This document shows positions 1 to 47,447 of a DNA stretch of 47,447 bases, in pieces. The first letter of the stretch is position 1. Every line of letters begins with the position of its first letter. The notes below the pieces were generated by a model. The model had not been told where the DNA came from, did no database searches, and saw only the letters and a list, made by a program, of their open reading frames with translations. The DNA lies in the NCBI GenBank assembly GCA_028873515.1, contig JAGWIG010000015.1, forward strand, positions 1 through 47,447. Direction: 5' to 3'. Source of the stretch: Pseudomonadota bacterium (GTDB lineage: Bacteria > Pseudomonadota > Gammaproteobacteria > Burkholderiales > REEB80). The translations under genes were made by a program, and so were the position numbers.

Positions 1-23
1 TACCGGTAGTTTTTATTAATCCT

Positions 24-46
24 TTCCCCGGTGAAAACCCGGGGAA
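24..46 (+). terminator. Hairpin at the end of an upstream gene
   Basis: Eight-base arms (24-31 and 39-46, GC core CCCCGG/CCGGGG) enclose a seven-base loop. The T-run after it is short, so this is a weak intrinsic terminator candidate for a gene left of the window. Confidence 0.4.
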
Positions 47-93
47 TTTCATCAGGTGGCAATAAGAATTACATGAACAGAAAGGAAGGCGGC

Positions 94-399
94 ATGAAGA
101 ATCTATCCATACCATTTCTGGATGCAGCAGGTTTTCTGCTTCCAGCAGCTATTATCATAGGTGCGGTAGTACTGTATTACCACAACAATAATCGTAAACC
201 TGAATTGATGAACACGGCAGATTACTGTCTGCCTGCAACGTTCCTTAGTAATCAGATCATTGCAGAAAATCATCTTCAAAAAAGTGACTGTGTGGCGTTT
301 TCTGATGTCAGGCGTTTATCAAACATTGATTATTCCTGGGTGCTTATCATCAAAAAACAGGATCCCGGTACCATTAAGCATTTGACCATCTTCAAATAA
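94..399 (+). CDS. Small membrane-anchored hypothetical protein
   Basis: Unknown protein of 101 residues. The ATG at 94 is preferred over in-frame upstream starts because the purine-rich AAAGGAAGG lies just before it at 81-89. Residues of about 8-28 form one hydrophobic segment (AAGFLLPAAIIIGAVVLYY) followed by a polar stretch with Asn and Lys/Arg, so it should be anchored in the inner membrane with a soluble domain of about 70 residues. That domain has two cysteines, which could pair if it is periplasmic. It precedes a porin-like gene by 59 bases. I recognise no family. Confidence 0.6.
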   Translation: MKNLSIPFLDAAGFLLPAAIIIGAVVLYYHNNNRKPELMNTADYCLPATFLSNQIIAENHLQKSDCVAFSDVRRLSNIDYSWVLIIKKQDPGTIKHLTIFK

Positions 400-458
400 T
401 TTCAATCGCTGGCAACAAGAGTCAGCAAGCCGTTTTAATCAACCAAGGAGTAAACAGA

Positions 459-1520
459 ATGAGAAAAAATCTCATTGCAGTAGCCCTTTTGTCTTTAATT
501 CCAGCAGTAATTCCAGCAGTAGCCCATGCAGAAAACAGGATGCATGCCATGCCGCCTGTCAACCCTACGATGCATGATCAGGTCATTGATAATCAGTCGC
601 TTGAAATATGGGGCATGTCTGCAAAAGATACGGCCAACCAGACATATTTTAATACCCCAGTCACTGGAATTAATACTGTATTAAAACCAACCGTAACGGT
701 GGATCACCTTGGGGTTCAGTATATCCACGCTTTTCAGAAATGGAATCTGACCGTCAAGGGTGAACAAACGCATGCAACATATGGCGGGAGTGCCACGGCT
801 GGTTCAGGGGATGGGTCTTATGGATCGGTTGGATTCACACGCAGCAAGGATTTTAACGGGGGTGGAATTGCGGATGTCTTGAGCACCAATAAATTGACTT
901 ACGGACTGACACTCGGATTCGACACCGCGACCCGCAGCATGCGAGGCATTAATTATAACGGTTCAGGTGTTGGAATCGGCTACAGGGTGAATTACCGTTA
1001 TAACAGTTTTGAAGCCTTTTCCGACAGGGCCGCCTGGTCACTCAACAGTGACGGGGATAGCATGGCCGCACCGTATGAAATGGGGGTTGGATTTATTTTG
1101 CCGGGGATAAGCGATCAAGATTGGGCGGAAATCCAGATTGCTGAAATCATTCCTGATGTAAATGTTCAGGACATGCATGTATCAAATGGCACACGTATTG
1201 AATTGAGAGGGCAACACAACCGGGTACTGTTCAGTATCGGGTATGTGGAAGGCCTGAAATTTTCAGATACGTACGGATCATACACTGCTCTTGCCGGACT
1301 AGGCGTACCGGGCATTCCTTTCAATCCTGCCAAGCCCTGGACGAGCTACCAGGGCGGGGTGTACGCAAGTGGGCGGTATTTTTTCAGCAGGCGCAATTCC
1401 GTTACCGCTACGCTTTATCATCAAGCTATAACCGGTTCTAATACCACTTACCCTGCTTTTCCCATTGTCGATTCTGACAGAAATACCGGCGTGATGTTTG
1501 GCTATACCCACCGCTTCTAG
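459..1520 (+). CDS. Porin-like outer-membrane beta-barrel protein
   Basis: The protein has 353 residues. Residues 1-24 form a typical Sec signal peptide (basic start, hydrophobic core, AHA before the cleavage point). The mature part is rich in alternating Gly/Tyr/Phe/Thr strands, such as GVGIGYRVNYRYNSFEAF and GGVYASGRYFF, and it ends in the terminal phenylalanine (YTHRF) that directs beta-barrels to BamA. No sub-family can be named; the size fits a 14-16 strand barrel. A strong SD (AAGGAG) precedes the ATG and an intrinsic terminator follows, so it may be a single transcription unit. A barrel gene is unusual cargo for an island and could alter phage receptors or uptake, but that is inference. 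Confidence 0.75.
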   Translation: MRKNLIAVALLSLIPAVIPAVAHAENRMHAMPPVNPTMHDQVIDNQSLEIWGMSAKDTANQTYFNTPVTGINTVLKPTVTVDHLGVQYIHAFQKWNLTVKGEQTHATYGGSATAGSGDGSYGSVGFTRSKDFNGGGIADVLSTNKLTYGLTLGFDTATRSMRGINYNGSGVGIGYRVNYRYNSFEAFSDRAAWSLNSDGDSMAAPYEMGVGFILPGISDQDWAEIQIAEIIPDVNVQDMHVSNGTRIELRGQHNRVLFSIGYVEGLKFSDTYGSYTALAGLGVPGIPFNPAKPWTSYQGGVYASGRYFFSRRNSVTATLYHQAITGSNTTYPAFPIVDSDRNTGVMFGYTHRF

Positions 1521-1527
1521 ACCTCTT

Positions 1528-1559
1528 CCCCCTGTATTGACTGTGCAGGGGGATTTTTA
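1528..1559 (+). terminator. Intrinsic terminator after the porin-like gene
   Basis: CCCCCTG (1528-1534) pairs with CAGGGGG (1546-1552) around an 11-base loop, followed by ATTTTTAT. It lies eight bases after the stop codon at 1520. Confidence 0.8.
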
Positions 1560-1594
1560 TTGTAAGCCCTGAATTTTAATAAAGGAGAGTAGGA

Positions 1595-2074
1595 ATGAAA
1601 CCATTAGAAACCCTGATTTGTCTGGTGTTTGCAGGACTTGCAATTACCACCGCCCATGCCGCTGATTTTACCGCCAGTGCCAAAGTCATCAGCAGCACAC
1701 CCATGTATCAGACCGTGACCGGCCAGGAATGTTATTCCGTTCCTGTTCAGGCACAGCCCCAGGCATCCAGCGGTCTGAATGCAGGTTCAATAATCGGCGG
1801 CCTTGCTGGTGGCCTGTTAGGGCATCAGGTAGGCAACGGGCGCGGCAATACCGCTGCAACCATCATCGGCGCAGTAGGCGGAGCGATGGTGGGCAATCAT
1901 GTCAACAGCAATGAAGAAGGGCAGGGAGGAAGCCAGCAACAGTGCCGGGATGTTCAGAAGCAGGTGGTGGAAGGTTATACCGTCCGTTATGAATATGCCG
2001 GGCATGAAGCCACTACCGTCATGCAGAGTCAGCCGGGCAACACCATTACCGTAGGCGTGAGCGCCCTGCAATAA
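1595..2074 (+). CDS. Glycine-zipper (17-kDa antigen/SlyB-like) envelope protein
   Basis: The protein has 159 residues, with a signal peptide at about 1-22 ending in AHA. The middle (about 64-105) carries two GxxxG-rich hydrophobic hairpin segments (GSIIGGLAGGLLGHQVG and IIGAVGGAMVGNHV), the hallmark of glycine-zipper 2TM proteins. No lipobox cysteine is seen at the cleavage site, so it is probably not a lipoprotein, unlike SlyB. The C-terminal 45 residues form a small beta-rich domain (VEGYTVRYEYAG) usual in this family. Such proteins sit in the outer membrane or periplasm with structural roles. SD AAGGAG precedes the ATG and a GC hairpin follows. Confidence 0.75.
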   Translation: MKPLETLICLVFAGLAITTAHAADFTASAKVISSTPMYQTVTGQECYSVPVQAQPQASSGLNAGSIIGGLAGGLLGHQVGNGRGNTAATIIGAVGGAMVGNHVNSNEEGQGGSQQQCRDVQKQVVEGYTVRYEYAGHEATTVMQSQPGNTITVGVSALQ

Positions 2075-2081
2075 ACAGGAA

Positions 2082-2108
2082 GCCCCGGCCAGTCCGGGGC
2101 ATTCCTTA
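2082..2108 (+). terminator. GC hairpin after the glycine-zipper gene
   Basis: GCCCCGG (2082-2088) and CCGGGGC (2094-2100) form a perfect 7-bp stem with a 5-base loop. The following ATTCCTTA is T-poor, so termination may be partial and read on into the small genes downstream. Confidence 0.55.
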
Positions 2109-2127
2109 TGATTGAAGGAGGAAGAAA

Positions 2128-2421
2128 ATGGAAAACAAGGCAAGCAGTGAGCAGGTCAAGATTGCTGTAAATCAGCTTAAAGAGCTGGAAGAGCATGCGG
2201 TTAAAAACCCGAAGGATTATACAGACTGGCAACTGGATTTTCTGGAATCGCATCTGGATCGAATTGAGCGGTTTGGTGATCAGACGTTCTTTTCCATCAA
2301 GCAGGTCAACGTCATTGACCAGATTCACAAGGAAAAGGTCAACGGCGAAAAGATCGATCGCCCAAACAAGGCAAATCGCACCAGGACTAAAACCCGGCGT
2401 TTTGAAAGGAAGGGAGAGTAA
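2128..2421 (+). CDS. Small charged hypothetical protein
   Basis: Unknown protein of 97 residues behind a very strong SD (GAAGGAGGAAG). The first 70 residues are predicted helical and acidic-amphipathic (QVKIAVNQLKELEEHAVKN), and the last 25 are strongly basic (KANRTRTKTRRFERKGE), which would suit nucleic-acid contact. It is the first of four tiny genes, each with its own SD, separated by 2 and 10 bases and then by an 8-base overlap, so they are surely co-transcribed. Genes of this style are common on plasmids and integrative elements. Function unknown. Confidence 0.65.
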   Translation: MENKASSEQVKIAVNQLKELEEHAVKNPKDYTDWQLDFLESHLDRIERFGDQTFFSIKQVNVIDQIHKEKVNGEKIDRPNKANRTRTKTRRFERKGE

Positions 2422-2423
2422 CC

Positions 2424-2582
2424 ATGCACGGTTATATTGGACATATGATTACCAGCGCCCTGATTCATGGTGCAATCTATGGCGTGATCTTCCATCTTTT
2501 CCGTTCAATGCATCTTGGTGGTACCGTGATGGTTGCAGGCGCGATTATTGCCGGAACCTGGCTTATTACCCGAATTCTGTAG
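2424..2582 (+). CDS. 52-residue membrane protein
   Basis: This short ORF starts at the ATG at 2424, two bases after the previous stop, with AAGGAAGGGAGAG as SD. The product is almost entirely hydrophobic: two likely membrane helices (around residues 9-27 and 33-49) joined by RSMHLGG, with His and Gly scattered in the helices. The tight spacing and SD make it a real gene despite its size. I recognise no family. Possibilities include a small regulator, a holin-like or toxin-like peptide, or an envelope protein; none is supported beyond its hydrophobicity. Confidence 0.6.
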   Translation: MHGYIGHMITSALIHGAIYGVIFHLFRSMHLGGTVMVAGAIIAGTWLITRIL

Positions 2583-2592
2583 GAGATTCACC

Positions 2593-2763
2593 ATGGAAGA
2601 GATTAAACAGTATTTTCATCCTACGGACTGGGAACGGTTGGTTGAAGCCGCAGCCCTCTCCAGAATGGAGATCCCGAACTTCATCAGGCTGGCAGTTCAT
2701 TTATTTTCCAGTCATGTTCTGGTTAACAGTAAAAATACCCTGGAGGAGTTCCACCATGGATGA
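2593..2763 (+). CDS. 56-residue hypothetical protein
   Basis: This ORF starts at the ATG at 2593 behind AGGAG at 2581-2585 and overlaps the next gene by 8 bases at its stop. The product looks globular and helical (DWERLVEAAALSRM, IPNFIRLAVHLFSSHVLV) and faintly recalls ribbon-helix-helix or CopG-like small proteins in the phrase on being an individual residue chain (MEIPNFIRLAV), where those proteins have an arm plus helix. That resemblance is weak. It is part of the four-gene operon from 2128 to 2935. Confidence 0.6.
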   Translation: MEEIKQYFHPTDWERLVEAAALSRMEIPNFIRLAVHLFSSHVLVNSKNTLEEFHHG

Positions 2764-2935
2764 TAAAGAATATGAAGCAAGCCAAATTCGGTTTGAAGCA
2801 AAAATGGACCAGATATCCGCTGATTTTAAAGAATGGCTGGAAAAAGAATTGCGTGTAGAAACGGATGAAAGCAAACGGCAGGAGTATACCGAATGGCTGG
2901 ATATGGTAAATCAACATTTAGAAGAGCAATTGTAA
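2756..2935 (+). CDS. 59-residue coiled-coil hypothetical protein
   Basis: The start is the ATG at 2756, inside the 3' end of the previous gene (ATGGATGA overlap), with CTGGAGGAG just upstream as SD. The product is highly charged and entirely helical by composition (EASQIRFEAKMDQISADF, EWLEKELRVETDESKRQ), so a short amphipathic or coiled-coil bundle is likely. Translational coupling to the gene before it is clear from the overlap. It is the last gene of the small operon and is followed at once by a terminator that belongs to repeat copy 1. Function unknown. Confidence 0.6.
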   Translation: MDDKEYEASQIRFEAKMDQISADFKEWLEKELRVETDESKRQEYTEWLDMVNQHLEEQL

Positions 2936-2939
2936 AAAC

Positions 2940-2973
2940 AAAGGGGCGCCTATATTCTGGACGCCCTTTTTTT
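2940..2973 (+). terminator. Intrinsic terminator at the left end of repeat copy 1
   Basis: AAGGGGCG and CGCCCTTT arms (about 2941-2948 and 2962-2969) enclose CCTATATTCTGGA and are followed by seven T residues. The copy at 9986 keeps a hairpin with different arm bases (GGGC/GCCC), so the structure is conserved through compensating changes. Confidence 0.85.
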
Positions 2974-3065
2974 ATCCCCAAGCCCGCGAGGATACAATGA
3001 TGCAGCAGAATCCAGGAGTGATGATACTATGTAGAAGGCATAACTGGTATCAAGGCAAGTTTTAA
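2940..3065 (+). repeat. Long direct repeat, copy 1 (left flank of the defence cassette)
   Basis: About 126 bp recurring at 9986-10110. From 2963 to 3065 only two adjacent bases differ (GG at 3015-3016 against AA). The unit holds an intrinsic terminator, then GAGG about six bases before an ATG at 2997, and a 22-codon ORF whose TAA is the last triplet of the repeat (3063-3065). The peptide begins MMQQNPGVMILC and ends NWYQGKF. The two copies bracket the genes from 3155 to 9887, so homologous recombination between them could remove or swap the cassette. I do not recognise the repeat. Confidence 0.85.
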
Positions 3066-3154
3066 GCGGCTTTTCATCTTGGGTTGTTTTGATTATATAT
3101 CGGTAAATGGAGTTGTCTGGATTTAAACCTTTATATCAAGGAGGCAAGAATAAC

Positions 3155-4006
3155 ATGTCTGATTTCGAATTTAGCCATCATGCCGTTGCATATCTGGATA
3201 TTCTGGGCTTTTCAAAATTTGTTGAAGCGGCTGAAACAGATACGGGAAAATTGCAAAAACTGGATAAGTTGTTTAATGAGGTCATCCCGAGGCAGATATC
3301 AACTCCTACCAACGATGAAAGCTTTCCATCAAAGTTAGGGCTGGAATGTTTAAGTTTTTCAGACAGTATCATCATTTCAGCCCCGGTTGATCAGGAATAT
3401 TCTAAGAATTACCCATCCTTGATTGCGGTTTCCATCAAATCCATTCAAATCGCTCACGCTATATTGGATATGGGGTTGCTGGTACGTGGTGCCATAAACG
3501 TAGGCAATGTTTACCGCACTGATTCCAATATTACGGGCACTGGCTATCAGAAAGCGGTATGTGGAGAAAAAAATGCAATTAACCCACAGATTGTACTGAC
3601 CAAATCGGCGGAGCAAGATCTCAACATTTATATAAAAAATGAAGGAACAAAATTCGCTATTTTTGCAAAAAATGAACTGGGACAGGTTATTCTTGACTCG
3701 ATATATCCGCATCCGACTTACTTGCCTGACCCACAGGCTGATGTTAATGAATATTTTAAACAATATCAAAACACAATCATAGAAAACCTGGCCCATGACG
3801 ATCCGAAAGCAAAAGCAAAGTGGATTTGGTTTGCTGGCTTGTTCAATGCTAATGTTCGCTATTTTTCAGAGATAAAAGATAAGTCTCTAACGATAGATCA
3901 AGAACTGCAAAGTATTGCGATGAATTATTTAAATCCACCAGCAAAAGATAGCAGTTGGATGGAACCGTTTAATGGCCCTGCAATAACTTGTACCCTAAAG
4001 AAATAG
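3155..4006 (+). CDS. Nucleotide-cyclase-like fold protein, defence-associated
   Basis: The protein has 283 residues. The ATG at 3155 is chosen over the one at 3107 because AAGGAGG lies 11 bases before it. The N-terminus reads AVAYLDILGFSKFVE and later SFSDSIIIS, giving acidic residues Asp15 and Asp70, then LLVRGAINVG. This pattern matches the two metal-binding aspartates and surrounding strands of class III nucleotide-cyclase folds (FxDIxGF). Whether it makes a nucleotide is not shown; the family is known mostly as hypothetical proteins. It opens the cassette directly after repeat copy 1. A signalling cyclase as in Pycsar systems is possible, but no matching effector is adjacent, so confidence in function is low. 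Confidence 0.55.
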   Translation: MSDFEFSHHAVAYLDILGFSKFVEAAETDTGKLQKLDKLFNEVIPRQISTPTNDESFPSKLGLECLSFSDSIIISAPVDQEYSKNYPSLIAVSIKSIQIAHAILDMGLLVRGAINVGNVYRTDSNITGTGYQKAVCGEKNAINPQIVLTKSAEQDLNIYIKNEGTKFAIFAKNELGQVILDSIYPHPTYLPDPQADVNEYFKQYQNTIIENLAHDDPKAKAKWIWFAGLFNANVRYFSEIKDKSLTIDQELQSIAMNYLNPPAKDSSWMEPFNGPAITCTLKK

Positions 4007-4133
4007 GATGTCGTTTTAATCATTGTCGTGATAATCTTTACACTTCGCTGCCCCTACTTTTAAGAATAAACCAACTTTAGCTTATTCATTTTTAACAAAA
4101 AATTAAGTAAAGATAAAAATTGGATTTTGACTA

Positions 4134-4784
4134 ATGCAAAAACAGGTTGTCTCAAAAAAACGTGTTGCTGATCATGGGGAGGTTTACACCGACAAGCGAG
4201 AAGTCAACGCGATGCTCGATTTGGTTAAACAGGAAACCGAAAGGATTGAATCGCGATTTCTGGAACCTGCCTGTGGTACTGGTAATTTCTTATCTGAAAT
4301 TCTTAAACGAAAACTTCGAGTAGTCGAATTACGTTACAGAAAAAACCAACTTGAGTATGAACGTTATGCGGCTCTAGCTGTCTCTTCTATTTACGGCATT
4401 GATATCCTCGAAGATAATGTCATTGAATGTCGTAAACGTCTGTTAGAAATCTTTCAATTGGCTTACTCACATCTATATAAAAATGATGTTAAAGAGACAT
4501 GTCTGAAATCAATTCAATACCTGCTCAGAAAAAATATTATATGGGGCGATGCCTTAACACTGCAGACTATGAACGATAAGCCTCAGCCTATTGTATTTTC
4601 AGAATGGTCACCCGTGAATGGGAGCATGCTCAAACGAAAGGATTTTACTTTTCTGGAGCTGCTTGCCCATGCTCATCATAAAGAATTACCCTTGTTTTCG
4701 GATCTGGGTGAAGATGTGTTTCTTCCTACTCCAGTAAAAGAATATCCATTGGTACATTTCTTAATGATTGCGGATGTTGAGTAA
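4134..4784 (+). CDS. Adenine-methyltransferase-type protein lacking the catalytic motif (M1)
   Basis: The protein has 216 residues. SAM-binding motif I of class I methyltransferases is clear (EPACGTGNFL, residues 44-53), with a second acidic strand around YGIDILEDNV. The catalytic NPPY/DPPY motif is absent: the place where it would fall has IIWGDAL and then a different C-terminal region. It is therefore probably a partner or specificity-type subunit rather than a complete enzyme. It overlaps the next gene, a full NPPY methyltransferase, by 11 bases, so the two are translationally coupled. Similar paired 'subunit M' genes are familiar next to GIY-YIG/helicase restriction proteins. Annotated as part of a restriction-modification system. 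Confidence 0.75.
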   Translation: MQKQVVSKKRVADHGEVYTDKREVNAMLDLVKQETERIESRFLEPACGTGNFLSEILKRKLRVVELRYRKNQLEYERYAALAVSSIYGIDILEDNVIECRKRLLEIFQLAYSHLYKNDVKETCLKSIQYLLRKNIIWGDALTLQTMNDKPQPIVFSEWSPVNGSMLKRKDFTFLELLAHAHHKELPLFSDLGEDVFLPTPVKEYPLVHFLMIADVE

Positions 4785-6288
4785 TCATAATTACAATCCT
4801 GATGTATTAACTTGTCTTGCTAACCTGAGCAGTGATGAGGTCTTTACACCCCCACAATTGGCTAACCAGATGCTTGACTTACTTCCCAAGGCAATCTGGA
4901 ACGATAAAAATACCCGTTTTCTTGATCCATTTTGCAAGACAGGAGTTTTTCTGCGTGAAATTGCAAAGCGATTGGATGTTGGTCTTGAGAAAATTATTCC
5001 AGGCCGTCAGGAAAGAATAAATCATATCTTGCAGAATCAGATCTTCGGTATTGCTATTACTGAATTAACCGCACTGCTTTCCAGGCGAAGCGTGTACTGT
5101 TCAAAAACAGCTAATAGTAAATATTCAATTTGCGATAAGTTTAGCGATGTCATCGGCAATATCCTCTTTGATCGCATTGAGCATTCATGGCAAAGAGGTA
5201 GATGCAAATTCTGCGGGGCAAGTCAACTAGAGTATGATCGAGTTAGTGAGATGGAATCTCACGCTTATCATTTTCTTCACACAGATAATCCAGAGAAAGT
5301 ATTTAAAATGAAGTTTGACGTTATAGTTGGCAATCCACCTTATCAGCTAAATGATAGCGGGCATGGTAGAAGCGCATCGCCAATTTATCATTTATTTGTT
5401 CAGCAAGCTAAAAAGTTGAAACCTCGATATTTGTCAATGGTTATTCCAGCGCGTTGGTATGCAGGAGGGAAGGGTCTAGATGAATTTCGAAATGAGATGT
5501 TAACAGATGAACGATTACGAAAATTAATTGATTTTGAAAATAGCGGCGAGGTATTCCCGGGTGTCGATATCGCTGGAGGAATTTGTTATTTTTTATGGGA
5601 ACGCGATTTGAGAGGTAATTGTGAAGTAACAAATTTTTATAATCAAGAAAGAGTAACGTCAATTAGAAAACTAAATGAATTCGATATTTTTATAAGGCAT
5701 AGTAGAGCCGTCCCCATTATAAGAAAAGTTCTGGCTTACAAAGAGAACGGTGGCAAGCTATTGAGCGAAGTCATATCATCTCGAAAACCGTTTTCATTAC
5801 CAACAAATTATGTTCCTAAAAATAGTGGTATTCCTTGTTGGTTTATACAGAAAATAGGGCTTAAATTTGCATTCAAATCTGACATCAAAGATGAAAACAA
5901 TTTACTCAATAAGTGGAAACTTTTAATCCCACCAGCACCAATAGCAGGACAAACAAACTTTTCTAAACCAGTCGGCTTTTATTATGATGGAAATACAAGA
6001 ATTGCTAAACCAGGTGAATGTTGCACTGAATCTTGGTTAGTTGCATGTGCTTTTAGTACACAATCTCAAGTAATGGCGTTCAGATCATATTTATTTACTA
6101 AAACGGTTCGATTTTTGCTTCTTCAGGCGGTAATTTCACAACACGTAACGAAACAAAATTTTTGTTTCGTACCTGACCTTGGAAAGTATGAGGGCGAATA
6201 CACCGATGAAATTTTAATCAAACGATGGGGAATAACAAAATCTGAATGGGAGTTTATAGACTCCAAAATTGCAGCGGTATTATCTTGA
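4774..6288 (+). CDS. Eco57I-type N6-adenine DNA methyltransferase (M2)
   Basis: The protein has 504 residues from the ATG at 4774 (a TTG at 4768 is possible). An N-terminal VFTPPQLANQMLD segment precedes a variant SAM motif I (LDPFCKTGVFL, near residue 49), a CKFCG pair near 145 that may bind zinc, and the catalytic motif IVGNPPYQL near 187. Then come strands typical of Eco57I-like enzymes (YLSMVIPARWYAGGKG) and a C-terminal region that would recognise DNA. It should methylate adenine at a specific site, protecting self DNA from the neighbouring helicase-nuclease. Motif I deviates from the usual xDPxxGSG form (Cys-Lys in place of Gly-Ser/Thr), as in other members of this group. Confidence 0.85.
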   Translation: MLSNHNYNPDVLTCLANLSSDEVFTPPQLANQMLDLLPKAIWNDKNTRFLDPFCKTGVFLREIAKRLDVGLEKIIPGRQERINHILQNQIFGIAITELTALLSRRSVYCSKTANSKYSICDKFSDVIGNILFDRIEHSWQRGRCKFCGASQLEYDRVSEMESHAYHFLHTDNPEKVFKMKFDVIVGNPPYQLNDSGHGRSASPIYHLFVQQAKKLKPRYLSMVIPARWYAGGKGLDEFRNEMLTDERLRKLIDFENSGEVFPGVDIAGGICYFLWERDLRGNCEVTNFYNQERVTSIRKLNEFDIFIRHSRAVPIIRKVLAYKENGGKLLSEVISSRKPFSLPTNYVPKNSGIPCWFIQKIGLKFAFKSDIKDENNLLNKWKLLIPPAPIAGQTNFSKPVGFYYDGNTRIAKPGECCTESWLVACAFSTQSQVMAFRSYLFTKTVRFLLLQAVISQHVTKQNFCFVPDLGKYEGEYTDEILIKRWGITKSEWEFIDSKIAAVLS

Positions 6289-6372
6289 TACGTATGCTCA
6301 ATATGGTTCTTTCATTAGTTAATTTGTTTCGTTTATTTGCGAAAATCTGAATAACATGAATGGAACTTATCT

Positions 6373-8880
6373 ATGAATACAAAATTTTTTCCAATGCGTC
6401 CAGAATCACAGCCAACAATCTACGCTTATGAGGACACCAATCCTCAATATTTGGGGTTGCTCAAGGTTGGTTATACAACTATTAATGTACAAAAGCGGGT
6501 AGCACAGCAATATCCAATAGCAAGGCCAGGTAAGCCACCATATCGTATCGCTCTAGAACAATCTGCCATGCGCAATGACGGTTCCAGCTTTACTGATCAT
6601 GATGTGCATCGTTACTTAAAAAAGATAGGAATCAGAAACCCTCAGGGTGAATGGTTCAAGTGTTCAGTTAACGAGGTCAAGGCGGCTGTTCTAGCTGTTC
6701 GTTCTGGAGAATTGAATGAAGAGAACCGAACACTTGATTTCAAAATGCGCCCTGAGCAGGAAGCGGCAGTAGAAAAAACGATGGCCTATTTTAAAAATTT
6801 TAAAAGTGAAAATGGTAACAAGCCTCCGCATTTTTTGTGGAATGCAAAGATGCGTTTCGGTAAAACCTTTGCCGCCTATCAACTTGCCAAGCATATGGGT
6901 TGGAAGAAATTATTGGTTTTGACCTTTAAGCCTGCAGTTCAAAGTGCCTGGGAAGATGATCTAAAATCCCATGTTGATTTCAAGGGATGGCAGTTTATCT
7001 CACCGGGCGGTCTAACCTATGAGGCTGCCGACAAAGAACGCCCCATTGTCTGTTTTGGCTCTTTTCAGGATTACCTGGGAAAAAACAAAAGCACTGGCGG
7101 TATCAAGACCAAGAATGAGTGGGTTCACACCACCAACTGGGATGGCGTGATTCTGGACGAGTATCATTATGGTGCCTGGAGAGAAAATGCAAAGGATCTG
7201 TTTGAGGGTGAAGATAGAAAAGAGCTGTTAGCCTCAGAAGGCGAGGATCTTGAAAGCTTCGATGAAGAAATCATGCCTATCACAACCAATGCCTATCTCT
7301 ATCTTTCAGGTACTCCATTCCGGGCCATTACTTCTGGCGAGTTCATTGAGGATCAGATTTTCAACTGGACTTATTCAGATGAGCAAAAAGCAAAACTAAA
7401 CTGGAAGGGTGATAATAATCCCTATGCATCATTGCCCAGGATGGTTTTACTGACCTATCAATTGCCTGATTCCATCCGTGAGATTGCAACGCAAGGCGAA
7501 TTCAATGAATTTGATCTCAATACCTTCTTTTCCGCTTCCGGTGAGAATGATTTTGCACGATTTATTTATAAGGATGAAGTACAGAAATGGCTTGATCTTA
7601 TTCGAGGGGCGTTTCTGGAAACTACCCTCGATAATCTAAAGCTCGGGGCCAGTAAACCCCCTATGCCCTTTTCCGATATACGTCTACTCAGTGTGCTATC
7701 TCATACTCTCTGGTTTCTGCCCAACGTCGCGTCATGTTATGCAATGCGCAATCTTTTAGCTGAAAAACAGAATCATTTCTATCACGATTATTTGATAATC
7801 GTGGCTGCAGGCAATCGGGCGGGACTTGGGGTTGAAGCACTAACACCTGTCTTGAATGCCATGGATAATCCCTTAAAATCCAAAACCATCACCCTTTCCT
7901 GCGGAAAATTGACCACAGGGGTCACCGTGAGGCCATGGACAGGAATCTTCATGCTCCGTAATTCGTCTAGTCCAGAAACCTATTTTCAGGCTGCGTTCCG
8001 GGTGCAATCCCCTTGGGCAATCATGAACCCTGATGGTATTTCTCCTAACCAGGAACAAATCCTGAAAGAAGAATGCTATGTATTCGATTTTGCGCCCAAT
8101 AGGGCTTTACGACAAATTGCCGATTACAGTTGTCGCCTGAATGTCAATGAGACCAATCCTGAAAAGAAGGTCGAAGAATTTATCAGTTTCTTGCCTGTGC
8201 TGGCCTATGATGGCAGTTCAATGAAGCAGATTGATGCGGCAGGTGTTCTCGACATGGCCATGAGCGGCACTACTGCCACGCTACTTGCTCGCCGCTGGGA
8301 AAGCGCTCTACTGGTTAATGTCGATAATACTACTTTGAGGCGCTTGATGAACAACAAGGCCGCCATGGATGCACTGATGAAAATTGAAGGGTTTCGTAAT
8401 TTGAATCAGGATATTGAAACCCTCATCAACAAGTCAGAGGCGGTAAAAAAAACCAAGAAAGAATCGAATGATAAGGAATTCTCCAGTAAGCAGAAGAAAG
8501 AGCTTACTGATGAAGAAAAGGAGTACAAAAGCTTACGCAAGCAGATACAGGAAAAACTCATCAAATTTGCTACCCGCATCCCAGTATTTATGTATCTGAC
8601 TGATTATCGAGAGCGGACGTTAAAGGATGTCATCACCAAACTAGAACCTGGCCTCTTTAAAAAAGTGACCGGATTGAATATCGATGATTTTGAATTACTT
8701 GTTAGCCTTGGTCTATTTAACAGTTCCTTGATGAATGATGCGGTTTATAAGTTCAAACGATATGAGGATGCCAGCCTGAACTATACAGGTATTGACAAGC
8801 ATCAAGATGAAGACATAGGACTTTTTGACACAACATTGAACCCTGAAGAGTATCGAGATTTTGTGAATGTATCGCCTTGA
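6373..8880 (+). CDS. GIY-YIG nuclease fused to a DEAD/DEAH-type helicase (restriction subunit)
   Basis: The protein has 835 residues. The N-terminal ~100 residues match the T5orf172/MUG113 branch of the GIY-YIG nucleases (IYAYEDTN near 16, LKVGYTT near 31, then EWFKCSVNEVKAAV). After a linker, superfamily-2 helicase motifs appear: Walker A in AKMRFGKTFAAY (near 160), DEYH in LDEYHYGAW (near 262), and SGTPF (near 312). A Lys/Glu-rich segment lies near 690-720. It would translocate on DNA and cut unmodified sites, with the two upstream genes providing modification. It starts 84 bases after M2 and probably belongs to the same operon. The combination fits a restriction enzyme with fused motor and nuclease rather than a repair helicase. 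Confidence 0.8.
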   Translation: MNTKFFPMRPESQPTIYAYEDTNPQYLGLLKVGYTTINVQKRVAQQYPIARPGKPPYRIALEQSAMRNDGSSFTDHDVHRYLKKIGIRNPQGEWFKCSVNEVKAAVLAVRSGELNEENRTLDFKMRPEQEAAVEKTMAYFKNFKSENGNKPPHFLWNAKMRFGKTFAAYQLAKHMGWKKLLVLTFKPAVQSAWEDDLKSHVDFKGWQFISPGGLTYEAADKERPIVCFGSFQDYLGKNKSTGGIKTKNEWVHTTNWDGVILDEYHYGAWRENAKDLFEGEDRKELLASEGEDLESFDEEIMPITTNAYLYLSGTPFRAITSGEFIEDQIFNWTYSDEQKAKLNWKGDNNPYASLPRMVLLTYQLPDSIREIATQGEFNEFDLNTFFSASGENDFARFIYKDEVQKWLDLIRGAFLETTLDNLKLGASKPPMPFSDIRLLSVLSHTLWFLPNVASCYAMRNLLAEKQNHFYHDYLIIVAAGNRAGLGVEALTPVLNAMDNPLKSKTITLSCGKLTTGVTVRPWTGIFMLRNSSSPETYFQAAFRVQSPWAIMNPDGISPNQEQILKEECYVFDFAPNRALRQIADYSCRLNVNETNPEKKVEEFISFLPVLAYDGSSMKQIDAAGVLDMAMSGTTATLLARRWESALLVNVDNTTLRRLMNNKAAMDALMKIEGFRNLNQDIETLINKSEAVKKTKKESNDKEFSSKQKKELTDEEKEYKSLRKQIQEKLIKFATRIPVFMYLTDYRERTLKDVITKLEPGLFKKVTGLNIDDFELLVSLGLFNSSLMNDAVYKFKRYEDASLNYTGIDKHQDEDIGLFDTTLNPEEYRDFVNVSP

Positions 8881-8942
8881 TTGCAGAAAAGCATAACCAA
8901 CATTTATCTATCTTGTAAATTTTAAAAATTTGGAAAGAAACT

Positions 8943-9887
8943 ATGAGTAGCTTAGGTATTAAGCAAGACATAGGGGGAGTGTATGAAGGCCCAACTACAT
9001 TCAGCTCTGCAGCTATTTTAGGTTATCATATCGATATAATCCCAGTCCTTACACCTGCCAAGATTGTAAAAAATATTCATAACGGCGAAGATAAATTTTT
9101 GAGTAACTCAGAATTTGATTTATACAAAATTGAATTAATTTTTCGTGAAGATTCCTTCGATCCTGTAAGCCGTATTCGAAGAGGACGATTTTATAAAAAA
9201 GGGGATACTCAACCTAGACGATGGCAAGTATGTTCAACCCGAGGTGTATATTATAACAAACATGAGTTGAATGATGTTGCAACATTTTATTCTTGCCAAA
9301 TTTCAAAAGACTACCTCTCGTATCTAAAACACCCACTGGTCATTCTTGGATATGAGCCAAACGCTACCATTTGGACAATAGTCAGTATTGAAACCACCCT
9401 TTTGAGGGAAGAGGTTGTTGCTTTACGTTCCCGAAAAACAATAGGAATGCTCCCGGTTATCAAAGATGAATTTTTTCAGGATTTAAAAAAACTAAAACAA
9501 AATGAACACCCATCTGCCCTTGAAATCCTGGAAAGGGATATTAATCTTGCCACTCCAGAATCAGTGGTTGATCGATCTCGGGAAGCTGCTGTTGAAATTT
9601 TGAATGTTTTCCTTTATCAAAAAAACTCTAAAGTAGATAAAATTGAAGATCTTGGGGGGACTCTCAATGCTTTTAAGGGGTATTTGAGTGAAAGCAATAA
9701 GGATAAAGAATATGTTATCGTTCAATGCGCAGCTAAGATTATTCAAAGATTACATCCACGAAACAAGGTTGTAGAACAGGTTAACAGGGATATTCCTCCT
9801 GTTGAAGAACAAAATGCAGAGCTTGCAATTCAGTGTGTAGGGGCAATCCTTTGTGATTTAGGTTTTGCAAGCTGGAATAATTATTAA
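8943..9887 (+). CDS. Unknown protein of the restriction cassette
   Basis: The protein has 314 residues, starting 62 bases after the helicase gene with GGAAAG as SD. No enzymatic motif is obvious. The N-terminal half is mixed beta-rich (GYHIDIIPVLTPAKIVKN, FDLYKIELIFRE) with a basic patch (RIRRGRFYKKGDTQPRR) that could bind DNA. The C-terminal ~110 residues are helical (DRSREAAVEILNVFL, AELAIQCVGAILCDLGF) and resemble the helical tails of some abortive-infection proteins, but only loosely. Its position as the last gene before repeat copy 2 suggests an accessory or effector subunit of the cassette. Function unknown. Confidence 0.6.
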   Translation: MSSLGIKQDIGGVYEGPTTFSSAAILGYHIDIIPVLTPAKIVKNIHNGEDKFLSNSEFDLYKIELIFREDSFDPVSRIRRGRFYKKGDTQPRRWQVCSTRGVYYNKHELNDVATFYSCQISKDYLSYLKHPLVILGYEPNATIWTIVSIETTLLREEVVALRSRKTIGMLPVIKDEFFQDLKKLKQNEHPSALEILERDINLATPESVVDRSREAAVEILNVFLYQKNSKVDKIEDLGGTLNAFKGYLSESNKDKEYVIVQCAAKIIQRLHPRNKVVEQVNRDIPPVEEQNAELAIQCVGAILCDLGFASWNNY

Positions 9888-9985
9888 AGAGGCTGAAAGA
9901 TTAGTAATCAATACTAGCCTCAAAAGAATAATATATTGAATTTACGGCTATTTGCATTCTGAGGTTGGAAATAGCCAATAAAAGT

Positions 9986-10110
9986 AAAGGGCACCTATAT
10001 TCCGGGAGCCCTTTTTTTATCCCCAAGCCCGCGAGGATACAATGATGCAGCAGAATCCAAAAGTGATGATACTATGTAGAAGGCATAACTGGTATCAAGG
10101 CAAGTTTTAA
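9986..10110 (+). repeat. Long direct repeat, copy 2 (right flank of the defence cassette)
   Basis: Nearly identical to 2940-3065. Its terminator hairpin has different paired bases but the same seven-T tail. The 22-codon ORF (10042-10110) is intact, with one changed codon (GGA to AAA, Gly to Lys), and the homology ends exactly at its TAA. Sequence after this copy is unrelated to that after copy 1. The 98 bases between 9887 and the repeat carry no gene. Confidence 0.85.
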
Positions 10111-10116
10111 AGTGAG

Positions 10117-10321
10117 TCCAGGATTGTTTATGTATCAAACAATTGTTCTACAGGTGCCCCACCTGTTGGCTTAAAAAAATATTTCCAAGAGAATATTATA
10201 ATCATTGATTGGATGATGAGCTTTGGTTTTTAAATGATGTCCAAGTGCTGGTAATAGGTGGTGGCTTCCCAATGGGAGATGAAGTTTTAGCAGCAGATCT
10301 TAATCATTTGGGAGTAGTTTG
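10117..10321 (+). pseudogene. Remnant of an unknown gene, frameshifted
   Basis: Two adjacent open stretches in different frames look protein-like. The first (10117 to a TAA near 10230) reads SRIVYVSNNCSTGAPP and onwards to DWMMSFGF. The second, ending at a TGA at 10319-10321, reads LDDELWFLNDVQVLVIGGG and then GDEVLAADLNHLGVV. Neither has a good start, and together they look like the 3' part of a gene interrupted by a frameshift and truncated by repeat copy 2. The family is not recognised. This is the only content seen between the repeat and the next gene. Confidence 0.35.
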
Positions 10322-10343
10322 ATTATTCTGGAAAATTTCATTT

Positions 10344-10775
10344 ATGAAAAAAAAGGAATTAAAAGGCATATATGTACAGGGTATGGGCTGTGTTTCCAGC
10401 TATTGGCAACAAGTGACTGAAAATTGCAGGCTCAAATTTTCCTGGATTGAACGCTGTGTTCCTGGCACTTTTAATGTAGATGTTAATTCAGGCATCTTAA
10501 CTGAAGGAGCCAGATCATGGTTTGACCAGTTTCTGAAAAAGGTGAAACGGAAAGGAGGGGAGAGTTATGTTGATGGCTATGCTGGTGGTTATACTGATGG
10601 CTATGTTTATGAATTCGCCAGGGTAACCAGGATTAATGATCTAGGCATTATGTGCTGGATATATCGTGGAGAGCTTGGTGCTAATGCGCTTGAACTCCTT
10701 TCATATTCTAAATTAAGCCAGAAATTAAATATAAGTCATGGGGATGAAGTCAGGCTGGTAATTGAAGAAGACTAA
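10344..10775 (+). CDS. DUF120/CTP-dependent riboflavin-kinase-like protein
   Basis: The protein has 143 residues. The order of motifs resembles archaeal CTP-dependent riboflavin kinases: an N-terminal GIYVQGMGCVSSYW (compare G-x-G-xx-Y), then CVPGTFNVDV where the family has PGTLNV, and a C-terminal NALELLSYSKLSQKLNISHG followed by DEVRLVIE where the family has EIIAPxNLR...GDxV. The PGT-N element is the CTP/riboflavin-binding signature. A central Gly/Tyr/Asp-rich insert (GESYVDGYAGGYTDGYVYEF) is unusual. No bacterial riboflavin gene is nearby, so the role in this mobile element is unknown. The assignment rests on remembered motifs only. Confidence 0.45.
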   Translation: MKKKELKGIYVQGMGCVSSYWQQVTENCRLKFSWIERCVPGTFNVDVNSGILTEGARSWFDQFLKKVKRKGGESYVDGYAGGYTDGYVYEFARVTRINDLGIMCWIYRGELGANALELLSYSKLSQKLNISHGDEVRLVIEED

Positions 10776-11124
10776 CCCCAAATGGCTTCCCTTCCAGCAA
10801 TCTTCACGCCAGTCGTCATTCTTCCTTCCTGTCATTCGATTGCATGCTTCGCTTCCTCACGTCCGTTCCTTTGCTTCGTTTCCGGTCAGCCTTAACCCAT
10901 AAACCCTTTCGTTACGCCTAAGCCTTTCCCGCCCGGAACCTGAAATGCAGCCCCGCCAACCTGGAGTGAGCGGGGAGCAGATTTCAGGAAAACACAGGCG
11001 GGAAAACCGCCTTAAGTCGTGCTATCCCTTCAAAAGCCTTTTCTCCCCTTCCCGTTCCCCCAGGGGAAAGCGAGCAATGAGCAGATTGATTCTGTTTACT
11101 GACCACCATAGAAGGGAAGCAACC
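10776..11124 (+). other. Structured, pyrimidine-rich leader of the ardC-like gene
   Basis: No gene is seen here. The first ~150 bases are strongly C/T-rich on the + strand with repeated GCTTCGCTTCC-like words. Then comes a two-part inverted repeat: CTGAAAT (10940-10946) with ATTTCAG (10981-10987), and nested inside it CCCCGC (10951-10956) with GCGGGG (10970-10975). A second hairpin follows, AGGCGG/CCGCCT at 10996-11012. Such a region could be a structured leader RNA, a single-strand promoter as described for ardC-like genes on plasmids, or a transfer origin. Which of these cannot be decided from sequence. Confidence 0.45.
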
Positions 11125-11985
11125 ATGAAAACGGACATTTACCAACAAGTCACCCATTCAATTATTGAAGTGATTGAGGCCGGACAACTGGGAAAGGGTA
11201 TCCACTGGGAGAAGGAAACCGGTAAGGGCATGCCGGTTAACTTCAAGACCAGGGCCCCATATAACGGGATTAACGTCTTGCTGTTATGGAGTGCAGCCCG
11301 TCAGGCCGGATATGCAGGCAATCAATGGTTGACCTTCAAGCAGGCGGCAGAACTGGGCGGCATGGTTCGCAAGGGAGAAAAAGGCGTGATGTGTGTCTTC
11401 TTCAAGATGCTGGAAATTGAGGACAAGGATACCGAAGAAGAAAAAAGGATCCCCATGGCTTCACCCTTCTGGCTATTCAACCTTGACCAGATTGACGGGA
11501 TAGAGAAGCCACTGCAGGCAGCACCCAAGGGAGAAGTTCAGCAGATTGAAAGTGCCGAGCATATTCTTAAGGCTTCGGGAGCCGTCATTAAAGAGGCCAG
11601 GCAGAAGGCTTATTACCGGCCCCTGACTGATGAGATTTATTTACCGGAGCGCACAAGGTTTGCAGACGTGAAAGAGTTCTATTCCGTCGCCTTGCATGAA
11701 TTGACCCACTGGACAGGAGCCGAACATCGGTTAAACCGCGATTTTAGCGGGAGGTTCGGATCCGACAGTTACGCCTTTGAAGAACTGGTTGCCGAGCTGG
11801 GCAGTGCCTTCCTGAATGCGGAACTGGGCTTTATCGGCACCATGATCCCCAACCATGCCAGCTATATCGATTCATGGCTTACCGTTCTGAAAAATGATAA
11901 ACGCGCCATATTTACGGCAGCAAGCCACGCCAGCAAGGCCTATCAATACATCATGAATCTTGTAGCAGAACAGCAGGCAGCCTGA
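11125..11985 (+). CDS. ardC: ArdC-type antirestriction protein (ssDNA-binding domain plus zincin)
   Basis: The protein has 286 residues; the ATG at 11125 follows AGAAGGGAAG and begins at the usual family start (MKTDIYQQVT). Residues of about 1-125 form the ArdC N-terminal ssDNA-binding domain (NFKTRAPYNGINVLLLW, GYAGNQWLTFKQA, VRKGEKGVMCVFF). The C-terminal half is a zincin metallopeptidase with HELTH (His191, Glu192, His195) and a downstream AFEELVAELGSAFL that supplies the third ligand. ArdC proteins protect incoming plasmid DNA from host restriction. The upstream in-frame extension to 10945 lacks family similarity. Its location next to an integrase and within the same element as a restriction cassette fits a transferable element. 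Confidence 0.85.
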   Translation: MKTDIYQQVTHSIIEVIEAGQLGKGIHWEKETGKGMPVNFKTRAPYNGINVLLLWSAARQAGYAGNQWLTFKQAAELGGMVRKGEKGVMCVFFKMLEIEDKDTEEEKRIPMASPFWLFNLDQIDGIEKPLQAAPKGEVQQIESAEHILKASGAVIKEARQKAYYRPLTDEIYLPERTRFADVKEFYSVALHELTHWTGAEHRLNRDFSGRFGSDSYAFEELVAELGSAFLNAELGFIGTMIPNHASYIDSWLTVLKNDKRAIFTAASHASKAYQYIMNLVAEQQAA

Positions 11986-11992
11986 CCACAAC

Positions 11993-12018
11993 AGCCGGGG
12001 AAAACCCCCGGCTTATCT
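11993..12018 (+). terminator. Hairpin after the ardC-like gene
   Basis: AGCCGGGG (11993-12000) pairs with CCCCGGCT (12006-12013) across a short A-rich loop, followed by TATCTTT. Strong stem but interrupted T-run. Confidence 0.6.
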
Positions 12019-12036
12019 TTGAAAGGAAGTCATACC

Positions 12037-12174
12037 ATGTCATTCTTTAAAACTTTTTGGGCAGCCCTGGCAGCAGATCTGGTTGCTGGTGTTATCCGGT
12101 TTTTTATGCGCTGGACTTTCCGGCTTGGCAGCCTGGCCGCCTTGATCGGCTTGGCCCATCACTTCATGCGTTGA
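12037..12174 (+). CDS. 45-residue cationic membrane peptide
   Basis: This short ORF has a clear SD (GAAAGGAAG) before the ATG at 12037. The peptide has a hydrophobic N-terminal helix (FWAALAADLVAGVIRFF), a basic turn (MRWTFRLG) and a second hydrophobic stretch (SLAALIGLAHHFMR). The overall pattern is amphipathic and positively charged, as in type I toxins and small membrane proteins of plasmids. It lies convergent with the integrase gene, 44 bases from its end. Function unknown; reality is supported only by the SD and by codon composition similar to its neighbours. Confidence 0.5.
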   Translation: MSFFKTFWAALAADLVAGVIRFFMRWTFRLGSLAALIGLAHHFMR

Positions 12175-12218
12175 TTCGTGATGTAACAGTCCAGAATAAA
12201 AAAGGATAAAGGTTTGGT

Positions 12219-13202
12219 TTATCCAAGTAGTTTAGCCAGATCTTCAACCTTTGGATGGTAATAACGTTTAAGCATTTTCAGATCCTTATGGCCGGTAATG
12301 CTCGCCAGCATGAGCACATTTGTTACTTTTTCGGCGAGCCTACTGGTCGCTTCATGGCGCAGATCATGAAAATGCAGATCAACAATTCCAGCCCGTTTGG
12401 TGGCACGTGCCCAAGCTTTTTTGACAGCATCTTTTGAAAGAGGGAAGACTTGCCCTGAAATCTGGCGAGGAAGCTGTTTTAAAATTTGCACAGCCCTTTT
12501 TGATAATGGCACGGTTCGAGATGAACCATTTTTTGTTTCTGGAAGAAGGGCGGAAGGGATAGATAAATCAATATTATCCCACGACAAGGCTAACAGTTCC
12601 CCTTGGCGCATGGCGGTTTCGGTTGCAAACTCTATGAGTGGTTTCATGTAAATTGTTCTGCAATCATCCAGGGCAGCCATCAGTCTTGCTTCTTCATCCT
12701 CTTCAAATCTTCTTTCCCTTGCATCCTGTACCTTTGGCCGTTTAACCAGCCTGACGGGGTTATCGTGCAAATTGATACCCCATTCCCGTCTTGCCTGCTC
12801 GATGACTTGCTGAAAAATCCCCATTTCACGGACAACTGTTCCTGGCTTGACCGTTTCTAGCCGTTTATCCCGGTATGCTGCAAAATCGGATGGTTGAAGC
12901 GTGGCAATGAATCGTGATGCAAATTTATGTTTTGCCAAGGCCGTTAGCCTGACGGATTCAGATTCATGACCACGGTGATGCGGTGTAATTTCTATACGGT
13001 AACGATCTATGAGTTCTTTTAGTGTAGTTTGTTCAGCAGCCGTTCTGGAAATAAAAATACCTCGGTGCATTTCGGATTCAATGATAGACACCCACTTTTC
13101 AGCATCGCCACGGTTTGTAAAAGTTTTAGTTTGAACCGGATAACCTTTTCTTCGAACTTGAACATGCCATTGCATGTCCCCTTTTTTCCTGATGGTCGCC
13201 AT
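12219..13202 (-). CDS. Tyrosine recombinase/integrase of island 1
   Basis: The protein has 327 residues and is complete. The N-terminal ~60 residues are an arm-binding-like domain (MATIRKKGDMQWHVQVRRKG), followed by a core-binding SAM-like domain to about 155. The catalytic domain has Arg199 (AMRQGELLAL), Lys224 (TKNGSSR), His279-x-x-Arg282 (HDLRHEATSR), His305 (ITGHKD) and the nucleophile Tyr314 or 315 (KRYYHP). All residues needed for strand exchange are present. It reads leftward from next to the tRNA-Val fragment, the normal placing for an integrase that uses that tRNA gene. It should integrate and, with a directionality factor not seen here, excise the island. Confidence 0.92.
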   Translation of the reverse strand: MATIRKKGDMQWHVQVRRKGYPVQTKTFTNRGDAEKWVSIIESEMHRGIFISRTAAEQTTLKELIDRYRIEITPHHRGHESESVRLTALAKHKFASRFIATLQPSDFAAYRDKRLETVKPGTVVREMGIFQQVIEQARREWGINLHDNPVRLVKRPKVQDARERRFEEDEEARLMAALDDCRTIYMKPLIEFATETAMRQGELLALSWDNIDLSIPSALLPETKNGSSRTVPLSKRAVQILKQLPRQISGQVFPLSKDAVKKAWARATKRAGIVDLHFHDLRHEATSRLAEKVTNVLMLASITGHKDLKMLKRYYHPKVEDLAKLLG

Positions 13203-13220
13203 AACATTTTTCCCCTTTAC

Positions 13221-13238
13221 TGTGCCAGAATTGTGCCA
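13221..13238. promoter_or_regulatory. Candidate integrase arm-type sites
   Basis: TGTGCCA occurs at 13221-13227 and again at 13232-13238, exactly 11 bases apart, between the integrase start and the tRNA fragment. One-turn-spaced direct repeats in this position are typical of arm-type binding sites for tyrosine recombinases. They may also overlap the integrase promoter. Confidence 0.4.
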
Positions 13239-13288
13239 ATAAATAGGTATTATAGCCTGTAAACCGCATGGATAGTAGATTTATATAA

Positions 13289-13336
13289 GCCTTCACACGG
13301 CAGGGGCCACAGGTTCGATCCCTGTACCACCCACCA
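13289..13336 (+). other. 3' fragment of tRNA-Val(CAC): attachment site at the right end of island 1
   Basis: The sequence reads as the 3' part of a tRNA: anticodon loop TTCACAC (anticodon CAC, valine), 3' anticodon stem GGCAG, variable loop, T-arm ACAGG-TTCGATC-CCTGT, acceptor strand ACCACCC, discriminator A and encoded CCA at 13334-13336. The bases before the anticodon loop (AAGCC) no longer pair fully with GGCAG, and no D-arm or 5' acceptor strand is found upstream. It is therefore not a functional gene but the duplicated core left by integration. The crossover region probably starts in the anticodon arm. Confidence 0.8.
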
Positions 13337-13786
13337 AAAAAACATCAATAAAATAGCAAGTTACGTAATATTTTTTCCCATGTTTTTCATCATATACCAT
13401 ACAATTGTCGTTACGGAAGAGTAAACTGCGATTGCATCAGTGTGCGTTCTTCAACGCTTAATGTTTTTTATTTTTCTATTTTTTTTTATGCTACATTTTC
13501 CTTCAAAAAAATGTAGCAATTCGATTTTGAGGACGCTTTCCGAATCATGTTACGTTATTATTCTCAGACTTGCGCATAGGCTAGTGTCTAAGTGCACTGT
13601 AACCTTTGGGGGGTATAAGTGCGTAAGAACTGAAAAAAGTATAGGTAGTTATGACAATTCCTAACTATGGTATTCATGGATGTACATATGGTTATGGAAT
13701 TGATGGATTTGTAATATGCAACGTATGGAAATTATAAAATAACTGATGAAGATGAATTAAGCTTCGCGAGGTAGAAAAAAAGGGGG
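13337..13786. other. Intergenic region right of the island 1 attachment site
   Basis: AT-rich, with no convincing gene. It has a 10-bp perfect stem TGCTACATTT/AAATGTAGCA at 13489-13518 with a 10-base loop and no following T-run, and a G-rich word TTGGGGGGTATAAG near 13606. The short ORF at 13440-13664 is low-complexity phenylalanine-rich and is not accepted as a gene. Confidence 0.5.
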
Positions 13787-15928
13787 GTGAACTTGGCCGC
13801 AATTTTACGCAGGGTGCTAAGAAGCTTCTTAGGCCACTTGCTTCGCATATCCTTGTCAGGTGATGAGAAGAGTTTAAGTGAAAAGCGTGTTCTTATCGTT
13901 GCAAACCACCAGTCAATTCTGGATGAGCTATTACTTTCATTGTATTTGCCCTGTCGGCCTTTATTCGTCTTGCACGGAAATGCCATAAATTGCCCTTTCC
14001 ATCGTTTTTTCCTTTCTATGGTTGATCATCTGGTAATCGATCCTGCGCATCCGATGGCCATTAAGCAGGTAATCCGCATTGTGGAAACGGGTAGGGTAGT
14101 GGTTATGTTTCCAGAGGGGCGAATTACTACAACTGGCGGAATTATGAAGATTTACGAGGGATCCGGTTTTGTTGCTTTGAAAGCGGGGGCTTTAGTGGTT
14201 CCAGTTTATATTCGGGGGCTTGCATTCAGTATTTTTGGAAACTTGCCCAAGGGTTCTCCAAGAAAGTTTTTTCCTCAAGTATCACTCAGTATTTTACCTT
14301 CTGTACAAATAACGATGGTTGGACAGATAACTGCCAGAGAACGGCATAGACTTGCTACTTTGAAAATTCAGCAGCTATTGCAGGAAATGATGATTGCTGT
14401 GGCTCCAGATTCAAATCTTTATGGTGCCTTGTTAGATGCTGTTGCTTTATATGGCAGGCGACGAAGGATTATTGAAGACATGCATGGAATTGTGACTTAC
14501 GGCCAGGTTTTAAGAATGGCTCTTGGGATGGGGCGGATGGTTTCCCAACGAACAGGAAGAAGTGAGATAGTTGGAATAATGTTGCCGAATCTTGCTGTGA
14601 CTCTTGCGCTTTTTTTTGGATTGGGTGCTGTTGGAAGGGTTCCAGCCATGTTGAATTATACAGCCGGGAGCCAGGCTCTTTCTTCTGCCTGTGAACTTGC
14701 AACGATTCGCACCATTGTCACTTCACGGAATTTTATTGCCTCTTTGGGACTTGAAAATTTTTTTGCCGGGATAAAAGGTATTAATATTCTCTATCTTGAG
14801 GATATGAAAGAAAAATTTAGTTTTCAGGACAGATTGTGGTTGGTTTTTTTCTCCATTTTTCCCAGATTACTAAATAGTGATATTCTTTCGGATGACGATG
14901 CGGTGGTGCTTTTTACCTCTGGCTCTGAAAGCCTACCGAAAGGAGTCGTTCTTTCCCATCGCGCCATTCTGGCTAATATAAATCAAGTGCAAGCAGTGCT
15001 TGAATTTTCCTGTAATGACAAGGTATTTAATGCATTACCCGTATTCCATTCTTTTGGCCTTACTGTTGGGGTTTTGTTGCCTATTATTTCTGGTGTCAAA
15101 TGTTACCTTTATCCTTCGCCTCTTCATTACCGCAGAATTCCTGAGGCCATTTATGTGCGTGACTGTACTGTTCTGTTTGGGACCAGTACGTTTTTGGGAC
15201 ATTATGCAAAATTTGCACATCCCTATGATTTTATCCGGTTACGGTATGTTATTGCAGGAGCTGAAAAACTTAGCTCTGCAGTAAGGGAAATCTGGATAGA
15301 AAAGTTTGGTATCCGTATTCTTGAGGGCTATGGGGCCACTGAAACAGCTCCAGTACTTTCAGTTAATACACCCATGTCAAATCGGCTTGGCACTGTAGGC
15401 CGGCTGTTGCCAGGCATTCAAGTGAAACTCGTGCCAGTGCCTGACATTCATGATGGAGGAGTGCTTCATGTTAAAGGGCCAAATGTCATGACCGGTTATT
15501 ATCATCATGATCATCCAGGCGAGGTTAAGCCGACTTCTTCATTGCTAGGCCCGGGATGGTACGATACTGGGGATGTTGCAAGCCTTGATGAAGAGGGATT
15601 TTTAACGATTAGGGGCCGTGTAAGGCGTTTTGCGAAAGTAGCCGGAGAAATGGTTTCACTTGAAGCTGTTGAACGTCTGGCAAGAAAGGCTTCCATTGAG
15701 TTTCAGCATGCGGTAATTAGCAGGACTGACAGCAGGCGAGGAGAACTGATTGTATTGTATACGACTGATTTTTCCCTTGATCGAGACAGGCTAATCAAGG
15801 CTGCAAGAAATGAGGGGCTTACCGAAATCTTAATTCCCAGGTTAATTGCCTATGTTGAGCAGATTCCGATTCTTGGTACTGGTAAAACAGATTATGAAAG
15901 CCTAAAACAGCTGGAAATCAGGTCATGA
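13787..15928 (+). CDS. aas: Bifunctional 2-acyl-GPE acyltransferase / acyl-ACP synthetase
   Basis: The protein has 713 residues, close to E. coli Aas (719). It starts at a GTG at 13787 directly after a G-rich SD. The N-terminal acyltransferase domain has NHQSILDE (HX4D type) and FPEGRITTTGG. The C-terminal adenylate-forming domain has FTSGSESLPKGVVLSH, YPSPLHYRRIPE, GTSTFLGHYAKFAHPYDF, EGYGATE and WYDTGD. Aas re-acylates lysophosphatidylethanolamine at the inner membrane, activating fatty acids onto its ACP. No LplT lysophospholipid flippase gene is adjacent, unlike in enterics; the following MFS gene belongs to another family. The match is strong along the whole length. Confidence 0.92.
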   Translation: MNLAAILRRVLRSFLGHLLRISLSGDEKSLSEKRVLIVANHQSILDELLLSLYLPCRPLFVLHGNAINCPFHRFFLSMVDHLVIDPAHPMAIKQVIRIVETGRVVVMFPEGRITTTGGIMKIYEGSGFVALKAGALVVPVYIRGLAFSIFGNLPKGSPRKFFPQVSLSILPSVQITMVGQITARERHRLATLKIQQLLQEMMIAVAPDSNLYGALLDAVALYGRRRRIIEDMHGIVTYGQVLRMALGMGRMVSQRTGRSEIVGIMLPNLAVTLALFFGLGAVGRVPAMLNYTAGSQALSSACELATIRTIVTSRNFIASLGLENFFAGIKGINILYLEDMKEKFSFQDRLWLVFFSIFPRLLNSDILSDDDAVVLFTSGSESLPKGVVLSHRAILANINQVQAVLEFSCNDKVFNALPVFHSFGLTVGVLLPIISGVKCYLYPSPLHYRRIPEAIYVRDCTVLFGTSTFLGHYAKFAHPYDFIRLRYVIAGAEKLSSAVREIWIEKFGIRILEGYGATETAPVLSVNTPMSNRLGTVGRLLPGIQVKLVPVPDIHDGGVLHVKGPNVMTGYYHHDHPGEVKPTSSLLGPGWYDTGDVASLDEEGFLTIRGRVRRFAKVAGEMVSLEAVERLARKASIEFQHAVISRTDSRRGELIVLYTTDFSLDRDRLIKAARNEGLTEILIPRLIAYVEQIPILGTGKTDYESLKQLEIRS

Positions 15929-15931
15929 GTA

Positions 15932-15974
15932 TGGCTGGAAAGGGCGGTAACCGGTAGCCAAAACCCATTTTTTT
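15932..15974 (+). terminator. Weak intrinsic terminator after aas
   Basis: TGGCT (15932-15936) and AGCCA (15956-15960) can close a stem with an inner CGGTAACCG hairpin. Seven T residues follow at 15968-15974 after a short spacer. Confidence 0.35.
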
Positions 15975-16175
15975 ATTACAAGGTAATTTCTTATGGAAAA
16001 TTTATTCATTTTTTACAATAAGTTGGAATGATTTAATGGAGGATGAATATTATCTCTTGCCGATGACCCTCCTTTTGAGCATAATTCCGAATACCGCCTT
16101 TTCCTTCAGGCGTTGTTGGCAAGCTTATGCAGCGATGTTTTGGGAAGAGGTAATAACACCTGATCGATTTCAATA

Positions 16176-16205
16176 TTGACAGGTTTAAAACATAATAAGT
16201 AAATT
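16176..16205 (+). promoter_or_regulatory. Candidate sigma-70 promoter of the OFA transporter gene
   Basis: TTGACA at 16176-16181 is a perfect -35 box. TAAATT 18 bases later is a moderate -10 match. It is the best promoter-like site in the otherwise empty 370-base gap (15929-16297) and lies about 90 bases before the ATG. Confidence 0.4.
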
Positions 16206-16297
16206 TTAAAAAGTAGCCCGCAGTAGAAACCAGGATGTACGTTAATTACGTTTTTAACGTATTGATGTATTTTTACTTACAACGAAGGGCAGTAGAT

Positions 16298-17602
16298 ATG
16301 ACTACAACACAAGCTCTAGGATTAGAAGATCAAACCGGTTATAAAAACCGGGTAGTGCAACTTATTCTTGGCATTATCTGTATGGCGATGATTGCCAATT
16401 TGCAGTATGGCTGGACACTTTTCGTTAATCCTATTCATGAAAAAATGGGATGGGCGAAAGCGGCAATTCAGGTGTCCTTTTCTATCTTTGTCCTGACAGA
16501 AACATGGCTTACCCCGATTGAAGGCTGGCTGGTTGACAAATTCGGTCCCCGACCGATCATGTTAATCGGTGGCGTTCTTGTCGGACTGTCCTGGATAGTC
16601 AATTCCATGGCCTCGACTCTTCCCATGCTTTATTTTGGTGGATTGCTGGCTGGGATTGGTGGAGGCTGCGTTTATGGCACCAGTGTTGGACTTGCGTTAA
16701 AACGCTTTCCTGACAAGCGGGGTGTTGCAGCAGGCTGGACTGCTTTCGGGTTTGGCGCAGGTGCAGCCCTGACCATTATTCCAATTGCTCACATGGTGCA
16801 TGCGGGTGGGTATCAGACCGCTTTCTTTGATTTTGGGCTGATTCAGGGTGCAATAATTATTGTAATATCTTTATTTATTACACGCCCGCAGGTTACTGCC
16901 AAAGCTGCAGTCACGACCAGGGCGAACACCCAGAGCAGTATAGACTATACTCCTGGCATGATGCTGAAGACCCCGGTCTTCTGGGTCATGTATGTACTTT
17001 TTGTGCTGATCGCAGCTGGGGGCCTGATGGCAGTGGCGCAGGTCGGTCCAATTGCGAAGGACTATGGCCTGGCTCATATCCCGATGATTTATTTTGGGGC
17101 TACCCTGCCGTTGCTGACTGTGGCGCTGTCGATTAACAATCTGTGTAATGGTTTTACGCGACCGTTAACGGGCTGGATTTCAGATAAGATTGGTCGTGAA
17201 AATACCATGACCCTGATGTTTGGCCTGCAGGCAGTGGCCATGCTGGGTTTGATGACTGTCGGGCACAGTCCAACAATATTCATTGTATGCTCGGCACTCG
17301 TATTCCTCGCGTTCGGTGAAATTTTTGCAATTTTCCCGGCAATCAGTGGGGATACCTTTGGGCCTAAAAATGCGACCGTGAATAATGCATTTCTTTACAC
17401 TGCCAAGGGAACTGGTTCATTACTGGTTCCAATTGCAAGTGTATTGAAAGCATCGACGGGAAGCTGGCATGCTGCGTTCATTGTTGCCTTCTGTTTTGCG
17501 GTTGCGGCATCACTTGGTGCGAAATTCGTATTGCAGCCAATGCGTCGTCGCTGGTTTGCTGAGACCCAGGGTGGTAGTGCTTCACAACCCGCAGCAAGCT
17601 GA
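16298..17602 (+). CDS. MFS transporter, oxalate/formate antiporter (OFA) family
   Basis: The protein has 434 residues from the ATG at 16298, which has GAAGGG as SD; the upstream in-frame ATG at 16235 adds an unlikely extension. There are twelve predicted membrane helices. MFS loop motifs are present (VDKFGPRPIMLIGG after helix 2 and GWISDKIGRENTM between helices 8 and 9), and the OFA-type start NLQYGWTLFVNPIHEKMGW is clear, with GGCVYGTSVGLALKRFPDKR after helix 4. OFA members exchange small dicarboxylates or monocarboxylates such as oxalate, formate or lactate across the inner membrane; the substrate here cannot be read. A monocistronic unit is likely, with a promoter before it and a strong terminator after. 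Confidence 0.88.
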   Translation: MTTTQALGLEDQTGYKNRVVQLILGIICMAMIANLQYGWTLFVNPIHEKMGWAKAAIQVSFSIFVLTETWLTPIEGWLVDKFGPRPIMLIGGVLVGLSWIVNSMASTLPMLYFGGLLAGIGGGCVYGTSVGLALKRFPDKRGVAAGWTAFGFGAGAALTIIPIAHMVHAGGYQTAFFDFGLIQGAIIIVISLFITRPQVTAKAAVTTRANTQSSIDYTPGMMLKTPVFWVMYVLFVLIAAGGLMAVAQVGPIAKDYGLAHIPMIYFGATLPLLTVALSINNLCNGFTRPLTGWISDKIGRENTMTLMFGLQAVAMLGLMTVGHSPTIFIVCSALVFLAFGEIFAIFPAISGDTFGPKNATVNNAFLYTAKGTGSLLVPIASVLKASTGSWHAAFIVAFCFAVAASLGAKFVLQPMRRRWFAETQGGSASQPAAS

Positions 17603-17618
17603 GTTTTACTGCGTTTAT

Positions 17619-17651
17619 AACGGGGTGCCTATAATGCACCCCGTTTTTTTT
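17619..17651 (+). terminator. Strong intrinsic terminator after the OFA gene
   Basis: AACGGGGTGC (17619-17628) pairs perfectly with GCACCCCGTT (17636-17645), loop CTATAAT, followed by an eight-base T-run. Confidence 0.92.
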
Positions 17652-17769
17652 AGGGTGTTCTTTAAGAATTTTCTTTCGGAAAGAGGATAGATGATTCGTA
17701 TGTGTCTTGTTTATGGCTGGACTAAACAACTGCTTGGATTTGATTGAGAAAAATATTTTCCTGACCTGG

Positions 17770-18077
17770 ATATAACCAGCCTGTAAACTCCTAGCCCATT
17801 TATTTAGTTGTTCTAGCTTTGCTTGCAGTGATGGATTGTCGTAACGTTACTCGTACTGTTAAAAGCAGGCCAAAATTAGTCTTTTGAATTCCATAATATT
17901 GGTGCAAATTACGTTTGATCTGATTCCAGAAATTCCCTAAAAAAATCTTATCGACTACAATCTGGAGTGTTGAGAGATGAACCACATCCAATCTGCTGCA
18001 TAATGGGTTCCCGTCCCCGCCACAAAATGTCCGATTAACTTTGCTTGATTCGCTGGATTTATTCTGTACTTTCTCAT
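17770..18077 (-). pseudogene. Decayed IS1595/IS1016-type transposase
   Basis: On the minus strand an ATG at 18077 opens MRKYRINPANQAKLIGHFVA, the typical N-terminus of IS1016-like transposases, and it stops after 40 codons. A second frame continues with NFWNQIKRNLHQYYGIQKTN and FGLLL, the typical C-terminal segment, and a third frame supplies NPSLQAKLEQLNKWARSL. About two thirds of the catalytic centre is missing, and at least two frameshifts separate the pieces. This is a relic produced by internal deletion. Terminal inverted repeats are not evident. It occupies the 0.8-kb gap between the OFA and dedA genes, which otherwise holds only AT-rich sequence. Confidence 0.7.
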
Positions 18078-18415
18078 GCTGTCCTTATTAAATTTTAGTT
18101 AAATACTAGGGCATCCCAAATATTTTTAATCAGGATAGTGGTTTATTCTTGATAAAAAGATGATATGGTAATCGATTGAATTATAGTTGTTTTATAGAAA
18201 ACAATAAGATTGGAAGCTATGCTGTAGTGAAGCCTTGGTATGGATAGGTTGTCGGTATTTTTTGATTTATAAATGCAAAAAATAATATTGACGGCACATC
18301 TAGGTTTGATTATCTCGATTTTTGAATGTTGTCTGGTTCTTGCTGAAATCGAGTTTTATTCGATTTTGATGTTATGATTTTTGTACGACTAAAAACAGGA
18401 TAGGTAAAATAAATA

Positions 18416-19066
18416 TCATGTTTTATTTTGATCAATTTTTATTTTTCTTCGTGTACGAAAATATTCGATTAAGCCAGGCAAGAACGATAGGCAGACAATT
18501 ATGATTATGGCTAAGGTCAGGTGACTACGCACCACTGGGAGATTGCCAAAATAATAGCCAATGAAAGTAAGAACACTGACCCATAGGGTTGCTCCAGCAA
18601 TGTTGAAAACCTGAAATTTGGCATGATTCATTGCACTGACCCCCGCAACAAAGGGTGCGAAGGTTCGAAGAACAGGCACAAACCGGGTAATAATGAGTGT
18701 TTTACCCCCATATACTTCAAAGAAAACATGAGTGCGCTCAAGATTTTGCTGGTTGAAAATCCGTGAATTTTCATAGTGAAAGACTTGAGGGCCGATCACT
18801 CTGCCAATAATGTAATTGGAAGTGTTGCCCATTACTGCAGCGAGCATGAAAGTAATAAGTAAATATCCTATATTGAGTGCCCCTGCCCCTGCAAAAGCAC
18901 CAGCGAGAAATAAAAGAGAGTCGCCTGGAAGGAAAGGAGCCGCTACTAGACCTGTTTCGCAGAAAATGATGCCAAAAAGTAATACATAAGTCAGATTTCC
19001 ATATTCTGCGATATATTGAGCGAGATTGGTGTCAAGATGTAAAACGAATCTGATGACTTCATTCAA
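18416..19066 (-). CDS. DedA-family membrane protein
   Basis: The protein has 216 residues. The family signature is clear: FCETGLVAAPFLPGDSLLFLAG near the N-terminus, then GNTSNYIIGRVIGPQVF, and the conserved RFVPVLRTFAPFVAGVSAM segment followed by GATLWVSVLTFIGYYFG. Five to six hydrophobic segments are expected. DedA proteins (SNARE-associated/VTT fold) act in the inner membrane in undecaprenyl-phosphate or phospholipid flipping and in pH/proton-motive-force tolerance; the first Glu (ET) and the RTF arginine are functional in E. coli YqjA. The gene is divergent from earP across 192 bases. A basic C-terminal tail (RTRRKIKIDQNK) is cytoplasmic. Confidence 0.9.
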   Translation of the reverse strand: MNEVIRFVLHLDTNLAQYIAEYGNLTYVLLFGIIFCETGLVAAPFLPGDSLLFLAGAFAGAGALNIGYLLITFMLAAVMGNTSNYIIGRVIGPQVFHYENSRIFNQQNLERTHVFFEVYGGKTLIITRFVPVLRTFAPFVAGVSAMNHAKFQVFNIAGATLWVSVLTFIGYYFGNLPVVRSHLTLAIIIIVCLSFLPGLIEYFRTRRKIKIDQNKT

Positions 19067-19258
19067 TCGACCCGCTCCCTTTGTGAGATTTGATTAATCA
19101 GCACGCTACTCTAGCGGATTTACATGTTCCTGCCAACTTGGCAGTGTTGTCTTGATGGGAGAAAGATAAAAAATTTTGGGTCTCTTAGGAAGCAATGCAT
19201 AGCCTGAAATAATAAGAATAGGTTACATTTGCCGGTTTTAGTTTGTTAAAATAATGTA

Positions 19259-20383
19259 ATGAATTGGGATATTTTCTGTAATGTTGTAGATAATTTTGGT
19301 GATGCTGGTGTAAGTTGGCGGCTGGCACGCCAGCTTGCTGGTGACCATGCCATGTCAGTGAGATTATGGATGGACAAGCCCCAGGTACTGGCTGGAATCT
19401 GTCCAGATTATAATCCTCTGGTTGAACGACAGGTTTTGAATGGAGTGGAAGTATGTCACTGGCCTAAGCCATGGCAATGTGCAGATCCAGCAGAAGTCGT
19501 TATTGAGGCTTTTGGTTGCGAATTACCGGAGAGGTATCTGGAGGCCATGGCAGAAAGGGGTTCAAAGCCTATCTGGATCAATTTGGAATATCTTAGTGCT
19601 GAAAACTGGGTTAGTGATTTTCATGGGTGCCCATCTCCTCACCCCTTTCTGGGATTAACACGGTATTTTTTCTTTCCAGGCTTTGGTGTAAATTTAGGTG
19701 GACTGCTGAAGGAGAAGGGGTTTGATGAAAGCAGAGATGCCTTTATGCAGGATGTTAATTATCGAAGGGATTTTTTAAAAAATTTGGGTGTCGAGCCTGT
19801 TGATGGTGCTTTTTTGATCTCTTTGTTTGGTTATGAGTTTGCCCCACTTACCCCTTTGCTGAATTCTTGGGCAGAAAGTCCATTACCTATACAGGTTATG
19901 TTATTTGATGGACAGTTACTTTCACAGGCTTCATCCTGGTATGGCAGAAACCTCGAGCCTGGGCAGACAGTTATTCATGGCAATCTTCACCTTTCTATAT
20001 TACCGTTCGTCAGTCAGGATTGTTATGATCGGGTTTTATGGGCCTGTGATGTTAATTTTGTGAGGGGAGAGGATTCCTTCGTGAGAGCCCAATGGGCTGC
20101 AAAGCCCTTTGTCTGGCATATTTACCCGCAAACGGATGCCGTACATGAAATAAAGCTTATGGCTTTTTTAAAACGTTATGCTGAGGATTTGCCTAAAGAA
20201 ACTGCAGAATATTTACAGGAATTCTGGTTTTCCTGGAACCGTTTCCATATCAAGGAGTTTGCCTGGAAGCAATTCATGGATAATCTGGATATCCTTAAAT
20301 CTCATGCCCAGAGCTGGGCTGAGCAATTAGGTAAAAATCATGATCTGGCAACAAATCTGGTGAAATTTTGTCAAAATAAGTAG
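19259..20383 (+). CDS. earP: EF-P arginine 32 rhamnosyltransferase EarP
   Basis: The protein has 374 residues, a normal length for EarP. The N-terminus MNWDIFCNVVDNFGDAGVSW carries the conserved DNFGD (Asp11, Asp15; the pair needed for catalysis), and the late motif NFVRGEDSFVRAQWA (near residue 268-280) is the dTDP-rhamnose-binding signature of this GT104 family. EarP transfers rhamnose from dTDP-beta-L-rhamnose to Arg32 of elongation factor P, which then relieves ribosome stalling at polyproline. efp follows 258 bases downstream and its product has arginine at position 32, so enzyme and substrate agree. The ATG at 19259 lacks a strong SD. Confidence 0.95.
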   Translation: MNWDIFCNVVDNFGDAGVSWRLARQLAGDHAMSVRLWMDKPQVLAGICPDYNPLVERQVLNGVEVCHWPKPWQCADPAEVVIEAFGCELPERYLEAMAERGSKPIWINLEYLSAENWVSDFHGCPSPHPFLGLTRYFFFPGFGVNLGGLLKEKGFDESRDAFMQDVNYRRDFLKNLGVEPVDGAFLISLFGYEFAPLTPLLNSWAESPLPIQVMLFDGQLLSQASSWYGRNLEPGQTVIHGNLHLSILPFVSQDCYDRVLWACDVNFVRGEDSFVRAQWAAKPFVWHIYPQTDAVHEIKLMAFLKRYAEDLPKETAEYLQEFWFSWNRFHIKEFAWKQFMDNLDILKSHAQSWAEQLGKNHDLATNLVKFCQNK

Positions 20384-20641
20384 AATGGCGAGTTTTGGCA
20401 CGGGTTAGTTTTTAGTTTTATTTTGATTTTTTAAGTTGCTTCGAACTGGCTGGGCATGGGTAAAGTTTGTTGATAAGATTAAAATATTTATAAATCAATA
20501 TGATATAGTTCTGTCAGTTAAATTGACGTTTAACTATTGTGATGGGATATTTTGGTGAAATTTTGGATAATTAACTATGGAGGGCGTATTTCTTTCACAC
20601 CATTGAATTGATTCATGGTAAAGAGGAATGAGCATAAATGA

Positions 20642-21202
20642 ATGAAGACTGCACAGGAAGTTCGTACCGGTAACGTAATTATGATAGGCAGTGACCCGAT
20701 GGTGGTTCAGAAAACTGAGTTTAATAAGTCTGGCCGTAATGCTGCTGTAGTAAAAATGAAGCTTAAGAATTTATTGACTGGATCGGCCAGTGAGAGTGTC
20801 TACAAGGCAGACGAAAAATTCGATGTGGTAGCACTCGAGCGTAAGGATGTAACCTACAGTTATTTTTCTGATCCACTTTATGTGTTTATGGATGCGGAAT
20901 ATGAGCAACTTGAGGTCGAAAAAGATAATTTGGGCGATGCTGTACATTACCTTGAAACTGGCATGCCGTGTGAAGTCATATTTTACAATGGCAAGGCGAT
21001 TTCAGTTGAGTTGCCAACAGGTGTTGTACGTGAAATTATCTACACTGAACCTGGTGTGCGCGGAGATACATCTGGGAAAGTCCTAAAGCCTGCAAAACTG
21101 GCTACTGGATATGAAGTTCAGGTACCTTTATTTTGCGAGATTGGTGACAAAATAGAAATTGATACCCGTACTGGTGAATATCGTAATCGTGTCAAGGCGT
21201 AA
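20642..21202 (+). CDS. efp: Translation elongation factor P
   Basis: The protein has 186 residues, with the three beta-barrel domains usual for EF-P: KOW-like domain I to about 65, the OB domain II, and a C-terminal OB domain ending in [15 protein letters not shown]. The loop that enters the ribosomal P-site reads NKSGRNAAV with Arg32 at its tip, the residue rhamnosylated by EarP; EpmA/B-type EF-P has lysine there. An ATG four bases upstream in another frame (20638) is not the start. EF-P stimulates peptide-bond formation on proline stretches. No terminator is clear after the stop. Confidence 0.96.
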
Positions 21203-21398
21203 GGTGAATGTCCGATTTAAAGGTTAGTGTGAATGGGAATGTACTGAACTTGTGCGCTGCAAGTTCCGCCCTTCATGCCGTCAGGGACAGTACGGTGCCA
21301 TATTCATCCTTTGGGCGGTCAGTGGGTGTCTGCTGTATGTTCATTACTGGTCATTAATACTTTATTTTAAAGAAGGGGCGGGTTCATGGATAAAATTC

Positions 21399-22598
21399 TT
21401 AGCCAGAATTGTTTGGCGGGGCTACCTTAACCTGATTCCGTCCGGATTTCTTTGCTGTGTACATGGCTTTGTCGGCTCGAGATAGTGTTGCTTCGATACT
21501 GTGATCTTCTTTGCTGCATAAAGCAAGACCTATGCTAGCTGTTAACCGTAATGGTCCCTGTGGCGTATCAATATGAATTTCGGTTAACGCCTGCCGGAAC
21601 CGTTCTGCAACTTCATAAGAGTGTTCAATCGTGGCATGCGGTAATAGTATAACAAATTCCTCACCACCTAGCCTTCCAGCTATATCAATGTTTCTAATTG
21701 AATTTTTTAAAAGCTGTCCAATATTTCTGATGGTTTCATCGCCTGTTGCATGTCCATAGTTATCGTTGATACGTTTGAAAAAATCGACGTCAAGGATCAT
21801 CAAACTCAAAGGCTCATCATAACGTCGTGCCCTTTGAAATTCCTTTTGTGCCAGATCCAGAAAGGCACTGCGATTATTAAGATCTGATAATGCATCAGAT
21901 CGGGCTAGTTGGCGTAAGCGCTCTTCAAGTTGACGACGAATGGCAATTTCTTGCATGAGCTGAGAATTATTTTTCTTTTGGGCTGCGAGGCTTGACCATT
22001 CCAGTCGACGCATGACATTGATCCTGTTGGCTGATATGCCTCCAAATATATTTGCAGAGATCATCATGAAATAGATTGCAATTAAATCAGGCAAGACAGG
22101 CTTGTAATTGGTGATGATCATGAAGGCAAATACTAAGGAGGCCAGGGCAGAAGTACATATGGCCATAATGAATCGATTAGGTATAAACAAATATACAGCC
22201 ATGATCATGAAAATCATATTCATGCAATTAATAGTCAATTCAGTGGAATGGAGCAAGGCAGTTAAAAAGAAAGATGCAAATCCTGCCGCTTCAATAATAG
22301 TAATACCCCATCCGTTCGAAAAGAGGGATGGGTGAAGCAAAGAAACGCCTGCGAATACAAGGCTTAGAATAACTACAGCTAAAGGAAAACCGAGTGGGAC
22401 AAAAAATCCGTATTGAGGACTTAGGCTTATAAAATTATAAGTAGCTAAGGCAGTAAAATACAATGAAGTAAATAAAAGCGAAAATGTTGTGTGATGCCCG
22501 GTTTGATTCATCACTCCTTGGCGGTAGTTTTTCTCCAGTTGGGGATGGATGAATTCTGCATTTATCGTTGAAATAGCCAGATCTTTTTTTGTATTCAT
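21399..22598 (-). CDS. Membrane-bound diguanylate cyclase (GGDEF)
   Basis: The protein has 399 residues from the ATG at 22598; three more codons would be added by a TTG at 22607. The first ~200 residues contain five to six hydrophobic segments without a named sensor domain. A short coiled linker (QEIAIRRQLEERLRQLAR) leads to a complete GGDEF domain: SDALSDLNNRSAF, ILDVDFFKRINDNYGHATGD and the active site GGEEF. An allosteric I-site, RNID, lies five residues before GGEEF, so product inhibition by c-di-GMP is expected. It would make c-di-GMP at the inner membrane. DALSDLNNR deviates slightly from the common D-x-LT-x-L-x-NR motif (serine for threonine). The last codons lie close to a small empty gap after efp. 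Confidence 0.93.
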   Translation of the reverse strand: MNTKKDLAISTINAEFIHPQLEKNYRQGVMNQTGHHTTFSLLFTSLYFTALATYNFISLSPQYGFFVPLGFPLAVVILSLVFAGVSLLHPSLFSNGWGITIIEAAGFASFFLTALLHSTELTINCMNMIFMIMAVYLFIPNRFIMAICTSALASLVFAFMIITNYKPVLPDLIAIYFMMISANIFGGISANRINVMRRLEWSSLAAQKKNNSQLMQEIAIRRQLEERLRQLARSDALSDLNNRSAFLDLAQKEFQRARRYDEPLSLMILDVDFFKRINDNYGHATGDETIRNIGQLLKNSIRNIDIAGRLGGEEFVILLPHATIEHSYEVAERFRQALTEIHIDTPQGPLRLTASIGLALCSKEDHSIEATLSRADKAMYTAKKSGRNQVKVAPPNNSG

Positions 22599-22741
22599 TT
22601 TTATCAAAAACTACCGGGCCTTTTCTTGAGAAATGATTGAAGATTAAAAATCTTGAATTGTTTTTTTATATTTTTTCGATATTTTCTATCTTAAATTATA
22701 TTGATGTTAGATGAGTTAATCAAAATTGACCAAGCATTGAA

Positions 22742-23437
22742 CTATCGTTGATGCGGATTGTACTGTTCTTTTCCAAATAGTATATTTTTCTCCTCATCAG
22801 TAAAGGGTCTGGGTGTTTGTTCAAGAATTTTTAAACCTCGCATGACTGCTGGTCGTTCAGTAATTTTATCGAACCATTTTTTAAGGTTGGGATAGAGTGT
22901 TATGTCAACACCCTGTTTATCGGGATAGCGAAGCCAGGGGAATATGGCAATATCAGCAATGGAGTATGAATTGCCTGCAATATAGGCTGTCTCAGCCAGT
23001 TTAGTATTAATGACACCATAAATACGATTTGCTTCATTACTATAGCGGGTAATCGCATAGGGTAGGCTTTCTGGTGCATACTGAAGAAAATGGTGAGCTT
23101 GTCCGAGCATGGGGCCAACAGTTGCCATCTGGAACATGAGCCATTGTATTACTGTATAACGGCTAGCTGTCTCAGAGGGAAGAAGATACCCTGATTTTTC
23201 CGCAAGATAGAGCAGAATGGCCCCAGACTCAAATAAAGCCAGGGGTTTGTTTTCAGGTCCTTCGGTATCAATTATGGCCGGAATTTTGTTGTTAGGGCTG
23301 ATTTGAAGAAAGGCGGGTGAAAACTGTTCTCCCTGCCTGATATCTACGGGATGTATTGTATAGGGAAGACCTGTTTCTTCTAGCATGATGTGAATTTTAT
23401 GTCCGTTTGGTGTTCCCCAGGTGTAGGTTTCAATCAT
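22742..23437 (-). CDS. yfcG: YfcG-type glutathione transferase / disulfide-bond oxidoreductase
   Basis: The protein has 231 residues from the ATG at 23437. The thioredoxin-fold N-terminal domain has TWGTPNGHKIHIMLEE, QISPNNKIPAI and LFESGAILLYLAEK, the Nu-class (YfcG/YghU) signature in which Thr-Pro-Asn replaces the usual catalytic Ser/Tyr. The helical C-terminal domain has PMLGQAHHFLQYAPE and YSIADIAIFPW. Enzymes of this class bind two glutathiones and reduce disulfides and peroxides in the cytoplasm. It is transcribed in the same direction as the GGDEF gene with 143 AT-rich bases between them, probably as separate units. Confidence 0.9.
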   Translation of the reverse strand: MIETYTWGTPNGHKIHIMLEETGLPYTIHPVDIRQGEQFSPAFLQISPNNKIPAIIDTEGPENKPLALFESGAILLYLAEKSGYLLPSETASRYTVIQWLMFQMATVGPMLGQAHHFLQYAPESLPYAITRYSNEANRIYGVINTKLAETAYIAGNSYSIADIAIFPWLRYPDKQGVDITLYPNLKKWFDKITERPAVMRGLKILEQTPRPFTDEEKNILFGKEQYNPHQR

Positions 23438-23646
23438 GATATATGCTTTCAAAATAATTTAAGGTTCAGCGCTCTAAGAGAGTTATTAAAGTGATTTAGT
23501 GTGTTAAGGCCTGAAACCAATTCCATTAATAAAAAACATATGAGGCGTAAAGCATCGGGCCTGTTGCCTGAACTGGGTTCATTAATGCTGGAAGCGGGAG
23601 GTATGGGTTTGTATTCATGTTATTAAGACAGTGTTGTTAATGGATA

Positions 23647-24711
23647 TTAATTTTCCTGGGCCATCAATTTTAAATGGGTAACTGCATCATTCCATAATAT
23701 GGAGAATACGGCCATGACTGCTGGCCCAATAAATAATCCAACAAGCCCTAAAGCTTCAACTCCCCCGAGCAGGCCAAAGAGGACAGCAAGAAAATGAAGC
23801 TTCGTAGCGCCTCCAATGAGCCATGGACGAATTATGTGATCCGCAATGAAAAGCGTAGCCCAACCAACGGCCATGATAATAGTTCCACCGATAATCTGGC
23901 CTTTGGCAAATAAAAATATGGCCACTAAGCAAAAAATAATGGGTGCCCCAAAAGGGATGATGGCGGCAAGGCCTGTCAGGATGCCTGGAAGGGCTGGATT
24001 TTTGATGCCGGTTATGGCATAGGCAATACCGAGAATGAGTCCTTCTCCTAGTCCAACGAATACCAGTCCATTTACTGTGGCACGGATGGCTGCTGGTACA
24101 CTGGCGGCATAAGCCTGCCAGTGATCTGGCACCCAAAGGTTACCGAAACCGTTGATAATCCGGGCTAATGATGCACCATCCCGAAAAAGAAAAAATAGTG
24201 TAAGTAGGGTAAAAACAAGATTCAAAGTGCGATGTAGAATCTGAAAACTTGTTTGTTCAAGGAGTTGGCTGAAACTACCCATTTTGGAAGCATAGGAGTG
24301 CATTGCACTTGCGACCCCATTTGCATGTCCTAGAACGTCATTCCAGTTATTGGAAAGATCTTTTCCAATGAAAGGAAGAGTCTGAAGCCATCCTGGAGGA
24401 GGCAATCCACTTTGATTTGCGTTAATCATGAATTTGGCACTTTCGGATAGCTGTGCTCCGATGAGGATACCTAGCCAGACAAGAGGAAGACCAATCAGCA
24501 TGGCGACGAGCAGTGTAGAGATCAAGGCTCCGATTGCTGGTTTGAAATGTATTGCCTTGGAAACCTTTAGATGCAACGGCCAGGTAGTAATGCCAAGGAT
24601 TCCAGCCCAGGCAAATGTAATGAGAAAACTTTTAAGAATAAAGGTTGTGGCAATTAGTATAGCTGTAATGAACAGTGTATTGATTAAAGGTAGATGACAT
24701 TTATTGTTCAT
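23647..24711 (-). CDS. AI-2E family (YdiK/PerM-type) membrane permease
   Basis: The protein has 354 residues from the ATG at 24711 (the in-frame TTG at 24744 is less likely). About seven or eight membrane segments are visible. Segments typical of the family are FAWAGILGITTWPLHLKV early, GWLQTLPFIGKDLSNNW in the periplasmic-type middle loop, then IADHIIRPWLIGGATKLHFL and GLVGLFIGPAVMAVF near the end. E. coli YdiK has the same layout. Family members have been linked to AI-2 export or Na+/H+ antiport, but most have no proven substrate, so no transport role is claimed. Confidence 0.85.
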   Translation of the reverse strand: MNNKCHLPLINTLFITAILIATTFILKSFLITFAWAGILGITTWPLHLKVSKAIHFKPAIGALISTLLVAMLIGLPLVWLGILIGAQLSESAKFMINANQSGLPPPGWLQTLPFIGKDLSNNWNDVLGHANGVASAMHSYASKMGSFSQLLEQTSFQILHRTLNLVFTLLTLFFLFRDGASLARIINGFGNLWVPDHWQAYAASVPAAIRATVNGLVFVGLGEGLILGIAYAITGIKNPALPGILTGLAAIIPFGAPIIFCLVAIFLFAKGQIIGGTIIMAVGWATLFIADHIIRPWLIGGATKLHFLAVLFGLLGGVEALGLVGLFIGPAVMAVFSILWNDAVTHLKLMAQEN

Positions 24712-24958
24712 AGTGATAATCAACTGGATTTTTAACCATATCAATGAGTCCGCCTTCTCGTCTTGATAATTAGTCGAATATTTTTTAAAAATAAAAACTA
24801 AAAGCCAAAACTTGAGAAGTCATAATAGGATACTTTAATTTCTTAGGTAGTTGATTAAATTTTTCTGATAATCGCTAAATTGCGAAGCAAGCTTTCATTC
24901 CGTATAATTTCGCGAGAATGGTTATTCAAGAAACATATAACATAAAGGAATATTTAAT

Positions 24959-25519
24959 TTGATACGTAAAAATCCAAGCGGTGATATCCCTGTCATTCAT
25001 GAATCTGCCTATGTGGATCAGACTGCGATTCTTTGTGGAAAAATTCTTGTAGGGCCTAATGTTTTCATTGGTCCTTATGCTGTTATTAGAGCAGATGAAG
25101 TGGATGCAGAGGGTAAAATGGAAACGATCATGATTGGGGCTAATTCCAATATCCAAGATGGTGTGGTTATCCATTCGAAATCTGGGGCGATGGTGCGGAT
25201 AGGAGAGCACACTTCCATTGCCCATCGTTCTATTGTTCATGGCCCCTGTATCATTGGAAATAATGTATTTATTGGATTTAACACCGTTCTTTATGATTGT
25301 ACGGTCCATGATGGTTGTGTGGTTCGTCACAACAGTGTACTGGATGGTTGCAATTTACCTTCAGGGTTTTATGTCCCTTCGACTACGCACGTTAACCGAA
25401 CGACAGATTTGTCTGCAATCCCAAAGGTCAGCGCTGCAGCAACTGAGTTTTCTGAGAGTGTTGCTCAGACTAACCTTGAGCTTGTCAAGGGGTACAAACG
25501 CCTTCAGAATGAGTTCTGA
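24959..25519 (+). CDS. Gamma-carbonic-anhydrase-like hexapeptide protein
   Basis: The protein has 186 residues. The start is a TTG at 24959 behind AAAGGA; the first internal ATG would remove much of the beta helix. The left-handed beta-helix hexapeptides are clear (ILVGPNVFIGPYAVIRADE, NIQDGVVIHS, IIGNNVFIGFNTVL). Histidines in VVIHS and TSIAHRSIVHG stand where gamma-class carbonic anhydrases bind their metal between subunits of a trimer. Activity cannot be assumed, since YrdA/PaaY-like relatives vary. The gene ends 74 bases before the left boundary of island 2 and is divergent from the AI-2E gene. Confidence 0.85.
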   Translation: MIRKNPSGDIPVIHESAYVDQTAILCGKILVGPNVFIGPYAVIRADEVDAEGKMETIMIGANSNIQDGVVIHSKSGAMVRIGEHTSIAHRSIVHGPCIIGNNVFIGFNTVLYDCTVHDGCVVRHNSVLDGCNLPSGFYVPSTTHVNRTTDLSAIPKVSAAATEFSESVAQTNLELVKGYKRLQNEF

Positions 25520-25593
25520 ATTCAGGACTTCCTGATCGATAAAAGAGGCGGACTGGGGCAGTTTGTCTGAATTTTTATGTGTGGATACTGTTT

Positions 25594-25613
25594 GAATGGA
25601 GCGGGTGAAGGGA
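25594..25613. repeat. attL of island 2
   Basis: GAATGGAGCGGGTGAAGGGA, identical to 38141-38160. It is the duplicated 3' end of the minus-strand tRNA-Gly including the CCA. Sequence on both sides differs from the right copy. Confidence 0.88.
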
Positions 25614-25659
25614 TTATAATAAATCACTATAAATAAACAACATTTTTTGCTATTATTAC

Positions 25660-25728
25660 CTACACAGAACCTACACAGATATGGCAAATCAAGCACTTAC
25701 GCCGCCAATCTGCACAGTTTCTGCACAG
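25660..25728. promoter_or_regulatory. Candidate integrase arm-type sites, left end of island 2
   Basis: CTACACAG at 25660-25667 and 25671-25678, and CTGCACAG at 25710-25717 and 25721-25728. Each pair is spaced by 11 bases. A similar pair sits at the right end (38068 and 38079). The set lies just before the integrase stub. Confidence 0.6.
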
Positions 25729-25743
25729 TGGGAAGTTCAGAAA

Positions 25744-26243
25744 TGCAGTTTATCACGGACAAAGAGCAGTTGAAGCCGGGCCTCATCATTTTCAAGCGCG
25801 GCGATGTCGGGCACGACAATTATTACTGCCGGGTGAGAATCCAGAACGAGGACCGCTACAAGACCATTTCGCTGCGCACGGCGGACCGGCAGACGGCGCG
25901 CGACTACGCGCTGGACCAATATGCGGACATCCGCTTTCGGGTGAAGCACGACGTTCCAGTGTTCAACCGCCCATTCTCGCAGGTAGCGGAGGAATACGCC
26001 GAAGCGCAGCAGCGTCGCGCCAATGCTGGCGAGGTCAGCCAGGCGCGCGCGATGAACGTCAAGAACAAGATCGACGGCCCCCTCAATGCCTATGTCGGCA
26101 GTACGCAAGTGCATCTCATTACGCAGGAGCGCTGGACGGATTATCCCCTCTGGCGCAGGGAGAACGGCAAGGGCCGCCGCGAAGTCCGCGATCCCAGATC
26201 GGGACCCGGCCAATCCGCAACGGCGTGCCCGGAATGTTGCTGA
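25744..26243 (+). pseudogene. Truncated tyrosine integrase (N-terminal part)
   Basis: About 145 residues of a phage-type integrase are readable from the ATG at 25744: an N-terminal DNA-binding domain (LKPGLIIFKRGDVGHDNYYC, then KTISLRTADRQTARDYA) and the start of the core-binding domain, up to QERWTDYPLWRRENGKGRRE. After that the frame runs into unrelated sequence and stops at 26241-26243. The whole catalytic domain with its Arg, His and Tyr residues is missing. The breakpoint is near 26185-26200, where another gene's 3' end begins in a different frame. The protein, if made, could bind arm sites but not recombine. Confidence 0.8.
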
Positions 26244-26679
26244 ACAGGCGGAAACTGCGCCCGACAAGGAGAGCGAGATTCGCAACCGGTCAGTTTCCGT
26301 CGGCCGGGAGGACGTGAAGGCAGAGGCGGAGCAATATTTGCGGCGACACTATCGCAACGAGGACGGCGAGATGACGTGCCAGATTTGCAAAGGCCCGCTG
26401 CCGTTCATGCTGGATGATGGAAGCGAATTTTTTGAGACGGTCGAATTCCTGCCGGGCTTCCACAAACGTCACTTTCAGAACTATCTCGCACTCTGCCCCA
26501 ATCACGCGGCAATGTATCGCTATGCGAACGGATGCAAGGAAATCATCCGCGATATGGTCGAAGATCTTACGGGCAATGAGCTTGAAGTCATTCTCGCGCA
26601 GAGAGACGTGACGATCTATCTCAGTACGGTTCACGTCATAGATATCAAGGCCGTTATCGCCGCAGAGGCCAAGGAGTAA
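26200..26679 (+). pseudogene. 3' fragment of a larger gene with a zinc-knuckle-like end
   Basis: The frame ending at 26679 becomes protein-like only after about 26200 (RARNVAEQAETAPDKESEIR) and continues with EQYLRRHYRNEDGEMTCQIC, then YLALCPNHAAMYRYANG. The CxxC...CPNH set resembles HNH/zinc-ribbon ends found at the C-terminus of long defence-island proteins with sacsin-like ATP-binding domains. No start codon belongs to this part: upstream codons are the integrase read out of frame. It is therefore read as the end of a gene whose larger portion was deleted with the rest of the integrase. Family assignment is tentative. Confidence 0.55.
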
Positions 26680-26697
26680 GGGGGCGATGCACCACAC

Positions 26698-29388
26698 ATG
26701 ACAGAAGCGACTGACCGCATCTTGGAGATGCCGGTGGGAGCCAGCTTCCACCGCGCCGACCTGCATATCCACTCTCATGGCGCTTCCCATGATGTGCGGG
26801 ACGGAAAGATGACGCCCAACGCCATTGTTGCGACAGCAGCCAAGGAAGGCCTTTCCGTTATTGCAATCACCGACCACAACGAAATCGATAACGTCGAGCC
26901 GGCTATCAAGGCAGCGGCAGGGTCTGGGGTAGTGGTCATCCCGGGCGTGGAGCTGTCTACGTCGCAAGGCCATTTGTTGTGTTACCTGCCGACGCTACAG
27001 GCGCTGCAAAAATATCATGGGCAGTTGAACGTCGTAGATCGCGGAAAACAGACCTCACGCTGCCAGCAATCCATTCTGGAGTGCCTGAACCTGCTGTCGC
27101 CGCTTGGCGGCTTCGCAATCCTCGCGCACGTGGACATAGCAACAGGCTTTGAAACTGAAAATCCCGGCAACTCGCCGCACAAGCGCGATGTGCTTTCCCA
27201 TCCGGCCCTACTCGGTATCGAACTCAAGCGGGCGGACTCGGTGATTTCCTATGGGCCGAGCGACCCCGACGCTGACCGGGTTCAATGCGGTCGAGACCGT
27301 ATTAAGAAGCTTGGCCTGGGCGCGAACCAAAATCTCGCCCGCGTATTGAACTCCGACGCACACACGCTTGATACGCTCGGCAAGAACGCCGAGAACGCGA
27401 AACGTGTGACACGCTATAAGATGGACACCCCTTCTTTCGACGCCCTGTGTATCGCCCTAGAAGACGCCGATGCGCGCGTTCGCATCGAGGATCAAATTCC
27501 TGAAACCATCCCCGTCATTCTGGGCGTATGCCTGGATGGCGGCTTTCTCGCCGGGCAGATCATTCAGTTCAGTCCGAACCTGAACTGCATCATCGGTGGG
27601 CGCGGCACCGGCAAGTCACTGACCTTTGAGTCCGTTCGTTGCCTTGCCGAGGACGCCAGCGACAGCAAGATCATAGATTCAGAAGTCTGGCCCGATGAAA
27701 TCCTGCTGGTCTGGAAGGACCAAGTAGGAGAAATGCACACACTCCGCCGACTCAAGGACGGCGAATTAGAAAACACGGATGACCCCGATTTTGGGCCATG
27801 CACGTTCGAGATCGATTGCTTCGGCCAAGGCGAGGCCGCGAAGATCAGCATGGAGGCGCAATCAGACCCGCTTGCGCTGCTGCACTATCTGGATAAGTTC
27901 GTGGATCTCACCGAAGCGCAGGAGCACGAGGAGGCGTCCCGCGAACAGTTGCTCACATTCCAGACCGAAATTGAGGGGGCAGAAGAGAACGTCCGGCAGA
28001 TACCCGAATACGAACGCATGCTCGCGACGACGAGGCAGCAGCTTGCCGCGCTAAAGAAGCCTGAAGTTAAAGAACTGATCGAGCTTCAACAGAAGATCGC
28101 CAGTGAACGCGAGCTTCGGACACAGATTACAGTGAAGCTGCAGGACGCCAAAAAGGGCGCGTCTCAGGTTGCAAAAAGTGCAGCCACGGAAATTCGTGAG
28201 CTTGCGGACCCCGATGCCTTGGCCGTTGGTGCGGCTGAGTTCAAAGCCATCACGGCGGCAGCGGTCGATTTTGAGGATGCGGTGGCGACTGCCGAGACTA
28301 CGTTACGCATCTCCCTTTCCGGTTTTGAAACAATCGTGACGGCGCAGATTGCGAACTGGCGCGCCAAAGAAGGCGAGTCGCAGAAGAAGATAGACGAGAA
28401 GCGGCGCGAGCTTGAGGCAGCGCGTGTTCCATTCGACATGTCGTACATTACAAAATTGACGACAGACGAGGCCAAGCATGCGCAGAATGTCAAGAACCTT
28501 AATTCATGGAAACCGCACCTGCTCAAGCTGAAAAAGCAGCGTGCGGAGGCGCTCAAGGAACGGTGGGCGGCACGTGAACGCGTTGCTACGATTCGCGACG
28601 CGTTCGGCAGACAGGCATCGGACACGCTGCGCGAGGCGCTGTCCGATTTGCAGGTCAGCTTGAAATACCAGCGCAATGCGCATTCACCGGGCGCAGCCGA
28701 CCTTATCATTGAGACAATGGGCTGGAAGACCAATCAGCAGCCGCGCGCAGCCTATCTCGTCGGCGAATTGACGGTGCCATTTTTGCTGGACGCTATTACG
28801 CGCAATGATACCGCGCCTATCACAAAGTTAAAGACCCCGGAAGGGGTGGTGGTTTTCAAACGCGACGAGGCGCAGGCAATCATCGATCGGCTGAAAGAAA
28901 CGGCAATCAAGTGCGCGCTGGAGCGGATGGAGTTGCATGATCTTCCAAAGCTTGTTGTGACGCGTGAGCTGCCGGACGGCAGCGGCGGCAAGAAATTCGT
29001 CCAACGGGAATTCTCAAGACTTTCGTTAGGTCAGCAACAGTCCGTATTGCTGGCGCTTATCCTGTCCGCCAACAGTAACCGCCCGCTTATCATCGATCAG
29101 CCGGAAGACAACCTGGATGGTGAGTTCATTTATTCAACGCTAGTGCCAGTGTTGCGCCAGGCCAAGGAACGGCGCCAGGTCATCATCGTTACACATAATC
29201 CGAATGTGGCTGTGTTGGGTGATGCAGAGCAGATCGTCGTTATGAAAGCTATGCACAATAACGGTCAGATCGTATCACGCGGCTCTATCGACAATCAGCA
29301 GACTTGCGATGCGGCCTGCGCCATACTTGAGGGCCATCGCGAAGCCTTCCTGCGGCGTGCGAAGATGTACGGAATTAAATTGAGATAG
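26698..29388 (+). CDS. PHP-domain phosphoesterase fused to an SMC/ABC-type ATPase (TrlF-like)
   Basis: The protein has 896 residues. The N-terminal PHP domain carries the metal-binding set: DLHIHSHG (His23, His25), ITDHNEID (Asp59, His60), Glu85, ILAHVD (His144) and LNSDAH (Asp220, His222). An ABC-type ATPase follows with Walker A GGRGTGKS (300-307), a long coiled-coil middle (about 400-640), the signature SLGQQQ near 776, Walker B LIIDQPEDNLD near 797 and an H-loop VTHNPN. All active residues seem intact. The layout matches TrlF-family ATPases, known near RNA-repair and defence genes. A nuclease gated by ATP hydrolysis is the natural inference. It ends 215 bases before qatA and may be its own unit. 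Confidence 0.85.
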   Translation: MTEATDRILEMPVGASFHRADLHIHSHGASHDVRDGKMTPNAIVATAAKEGLSVIAITDHNEIDNVEPAIKAAAGSGVVVIPGVELSTSQGHLLCYLPTLQALQKYHGQLNVVDRGKQTSRCQQSILECLNLLSPLGGFAILAHVDIATGFETENPGNSPHKRDVLSHPALLGIELKRADSVISYGPSDPDADRVQCGRDRIKKLGLGANQNLARVLNSDAHTLDTLGKNAENAKRVTRYKMDTPSFDALCIALEDADARVRIEDQIPETIPVILGVCLDGGFLAGQIIQFSPNLNCIIGGRGTGKSLTFESVRCLAEDASDSKIIDSEVWPDEILLVWKDQVGEMHTLRRLKDGELENTDDPDFGPCTFEIDCFGQGEAAKISMEAQSDPLALLHYLDKFVDLTEAQEHEEASREQLLTFQTEIEGAEENVRQIPEYERMLATTRQQLAALKKPEVKELIELQQKIASERELRTQITVKLQDAKKGASQVAKSAATEIRELADPDALAVGAAEFKAITAAAVDFEDAVATAETTLRISLSGFETIVTAQIANWRAKEGESQKKIDEKRRELEAARVPFDMSYITKLTTDEAKHAQNVKNLNSWKPHLLKLKKQRAEALKERWAARERVATIRDAFGRQASDTLREALSDLQVSLKYQRNAHSPGAADLIIETMGWKTNQQPRAAYLVGELTVPFLLDAITRNDTAPITKLKTPEGVVVFKRDEAQAIIDRLKETAIKCALERMELHDLPKLVVTRELPDGSGGKKFVQREFSRLSLGQQQSVLLALILSANSNRPLIIDQPEDNLDGEFIYSTLVPVLRQAKERRQVIIVTHNPNVAVLGDAEQIVVMKAMHNNGQIVSRGSIDNQQTCDAACAILEGHREAFLRRAKMYGIKLR

Positions 29389-29603
29389 TGCGGACTTTCT
29401 GGCCGACGCAACTGATATCTTTGTGACTTCACGTTCCCAGAACAATGGAATGCATAAGGGTTGGAGAAGTCTGGTTTCATACAGGAGGGGGAATGCTATC
29501 GGTAAATGTTGCACAATAGTTCCAATAGATGCGATAAATATTTAACGTTGCATGGAAACATCCTATGTAAAGACCACACTGTATTGATGAGTTTGAATTC
29601 AAC

Positions 29604-31535
29604 ATGATAGTTGCTGATAACGAAACCGCAGTTGACCTTCTCTACTACGAGGCCATCGCGCGCACCGTAGTGCGACTTGTCAGTGACAAATCCGACGAGC
29701 CGCTCTCCGTCGGTGTGCACGGCGACTGGGGCGCGGGAAAGTCGAGCGTGCTTATGATGGTGGAGGAGGCCTTCGCGAAGGAAGACCGCGTCCTCTGCGT
29801 GCGCTTTAATGGTTGGCTATTCCAAGGGTACGAGGATGCGAAGGCCGTACTCATTGAGACGATTGTCGAGGAACTGCTTCGTAAGCGATCGACTTCCGCC
29901 AAAGTGAGCGATCAGGCGAAGCAGGTCTTGCGGCGCGTGGACTGGATGAAGATCGCGCGGAAAGTGGGCGGGTTGGCGTTTACTGCAGCGACGGGTATCC
30001 CGCATCCAGACACGCTCAAGGATTTGTATGCGGCGGTGTCCGGCCTGGTCGGCAAGTCCGCCGAAAATATCACGGGAGCTGACCTGAAATCGGTTGCCGA
30101 TCAGGCTGGACAATATCTGAAAGAGGCAGAGCCGGATGCGGCGCCACAGCAGATGCACGCCTTTCGGGAGGAGTTCGAAGAGCTCTTGCGTCGGGCAGAC
30201 ATTGACCGGTTGGTAGTATTGGTCGACGATCTGGACCGCTGCCTGCCTGAGACGGCGATCGAGACGCTCGAAGCGATTCGTCTGTTCCTTTTCGTGCCCA
30301 AGGCGGCGTTTGTTATCGCGGCGGACGAGGGCATGATCGAATATGCCGTTCGACAGCATTTTCCCGACCTCCCGGTGGCCACGGGGCCAGCTACGTACGC
30401 TCGCAATTATTTGGAGAAGCTGATTCAGGTACCGTTCCGGCTACCGTCGCTCGGATATGCGGAAACGCGCATCTACATCACACTCCTGCTGGTGCTGAAC
30501 GAGTGTGGCGAGGGTTCGGATGAATTCGCGAAGCTGGTAGGGCTTGCGCAGCAAGCGCTGCAGCGGCCATGGAAGGGGCCGGGCCTTAGTCGCGAGGCTG
30601 TGGCAAAGGCACTAGGATCGGTACCGGACTCCGTTGAGAGGGCGCTTAATCTCGCTCACCGGATTGCGCCGATCCTCACAGACGGTGCACGTGGCAATCC
30701 TCGTCAAGTGAAACGCTTCATCAACACAATGATGCTGCGTCTTGCCATTGCGCAGGAGCGTGGATTCGGTGACGACATCAATTTGACCGTTCTTGCGAAA
30801 ATCATGCTCGCAGAGCGGTTCGCGCCCGAAGTCTATGACGCCATTGCGAGAGGGGCTGCCGGTACGGGCGTCTCCCAAGAATTGATTGATCTGGAAGCCG
30901 CGGTTCACGGTGGCGAAGCGGAGGGAGCGACGCCGAAGGGAGGCAAGAAGGCAGCGGCAACGGTCGGTGAACCGCCCGTATTTCCGGATTGGCCAAATCT
31001 CGAATGGGCCAAGCAGTGGGCGAAGATAGATCCGCCGCTGGCCGAGTATGACCTGAGGCCATACGTCTTTGTGACGCGCGACCGGCGCAGCGTCTTCGGT
31101 GCGGTCACGTCGCTTGGGGAACTCGACGAACTACTGGCCAAACTGAGTGGCCCGCCGCTGCAGGTTCGACAGGCGACGGCAGCCGTTGTGCGCCTTACTT
31201 CGACTGAGGCCGAACAGCTCTTCGATGCGCTGAGAGCAAAAGTGGCCGCCGCCGAGAACCTTGGCGAGCAGCCGTCCGGTGCGCAAGGACTCGCGGCGAT
31301 CTGTCAGTACCACGCCTTCCTGCAACCCTCCCTCGTTGCGCTCCTACGGAGCTTGCCCGTGTCGAAGCTAGGGCCGTGGGTCGTCACCGGCTGGGCAAAT
31401 GCCGTAACGAATGAAGAGCCCAAAGCTGCGTTTGAGGCGCTGGCGTCTGAGTGGGCTGCCCAGAGCGAAAACAAGCAGCTGCAGGCGGCCGCGAAGGCGG
31501 TGGCGAAGATGCGCAAACCGGGGAGTTCGCGCTGA
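29604..31535 (+). CDS. qatA: QatA, KAP-family P-loop NTPase of the Qat anti-phage system
   Basis: The protein has 643 residues. Walker A GDWGAGKSS lies at 40-48, just before VRFNGWLFQGYEDAK, the KAP-family FNxW/F segment. Walker B LVVLVDDLDRC lies near 203-213, followed by the KAP FVIAADEGMIEYAV. A weakly hydrophobic stretch (about 120-145) stands where other KAP proteins have membrane helices. The C-terminal half is helical. The gene starts the operon and its TGA overlaps the qatB ATG (TGATG). In Qat systems (ATPase, QatB, QueC-like, TatD-like) all components are needed for defence, but the mechanism is unsettled. The 215 bases before it are AT-richer and probably hold the promoter. Confidence 0.9.
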   Translation: MIVADNETAVDLLYYEAIARTVVRLVSDKSDEPLSVGVHGDWGAGKSSVLMMVEEAFAKEDRVLCVRFNGWLFQGYEDAKAVLIETIVEELLRKRSTSAKVSDQAKQVLRRVDWMKIARKVGGLAFTAATGIPHPDTLKDLYAAVSGLVGKSAENITGADLKSVADQAGQYLKEAEPDAAPQQMHAFREEFEELLRRADIDRLVVLVDDLDRCLPETAIETLEAIRLFLFVPKAAFVIAADEGMIEYAVRQHFPDLPVATGPATYARNYLEKLIQVPFRLPSLGYAETRIYITLLLVLNECGEGSDEFAKLVGLAQQALQRPWKGPGLSREAVAKALGSVPDSVERALNLAHRIAPILTDGARGNPRQVKRFINTMMLRLAIAQERGFGDDINLTVLAKIMLAERFAPEVYDAIARGAAGTGVSQELIDLEAAVHGGEAEGATPKGGKKAAATVGEPPVFPDWPNLEWAKQWAKIDPPLAEYDLRPYVFVTRDRRSVFGAVTSLGELDELLAKLSGPPLQVRQATAAVVRLTSTEAEQLFDALRAKVAAAENLGEQPSGAQGLAAICQYHAFLQPSLVALLRSLPVSKLGPWVVTGWANAVTNEEPKAAFEALASEWAAQSENKQLQAAAKAVAKMRKPGSSR

Positions 31536-32401
31536 TGGGTACCTCGGGCAGCTTCGGTGGTTCAAAGAAGGGCCTTGTACCGACGTGGGTAGATGACCCG
31601 TCGCCGGCTCCAGCCGCCTCACCCGCAGACGGTGCGCCGACATCGGGAGATGGCGGCGGCGATGGACCACATGACGGCGACAGCCCGGCGTCCCCGGTTG
31701 CCTATCCGCCAGTGCGTCCTGCGCCCGCTTATTCCGGGCTCGGTGCTGCACGGGGAAACATGACCCGCGGGGCACGTACGTCCGATGGCCGAGCCATCCG
31801 TCACGGTGCGGGGCAATACGTTGCCGCCAGCGGCGGCGGCCGTGGCGCCGCCCGACGCATCCCCAGCTCGCGGGCCACAGCGGGAGGTGTCGCGGCGTTT
31901 GCGCATAGCTTTGCAACGCGGGGTCCGGTCGAAACGCTGCGGCGCTTCAACCTCGAACGGCTGGTAGGCGCACCCGCGACCGATGTGTTCGTCGCCCTAA
32001 CAGACGCTCTATGTCCGCCAGGGGGCATGATCGATGAAGCGATCGCGCGCGACGCTATGCTGGAAACCGTGGCGGCACTGGCCGCCGACGGTGTCGGCGA
32101 TTTCGATGAGCTGACGGCAGAAGATCTTCAGGAGTTCTTTATCGGTGTCGTCACCCGATCCATAGAGGGAAAAATTCTGAACGAGGTAGGTACGAACGCC
32201 ATCCGTCTTCCTCCGGACGTGGCGGCGGTGGAGCGGGCCCAGCGCATGTTGCACGACTTCGTAGACGGATGCGTGCGGGACAGATTCGCCGCTAGCGGCG
32301 CAAATTTGGCAGAGATCAACAATGAACAGATCGATCGCTTTGTTTCGGACCTCTATGTAGCAGCCTTCGATCTGATCCAGACACTGGGTGAGGCGCCATG
32401 A
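31535..32401 (+). CDS. qatB: QatB
   Basis: The protein has 288 residues, starting at the ATG at 31535 that overlaps the qatA stop. The family-type start MGTSGSFGGSKKGLVPTWVD is visible only from this ATG, which decides against the longer frame from 31451. Residues of about 20-115 are low-complexity Pro/Gly/Ala/Ser and likely disordered. The folded part begins near RGPVETLRRFNLERLVG and is helical to the end (AVERAQRMLHDFVDGCV). No catalytic motif is seen. It is the structural or sensing component defined by association with qatA, qatC and qatD. Its TGA overlaps the qatC ATG by four bases. Confidence 0.88.
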   Translation: MGTSGSFGGSKKGLVPTWVDDPSPAPAASPADGAPTSGDGGGDGPHDGDSPASPVAYPPVRPAPAYSGLGAARGNMTRGARTSDGRAIRHGAGQYVAASGGGRGAARRIPSSRATAGGVAAFAHSFATRGPVETLRRFNLERLVGAPATDVFVALTDALCPPGGMIDEAIARDAMLETVAALAADGVGDFDELTAEDLQEFFIGVVTRSIEGKILNEVGTNAIRLPPDVAAVERAQRMLHDFVDGCVRDRFAASGANLAEINNEQIDRFVSDLYVAAFDLIQTLGEAP

Positions 32402-33762
32402 GGAGGTTCAGTCTTGTTGGCAGGCTTGGTCCAGACGACAAAACACGGATTGCGATTCTCCAGAGAGACTCAGCTGCCTACGAAATCGATTTTCTGAATG
32501 CCGACCGGCGCCTTGATTTCGGCATCGGACACGCGCTCGATCAGTTGCGCTCGCTCGGTCTTGCGCCATCGGAGGCCGCTGTGGATTTGGTGCTGGTCGC
32601 GGCGCTGGTTAATGCGGGGGACACACGGGTATCGCGAGCGGCGAACGCACAGGATGGCTGGACACGCGAGATCGATCTCTATGCGCCCGTCTCTGATCCC
32701 ATGCGGTGGGCCGAGCTTTCAGGAGAACTCGAAGCTTTGTTGAAGTTCCTGACGGGGGACCGCTGGCGCTTCTTTTTTCGGGCCAGACCGAAGCGACTGT
32801 CATCACTTGTCGAGCTGGCGGAAAATCTCCCGCTCGACGGGCTTGATGAAGTTTGTCTATTCTCAGGCGGGCTCGATAGCCTCATCGGCGCAATCGATCT
32901 GATAAAAAGCGGCCGACGTCCCCTCCTCGTTAGCCACTACTGGGACGCTGAGACGTCAAAGGCCCAAACATATCTCCTGGAGCGACTTGAGCGGCGGTTT
33001 CCGATTCCTGAAATCAGGTCGATTCGCATCCGCCTCGGCTTCGATCGAAATGACTTGAATACCGGGGAGACGGAAGAAACACAGCGCGGGCGATCCTTCC
33101 TGTTCTTCGCGTTGGCGTCATTGGCAGCCTCGTCGTTCGGGAAGCCAACCACGGTTAACGTACCCGAGAATGGCCTTATCGCGCTTAACGTGCCGCTGGA
33201 TCCGTTGAGATTTGGTGCTCTGAGTACGCGGACGGCGCACCCCTATTTTATAGCGGGCATGAACCGGCTTCTCCGGGCGATCGATGTTGAGGCTACCCTT
33301 GTGAACAGGTATCGCCACAAGACCAAAGGTGAAATGACCGCCTCCTGTGCCGATCGGGAATTCCTGAAGAAGGTGGTGGCGAATTCGATGTCGTGCTCGT
33401 CGCCGGCAAAGGCTCGATACAAGAAGCTCTCACCCCGGCATTGCGGCTACTGCGTGCCATGTCTGATCCGCCGTGCATCGCTGAAAAAAGGCCTTGGGAC
33501 AGCGGACCCGACCCTGTACACGGTCCCTGTTCTATCGGCACAAGCATTACTTACTAACAAGGCAGAGGGCCAGGACGTTCGCTCCTTTCAACTCATGGCC
33601 GATCGCATCAAGAAACGGCCGGAGCTGGCAAAAATACTCGTTCACAAACCTGGCCCGCTAATGGATGCGCCCTCCGAAGTGGCCGCTTACGCCGACGTGT
33701 TCGGACGTGGAGTTCTGGAAGTCGCAGTGCTCCTTCGTGGTGTGACCGCGAAACCAGGTTGA
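32398..33762 (+). CDS. qatC: QatC, QueC-like PP-loop enzyme
   Basis: The protein has 454 residues. The PP-loop ATP pyrophosphatase motif SGGLDS is at 156-161 in EVCLFSGGLDSLIGAIDL, preceded by a family-specific N-terminal domain of about 145 residues that true QueC lacks. The C-terminal part has SCSSP and HCGYCVPCLIRR (about 331-357), the four-cysteine zinc site of QueC enzymes. In queuosine synthesis QueC makes preQ0; in Qat the same fold is thought to modify something by amidation/nitrile-type chemistry, with the target unknown. ATGA overlap with qatB and near-overlap with qatD show tight coupling. No other queuosine genes are present. Confidence 0.92.
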   Translation: MRRFSLVGRLGPDDKTRIAILQRDSAAYEIDFLNADRRLDFGIGHALDQLRSLGLAPSEAAVDLVLVAALVNAGDTRVSRAANAQDGWTREIDLYAPVSDPMRWAELSGELEALLKFLTGDRWRFFFRARPKRLSSLVELAENLPLDGLDEVCLFSGGLDSLIGAIDLIKSGRRPLLVSHYWDAETSKAQTYLLERLERRFPIPEIRSIRIRLGFDRNDLNTGETEETQRGRSFLFFALASLAASSFGKPTTVNVPENGLIALNVPLDPLRFGALSTRTAHPYFIAGMNRLLRAIDVEATLVNRYRHKTKGEMTASCADREFLKKVVANSMSCSSPAKARYKKLSPRHCGYCVPCLIRRASLKKGLGTADPTLYTVPVLSAQALLTNKAEGQDVRSFQLMADRIKKRPELAKILVHKPGPLMDAPSEVAAYADVFGRGVLEVAVLLRGVTAKPG

Positions 33763-33767
33763 ATCCA

Positions 33768-34517
33768 ATGCAACCCGAATTCGTCGATTTCCATTGCCAC
33801 CTCGATCTCTATCCCGACCTGGAGACCGCGATAGCAAAATGTGATGCCTTGAGAGTTGCCACGCTGGCCGTCACCACGACGCCGAAGGCTTTCGCGCGCA
33901 ATCAGCAACTAGCGCGTCAGAGTGAATTCGTCCGTGTCGCGCTCGGCCTCCATCCTCAGCTCGTGGCGGAGAGGGCGATGGAACTCGATCTCTTCAGTCG
34001 CCTCCTCCCTGAAACACGCTATGTCGGCGAAGTCGGACTCGACGCGGGGCCGCGCCACTATCGGTCATTTGAGACACAGAAGCATGTCTTCCGTACGATA
34101 CTCACTCTCTGTGCGCAGGCGGGAGATAAGGTACTGAGCGTGCACAGCGTTAGGGCCGCAAAGCACGTTCTCGACCTGATCGAGGAGTGCCTTCCGAAGG
34201 GGCGGGGGAAAGTTGTCCTCCACTGGTTCACGGGGAGTGCCGCTGAAGTACGGCGTGGCTTGGAACTGGGCTGTCTTTTCTCTGTTAACGAAAGGATGTT
34301 GAGCTCGCCGAACGGACGCAAGATTCTGCAAGAAATTCCCAACACCCGCCTGCTGACGGAAACGGATGGCCCGTTTGTCGAGAGGTCTGGCAACGCGATC
34401 ACGCCCGGCGATGTCCTGCCGACACTGGAGGCAATTGCAAAAGTCAAAGACCTAGCGGTGGAAGCCGTGCAACATCAGGTCATCTCTAACTTGAGTAACA
34501 TGTTGCGCACTCTTTGA
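33768..34517 (+). CDS. qatD: QatD, TatD-family metal-dependent hydrolase
   Basis: The protein has 249 residues from the ATG at 33768, five bases after the qatC stop; a TTG at 33759 would give a TTGA overlap and is the alternative. TatD residues are in place: FHCHLD (His9, His11), GEVGLD (Glu near 88), a histidine in LSVHS (near 125), LHWFTG (His near 152) and LTETDGPF (Asp near 201). The protein should be a metal-dependent nuclease or hydrolase. As the fourth gene after qatABC it completes the Qat set and is therefore not the housekeeping tatD. Confidence 0.92.
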   Translation: MQPEFVDFHCHLDLYPDLETAIAKCDALRVATLAVTTTPKAFARNQQLARQSEFVRVALGLHPQLVAERAMELDLFSRLLPETRYVGEVGLDAGPRHYRSFETQKHVFRTILTLCAQAGDKVLSVHSVRAAKHVLDLIEECLPKGRGKVVLHWFTGSAAEVRRGLELGCLFSVNERMLSSPNGRKILQEIPNTRLLTETDGPFVERSGNAITPGDVLPTLEAIAKVKDLAVEAVQHQVISNLSNMLRTL

Positions 34518-34575
34518 GGGGACTTGCAGGGCTTGGGCCGTCACTCCATGACAGAGTGTATGCTAGGGTGAAGTT

Positions 34576-35505
34576 ATGGGACTCTTGTCAAAACTTCTAG
34601 GTCGGGGAAATTCGCGCAAAGGTGTGCGCGCCGGCGTGCCGCCGTCGGCAACCTTCTCGTTCTCAGACAGGTTTGTTAATATTCCCGGCTACGACATGTT
34701 TGGTCAGTTCGACCACTCGCCCAACAGACGCTTCTTCTTGGTGTGGCGTGATTCCTATGGCTCTAGCAGCGACGGCGTGACCGAGACGATCCAGGGTCGC
34801 TATATGCTGTTTGACGGCGAGCGTGCGGTTTGCGATTTGCGTATGGCGCGACCGAATGACGGCAAGGTGTCCGACACTGGCGTCTTTATCCTGAACGACT
34901 GGGGCGGCAGGTCCGATCTATCTGGCACCTTCTATGCCTTTCGTCCGGACGGCCCCGAAATCCTGCATCAGGATTATCAGGCCAACCTCTACAACAACGG
35001 GCTAGCGCGCGATGGCAACGTCCTGACCATATTCGATCTCCAAGCAGGCAAGGAGTATTCACGCTGGAGGGCAGAAAGTGGCTGGCCCGAAGGCTATGAA
35101 TTTTCCGAAGACGGCAGCAGGGTGTCCCTGACTGTCCGTGGCATCGGCAAATTTGCCTATTCGCTGGACGGCGCATTTCTGGATCGTCAAGCCTGGTTCG
35201 ATGCCGGCATTGCCAGCGGTCAGATGCAGATCATCGCCAGCCTGTTGCGAGAGACGGGCGATGTGCCCAATGCGGATAAACTTCGCAAGGCAATCGGCGG
35301 GATAGATGCGGCGCTAGCGAATCCTCGGAATTCGGATTCGCGTACTCAAGCCTACGCTCTCAGACTGAAGGCGGAGTGCTACGACAAGCTGGGCGCATTG
35401 ACAGAGGCGTTGGCGAACTATGATGCGGCGCTTTCCAAGGACAGTAAGATAGGGGCGAAGCGCCGGGCGGCCCAGATCCGAAAAGTGTTATCGAAGGAAT
35501 CGTGA
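34576..35505 (+). CDS. Unknown protein with C-terminal TPR-like repeats
   Basis: The protein has 309 residues, starting 58 bases after qatD with AGGGTGAAG as SD. The N-terminal ~200 residues are beta-rich with repeated short motifs (NRRFFLVWRDSYGSSSDG, GTFYAFRPDGPEI, NNGLARDGNVLTIFDL, YEFSEDGSRVSLTV), suggestive of beta-propeller blades. The last ~75 residues are helical with TPR character (AYALRLKAECYDKLGALTEA, then LANYDAALSKDSK). No enzyme motif is visible. It could be an accessory sensor of the Qat operon or an independent cargo gene; no standard Qat system needs it. Function unknown. Confidence 0.65.
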   Translation: MGLLSKLLGRGNSRKGVRAGVPPSATFSFSDRFVNIPGYDMFGQFDHSPNRRFFLVWRDSYGSSSDGVTETIQGRYMLFDGERAVCDLRMARPNDGKVSDTGVFILNDWGGRSDLSGTFYAFRPDGPEILHQDYQANLYNNGLARDGNVLTIFDLQAGKEYSRWRAESGWPEGYEFSEDGSRVSLTVRGIGKFAYSLDGAFLDRQAWFDAGIASGQMQIIASLLRETGDVPNADKLRKAIGGIDAALANPRNSDSRTQAYALRLKAECYDKLGALTEALANYDAALSKDSKIGAKRRAAQIRKVLSKES

Positions 35506-35554
35506 CGCCTGTGCCGCTTGGGGGCCACTCATCTGGCCGACGGAACCCTTTGGC

Positions 35555-35772
35555 ATGCTGCACCTCGACGCCGAAACCTCAATCGCGGTTCAACTCGTGA
35601 GCGATGTAAGCGGCGACGAGCGTGATCACGAGGCGGGCATCGCACATATGCGCACCGCGTGATCGATATCGCTCTGAGTAATGTTGATCGGTTCAGCGCG
35701 GTCGCGGAGTTCGTGGTGTCAGTGGTGTCGATTGACCGTCTCAAAGACTACGGTGAGCCTCCCGAGGAATGA
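35555..35772 (+). pseudogene. Decayed small gene between the TPR gene and the HipA gene
   Basis: Two protein-like stretches in different frames abut. The first starts at the ATG at 35555, reads MLHLDAETSIAVQLVSDVSG and on to AGIAHMRTA, then stops at 35660-35662. The second is open from about 35659 to a TGA at 35770-35772 and reads VIDIALSNVDRFSAVAEFVV and on to KDYGEPPEE. They probably formed one gene now split by a frameshift near 35659. The family is unknown. The rest of the 533-base gap (35506-36038) carries the operators listed separately. Confidence 0.35.
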
Positions 35773-35939
35773 GCCCCTGATTCCTCGTCGTGCAGTCGCC
35801 GCGTTAATGTATCAAAGCAAGGGAAATTACGGGGTTTTGTGTCTAAAAAAGTAAAATCAAAGGTCTTTCGCGTGCCGGCAGCGCCGTCCAGAAAATCGGC
35901 AGGGCACCCCTCCCAGGGCCCAAACTGATTAGTTTCTCT

Positions 35940-35970
35940 AACTATCGCGTACTTGAAGCACTCGATAGTT
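35940..35970. promoter_or_regulatory. Operator-like palindrome 1 upstream of the HipA fusion
   Basis: AACTATCG (35940-35947) and CGATAGTT (35963-35970) are perfect arms around GTACTTGAAGCAC. The core matches that of palindrome 2 in the form GTACYTGAAGYAC. The centres of the two sites are about 65 bases apart. Confidence 0.65.
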
Positions 35971-36002
35971 GTAATTCATCTTGACGCAAATCGCTAAAAA
36001 TG

Positions 36003-36037
36003 CTAACTTAGTCGTACCTGAAGTACGGGAAAGTTAG
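36003..36037. promoter_or_regulatory. Operator-like palindrome 2 abutting the HipA start codon
   Basis: CTAACTT (36003-36009) and AAGTTAG (36031-36037) flank CGTAC-CTGAA-GTACG (36013-36027). The right arm ends one base before the ATG at 36039 and includes the only SD-like purines (GGGAAAG). The palindrome could be a protein operator, or an mRNA hairpin that hides the ribosome site. Confidence 0.65.
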
Positions 36038-36038
36038 A

Positions 36039-37877
36039 ATGGCGCTCCACCTCGTCGGCGAAACTCTGGATAAGACCCGCAGCCACTATCTGGCCGAGAC
36101 GGGTAAGCTCGTCCAGCTTATGCGCGGTATCTACGTCGATGCCGACGACGACATCGACGCTACCGTCCTGAAGCACGCGGTCCGCATCGCCAAATATCTT
36201 TACCCCCAAGCCTACCTATCCGCAGCAAGTGCCGCCTTGCTTGGGCCGACCCGCGATGGCCGGCTGTTCCTGAGCGCCCGGCGCAAGCAGCGCACCCGCA
36301 TCCGCGTGTTGGAGATCATCCAGAACGAAGCGCCCAAACACCCGTCCGTCGGCGACGCCGTCGTCGATGACGGTATGGGCGAATTCCATGTCAGCGTCTC
36401 GTCGATCCGTCAGCGCTTTCTCGAAGCCTTCCGCCTGCGCAGCGAACATGCTGCGTCCATTGATGAAGATATGCGGGCGACGATCGCCGCCCGCTTGATC
36501 GAGGAATATGGCAGCGCGCAAACGGCAGCGGATGCGCTGTGGACGCTTGCCCGCGAGAACCAATGGTATCGGGAAGGCGAGTCAGCCGAGCGCTATCTCC
36601 GGCATAAGCCAAGTGCTATGCCAGCGAAGAATGAGGCGGCGCTCGACCTCATTGTCGCCTGGCATGGCGCGTCGTTGGGTCATTTGACTCACGACGGTTT
36701 CGAGTGGCGCTGGCAGCCGATGGATGGAGCGGGGCCGCCGCTCATTCGGCAAACCACGCCCGGCAAACTGCCGCCCTTTATCGTCTCGCTGCTGCCAGAG
36801 GGATGGCTCGAAAAAGTCCTCAAGGACAAGGACGAGCGCACGCTGCTGCGGTCGGGCAAGCGCTACATGTCGAATATCACCATCGTCGAACATGAAGCCG
36901 AACTGGCGGCGCTGCCGCCAGACGTTCTGCTCACCCGGCTTGAGAAATACACCAGGGATGGCACCTTCACCGGATGGTATGCCGGGCCGGGCCGCAGCGA
37001 AATCGAAGCGAACTTCGAGCACAATCTTGCGCAGATTTACGAGCGGGCCGACACGCCGCGCCTTTCAGGCGTTCAGATCAAGGCACCGATGTATCTTGAT
37101 CCCGAAGGTATTCTGTCGCCCAGCACCGGAAAGCCCTTCACCCATATCCTGAAGCCGGCGGGGACCAGTGGCTACGATGCTTTGCCGCTGGTCGAATGGA
37201 CCGCAATGGCGCTCGGTCGGGCCGCGGGCTTTGAGGCCCCGGCTACTGCGCTGGTCGGCATGCCGGATGGCATGCCGCCGGCGCTCGTTGTCGAGCGCTT
37301 TGACATAAGGGAGAGCCGTGCAGACAAGAGAATGATGGCGCTCGAAGACCTTTGTTCCGTTCTCGACCTGCCGGTCACGGCTAAATACGATGGGACAATG
37401 GAACGCGTCGCACGCGCCGTCCGGCCGTTATCGACGGCACCTGAAGATGACCTTATTATAATCGTCAAGCGCGCGCTCTTCGCTTGGCTGATTGCCGACG
37501 GCGACATGCACCTGAAGAACATGGCGTTGTTCAAGATTGCGGAACCCAAAGACCGACAATTCCGCAGTGTCCGCATGGCACCGCTATATGACGCGGTGAC
37601 AACGCGGGTCTTTCCGAATCTCAAGCATGACCGCATGGCGTTAAAACTCAACGGCAAGGATGACAATTTGCGTCGCGCCGATTTCCGCGCGCTCGCGGCG
37701 ACGGCGGGCCTAAGGGCCGCCGATGCCGACGTCGCAATTGATGATATGTTGCAGCGGATGGGCGGCGTCGTTGATCGGATCACCTTGCCCAAGGCTATCG
37801 AACACACTGCGGACGCAGGAAAGATTGTCAAAGAGATGCTCGATATCTGCCGCAAACGTATCGAATCGTTTGCATGA
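36039..37877 (+). CDS. HipA-family kinase toxin fused to an AbiEi-like N-terminal region
   Basis: The protein has 612 residues, longer than usual HipA (about 440). Residues of about 1-80 (GKLVQLMRGIYVDADDDID) resemble the winged-helix, 'L-x-RG-x-Y' opening of AbiEi/type IV antitoxin regulators. From about 200 the HipA fold follows: ASLGHLTHDGFEWRWQP, KLPPFIVSLLPEGWLE, THILKPAG (ATP-loop lysine), the catalytic loop IADGDMHLKNMALF near 487-494 (D-x-H-x-KN) and APLYDAVTT (metal-binding Asp). The kinase appears active. HipA toxins phosphorylate tRNA synthetases and related proteins, normally held by a separate HipB. No HipB-type gene is adjacent, so the N-terminal region may be the regulator and bind the two palindromes upstream. 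The target is unknown. Confidence 0.82.
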   Translation: MALHLVGETLDKTRSHYLAETGKLVQLMRGIYVDADDDIDATVLKHAVRIAKYLYPQAYLSAASAALLGPTRDGRLFLSARRKQRTRIRVLEIIQNEAPKHPSVGDAVVDDGMGEFHVSVSSIRQRFLEAFRLRSEHAASIDEDMRATIAARLIEEYGSAQTAADALWTLARENQWYREGESAERYLRHKPSAMPAKNEAALDLIVAWHGASLGHLTHDGFEWRWQPMDGAGPPLIRQTTPGKLPPFIVSLLPEGWLEKVLKDKDERTLLRSGKRYMSNITIVEHEAELAALPPDVLLTRLEKYTRDGTFTGWYAGPGRSEIEANFEHNLAQIYERADTPRLSGVQIKAPMYLDPEGILSPSTGKPFTHILKPAGTSGYDALPLVEWTAMALGRAAGFEAPATALVGMPDGMPPALVVERFDIRESRADKRMMALEDLCSVLDLPVTAKYDGTMERVARAVRPLSTAPEDDLIIIVKRALFAWLIADGDMHLKNMALFKIAEPKDRQFRSVRMAPLYDAVTTRVFPNLKHDRMALKLNGKDDNLRRADFRALAATAGLRAADADVAIDDMLQRMGGVVDRITLPKAIEHTADAGKIVKEMLDICRKRIESFA

Positions 37878-38067
37878 ACGGCAAAGCTAATGCCTTTTGT
37901 GGATTGATTGCGGCCGGGCGGCGCTATGCCGAGCGCAGGCTGTTCGATGGCGTCGGGCGCAGTCGATAAGCGGCAGGCATTTTCTTGGAACGGGCGACAG
38001 CTTGCATTTCATGGCCGAAAAACGAATCGCATGGCTGGGCAGGAAGACGCCGAATCCCAAAATACTT

Positions 38068-38086
38068 CTGCACAATTCCTACACAG
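38068..38086. promoter_or_regulatory. Candidate integrase arm-type sites, right end of island 2
   Basis: CTGCACAA at 38068 and CTACACAG at 38079-38086, 11 bases apart, mirror the words at the left end. The 266 bases from 37878 to 38143 otherwise show only short unconvincing ORFs. Confidence 0.5.
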
Positions 38087-38140
38087 CCAAAAATATCTGA
38101 AAATTATTTATATATTTCAATTGTTTGTATAAATCAAAAA

Positions 38141-38160
38141 GAATGGAGCGGGTGAAGGGA
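38141..38160. repeat. attR of island 2
   Basis: Identical to 25594-25613 and formed by the 3' end of the intact tRNA-Gly, which was restored by the crossover. Confidence 0.88.
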
Positions 38161-38217
38161 ATCGAACCCTCGTCACTTGGTTGGGAACCAAGAACTCTAC
38201 CATTGAGCTACACCCGC
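38144..38217 (-). tRNA. tRNA-Gly(CCC)
   Basis: Read on the minus strand: acceptor GCGGGTG pairing with CACCCGC, D-arm AGCTCAATGGTAGAG, anticodon stem CTTGG/CCAAG with loop TTCCCAA (anticodon CCC), T-arm GAGGG-TTCGATT-CCCTT, discriminator T and encoded CCA. Length 74. Intact, and host site for island 2. Confidence 0.96.
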
Positions 38218-38670
38218 GCACTACCGAAGGAAATATACGCATCACCCCTTTGTGAATAATTCATTTATTGCCGCTGGTTACGATTTACAGACCTGTCTCG
38301 CAACAGATCTGCTAGTGGAAGTCTGTGTACACTTTCATGTTGAGCCGATCGCGCGTCTCAACCATTTTATGCAAAATTACTGCACAGCACTCGCTCTCCT
38401 CATAACCCATACGTATTATAATTCAAATTAAGTTATCACATTCTTTTTGATTAATGAGTCATAGAAATGTATTGGTTTTATTTTGTATACACCCATTGTT
38501 TTTAGATTCGGATCATAAAAGAAATAAGTGAAAATAAAAATTGTTTTTTTATCCATGCCATGCTAATTCACAAATTTTTATTCTTTCTTTTTAGAAAAAT
38601 CAGCTTTTTATATTAAGGCTAATTCTTTATACTCTTTCTTTGGAATTCTTTTTAAAAGAAATCGTTTTTC
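38218..38670. other. Intergenic region between tRNA-Gly and the arsR-like gene
   Basis: AT-rich and without a credible gene. A lone CTGCACAG at 38380-38387, the same word as the island 2 arm sites, lies on the chromosomal side of the tRNA. It may be chance or a trace of a second element that once used the same tRNA. Confidence 0.45.
38646..38660. promoter_or_regulatory. Palindrome upstream of the ArsR-family gene
   Basis: TTCTTTT-T-AAAAGAA is a perfect 7-bp inverted repeat ending 10 bases before the ATG. A self-repression operator is plausible for an ArsR-type protein. The AAAAGAA arm may also act as a weak SD. Confidence 0.4.
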
Positions 38671-39015
38671 ATGGATGATGAAGAAGTATCCCGCCAGTTT
38701 TCAGCTTTAGGCCAACCTAGCCGACTCGCTATTGTCCGTTTGCTCGCTCAATATGGAAATGAAGGTTTGAATGTTGGCGAAATCTCCGCAAGGATTAATA
38801 TTTCTGGAGCTACCCTTTCGCATCATTTGTCACATCTGACGCGATGTGGTCTTCTTGTGGCCGTCCCATCGGGTCGATTCATTCGGTATCGATTTGAGCC
38901 TGATGCTTTAAGCTCCCTGGCTTTAATTCTTGAAAATCGGTTCTCTTCATTGCCTATTGTAGATAAAACAGTTCCTGAAAGCCGTCCTAGTTTTGCTTCC
39001 ATGTTACTTGGTTAA
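38671..39015 (+). CDS. ArsR/SmtB-family transcriptional regulator
   Basis: The protein has 114 residues. The winged-helix is clear: FSALGQPSRLAIVRLLAQYG (helix 1-2), LNVGEISARINISGATLSHH (helix-turn-helix) and HLTRCGLLVAVPSGRFIRYR (wing). Only one cysteine is seen, in LTRCGLL, so neither the metal site of ArsR (CxCxxC) nor the two-cysteine sulfide switch of SqrR/BigR is present. The effector cannot be read. It lies on the other side of a tRNA from an RND efflux operon and sqr, so regulation of those genes is possible but unproven. Confidence 0.9.
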   Translation: MDDEEVSRQFSALGQPSRLAIVRLLAQYGNEGLNVGEISARINISGATLSHHLSHLTRCGLLVAVPSGRFIRYRFEPDALSSLALILENRFSSLPIVDKTVPESRPSFASMLLG

Positions 39016-39321
39016 ATCAGGATTGGTTGTTTACACTTTGATAAAATGAGGGCGTAAATTGAGCAATATAACCACGCGATCCTACAGGGTTAATGGATGG
39101 CAGTGAGGTTTTTTTGCTGCTTTACCGGGTACTGAATATTTTCTGGATATTCATTTCATCCTGCACCTATCAGGCTTAATTGTTAACCAATAGAATTCTT
39201 AGGCTGTTTTTAACTTTTAACGATCATGGTGGATCAGGAACAGGCCACGCTTGTCGAATATCTTCACAGGCTTTTTGCTGGGCTTGGCATTGCGAACTGC
39301 AGTATCGGTCAGGACCAATTG

Positions 39322-39368
39322 GGGGTAACTCTTTTTTCAGTTTTGGAGTTACCCCTAAGAGTTACCCC
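39322..39368. repeat. Inverted and tandem GGGGTAACTC repeats next to tRNA-Ala
   Basis: GGGGTAACTC (39322-39331) is repeated in inverse as GAGTTACCCC at 39346-39355 and again at 39359-39368, with a partial ATTACCCC near 39397-39404. First and second can form a 10-bp stem. No gene occupies 39016-39483. Clusters of such GGGGTAAC words are found beside P4-type integrases at tRNA genes, so this may be a relic attachment region. Confidence 0.6.
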
Positions 39369-39483
39369 ACTCGAAAAGCGGATGCTATCGGACAATATTA
39401 CCCCACGTTGGACAAAAACTCAATAAAAAACATGCACTTAGGCGGGTTATTCGGATGCTGTCGGACTAGCTTGGATAGTGGAA

Positions 39484-39559
39484 TGGTGGAGCCAGGCGGG
39501 TTCGAACCGCCGACCTGCTGATTGCGAACCAGCCGCTCTCCCATCTGAGCTATGACCCC
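39484..39559 (-). tRNA. tRNA-Ala(CGC)
   Basis: Read on the minus strand: acceptor GGGGTCA pairing with TGGCTCC, D-arm TAGCTCAGATGGGAGAGC, anticodon stem GCTGG/TCAGC with loop TTCGCAA (anticodon CGC), T-arm GGCGG-TTCGAAC-CCGCC, discriminator A and encoded CCA. Length 76, fully formed. Confidence 0.95.
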
Positions 39560-39669
39560 TCCCTGGTTTGGTAATTTTACTGTTTAAGTACTATACCGGC
39601 AACCCCGATGAATTTTCTGGGTAGCTTGTACATATCTTCATTTCCATGTTGTATTGAGTTAGATATAAC

Positions 39670-39858
39670 TCATCGCTTTAGAATTGATTCTAAAGGACAA
39701 AACCCTGTAAAACTGCTTTGAAGCAGATTTGCTCCGACAAATACTGTTACCCATAAAAAATAACTGCTTATGAATATGGGACTTTGTGGCACTCCAATGG
39801 CCAGGGAAATAAGTATTATGCTACCTGCGAAGGCGCGTACTTTCCGTTCGACATTCAT
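39670..39858 (-). CDS. DUF2892/YgaP-like small inner-membrane protein
   Basis: The protein has 62 residues behind a strong SD (AAGGAGAA) 12 bases after the RND gene. The family pattern is complete: N-terminal MNVERKVRAFAGSIILISLA, a second hydrophobic segment FLWVTVFVGANLLQ, and the conserved SSFTGFCPLESILKR end with its cysteine. DUF2892 proteins correspond to the membrane part of YgaP-type rhodaneses and often sit beside sulfur-handling genes (rhodanese, SQR, ArsR-type regulators). As the last gene of the efflux operon, opposite sqr, it supports a link of this locus to sulfur. The exact activity is unknown. Confidence 0.85.
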   Translation of the reverse strand: MNVERKVRAFAGSIILISLAIGVPQSPIFISSYFLWVTVFVGANLLQSSFTGFCPLESILKR

Positions 39859-39870
39859 GATGTTCTCCTT

Positions 39871-42800
39871 CTAAACAGCTGGATTAGTGGCTTGAGGCTG
39901 AACGACTAAAGGAAATTTTTTTCTCCATGTAAAATAGGTTAGTGGAATAACGAAAAGCGTAAGTGTTGTGGATGCAACGGCCCCAAATATTAAGGAAATC
40001 GCGAGCCCGCCAAATACTGGATCTGTTAGCATTGGTGCAGAGCCCAATATGATGGCAAGAGCAGTCAGTATAATGGGGCGCAAACGTATTACTGTTGCTT
40101 CCATTATTGCTTCGATTAAATCAGTTCCCATTGCTTCTCGTTCAAGAATGAAGTCGATAAGCAGGAGGGAATTTCGTACGACGATACCTGCAAGGGCGAT
40201 TACCCCGATCATTGAGGTGGCGGTAAAAGGTTGGCTTAAGAGCCAGTGCCCCGGGAATACTCCTATCAATGTCAAAGGTATAGCACCCATAATGATAAAT
40301 GGGAGTGCAAATGAACGGTAATATCCTGCAAGTAATAAATAAATAAGCATAAGTGCAACAATGAAGGCGCTACCAAGATCTCGGAAAACATCAAGCGTCA
40401 ATCGCATCTCACCTTGAAAAAACAGCTGGTAATGCTGCAAATCATCAGGTTTTGAGGCCAGGAAACCCAGGTTGCCAATTCCAAGATTTGCTCCAGATGA
40501 CATTTTTATTTTTTTTGCTTTTTTGGCAATGGTTACCACTGCGTTTACGGGGCTTGAATGCATCATATCCCCCGTAACATAAACTACTGGATGCTGATCA
40601 AAGCTATAAATGGGCTGATTTTTGGCTACTAAGCGAACTGTGGCGATATCGGCAAGCGCGATAGATTGGCCTGATGGATTAACCAGGTAAAGATTTTTGA
40701 GCGTTTCATCATTATTTCGATTGATGGGCGGAAGTCTTAGAATGATATTTTCAGGTTCGAGTTTATTTTGCTGATGCAGGCTCCCTACCGTCCGGCCAGC
40801 AAAATCAGTACGTATTTCATTGCTTAATAATCTTGGTGTAAATCCTGCAAGGCTTGCCGCATATTTATTAATCTTGATTTCATCTTCATTCACTCTGTGA
40901 CTTACTGAATCATCAATATTGGACATTCCATAAATCTCTGGATAAATTTTTGTTCGTAAAGTTTTTGCAAGATTAAGTAATTTCGTATAGTTAGGCCCAT
41001 AAAGCGCGGTCATCATCTGTGAACGTACAGGTGGACCAGGTGGGGTTTCCAGGATTTTAATTAGTGTTTCAGGATAATGATCTCGAATTGGTTCCAGATT
41101 CTTGTCCATTACCTGTGCAATGGTATGAGAATCACTTTTCCTTACTGATTTATCCAATAGATTAACCCTGATCTGGGCGAAATTTGACGCTTTTCGAGTT
41201 GCATCACCTCGGACCATTGCCGCAAAGTCTTGCGGTGCCGCTTCTCCGATGAAAGTCTGGTAGTCAGTTACCGAAGGGGTCTTGGACAAAAGGATATCTA
41301 CTGCATCAGCTACTCTTGCAGTATCTTCAGCAGGAGTTCCTGCAGGCGTATCGATTTCTATAAGGAGAGTATTGACATTGTCATTGGGTAGCATTTTTAG
41401 ACCTACTGCAAAAGGCCCTAATGGGTGATTGGCACCCGCTGGACGGATAAATGGCCATATTGGTTGCAACATAGCCAAACCAAGCATTAGGCCTACCCCC
41501 AGCATAAAGAGTTTCCGGTAACGTGAAGAATCAAGCAAACTGCGCATGAAATGAGAGTATCGCTTTAATAGCCAGGCATGGAGAGCACCAGACTGCTGCT
41601 TCATCTCCTCTTTTTTCTTATTGGTCCATCGATAAGCAAGATAGGGTACTGCAGTATAGGCAATGATCAGGGAAGCCAGCATGGCTATAGGTGCGTTAAA
41701 TGGGATAGGCTGCATGAAAGGCCCCATCATTCCGGTTACAAATGCCATGGGAATTAGGGCCAGGATGACAGTAAAGGTCGCAATAATGGTTGGTCGGCCA
41801 ATTTCGTTGGCAGCATTGATGATCATCATCCCAAAGTTGGGTTGCGCCTGGATGTGATGATGGCGGTTGATGTTTTCTATAACGACTATACTGTCATCAA
41901 CAAGTAATCCAAGGGACAGAATAAGTGCAAATAAGGTAATTCGGTTAATAGTCTGGCCTGAAATCCAGCTAATTCCCAGTACGATGCATAAAATAAGTGG
42001 AATGGAAAATGCGACAACAGCCGATTCTCGCCAGCTTAGAAACATGAGCAGGATAAAAACAACAGCCAGGATGGAAATGCCCAAGTGGGCAATCAGGGTA
42101 TTGACTGCATCATTTGCATCATTCCCATAATTTCGAGTGACCGTAATATTGACTCCATCAGGGAGGGAGCTTTTTTTAATTTCGGTGAGTTTTTCCATTA
42201 CATGATTTGCAACTTCAACTCCGTTACTGCCTTTTTGTCTAGCGATGGAAATTGTAACTGCATTTTCATTGATTCCAGTAAGGTACTTCTTATGTGCTGC
42301 CAGCCCAAAAGCAAAATAGGATTGTGGGATTTCATTTTCTGGAGCTAAGTTGGTTGTTGCAACATCACGAAGAAAAACCGGATGGCCAGAGAAAGTTCCC
42401 AGCATGACATTTTCAAGTTCTTGGGAATTGTTAATTAGTGCATTGATCCGTATAGGGATTTCATGATTATTGGCCACGATATGGCCTGCATCAGCGGCAA
42501 CGTTGGTTGCATCCAGAATCTGGATTACATGGTTAAGGGAGAGGTGGTATGCAGCCAGTTTATCGGGATTGATATCAACAAGCATGGCAGGTGGGGCAAC
42601 TCCTGCAACCCAGACTTTACCCACTTTGGGTATGGCGCGCAGCTGTGTAAGCAGATGCGTGGCGATTTCACGTAGCTTCAGGGCGTCGAGGGTTTTTGAG
42701 CTTAATGTGAGCGTGACGATTGGAACATCATAGAGGCTGGCAGACTGGATGAGCGGCATCCTCGTACCAGGAGGCATGAGATTGAGGTTACTATTGATTT

Positions 42801-43188
42801 GATCATAGACCTTTACAAGGCTGTTTTCTTCATTTTCGCCGACTTTAAATCGGACAGTGACTATAGCCTTATCATCGGTTGCGTAGCCATAGGTATGATC
42901 TGTCCCTGGGATTGCTGCCATTAATCCTTCAAGCGGGCGGACAATCTGGTTGAACATTTCCTTTGAATCGCTTCCTGGTCTGGATACGCTGATATTGACA
43001 ACAGGCATGACAATTTCAGGATTGTAGGTTCTTGGGGTCAATAGTAAGGCCAGTGCACCAAAAACGGTAATGGCAAGCATTACAAGTGGGGTTAACTTCG
43101 AATCATAGAATAATGAAGCAAGCCAGCCTGCTGGATTCAACTTGAAACCGGGTTCAGTGGGAAAGGATGGCATGAACTGGTTGACCAT
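39871..43188 (-). CDS. RND efflux pump inner-membrane subunit
   Basis: About 1105 residues. The start is uncertain (ATG at 43188 or 43173, both inside the end of the adaptor gene; a TTG at 43215 is less likely). It has the full RND build: helix 1 (LTPLVMLAITVFGALALLL), two large periplasmic halves, and twelve membrane helices. Helix 4 reads SLGLLVDDSIVVIENINRH with the double aspartate of proton relays in hydrophobe/amphiphile pumps (AcrB type); heavy-metal pumps of the CusA type usually have a single Asp there. It should export drugs, lipids or organic ions with the adaptor and TolC-like partners encoded upstream. The operon order is outer-membrane factor, adaptor, pump, DUF2892. Confidence 0.92.
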   Translation of the reverse strand: MVNQFMPSFPTEPGFKLNPAGWLASLFYDSKLTPLVMLAITVFGALALLLTPRTYNPEIVMPVVNISVSRPGSDSKEMFNQIVRPLEGLMAAIPGTDHTYGYATDDKAIVTVRFKVGENEENSLVKVYDQINSNLNLMPPGTRMPLIQSASLYDVPIVTLTLSSKTLDALKLREIATHLLTQLRAIPKVGKVWVAGVAPPAMLVDINPDKLAAYHLSLNHVIQILDATNVAADAGHIVANNHEIPIRINALINNSQELENVMLGTFSGHPVFLRDVATTNLAPENEIPQSYFAFGLAAHKKYLTGINENAVTISIARQKGSNGVEVANHVMEKLTEIKKSSLPDGVNITVTRNYGNDANDAVNTLIAHLGISILAVVFILLMFLSWRESAVVAFSIPLILCIVLGISWISGQTINRITLFALILSLGLLVDDSIVVIENINRHHHIQAQPNFGMMIINAANEIGRPTIIATFTVILALIPMAFVTGMMGPFMQPIPFNAPIAMLASLIIAYTAVPYLAYRWTNKKKEEMKQQSGALHAWLLKRYSHFMRSLLDSSRYRKLFMLGVGLMLGLAMLQPIWPFIRPAGANHPLGPFAVGLKMLPNDNVNTLLIEIDTPAGTPAEDTARVADAVDILLSKTPSVTDYQTFIGEAAPQDFAAMVRGDATRKASNFAQIRVNLLDKSVRKSDSHTIAQVMDKNLEPIRDHYPETLIKILETPPGPPVRSQMMTALYGPNYTKLLNLAKTLRTKIYPEIYGMSNIDDSVSHRVNEDEIKINKYAASLAGFTPRLLSNEIRTDFAGRTVGSLHQQNKLEPENIILRLPPINRNNDETLKNLYLVNPSGQSIALADIATVRLVAKNQPIYSFDQHPVVYVTGDMMHSSPVNAVVTIAKKAKKIKMSSGANLGIGNLGFLASKPDDLQHYQLFFQGEMRLTLDVFRDLGSAFIVALMLIYLLLAGYYRSFALPFIIMGAIPLTLIGVFPGHWLLSQPFTATSMIGVIALAGIVVRNSLLLIDFILEREAMGTDLIEAIMEATVIRLRPIILTALAIILGSAPMLTDPVFGGLAISLIFGAVASTTLTLFVIPLTYFTWRKKFPLVVQPQATNPAV

Positions 43189-44218
43189 TTTCGAGTAACG
43201 AATTTGGAGATTCAATCAAGATATCGCCAGGAGTGAGACCCGCAGTAATTTCTGTTTCATTTGCTTGTGTTAATCCAACCTTTACCATGTGAAAATAGGC
43301 TTTACCATCCTGATTCAGTATAAATACACCATCAAGACCCATTCTGCGAACTATGTCCTGGGTGGGGATTAAAATGGCTTTTTTCATGCCTGTAAGAAAT
43401 GTAATACTGACATAGGCTCCAGGATGTATCCCGGTGTTTTGAGGGATTGAGATTTTTACTGGATGCGTATGTGTTTCGGGATCAGCGGATTTTACAGCCT
43501 CTACTATTTTCCCTGGAAAGCTTGTCCCGTTGATGCTGATGATGACCGGTGTTGTTTTTGAGAGATGGTTGAACAGGTTGCTTCCTGGCATAGCCCTGAT
43601 TTCCACCCCTATCCCATCTATAGAAAGGAGCGGAGTGCCTGCTTGAACGAAATCTCCAGACTGTACATTTTTGTTTACAATATAGCCGGTTATGGGTGCC
43701 TTGATATGGATATAGGAAAGTTCAGTGCGCGCTGCCTGAAGGTTGGATTCGGAAGCAAGAGAGGCTTCCTTGGTGGTCTTGTTCTGTCTCGTGGCATTTT
43801 CAAATTCCTTTCGGGTTACAGCTCCTTCATCAAATAAGGTTTTATAGCGAAGATAATCACGATGTGCATTAGCTGCCATGGTTCTGGCAGCAACCACATC
43901 GGCCTTGGCACGGGCTAATGCTGCATAGGCAGAAGAGGGATCCATATCCAGTAGTAAGGAATTTTCAGATACATACTCTCCGGCGTGAATATGGATTTTC
44001 ATTACCTGAGACGTTGATTTTGCAGTAATGGTGACATGTTTGCTTGGAATCGCCAGCCCCGGAATTGTTGCTTGTTCAGCAAGGGTTTTCATTTCTACAG
44101 TTTGGATCCGTTCATTTATGGGTTTTTGTTCCTGGGGTTTTTCAATAGGGGTCCGGGTGCAACCTATTTCCATAATTAGAATCTGCGCAATCAGGAGTAA
44201 GCGTAATTTACTCAACAT
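43154..44218 (-). CDS. RND periplasmic adaptor lipoprotein
   Basis: The protein has 354 residues. The signal peptide ends in a lipobox (LIMEIGC, Cys20), so it is lipid-anchored at the inner membrane face. Membrane-fusion-protein parts follow in order: a split biotinyl-lipoyl domain (IHAGEYVSENSLLLDMDPS and IKAPITGYIVNKNVQSGDFV), an alpha-hairpin between them (about 95-165), a beta-barrel (NTGIHPGAYVSITFLTGMKK) and the membrane-proximal domain. Its ATG overlaps the stop of the TolC-like gene by one base (TAATG), and its own end overlaps the pump start, so translation of the three is coupled. Confidence 0.92.
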   Translation of the reverse strand: MLSKLRLLLIAQILIMEIGCTRTPIEKPQEQKPINERIQTVEMKTLAEQATIPGLAIPSKHVTITAKSTSQVMKIHIHAGEYVSENSLLLDMDPSSAYAALARAKADVVAARTMAANAHRDYLRYKTLFDEGAVTRKEFENATRQNKTTKEASLASESNLQAARTELSYIHIKAPITGYIVNKNVQSGDFVQAGTPLLSIDGIGVEIRAMPGSNLFNHLSKTTPVIISINGTSFPGKIVEAVKSADPETHTHPVKISIPQNTGIHPGAYVSITFLTGMKKAILIPTQDIVRRMGLDGVFILNQDGKAYFHMVKVGLTQANETEITAGLTPGDILIESPNSLLENGQPVHAILSH

Positions 44219-45651
44219 TATTCTTCCTCCTTCTGATTGGCTGTAATTTTAACTAAATGAGAATAAAGTGAATTTTCAAGGTACCGGATTTGAGCCGTTA
44301 CAAGAAGGGTGATGTATTCTGATTGTATATATTCAAAGTTTGCAGCATCGGAACTCGCCTGACTTTCCAAGACCTGTGCGAGGGTAGCTAATCCCTGCTG
44401 ATAACGTAAAAGTAAAAGCCGTGTGGCTTCTTTTGATTGTTTTTCAGAATCCAGGCTTGCTTGGAGACGGGCTTTTGCCACTTTTAGCCTACGAAAGGAT
44501 TCGGCGATTTTAAGATGTAGCTGATTAACGGTCGAAATGTATTCTGACTGGGCGATTTTGGCTTTGGCCTTACTTTGTGTGATGGTTCCTGAGCGAGTGC
44601 CGAAATCCAGTATTTTCCATGAAAAATCAAGCATGGCAGTATTGGAAGGAGCCCTCAGGGTGGGTGTAAGGGCATTCCAGTCATGTCGTAGGGTAAGATT
44701 AATTTGTGGCCAGTTTGCACTGCGTGCTGCCATAACTCCATCAAGATCACTTTCCCAACGTGCCTTAGCAGCGAGTAATGCTGGGTTTGAATGGAGTGCC
44801 TTATCTTGGATTTGCTGTACGCTTTCTGTCGGAACATCAAGCACGACCGGCATTCCAGGAATAAAATGACTATCCGGCTCGCCAATGATCGTCCTGAAAG
44901 TATCAATTTCATTCCCAACTGCGGATTTGGCGCTTTCGATATTTACTTCGCTTTGTGCCACTCTTGATTTGGTGAGCAAAACATCGCTTTGTGTGACCAG
45001 TCCCTGCTTGAATAGATTGCTTGCTATTTCTGCTTCGCTAACTGCTGCAGAATAGGCTTTTATTGCAGCTCTAAGTGAGTGATGGGCATTATTTACACCT
45101 GCATAGGCCTGTAACAGATCATAGGCGAGCAGATTACAAGCATTTGTATCGCCTTCGCGAGCAGCCTCCAGTGTTGATTGGGCTTGATGTATAAGCGCCC
45201 GGTTACGCCCACCGGAATAAAGTGGAAATGCCAACACGACACCCGTATCATAGTTTTGTGTGTAACCCGGATTGTCCAGTGCAGTAGGGGTGACCCCGAC
45301 TGATGATGGACCCGTATAGTCGGAAAGCCCAAAATCTGAAAAAGTTGCCTGTCGTTGCATGAGGCGATATCCGAAAACATTGAGTGGATTGTTACTGCGT
45401 GAGATGTTTTCGTTCAGGCTGAGTGTAGGTAGGTCATTTCCTTTGGCAGTATCAAGATGGGCTTTTGCTTCATTGATTTTCGCAAGACTTCCTGTTCGTA
45501 ACGGATTATTTTTCAGAGCAAGTTTCAGGGCAGAATTAAAATTGATCGCAATATCCTCCCCCTTTGCCATGGCAATTTGAAAAAAAAATGCGGGAAAAAA
45601 GAATAAGAAAAAATAAAGTAATGATTTTATATAAATTTGTATTAATTTCAT
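44218..45651 (-). CDS. TolC-family outer-membrane factor
   Basis: The protein has 477 residues from the ATG at 45651. That start gives a signal peptide (MKLIQIYIKSLLYFFLFFF, cleaved after AMA), whereas the frame open to 45717 adds 22 non-signal residues. The two homologous OEP halves are seen: ALKLALKNNPL and SNNPLNVFGYRLMQRQATFS in the first, ALHSNPALLAAKARWES and TLRHDWNALTPTLR in the second, with long helices rich in Ala/Gln/Ser typical of the TolC tunnel. It should form the trimeric exit duct of the RND pump encoded next. It is first in the operon, so the promoter lies in the 45652-45869 interval shared with sqr. Confidence 0.9.
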   Translation of the reverse strand: MKLIQIYIKSLLYFFLFFFPAFFFQIAMAKGEDIAINFNSALKLALKNNPLRTGSLAKINEAKAHLDTAKGNDLPTLSLNENISRSNNPLNVFGYRLMQRQATFSDFGLSDYTGPSSVGVTPTALDNPGYTQNYDTGVVLAFPLYSGGRNRALIHQAQSTLEAAREGDTNACNLLAYDLLQAYAGVNNAHHSLRAAIKAYSAAVSEAEIASNLFKQGLVTQSDVLLTKSRVAQSEVNIESAKSAVGNEIDTFRTIIGEPDSHFIPGMPVVLDVPTESVQQIQDKALHSNPALLAAKARWESDLDGVMAARSANWPQINLTLRHDWNALTPTLRAPSNTAMLDFSWKILDFGTRSGTITQSKAKAKIAQSEYISTVNQLHLKIAESFRRLKVAKARLQASLDSEKQSKEATRLLLLRYQQGLATLAQVLESQASSDAANFEYIQSEYITLLVTAQIRYLENSLYSHLVKITANQKEEE

Positions 45652-45729
45652 CTTATTACAAGTGTCAGTATATTTTTCCGGACTTATGGTTAACTGCATA
45701 ATTTGAACTGTTTTCATCTTGCTCTGATT

Positions 45730-45861
45730 ATGATGGATGAGAATAAGGTGGAATTGATCGATGTCAAACTTGTTGTAGATGATAAGGGTATATATGAATT
45801 ATCTGGGTTACGGATTCACGATCGTACTATACCTAAATTCGGCAATCGCTTCAAAACATAA
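45730..45861 (+). CDS. Possible 43-residue leader ORF before sqr
   Basis: An ORF opens at the ATG at 45730 and ends eight bases before the sqr start, so its stop lies at the sqr ribosome site (AAAGGGAA). The product is soluble-looking (ELIDVKLVVDDKGIYELSG, then IHDRTIPKFG) and has a beta-strand pattern like a small domain. Its own SD is poor. It could be a translated leader coupled to sqr, the tail of a lost gene, or chance. It resembles no family that I can name. Confidence 0.35.
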   Translation: MMDENKVELIDVKLVVDDKGIYELSGLRIHDRTIPKFGNRFKT

Positions 45862-45869
45862 AGGGAATT

Positions 45870-47141
45870 ATGATGGCGAAGATCGTTGTTTTGGGTGCAG
45901 GACTTGGTGGGTTGCCAGCAGCCTATGATTTACATAATGCTTTGGGTGACCAGCATGAAGTGATACTTATTAATGCGTTGGACAGTTTTCAGTTTGTTCC
46001 GTCTAATCCATGGGTGGCCATAGGTTGGCGCAGTTCCGAGCAGGTTTCCATTCCGCTTTCTTCAACACTTGAAAATAAAGGCATTAAATTGATTGTGGGA
46101 TGGGCAGAGGCCATTGATCCCGTTATAAAGCAGGTCCAAGTATCAGAGGGATCGATTGTATCTTATGATTATCTGGTCATAGCTACAGGTCCAAAGCTGG
46201 CTTTTAGTGAAGTACCCGGTCTGGGACCTGAAGGCTATACGGAATCGGTATGCACTTTAACTCATTCCCTTAAGGCATGGGAACATTATGAAGAATTTTT
46301 GCTTGCACCCGGTCCGATTGTTGTCGGTGCAGCACAGGGGGCCAGTTGTTTTGGCCCAGCCTATGAATTTGCCATGATTCTGGACGCGGATTTACGTAAG
46401 CGGAAGTTAAGGTATAAGGTTCCTATAACCTTTGTGACAAGTGAGCCACATATTGGTCATTTTGGTTTGGGGGGTGTGGGAGACTCGAAAGGGTTGATGG
46501 AATCCCTGTTTCGGGAACATGATATAAAATGGGTTACCAATGCTAGAATCAATATGGTTGAAACGGGTCGAATGCAGGTTACGGAATATGACATGGATGC
46601 TAAACCCGTACGGGAACATGCTTTACCATTTAGCTATTCAATGGTAATCCCTCCTTTTTCCGGTGTTGATGTTGTAGCTCACGTGCCAGGGCTTTGTAAT
46701 CCTAAAGGATTTGTATTGATTGACAAATATCAGCGTAATCCCCAGTATCAGGAAATTTTTGCTATTGGAGTGTGTGTTGCCATTCCTCCCCCTGAAGCAA
46801 CACCGATTCCTACTGGTGTGCCAAAAACTGGCTATATGATTGAATCCATGGTGACTGCTGTAGTCGCAAACATTAAATCTCTGATTGTAGGACAGGCTCC
46901 TGAAACGGTTGCCACATGGAATGCAATCTGTCTTGCTGACTTCGGAGACTCAGGGATCGCTCTGGTCGCCTTGCCCCAAATTCCTCCCCGTAATGTTACG
47001 TGGGCCAAAGAAGGTTACTGGGTGCATTTGGCTAAAATTGCCTTTGAAAAATATTTCTTACGTAAAATGCGACAAGGTGATACGGAGCCGATTTATGAAA
47101 AATATGTATTAAAAGCTTTGGGAATAAACCGCGTGCTGTAA
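45870..47141 (+). CDS. sqr: Sulfide:quinone oxidoreductase
   Basis: The protein has 423 residues, close to Acidithiobacillus ferrooxidans SQR (434). N-terminal FAD site VVLGAGLGGLPAAYDL, then FQFVPSNPWVAIGW, LVIATGPKLAF and TSEPHIGHFGLGGVGDSKG follow the type I SQR pattern. The three catalytic cysteines are all present: Cys128 (ESVCTL), Cys160 (GASCFGPAYE) and Cys354 (TWNAICLAD), matching Cys128, 160 and 356 of that enzyme. The C-terminal WVHLAKIAFEKYFLRKMRQG is the amphipathic membrane-docking segment. It oxidises sulfide to polysulfur at the membrane and passes electrons to quinone, for detoxification or energy. SD AAAGGGAA. It is divergent from the efflux operon. Confidence 0.94.
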   Translation: MMAKIVVLGAGLGGLPAAYDLHNALGDQHEVILINALDSFQFVPSNPWVAIGWRSSEQVSIPLSSTLENKGIKLIVGWAEAIDPVIKQVQVSEGSIVSYDYLVIATGPKLAFSEVPGLGPEGYTESVCTLTHSLKAWEHYEEFLLAPGPIVVGAAQGASCFGPAYEFAMILDADLRKRKLRYKVPITFVTSEPHIGHFGLGGVGDSKGLMESLFREHDIKWVTNARINMVETGRMQVTEYDMDAKPVREHALPFSYSMVIPPFSGVDVVAHVPGLCNPKGFVLIDKYQRNPQYQEIFAIGVCVAIPPPEATPIPTGVPKTGYMIESMVTAVVANIKSLIVGQAPETVATWNAICLADFGDSGIALVALPQIPPRNVTWAKEGYWVHLAKIAFEKYFLRKMRQGDTEPIYEKYVLKALGINRVL

Positions 47142-47269
47142 GCTGTTCCCTGGGAGCCACTAACTGCTTTAGGCGAAACAGGATTTATTGGCGGCTTATA
47201 TAGATTGTGTTAGCACAATATCTGCTGTTTCTGTTTGATTATGGGACAGATTAATCTTGCATTTAACTC

Positions 47270-47300
47270 AGCTTGAACGTTTTGTTCAGGCTGTTTTTTT
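47270..47300 (+). terminator. Intrinsic terminator after sqr, occupied by a group II intron
   Basis: AGCTTGAAC (47270-47278) pairs with GTTCAGGCT (47284-47292), one G-T wobble, loop GTTTT-like, and a seven-T tail to 47300. The intron begins immediately after. Confidence 0.85.
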
Positions 47301-47301
47301 G

Positions 47302-47447
47302 GTGCGCCCGGCAGGGCGCACTCACTTGGAGGTGGAAGTCCTCTACTCGCCCGGCAAGGGGAAGAGTTAGCCGAAGGCAAGGGTTTCGCGGGCGACTGCG
47401 AGTCTGAAGGAAGCCGGATGGCAAAGCGCTGGCCTGACGAACAGGAA
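47302..47447 (+). mobile_element. 5' end of a group II intron (cut by the window)
   Basis: GTGCGCCCGGCAGGGCGCAC begins one base after the terminator T-tail and has the conserved GTGCG 5' end. The next ~125 bases follow bacterial group II intron domain I (GGAGGTGGAAGTCCTCTAC, then GAAGGCAAGGGT and GCGAGTCTGAAGGAAGCCGG). Insertion directly behind a terminator hairpin is characteristic of class C introns. The intron-encoded reverse transcriptase and the 3' end would lie beyond the window. Confidence 0.85.

What the first reader, a model, noticed from the sequence alone, without database searches (positions are those of the whole stretch)
26698..34517. PHP-SMC ATPase placed directly upstream of a complete QatABCD operon
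Both units seem intact, with all active-site residues. The PHP protein couples a phosphoesterase to an SMC-like ATPase and may be an independent defence nuclease, or a functional partner of Qat. Nested start/stop overlaps run through qatA-qatB-qatC, but 215 bases separate the PHP gene, so regulation probably differs.
Basis: partly seen in the sequence, partly recalled or inferred. Interest (0 to 1): 0.55.

Follow-up and report, generated by a model that had tools for sequence, protein, structure and literature searches.

The report
Two phage-defence modules in tRNA island
A 12.5-kb piece of foreign DNA inserted at a glycine tRNA gene carries two separate bacterial anti-phage modules side by side, a solo nuclease-ATPase of the TrlF family and a complete Qat operon; this looks like ordinary stacking of defence genes rather than one combined system.

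Summary
A PHP phosphoesterase-SMC-type ATPase (26698-29388, 896 aa, PHP and ATPase residues present) lies 215 bp upstream of an intact qatABCD operon (29604-34517). The PHP-ATPase is a TrlF-family protein, a distant relative of the single-gene exonuclease Ppl.

Both modules are cargo of one 12.5-kb island in the 3' end of a tRNA-Gly gene. It has a perfect 20-bp repeat at 25594-25613 and 38141-38160, 58% GC against 42-43% in the flanks, arm-site-like repeats, a truncated integrase, and an empty site in a congener.

A fixed TrlF-Qat unit is not supported. TrlF was beside 0 of 28 other Qat loci, and Qat near 0 of 25 other TrlF loci. The one exception is a TrlF remnant of another subfamily abutting a truncated qatC on a Pukyongiella plasmid. 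TrlF's recurrent partner is TrlG (AlbA_2 + HATPase), directly downstream in 11 of 20 genome loci. It is absent from the window's TrlF clade (0 of 9), whose eight scorable members keep a complete PHP site. I read the window protein as a stand-alone nuclease, probably Ppl-like, stacked next to an independent Qat system. Function is inferred; nothing was assayed.

The parts
25594..25613 (+). attL: left copy of the perfect 20-bp direct repeat
   Evidence: two exact copies in the draft genome; the 17-bp core TGGAGCGGGTGAAGGGA also lies upstream of a related integrase in viral contig L245
25660..25728 (+). two pairs of CTRCACAG repeats 11 bp apart (integrase arm-type-like sites)
   Evidence: both pairs lie in the region conserved in L245 (the first copy there reads CCACACAG). 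Unpaired matches occur elsewhere in the window
25737..26243 (+). N-terminal part of a tyrosine integrase; no catalytic domain
   Evidence: 87% identical to a frame at the end of viral contig L245; weak match (E 7.4e-5) to a 426-aa frame whose Pfam hits are Phage_int_SAM_5 and, below Pfam's cut-off, Phage_integrase; no Pfam hit of its own
26218..26679 (+). C-terminal remnant of a protein whose complete relatives on Rhizobium and Ensifer plasmids are about 1040 aa and follow a helicase gene; the one Rhizobium copy scanned has a sacsin domain and TmtA-like matches, its helicase is DrmD-like
26698..29388 (+). trlF: PHP phosphoesterase + SMC/Rad50-type ATPase, 896 aa
29389..29603 (.). 215-bp intergenic gap, 41% GC, no sigma-70-like match
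29604..31535 (+). qatA (KAP P-loop ATPase)
31535..32401 (+). qatB (MGTS N-terminus, P16, W18)
32398..33762 (+). qatC (QueC-like)
33759..34517 (+). qatD (TatD-family nuclease); start TTG 33759 or ATG 33768
34576..35505 (+). 309-aa cargo ORF, weak TPR-like C-terminus (below cut-off), function unknown
36039..37877 (+). 612-aa cargo ORF with HipA_C domain
38068..38086 (+). CTGCACAA/CTACACAG pair 11 bp apart at the right end (arm-type-like)
38141..38160 (+). attR: right copy of the 20-bp repeat, covering the 3' end of tRNA-Gly
38144..38217 (-). tRNA-Gly (anticodon CCC), the integration target

Best explanation
This is a 12.5-kb integrative island, now without a complete integrase, inserted in the 3' end of a tRNA-Gly gene. 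It carries two independent anti-phage modules stacked as cargo. Module 1 is a solo TrlF-family protein: an SMC/Rad50-type ATPase head with a coiled coil, fused to an intact PHP phosphoesterase. I propose it acts alone, like its relative Ppl: the ATPase part recognises abnormal DNA (ends or phage intermediates) and gates the PHP site, which then degrades nucleic acid. Module 2 is a standard Qat system: QatC (QueC-like) is thought to modify the N-terminal glycine of QatB, the QatBC complex gives the core defence, and QatA and QatD widen the phage range. Shown here: gene content, motifs, island boundaries, empty site, lack of recurrent TrlF-Qat linkage in the samples taken. Inferred: all function and the Ppl-like mechanism.
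For: Island: perfect 20-bp repeats, GC 57.7% against 42.1% and 43.4%, cargo GC3 0.63-0.77 against 0.37-0.47 in four host genes, empty site in congener G008, and att core, arm-like repeats and integrase start conserved in viral contig L245. Independence. Solo clade. PHP site 9 of 9 residues. Model pLDDT 85.5 resembles SMC/JetC/Rad50 heads, EndoQ and the RNase AM PHP domain. Ppl mechanism from the review PMC12904381, section 5. Qat mechanism from PMC13279940, Results section.
Against: I found no paper that shows TrlF to be anti-phage. In Photorhabdus no selected mutation hit trlF. The window protein scores only 145 of the 1000 bits needed for Ppl. The Pukyongiella remnant shows that TrlF and Qat have been adjacent at least once more. 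The 28 Qat loci are a modest sample: the upper 95% limit for TrlF linkage is 12%. Left-flank synteny with G008 is imperfect: two genes next to attL in the window are not at that place in G008.
Confidence: 0.75

Rival explanations
1. TrlF is an accessory or regulator of this Qat system, so that trlF-qatABCD is a five-gene defence system.
For: Same strand, directly upstream, both intact, same island; an independent TrlF remnant abuts a truncated qatC on a Pukyongiella plasmid.
Against: 0 of 28 other loci with QatA+QatC have TrlF; 0 of 25 other TrlF loci have Qat; 0 of 72,556 plasmids in the joint query; QatBC alone protects against lambda-vir without any PHP protein (PMC13279940); the two TrlFs beside Qat are of different subfamilies.
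Confidence: 0.06
2. The solo TrlF is a growth-restriction or stress module like the Photorhabdus temperature restriction locus, not a defence protein.
For: The TrlF name comes from that locus, which arrests growth at raised temperature.
Against: There the mutations mapped to trlG, which this clade lacks; relatives sit beside BREX, CBASS-like and Septu genes.
Confidence: 0.12
3. The trlF gene is a passenger without present function in an immobilised, decaying island.
For: The integrase is truncated and the gene upstream of trlF is reduced to its C-terminus.
Against: The 896-codon frame is open and all nine PHP and five scored ATPase residues are kept.
Confidence: 0.12

Closest known systems
TrlF family AAA-like ATPase (NCBIfam NF045780), incl. 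Photorhabdus TrlF
   Same: Full-length match over the cut-off, PHP + SMC-type ATPase
   Different: No TrlG neighbour, unlike the Photorhabdus locus (PMC7554251) and 11 of 20 genome loci here
Ppl, single-gene anti-phage PHP exonuclease (NF042955, PADLOC PDLC02208)
   Same: PHP + NTPase in one gene; partial homology; best PADLOC hit of the window protein
   Different: 145 bits against a cut-off of 1000, so not a Ppl
qatABCD
   Same: All four genes, order, overlaps and key residues
   Different: Nothing essential seen; preceded by TrlF
tRNA-targeting integrative defence islands (general kind, recalled)
   Same: tRNA 3'-end repeats, integrase next to one att site, foreign GC
   Different: Integrase truncated, so presumably not mobile on its own

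Membership tests
TrlF family (NF045780) | Match over the curated cut-off (350 bits) | tested here: met
   500.4 bits, residues 14-892
TrlF family (NF045780) | TrlG (AlbA_2 + HATPase_c_4) directly downstream, as in the Photorhabdus locus | tested here: not met
   No TrlG-like frame in the window. Not part of the model's own definition: 9 of the 20 genome loci lack it too, one of them (L089) with only a TrlF fragment
Ppl (NF042955) | Match over the curated cut-off (1000 bits) | tested here: not met
   145.4 bits
Ppl (NF042955) | ssDNA 3'-5' exonuclease gated by nucleotide depletion | not testable with these tools
   Needs a biochemical assay; mechanism taken from PMC12904381
Qat | QatA, QatB, QatC and QatD all over cut-off in one operon | tested here: met
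   order and overlaps
Qat | QatB MGTS N-terminus; QatC SGGxDS, Thr-x-Thr and four cysteines | tested here: met
   criteria from PMC13279940
Qat | Protection against phage | not testable with these tools
tRNA-integrated genomic island | Direct repeat of the tRNA 3' end at both ends | tested here: met
   20 of 20 bp, two exact copies in the draft genome
tRNA-integrated genomic island | Empty site in a relative | tested here: met
   G008: tRNA-Gly with 219 bp to the GST-gene match and no island; two host genes next to attL are not at that place in G008
tRNA-integrated genomic island | Complete integrase | tested here: not met
   Only the N-terminal part

The most novel reading that the evidence does not exclude
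The TrlF family holds two designs: a TrlG-coupled design in which the PHP site is often degenerate, so that TrlF serves as sensor or motor for another effector, and a solo design with a complete PHP site. The window's clade would then be an uncharacterised single-gene, Ppl-like anti-phage nuclease family distinct from Ppl.
Probability: 0.45. Interest if true: 0.5.

Novelty: new member of a known kind. Interest (0 to 1): 0.3.

Why it matters
It replaces a tempting but unsupported 'PHP-Qat' system with a concrete unit: a bounded tRNA-Gly island with two stand-alone modules. It also points to a testable split in the TrlF family. In the passages I saw of the paper that named TrlF, its role was left open; a solo clade with a complete PHP site is a simple place to find out what it does.

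Tried and rejected
Rejected: TrlF-Qat as one system (co-occurrence fails, see rivals). Rejected: the PHP-ATPase as Ppl itself (145 of 1000 bits). Not established: a causal link between TrlG and PHP decay. The raw table gives TrlG in 3 of 19 PHP-intact and 9 of 17 non-intact proteins (Fisher p 0.033; L040 and L086 could not be scored for the PHP site and were left out). The tree allows only 3 independent contrasts and the sign test gives p = 1. L071 and L083 lie on contigs of 5-6 kb; they were counted as lacking TrlG and, with L084, left out of the TrlG counts. Against a TrlG rule: only 1 of 17 viral TrlF-like loci scanned has TrlG next to it (L201), though several of these have incomplete PHP sites.

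Led nowhere: one genome-contig scan with the single protein gave 1 locus. QatC in viral contigs gave 1 locus. The integrase fragment had no Pfam hit, no PHROG hit better than E 0.026 and no plasmid match; it was placed only through. The promoter scan gave fewer sites than the shuffles. No solved chain matched a Ppl-like query at E 1e-8. Paper searches whose listings showed nothing on TrlF in phage defence: (20 of 38 papers listed); the main text of PMC13092281 holds neither TrlF nor PHP. Supplementary files could not be read.

Weak hits set aside: 30-aa and 69-aa matches to TrlF in Qat loci L114 and L115; a 23% KAP match in viral locus L207; a 30.5-bit TrlG-like hit about 7 kb from TrlF in L160. 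Five QatC-like loci below the cut-off and without QatA (L100, L105-L108) were left out of the 28. Of the 24 genomes with a TrlF match, wider regions were fetched for 20; for G092, G511 and G505 (fragments) only the short loci are held, and G000 is the window's own genome. Limit of the joint query: a QatA match covers about 60% and a divergent TrlF tail about 17%, so such a pair could fall just short of 80%; none of the 60 rows listed had a TrlF piece joined to a QatA piece, and 1164 rows were not listed.
Full report
What is there. The PHP-ATPase passes the NCBIfam TrlF model (500.4 bits, cut-off 350), not Ppl (145.4 of 1000) or Spaf_1101 (219.6 of 475). QatA-D pass their models and PADLOC gives them the same names. 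QatB begins MGTS with P16 and W18; QatC has SGGLDS, STRT and four cysteines, the features that PMC13279940 reports as conserved or essential (Results section read). The solved QatC chains it matches are 9zee and 9vlk.

Active sites. The nine PHP metal-site positions I scored (H23, H25, D59, H60, E85, H92, H144, D220, H222) are all present in the window protein, as are the five ATPase positions scored. The choice of PHP positions follows the general PHP motif pattern, which I recall, and the alignment. An AlphaFold2 model from 15 sequences has mean pLDDT 85.5 and pTM 0.70. Foldseek matches it to Wadjet JetC, SMC, MukB and Rad50 heads, to the PHP-type endonuclease EndoQ (5zb8) and to the RNase AM PHP domain (7ug9, TM-score 0.60 by target). 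Whole-chain superpositions are poor, as expected for a multi-domain protein.

The island. GC jumps from about 0.40 to 0.57 near 25.6 kb and falls back near 38.0 kb: 57.7% inside against 42.1% and 43.4% outside. Codon usage of nine cargo genes or fragments (GC3 0.63-0.77) differs from four host genes (0.37-0.47). A perfect 20-bp direct repeat lies at 25594-25613 and 38141-38160. The right copy covers the 3' end of a tRNA-Gly(CCC) gene, and there is no third exact copy in the draft genome. Pairs of CTRCACAG-like repeats 11 bp apart lie at both ends; single matches also occur elsewhere in the window. Next to the left repeat is the N-terminal part of an integrase. The same order of core, arm-like repeats and integrase start is found in viral contig L245, 84% identical at DNA level over window 25592-26116, with identity starting at the core. 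In the congener G008 the same tRNA-Gly stands 219 bp from the GST-gene match, followed by the ArsR-like region, tRNA-Ala and RND genes, with no island. Two window genes next to attL (AI-2E transporter and beta-helix protein) are not at that place in G008: the beta-helix protein lies elsewhere on the same contig and the transporter has no match at E 1e-30. So the island boundary is firm, but the left flank has been rearranged in one of the two species.

Other cargo. Upstream of trlF is only the C-terminus of a protein with relatives of 1041, 1041 and 1034 aa on two Rhizobium plasmids and one Ensifer plasmid, each following a helicase gene. The Rhizobium copy scanned has a sacsin domain and TmtA-like PADLOC matches, and its helicase is DrmD-like. 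A Proteus relative (850 aa) has no such neighbour and no Pfam or PADLOC hit. Downstream of qatD are a 309-aa ORF of unknown function and a 612-aa HipA_C protein.

Is TrlF tied to Qat? TrlF side: 20 of 369 class genomes have TrlF over the cut-off, the window's included; 0 of 14 control genomes do. I fetched 20 regions of this survey and 5 further TrlF loci, 4 on plasmids and 1 in Dyella. None of the 25 holds a Qat gene, tested with window Qat proteins and with nine Qat queries. Two of these contigs are only 5-6 kb long, and L089 holds only a TrlF fragment. Of 80 viral-contig loci kept from 89 with TrlF-like matches, many to the ATPase half only, none holds Qat beyond one weak KAP match.

Qat side: 34 loci were examined, of which 28 have both QatA and QatC; none of these 28 has TrlF (95% upper limit 12%). 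Five more are QatC-like loci without QatA. The last, Pukyongiella plasmid p2, carries a truncated qatC and qatD abutted by about 185 codons of a TrlF of another subfamily (44% identical to L070, no significant match to the window TrlF). So TrlF and Qat were probably adjacent there too, before a deletion or rearrangement; an assembly error is not excluded. A joint TrlF-QatA query covered at least 80% in 0 of 72,556 plasmid records (limits in Tried and rejected) and 0 of 50,697 phage records. Nineteen of 5,426 E. coli genomes matched a Pantoea qatC query; the three loci read, one of each match class, have no TrlF. A published neighbourhood study of QueC-family proteins names qatA and qatD beside QatC and does not contain the word PHP in its main text (PMC13329287, passages).

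What TrlF does pair with. TrlF was named in Photorhabdus from an operon with trlR and trlG in which the temperature-tolerance mutations mapped to trlG; none was found in trlF (PMC7554251, passages). A gene with TrlG's two domains (AlbA_2, HATPase_c_4; 4 of 4 scanned) lies directly downstream of TrlF in 11 of 20 genome loci and next to it in 1 of 17 viral loci. It is absent from all nine members of the window's clade (100/100 support). In that clade the PHP site is complete in the 8 of 8 that can be scored. Over 36 scorable TrlF proteins 19 have a complete site. TrlG goes with incomplete sites (9 of 17 against 3 of 19, p 0.033), but the tree gives only 3 independent contrasts, so this is a lead. 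The nearest relative, in Dyella flagellata (66%), stands between CBASS-like genes (read by eye from the ORFs: patatin, nucleotidyltransferase, E1/E2, JAB) and a Septu PtuA-PtuB pair. Polaromonas and Paraburkholderia relatives have BREX genes within a few genes; the Sphingomonas and Cupriavidus relatives do not. Ppl and TrlF intergrade: one TrlF of the survey (L072) scores 599 of the 1000 bits for Ppl.

Reading. The simplest account is a tRNA-Gly island that has accumulated independent defence modules. [quoted passage not shown] The window protein is related but outside the Ppl model, so substrate and trigger may differ. For Qat, the QatBC core and the accessory role of QatA and QatD follow PMC13279940. 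I found no paper testing TrlF against phage (searches; most subscription papers are not in that library).

Noticed in passing
25594-38160: The whole finding sits in a tRNA-Gly island with perfect 20-bp att repeats and a truncated integrase.
   Followed up: yes
L245:2841-3378: An IMG/VR contig carries the same att core, arm-like repeats and integrase start (84% DNA identity), a likely relative of the element that delivered the island.
   Followed up: partly
26218-26679: C-terminal remnant of a protein that on Rhizobium and Ensifer plasmids follows a helicase gene; that intact unit (small ORF, DrmD-like helicase, sacsin-domain protein) may be an undescribed defence operon.
   Followed up: partly
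L042:9495-10049: Pukyongiella plasmid p2: N-terminal TrlF remnant of another subfamily abuts a truncated qatC followed by qatD.
   Followed up: yes
36039-37877: 612-aa HipA_C protein in the island; a weak match, far below the cut-off, to the HipA-like toxin YjjJ.
   Followed up: no
L240:8713-10857 (contig C207 of the same genome): A 714-aa protein whose N-terminus matches the PHP end of the TrlF model (82.9 bits, cut-off 350) and which has ABC/AAA ATPase matches: possibly a second, distant PHP-ATPase.
   Followed up: partly
L070-L089: The 7 TrlF proteins with Q and N in place of the first two PHP histidines all have a TrlG gene directly downstream (7 of 7); they form one clade.
   Followed up: partly
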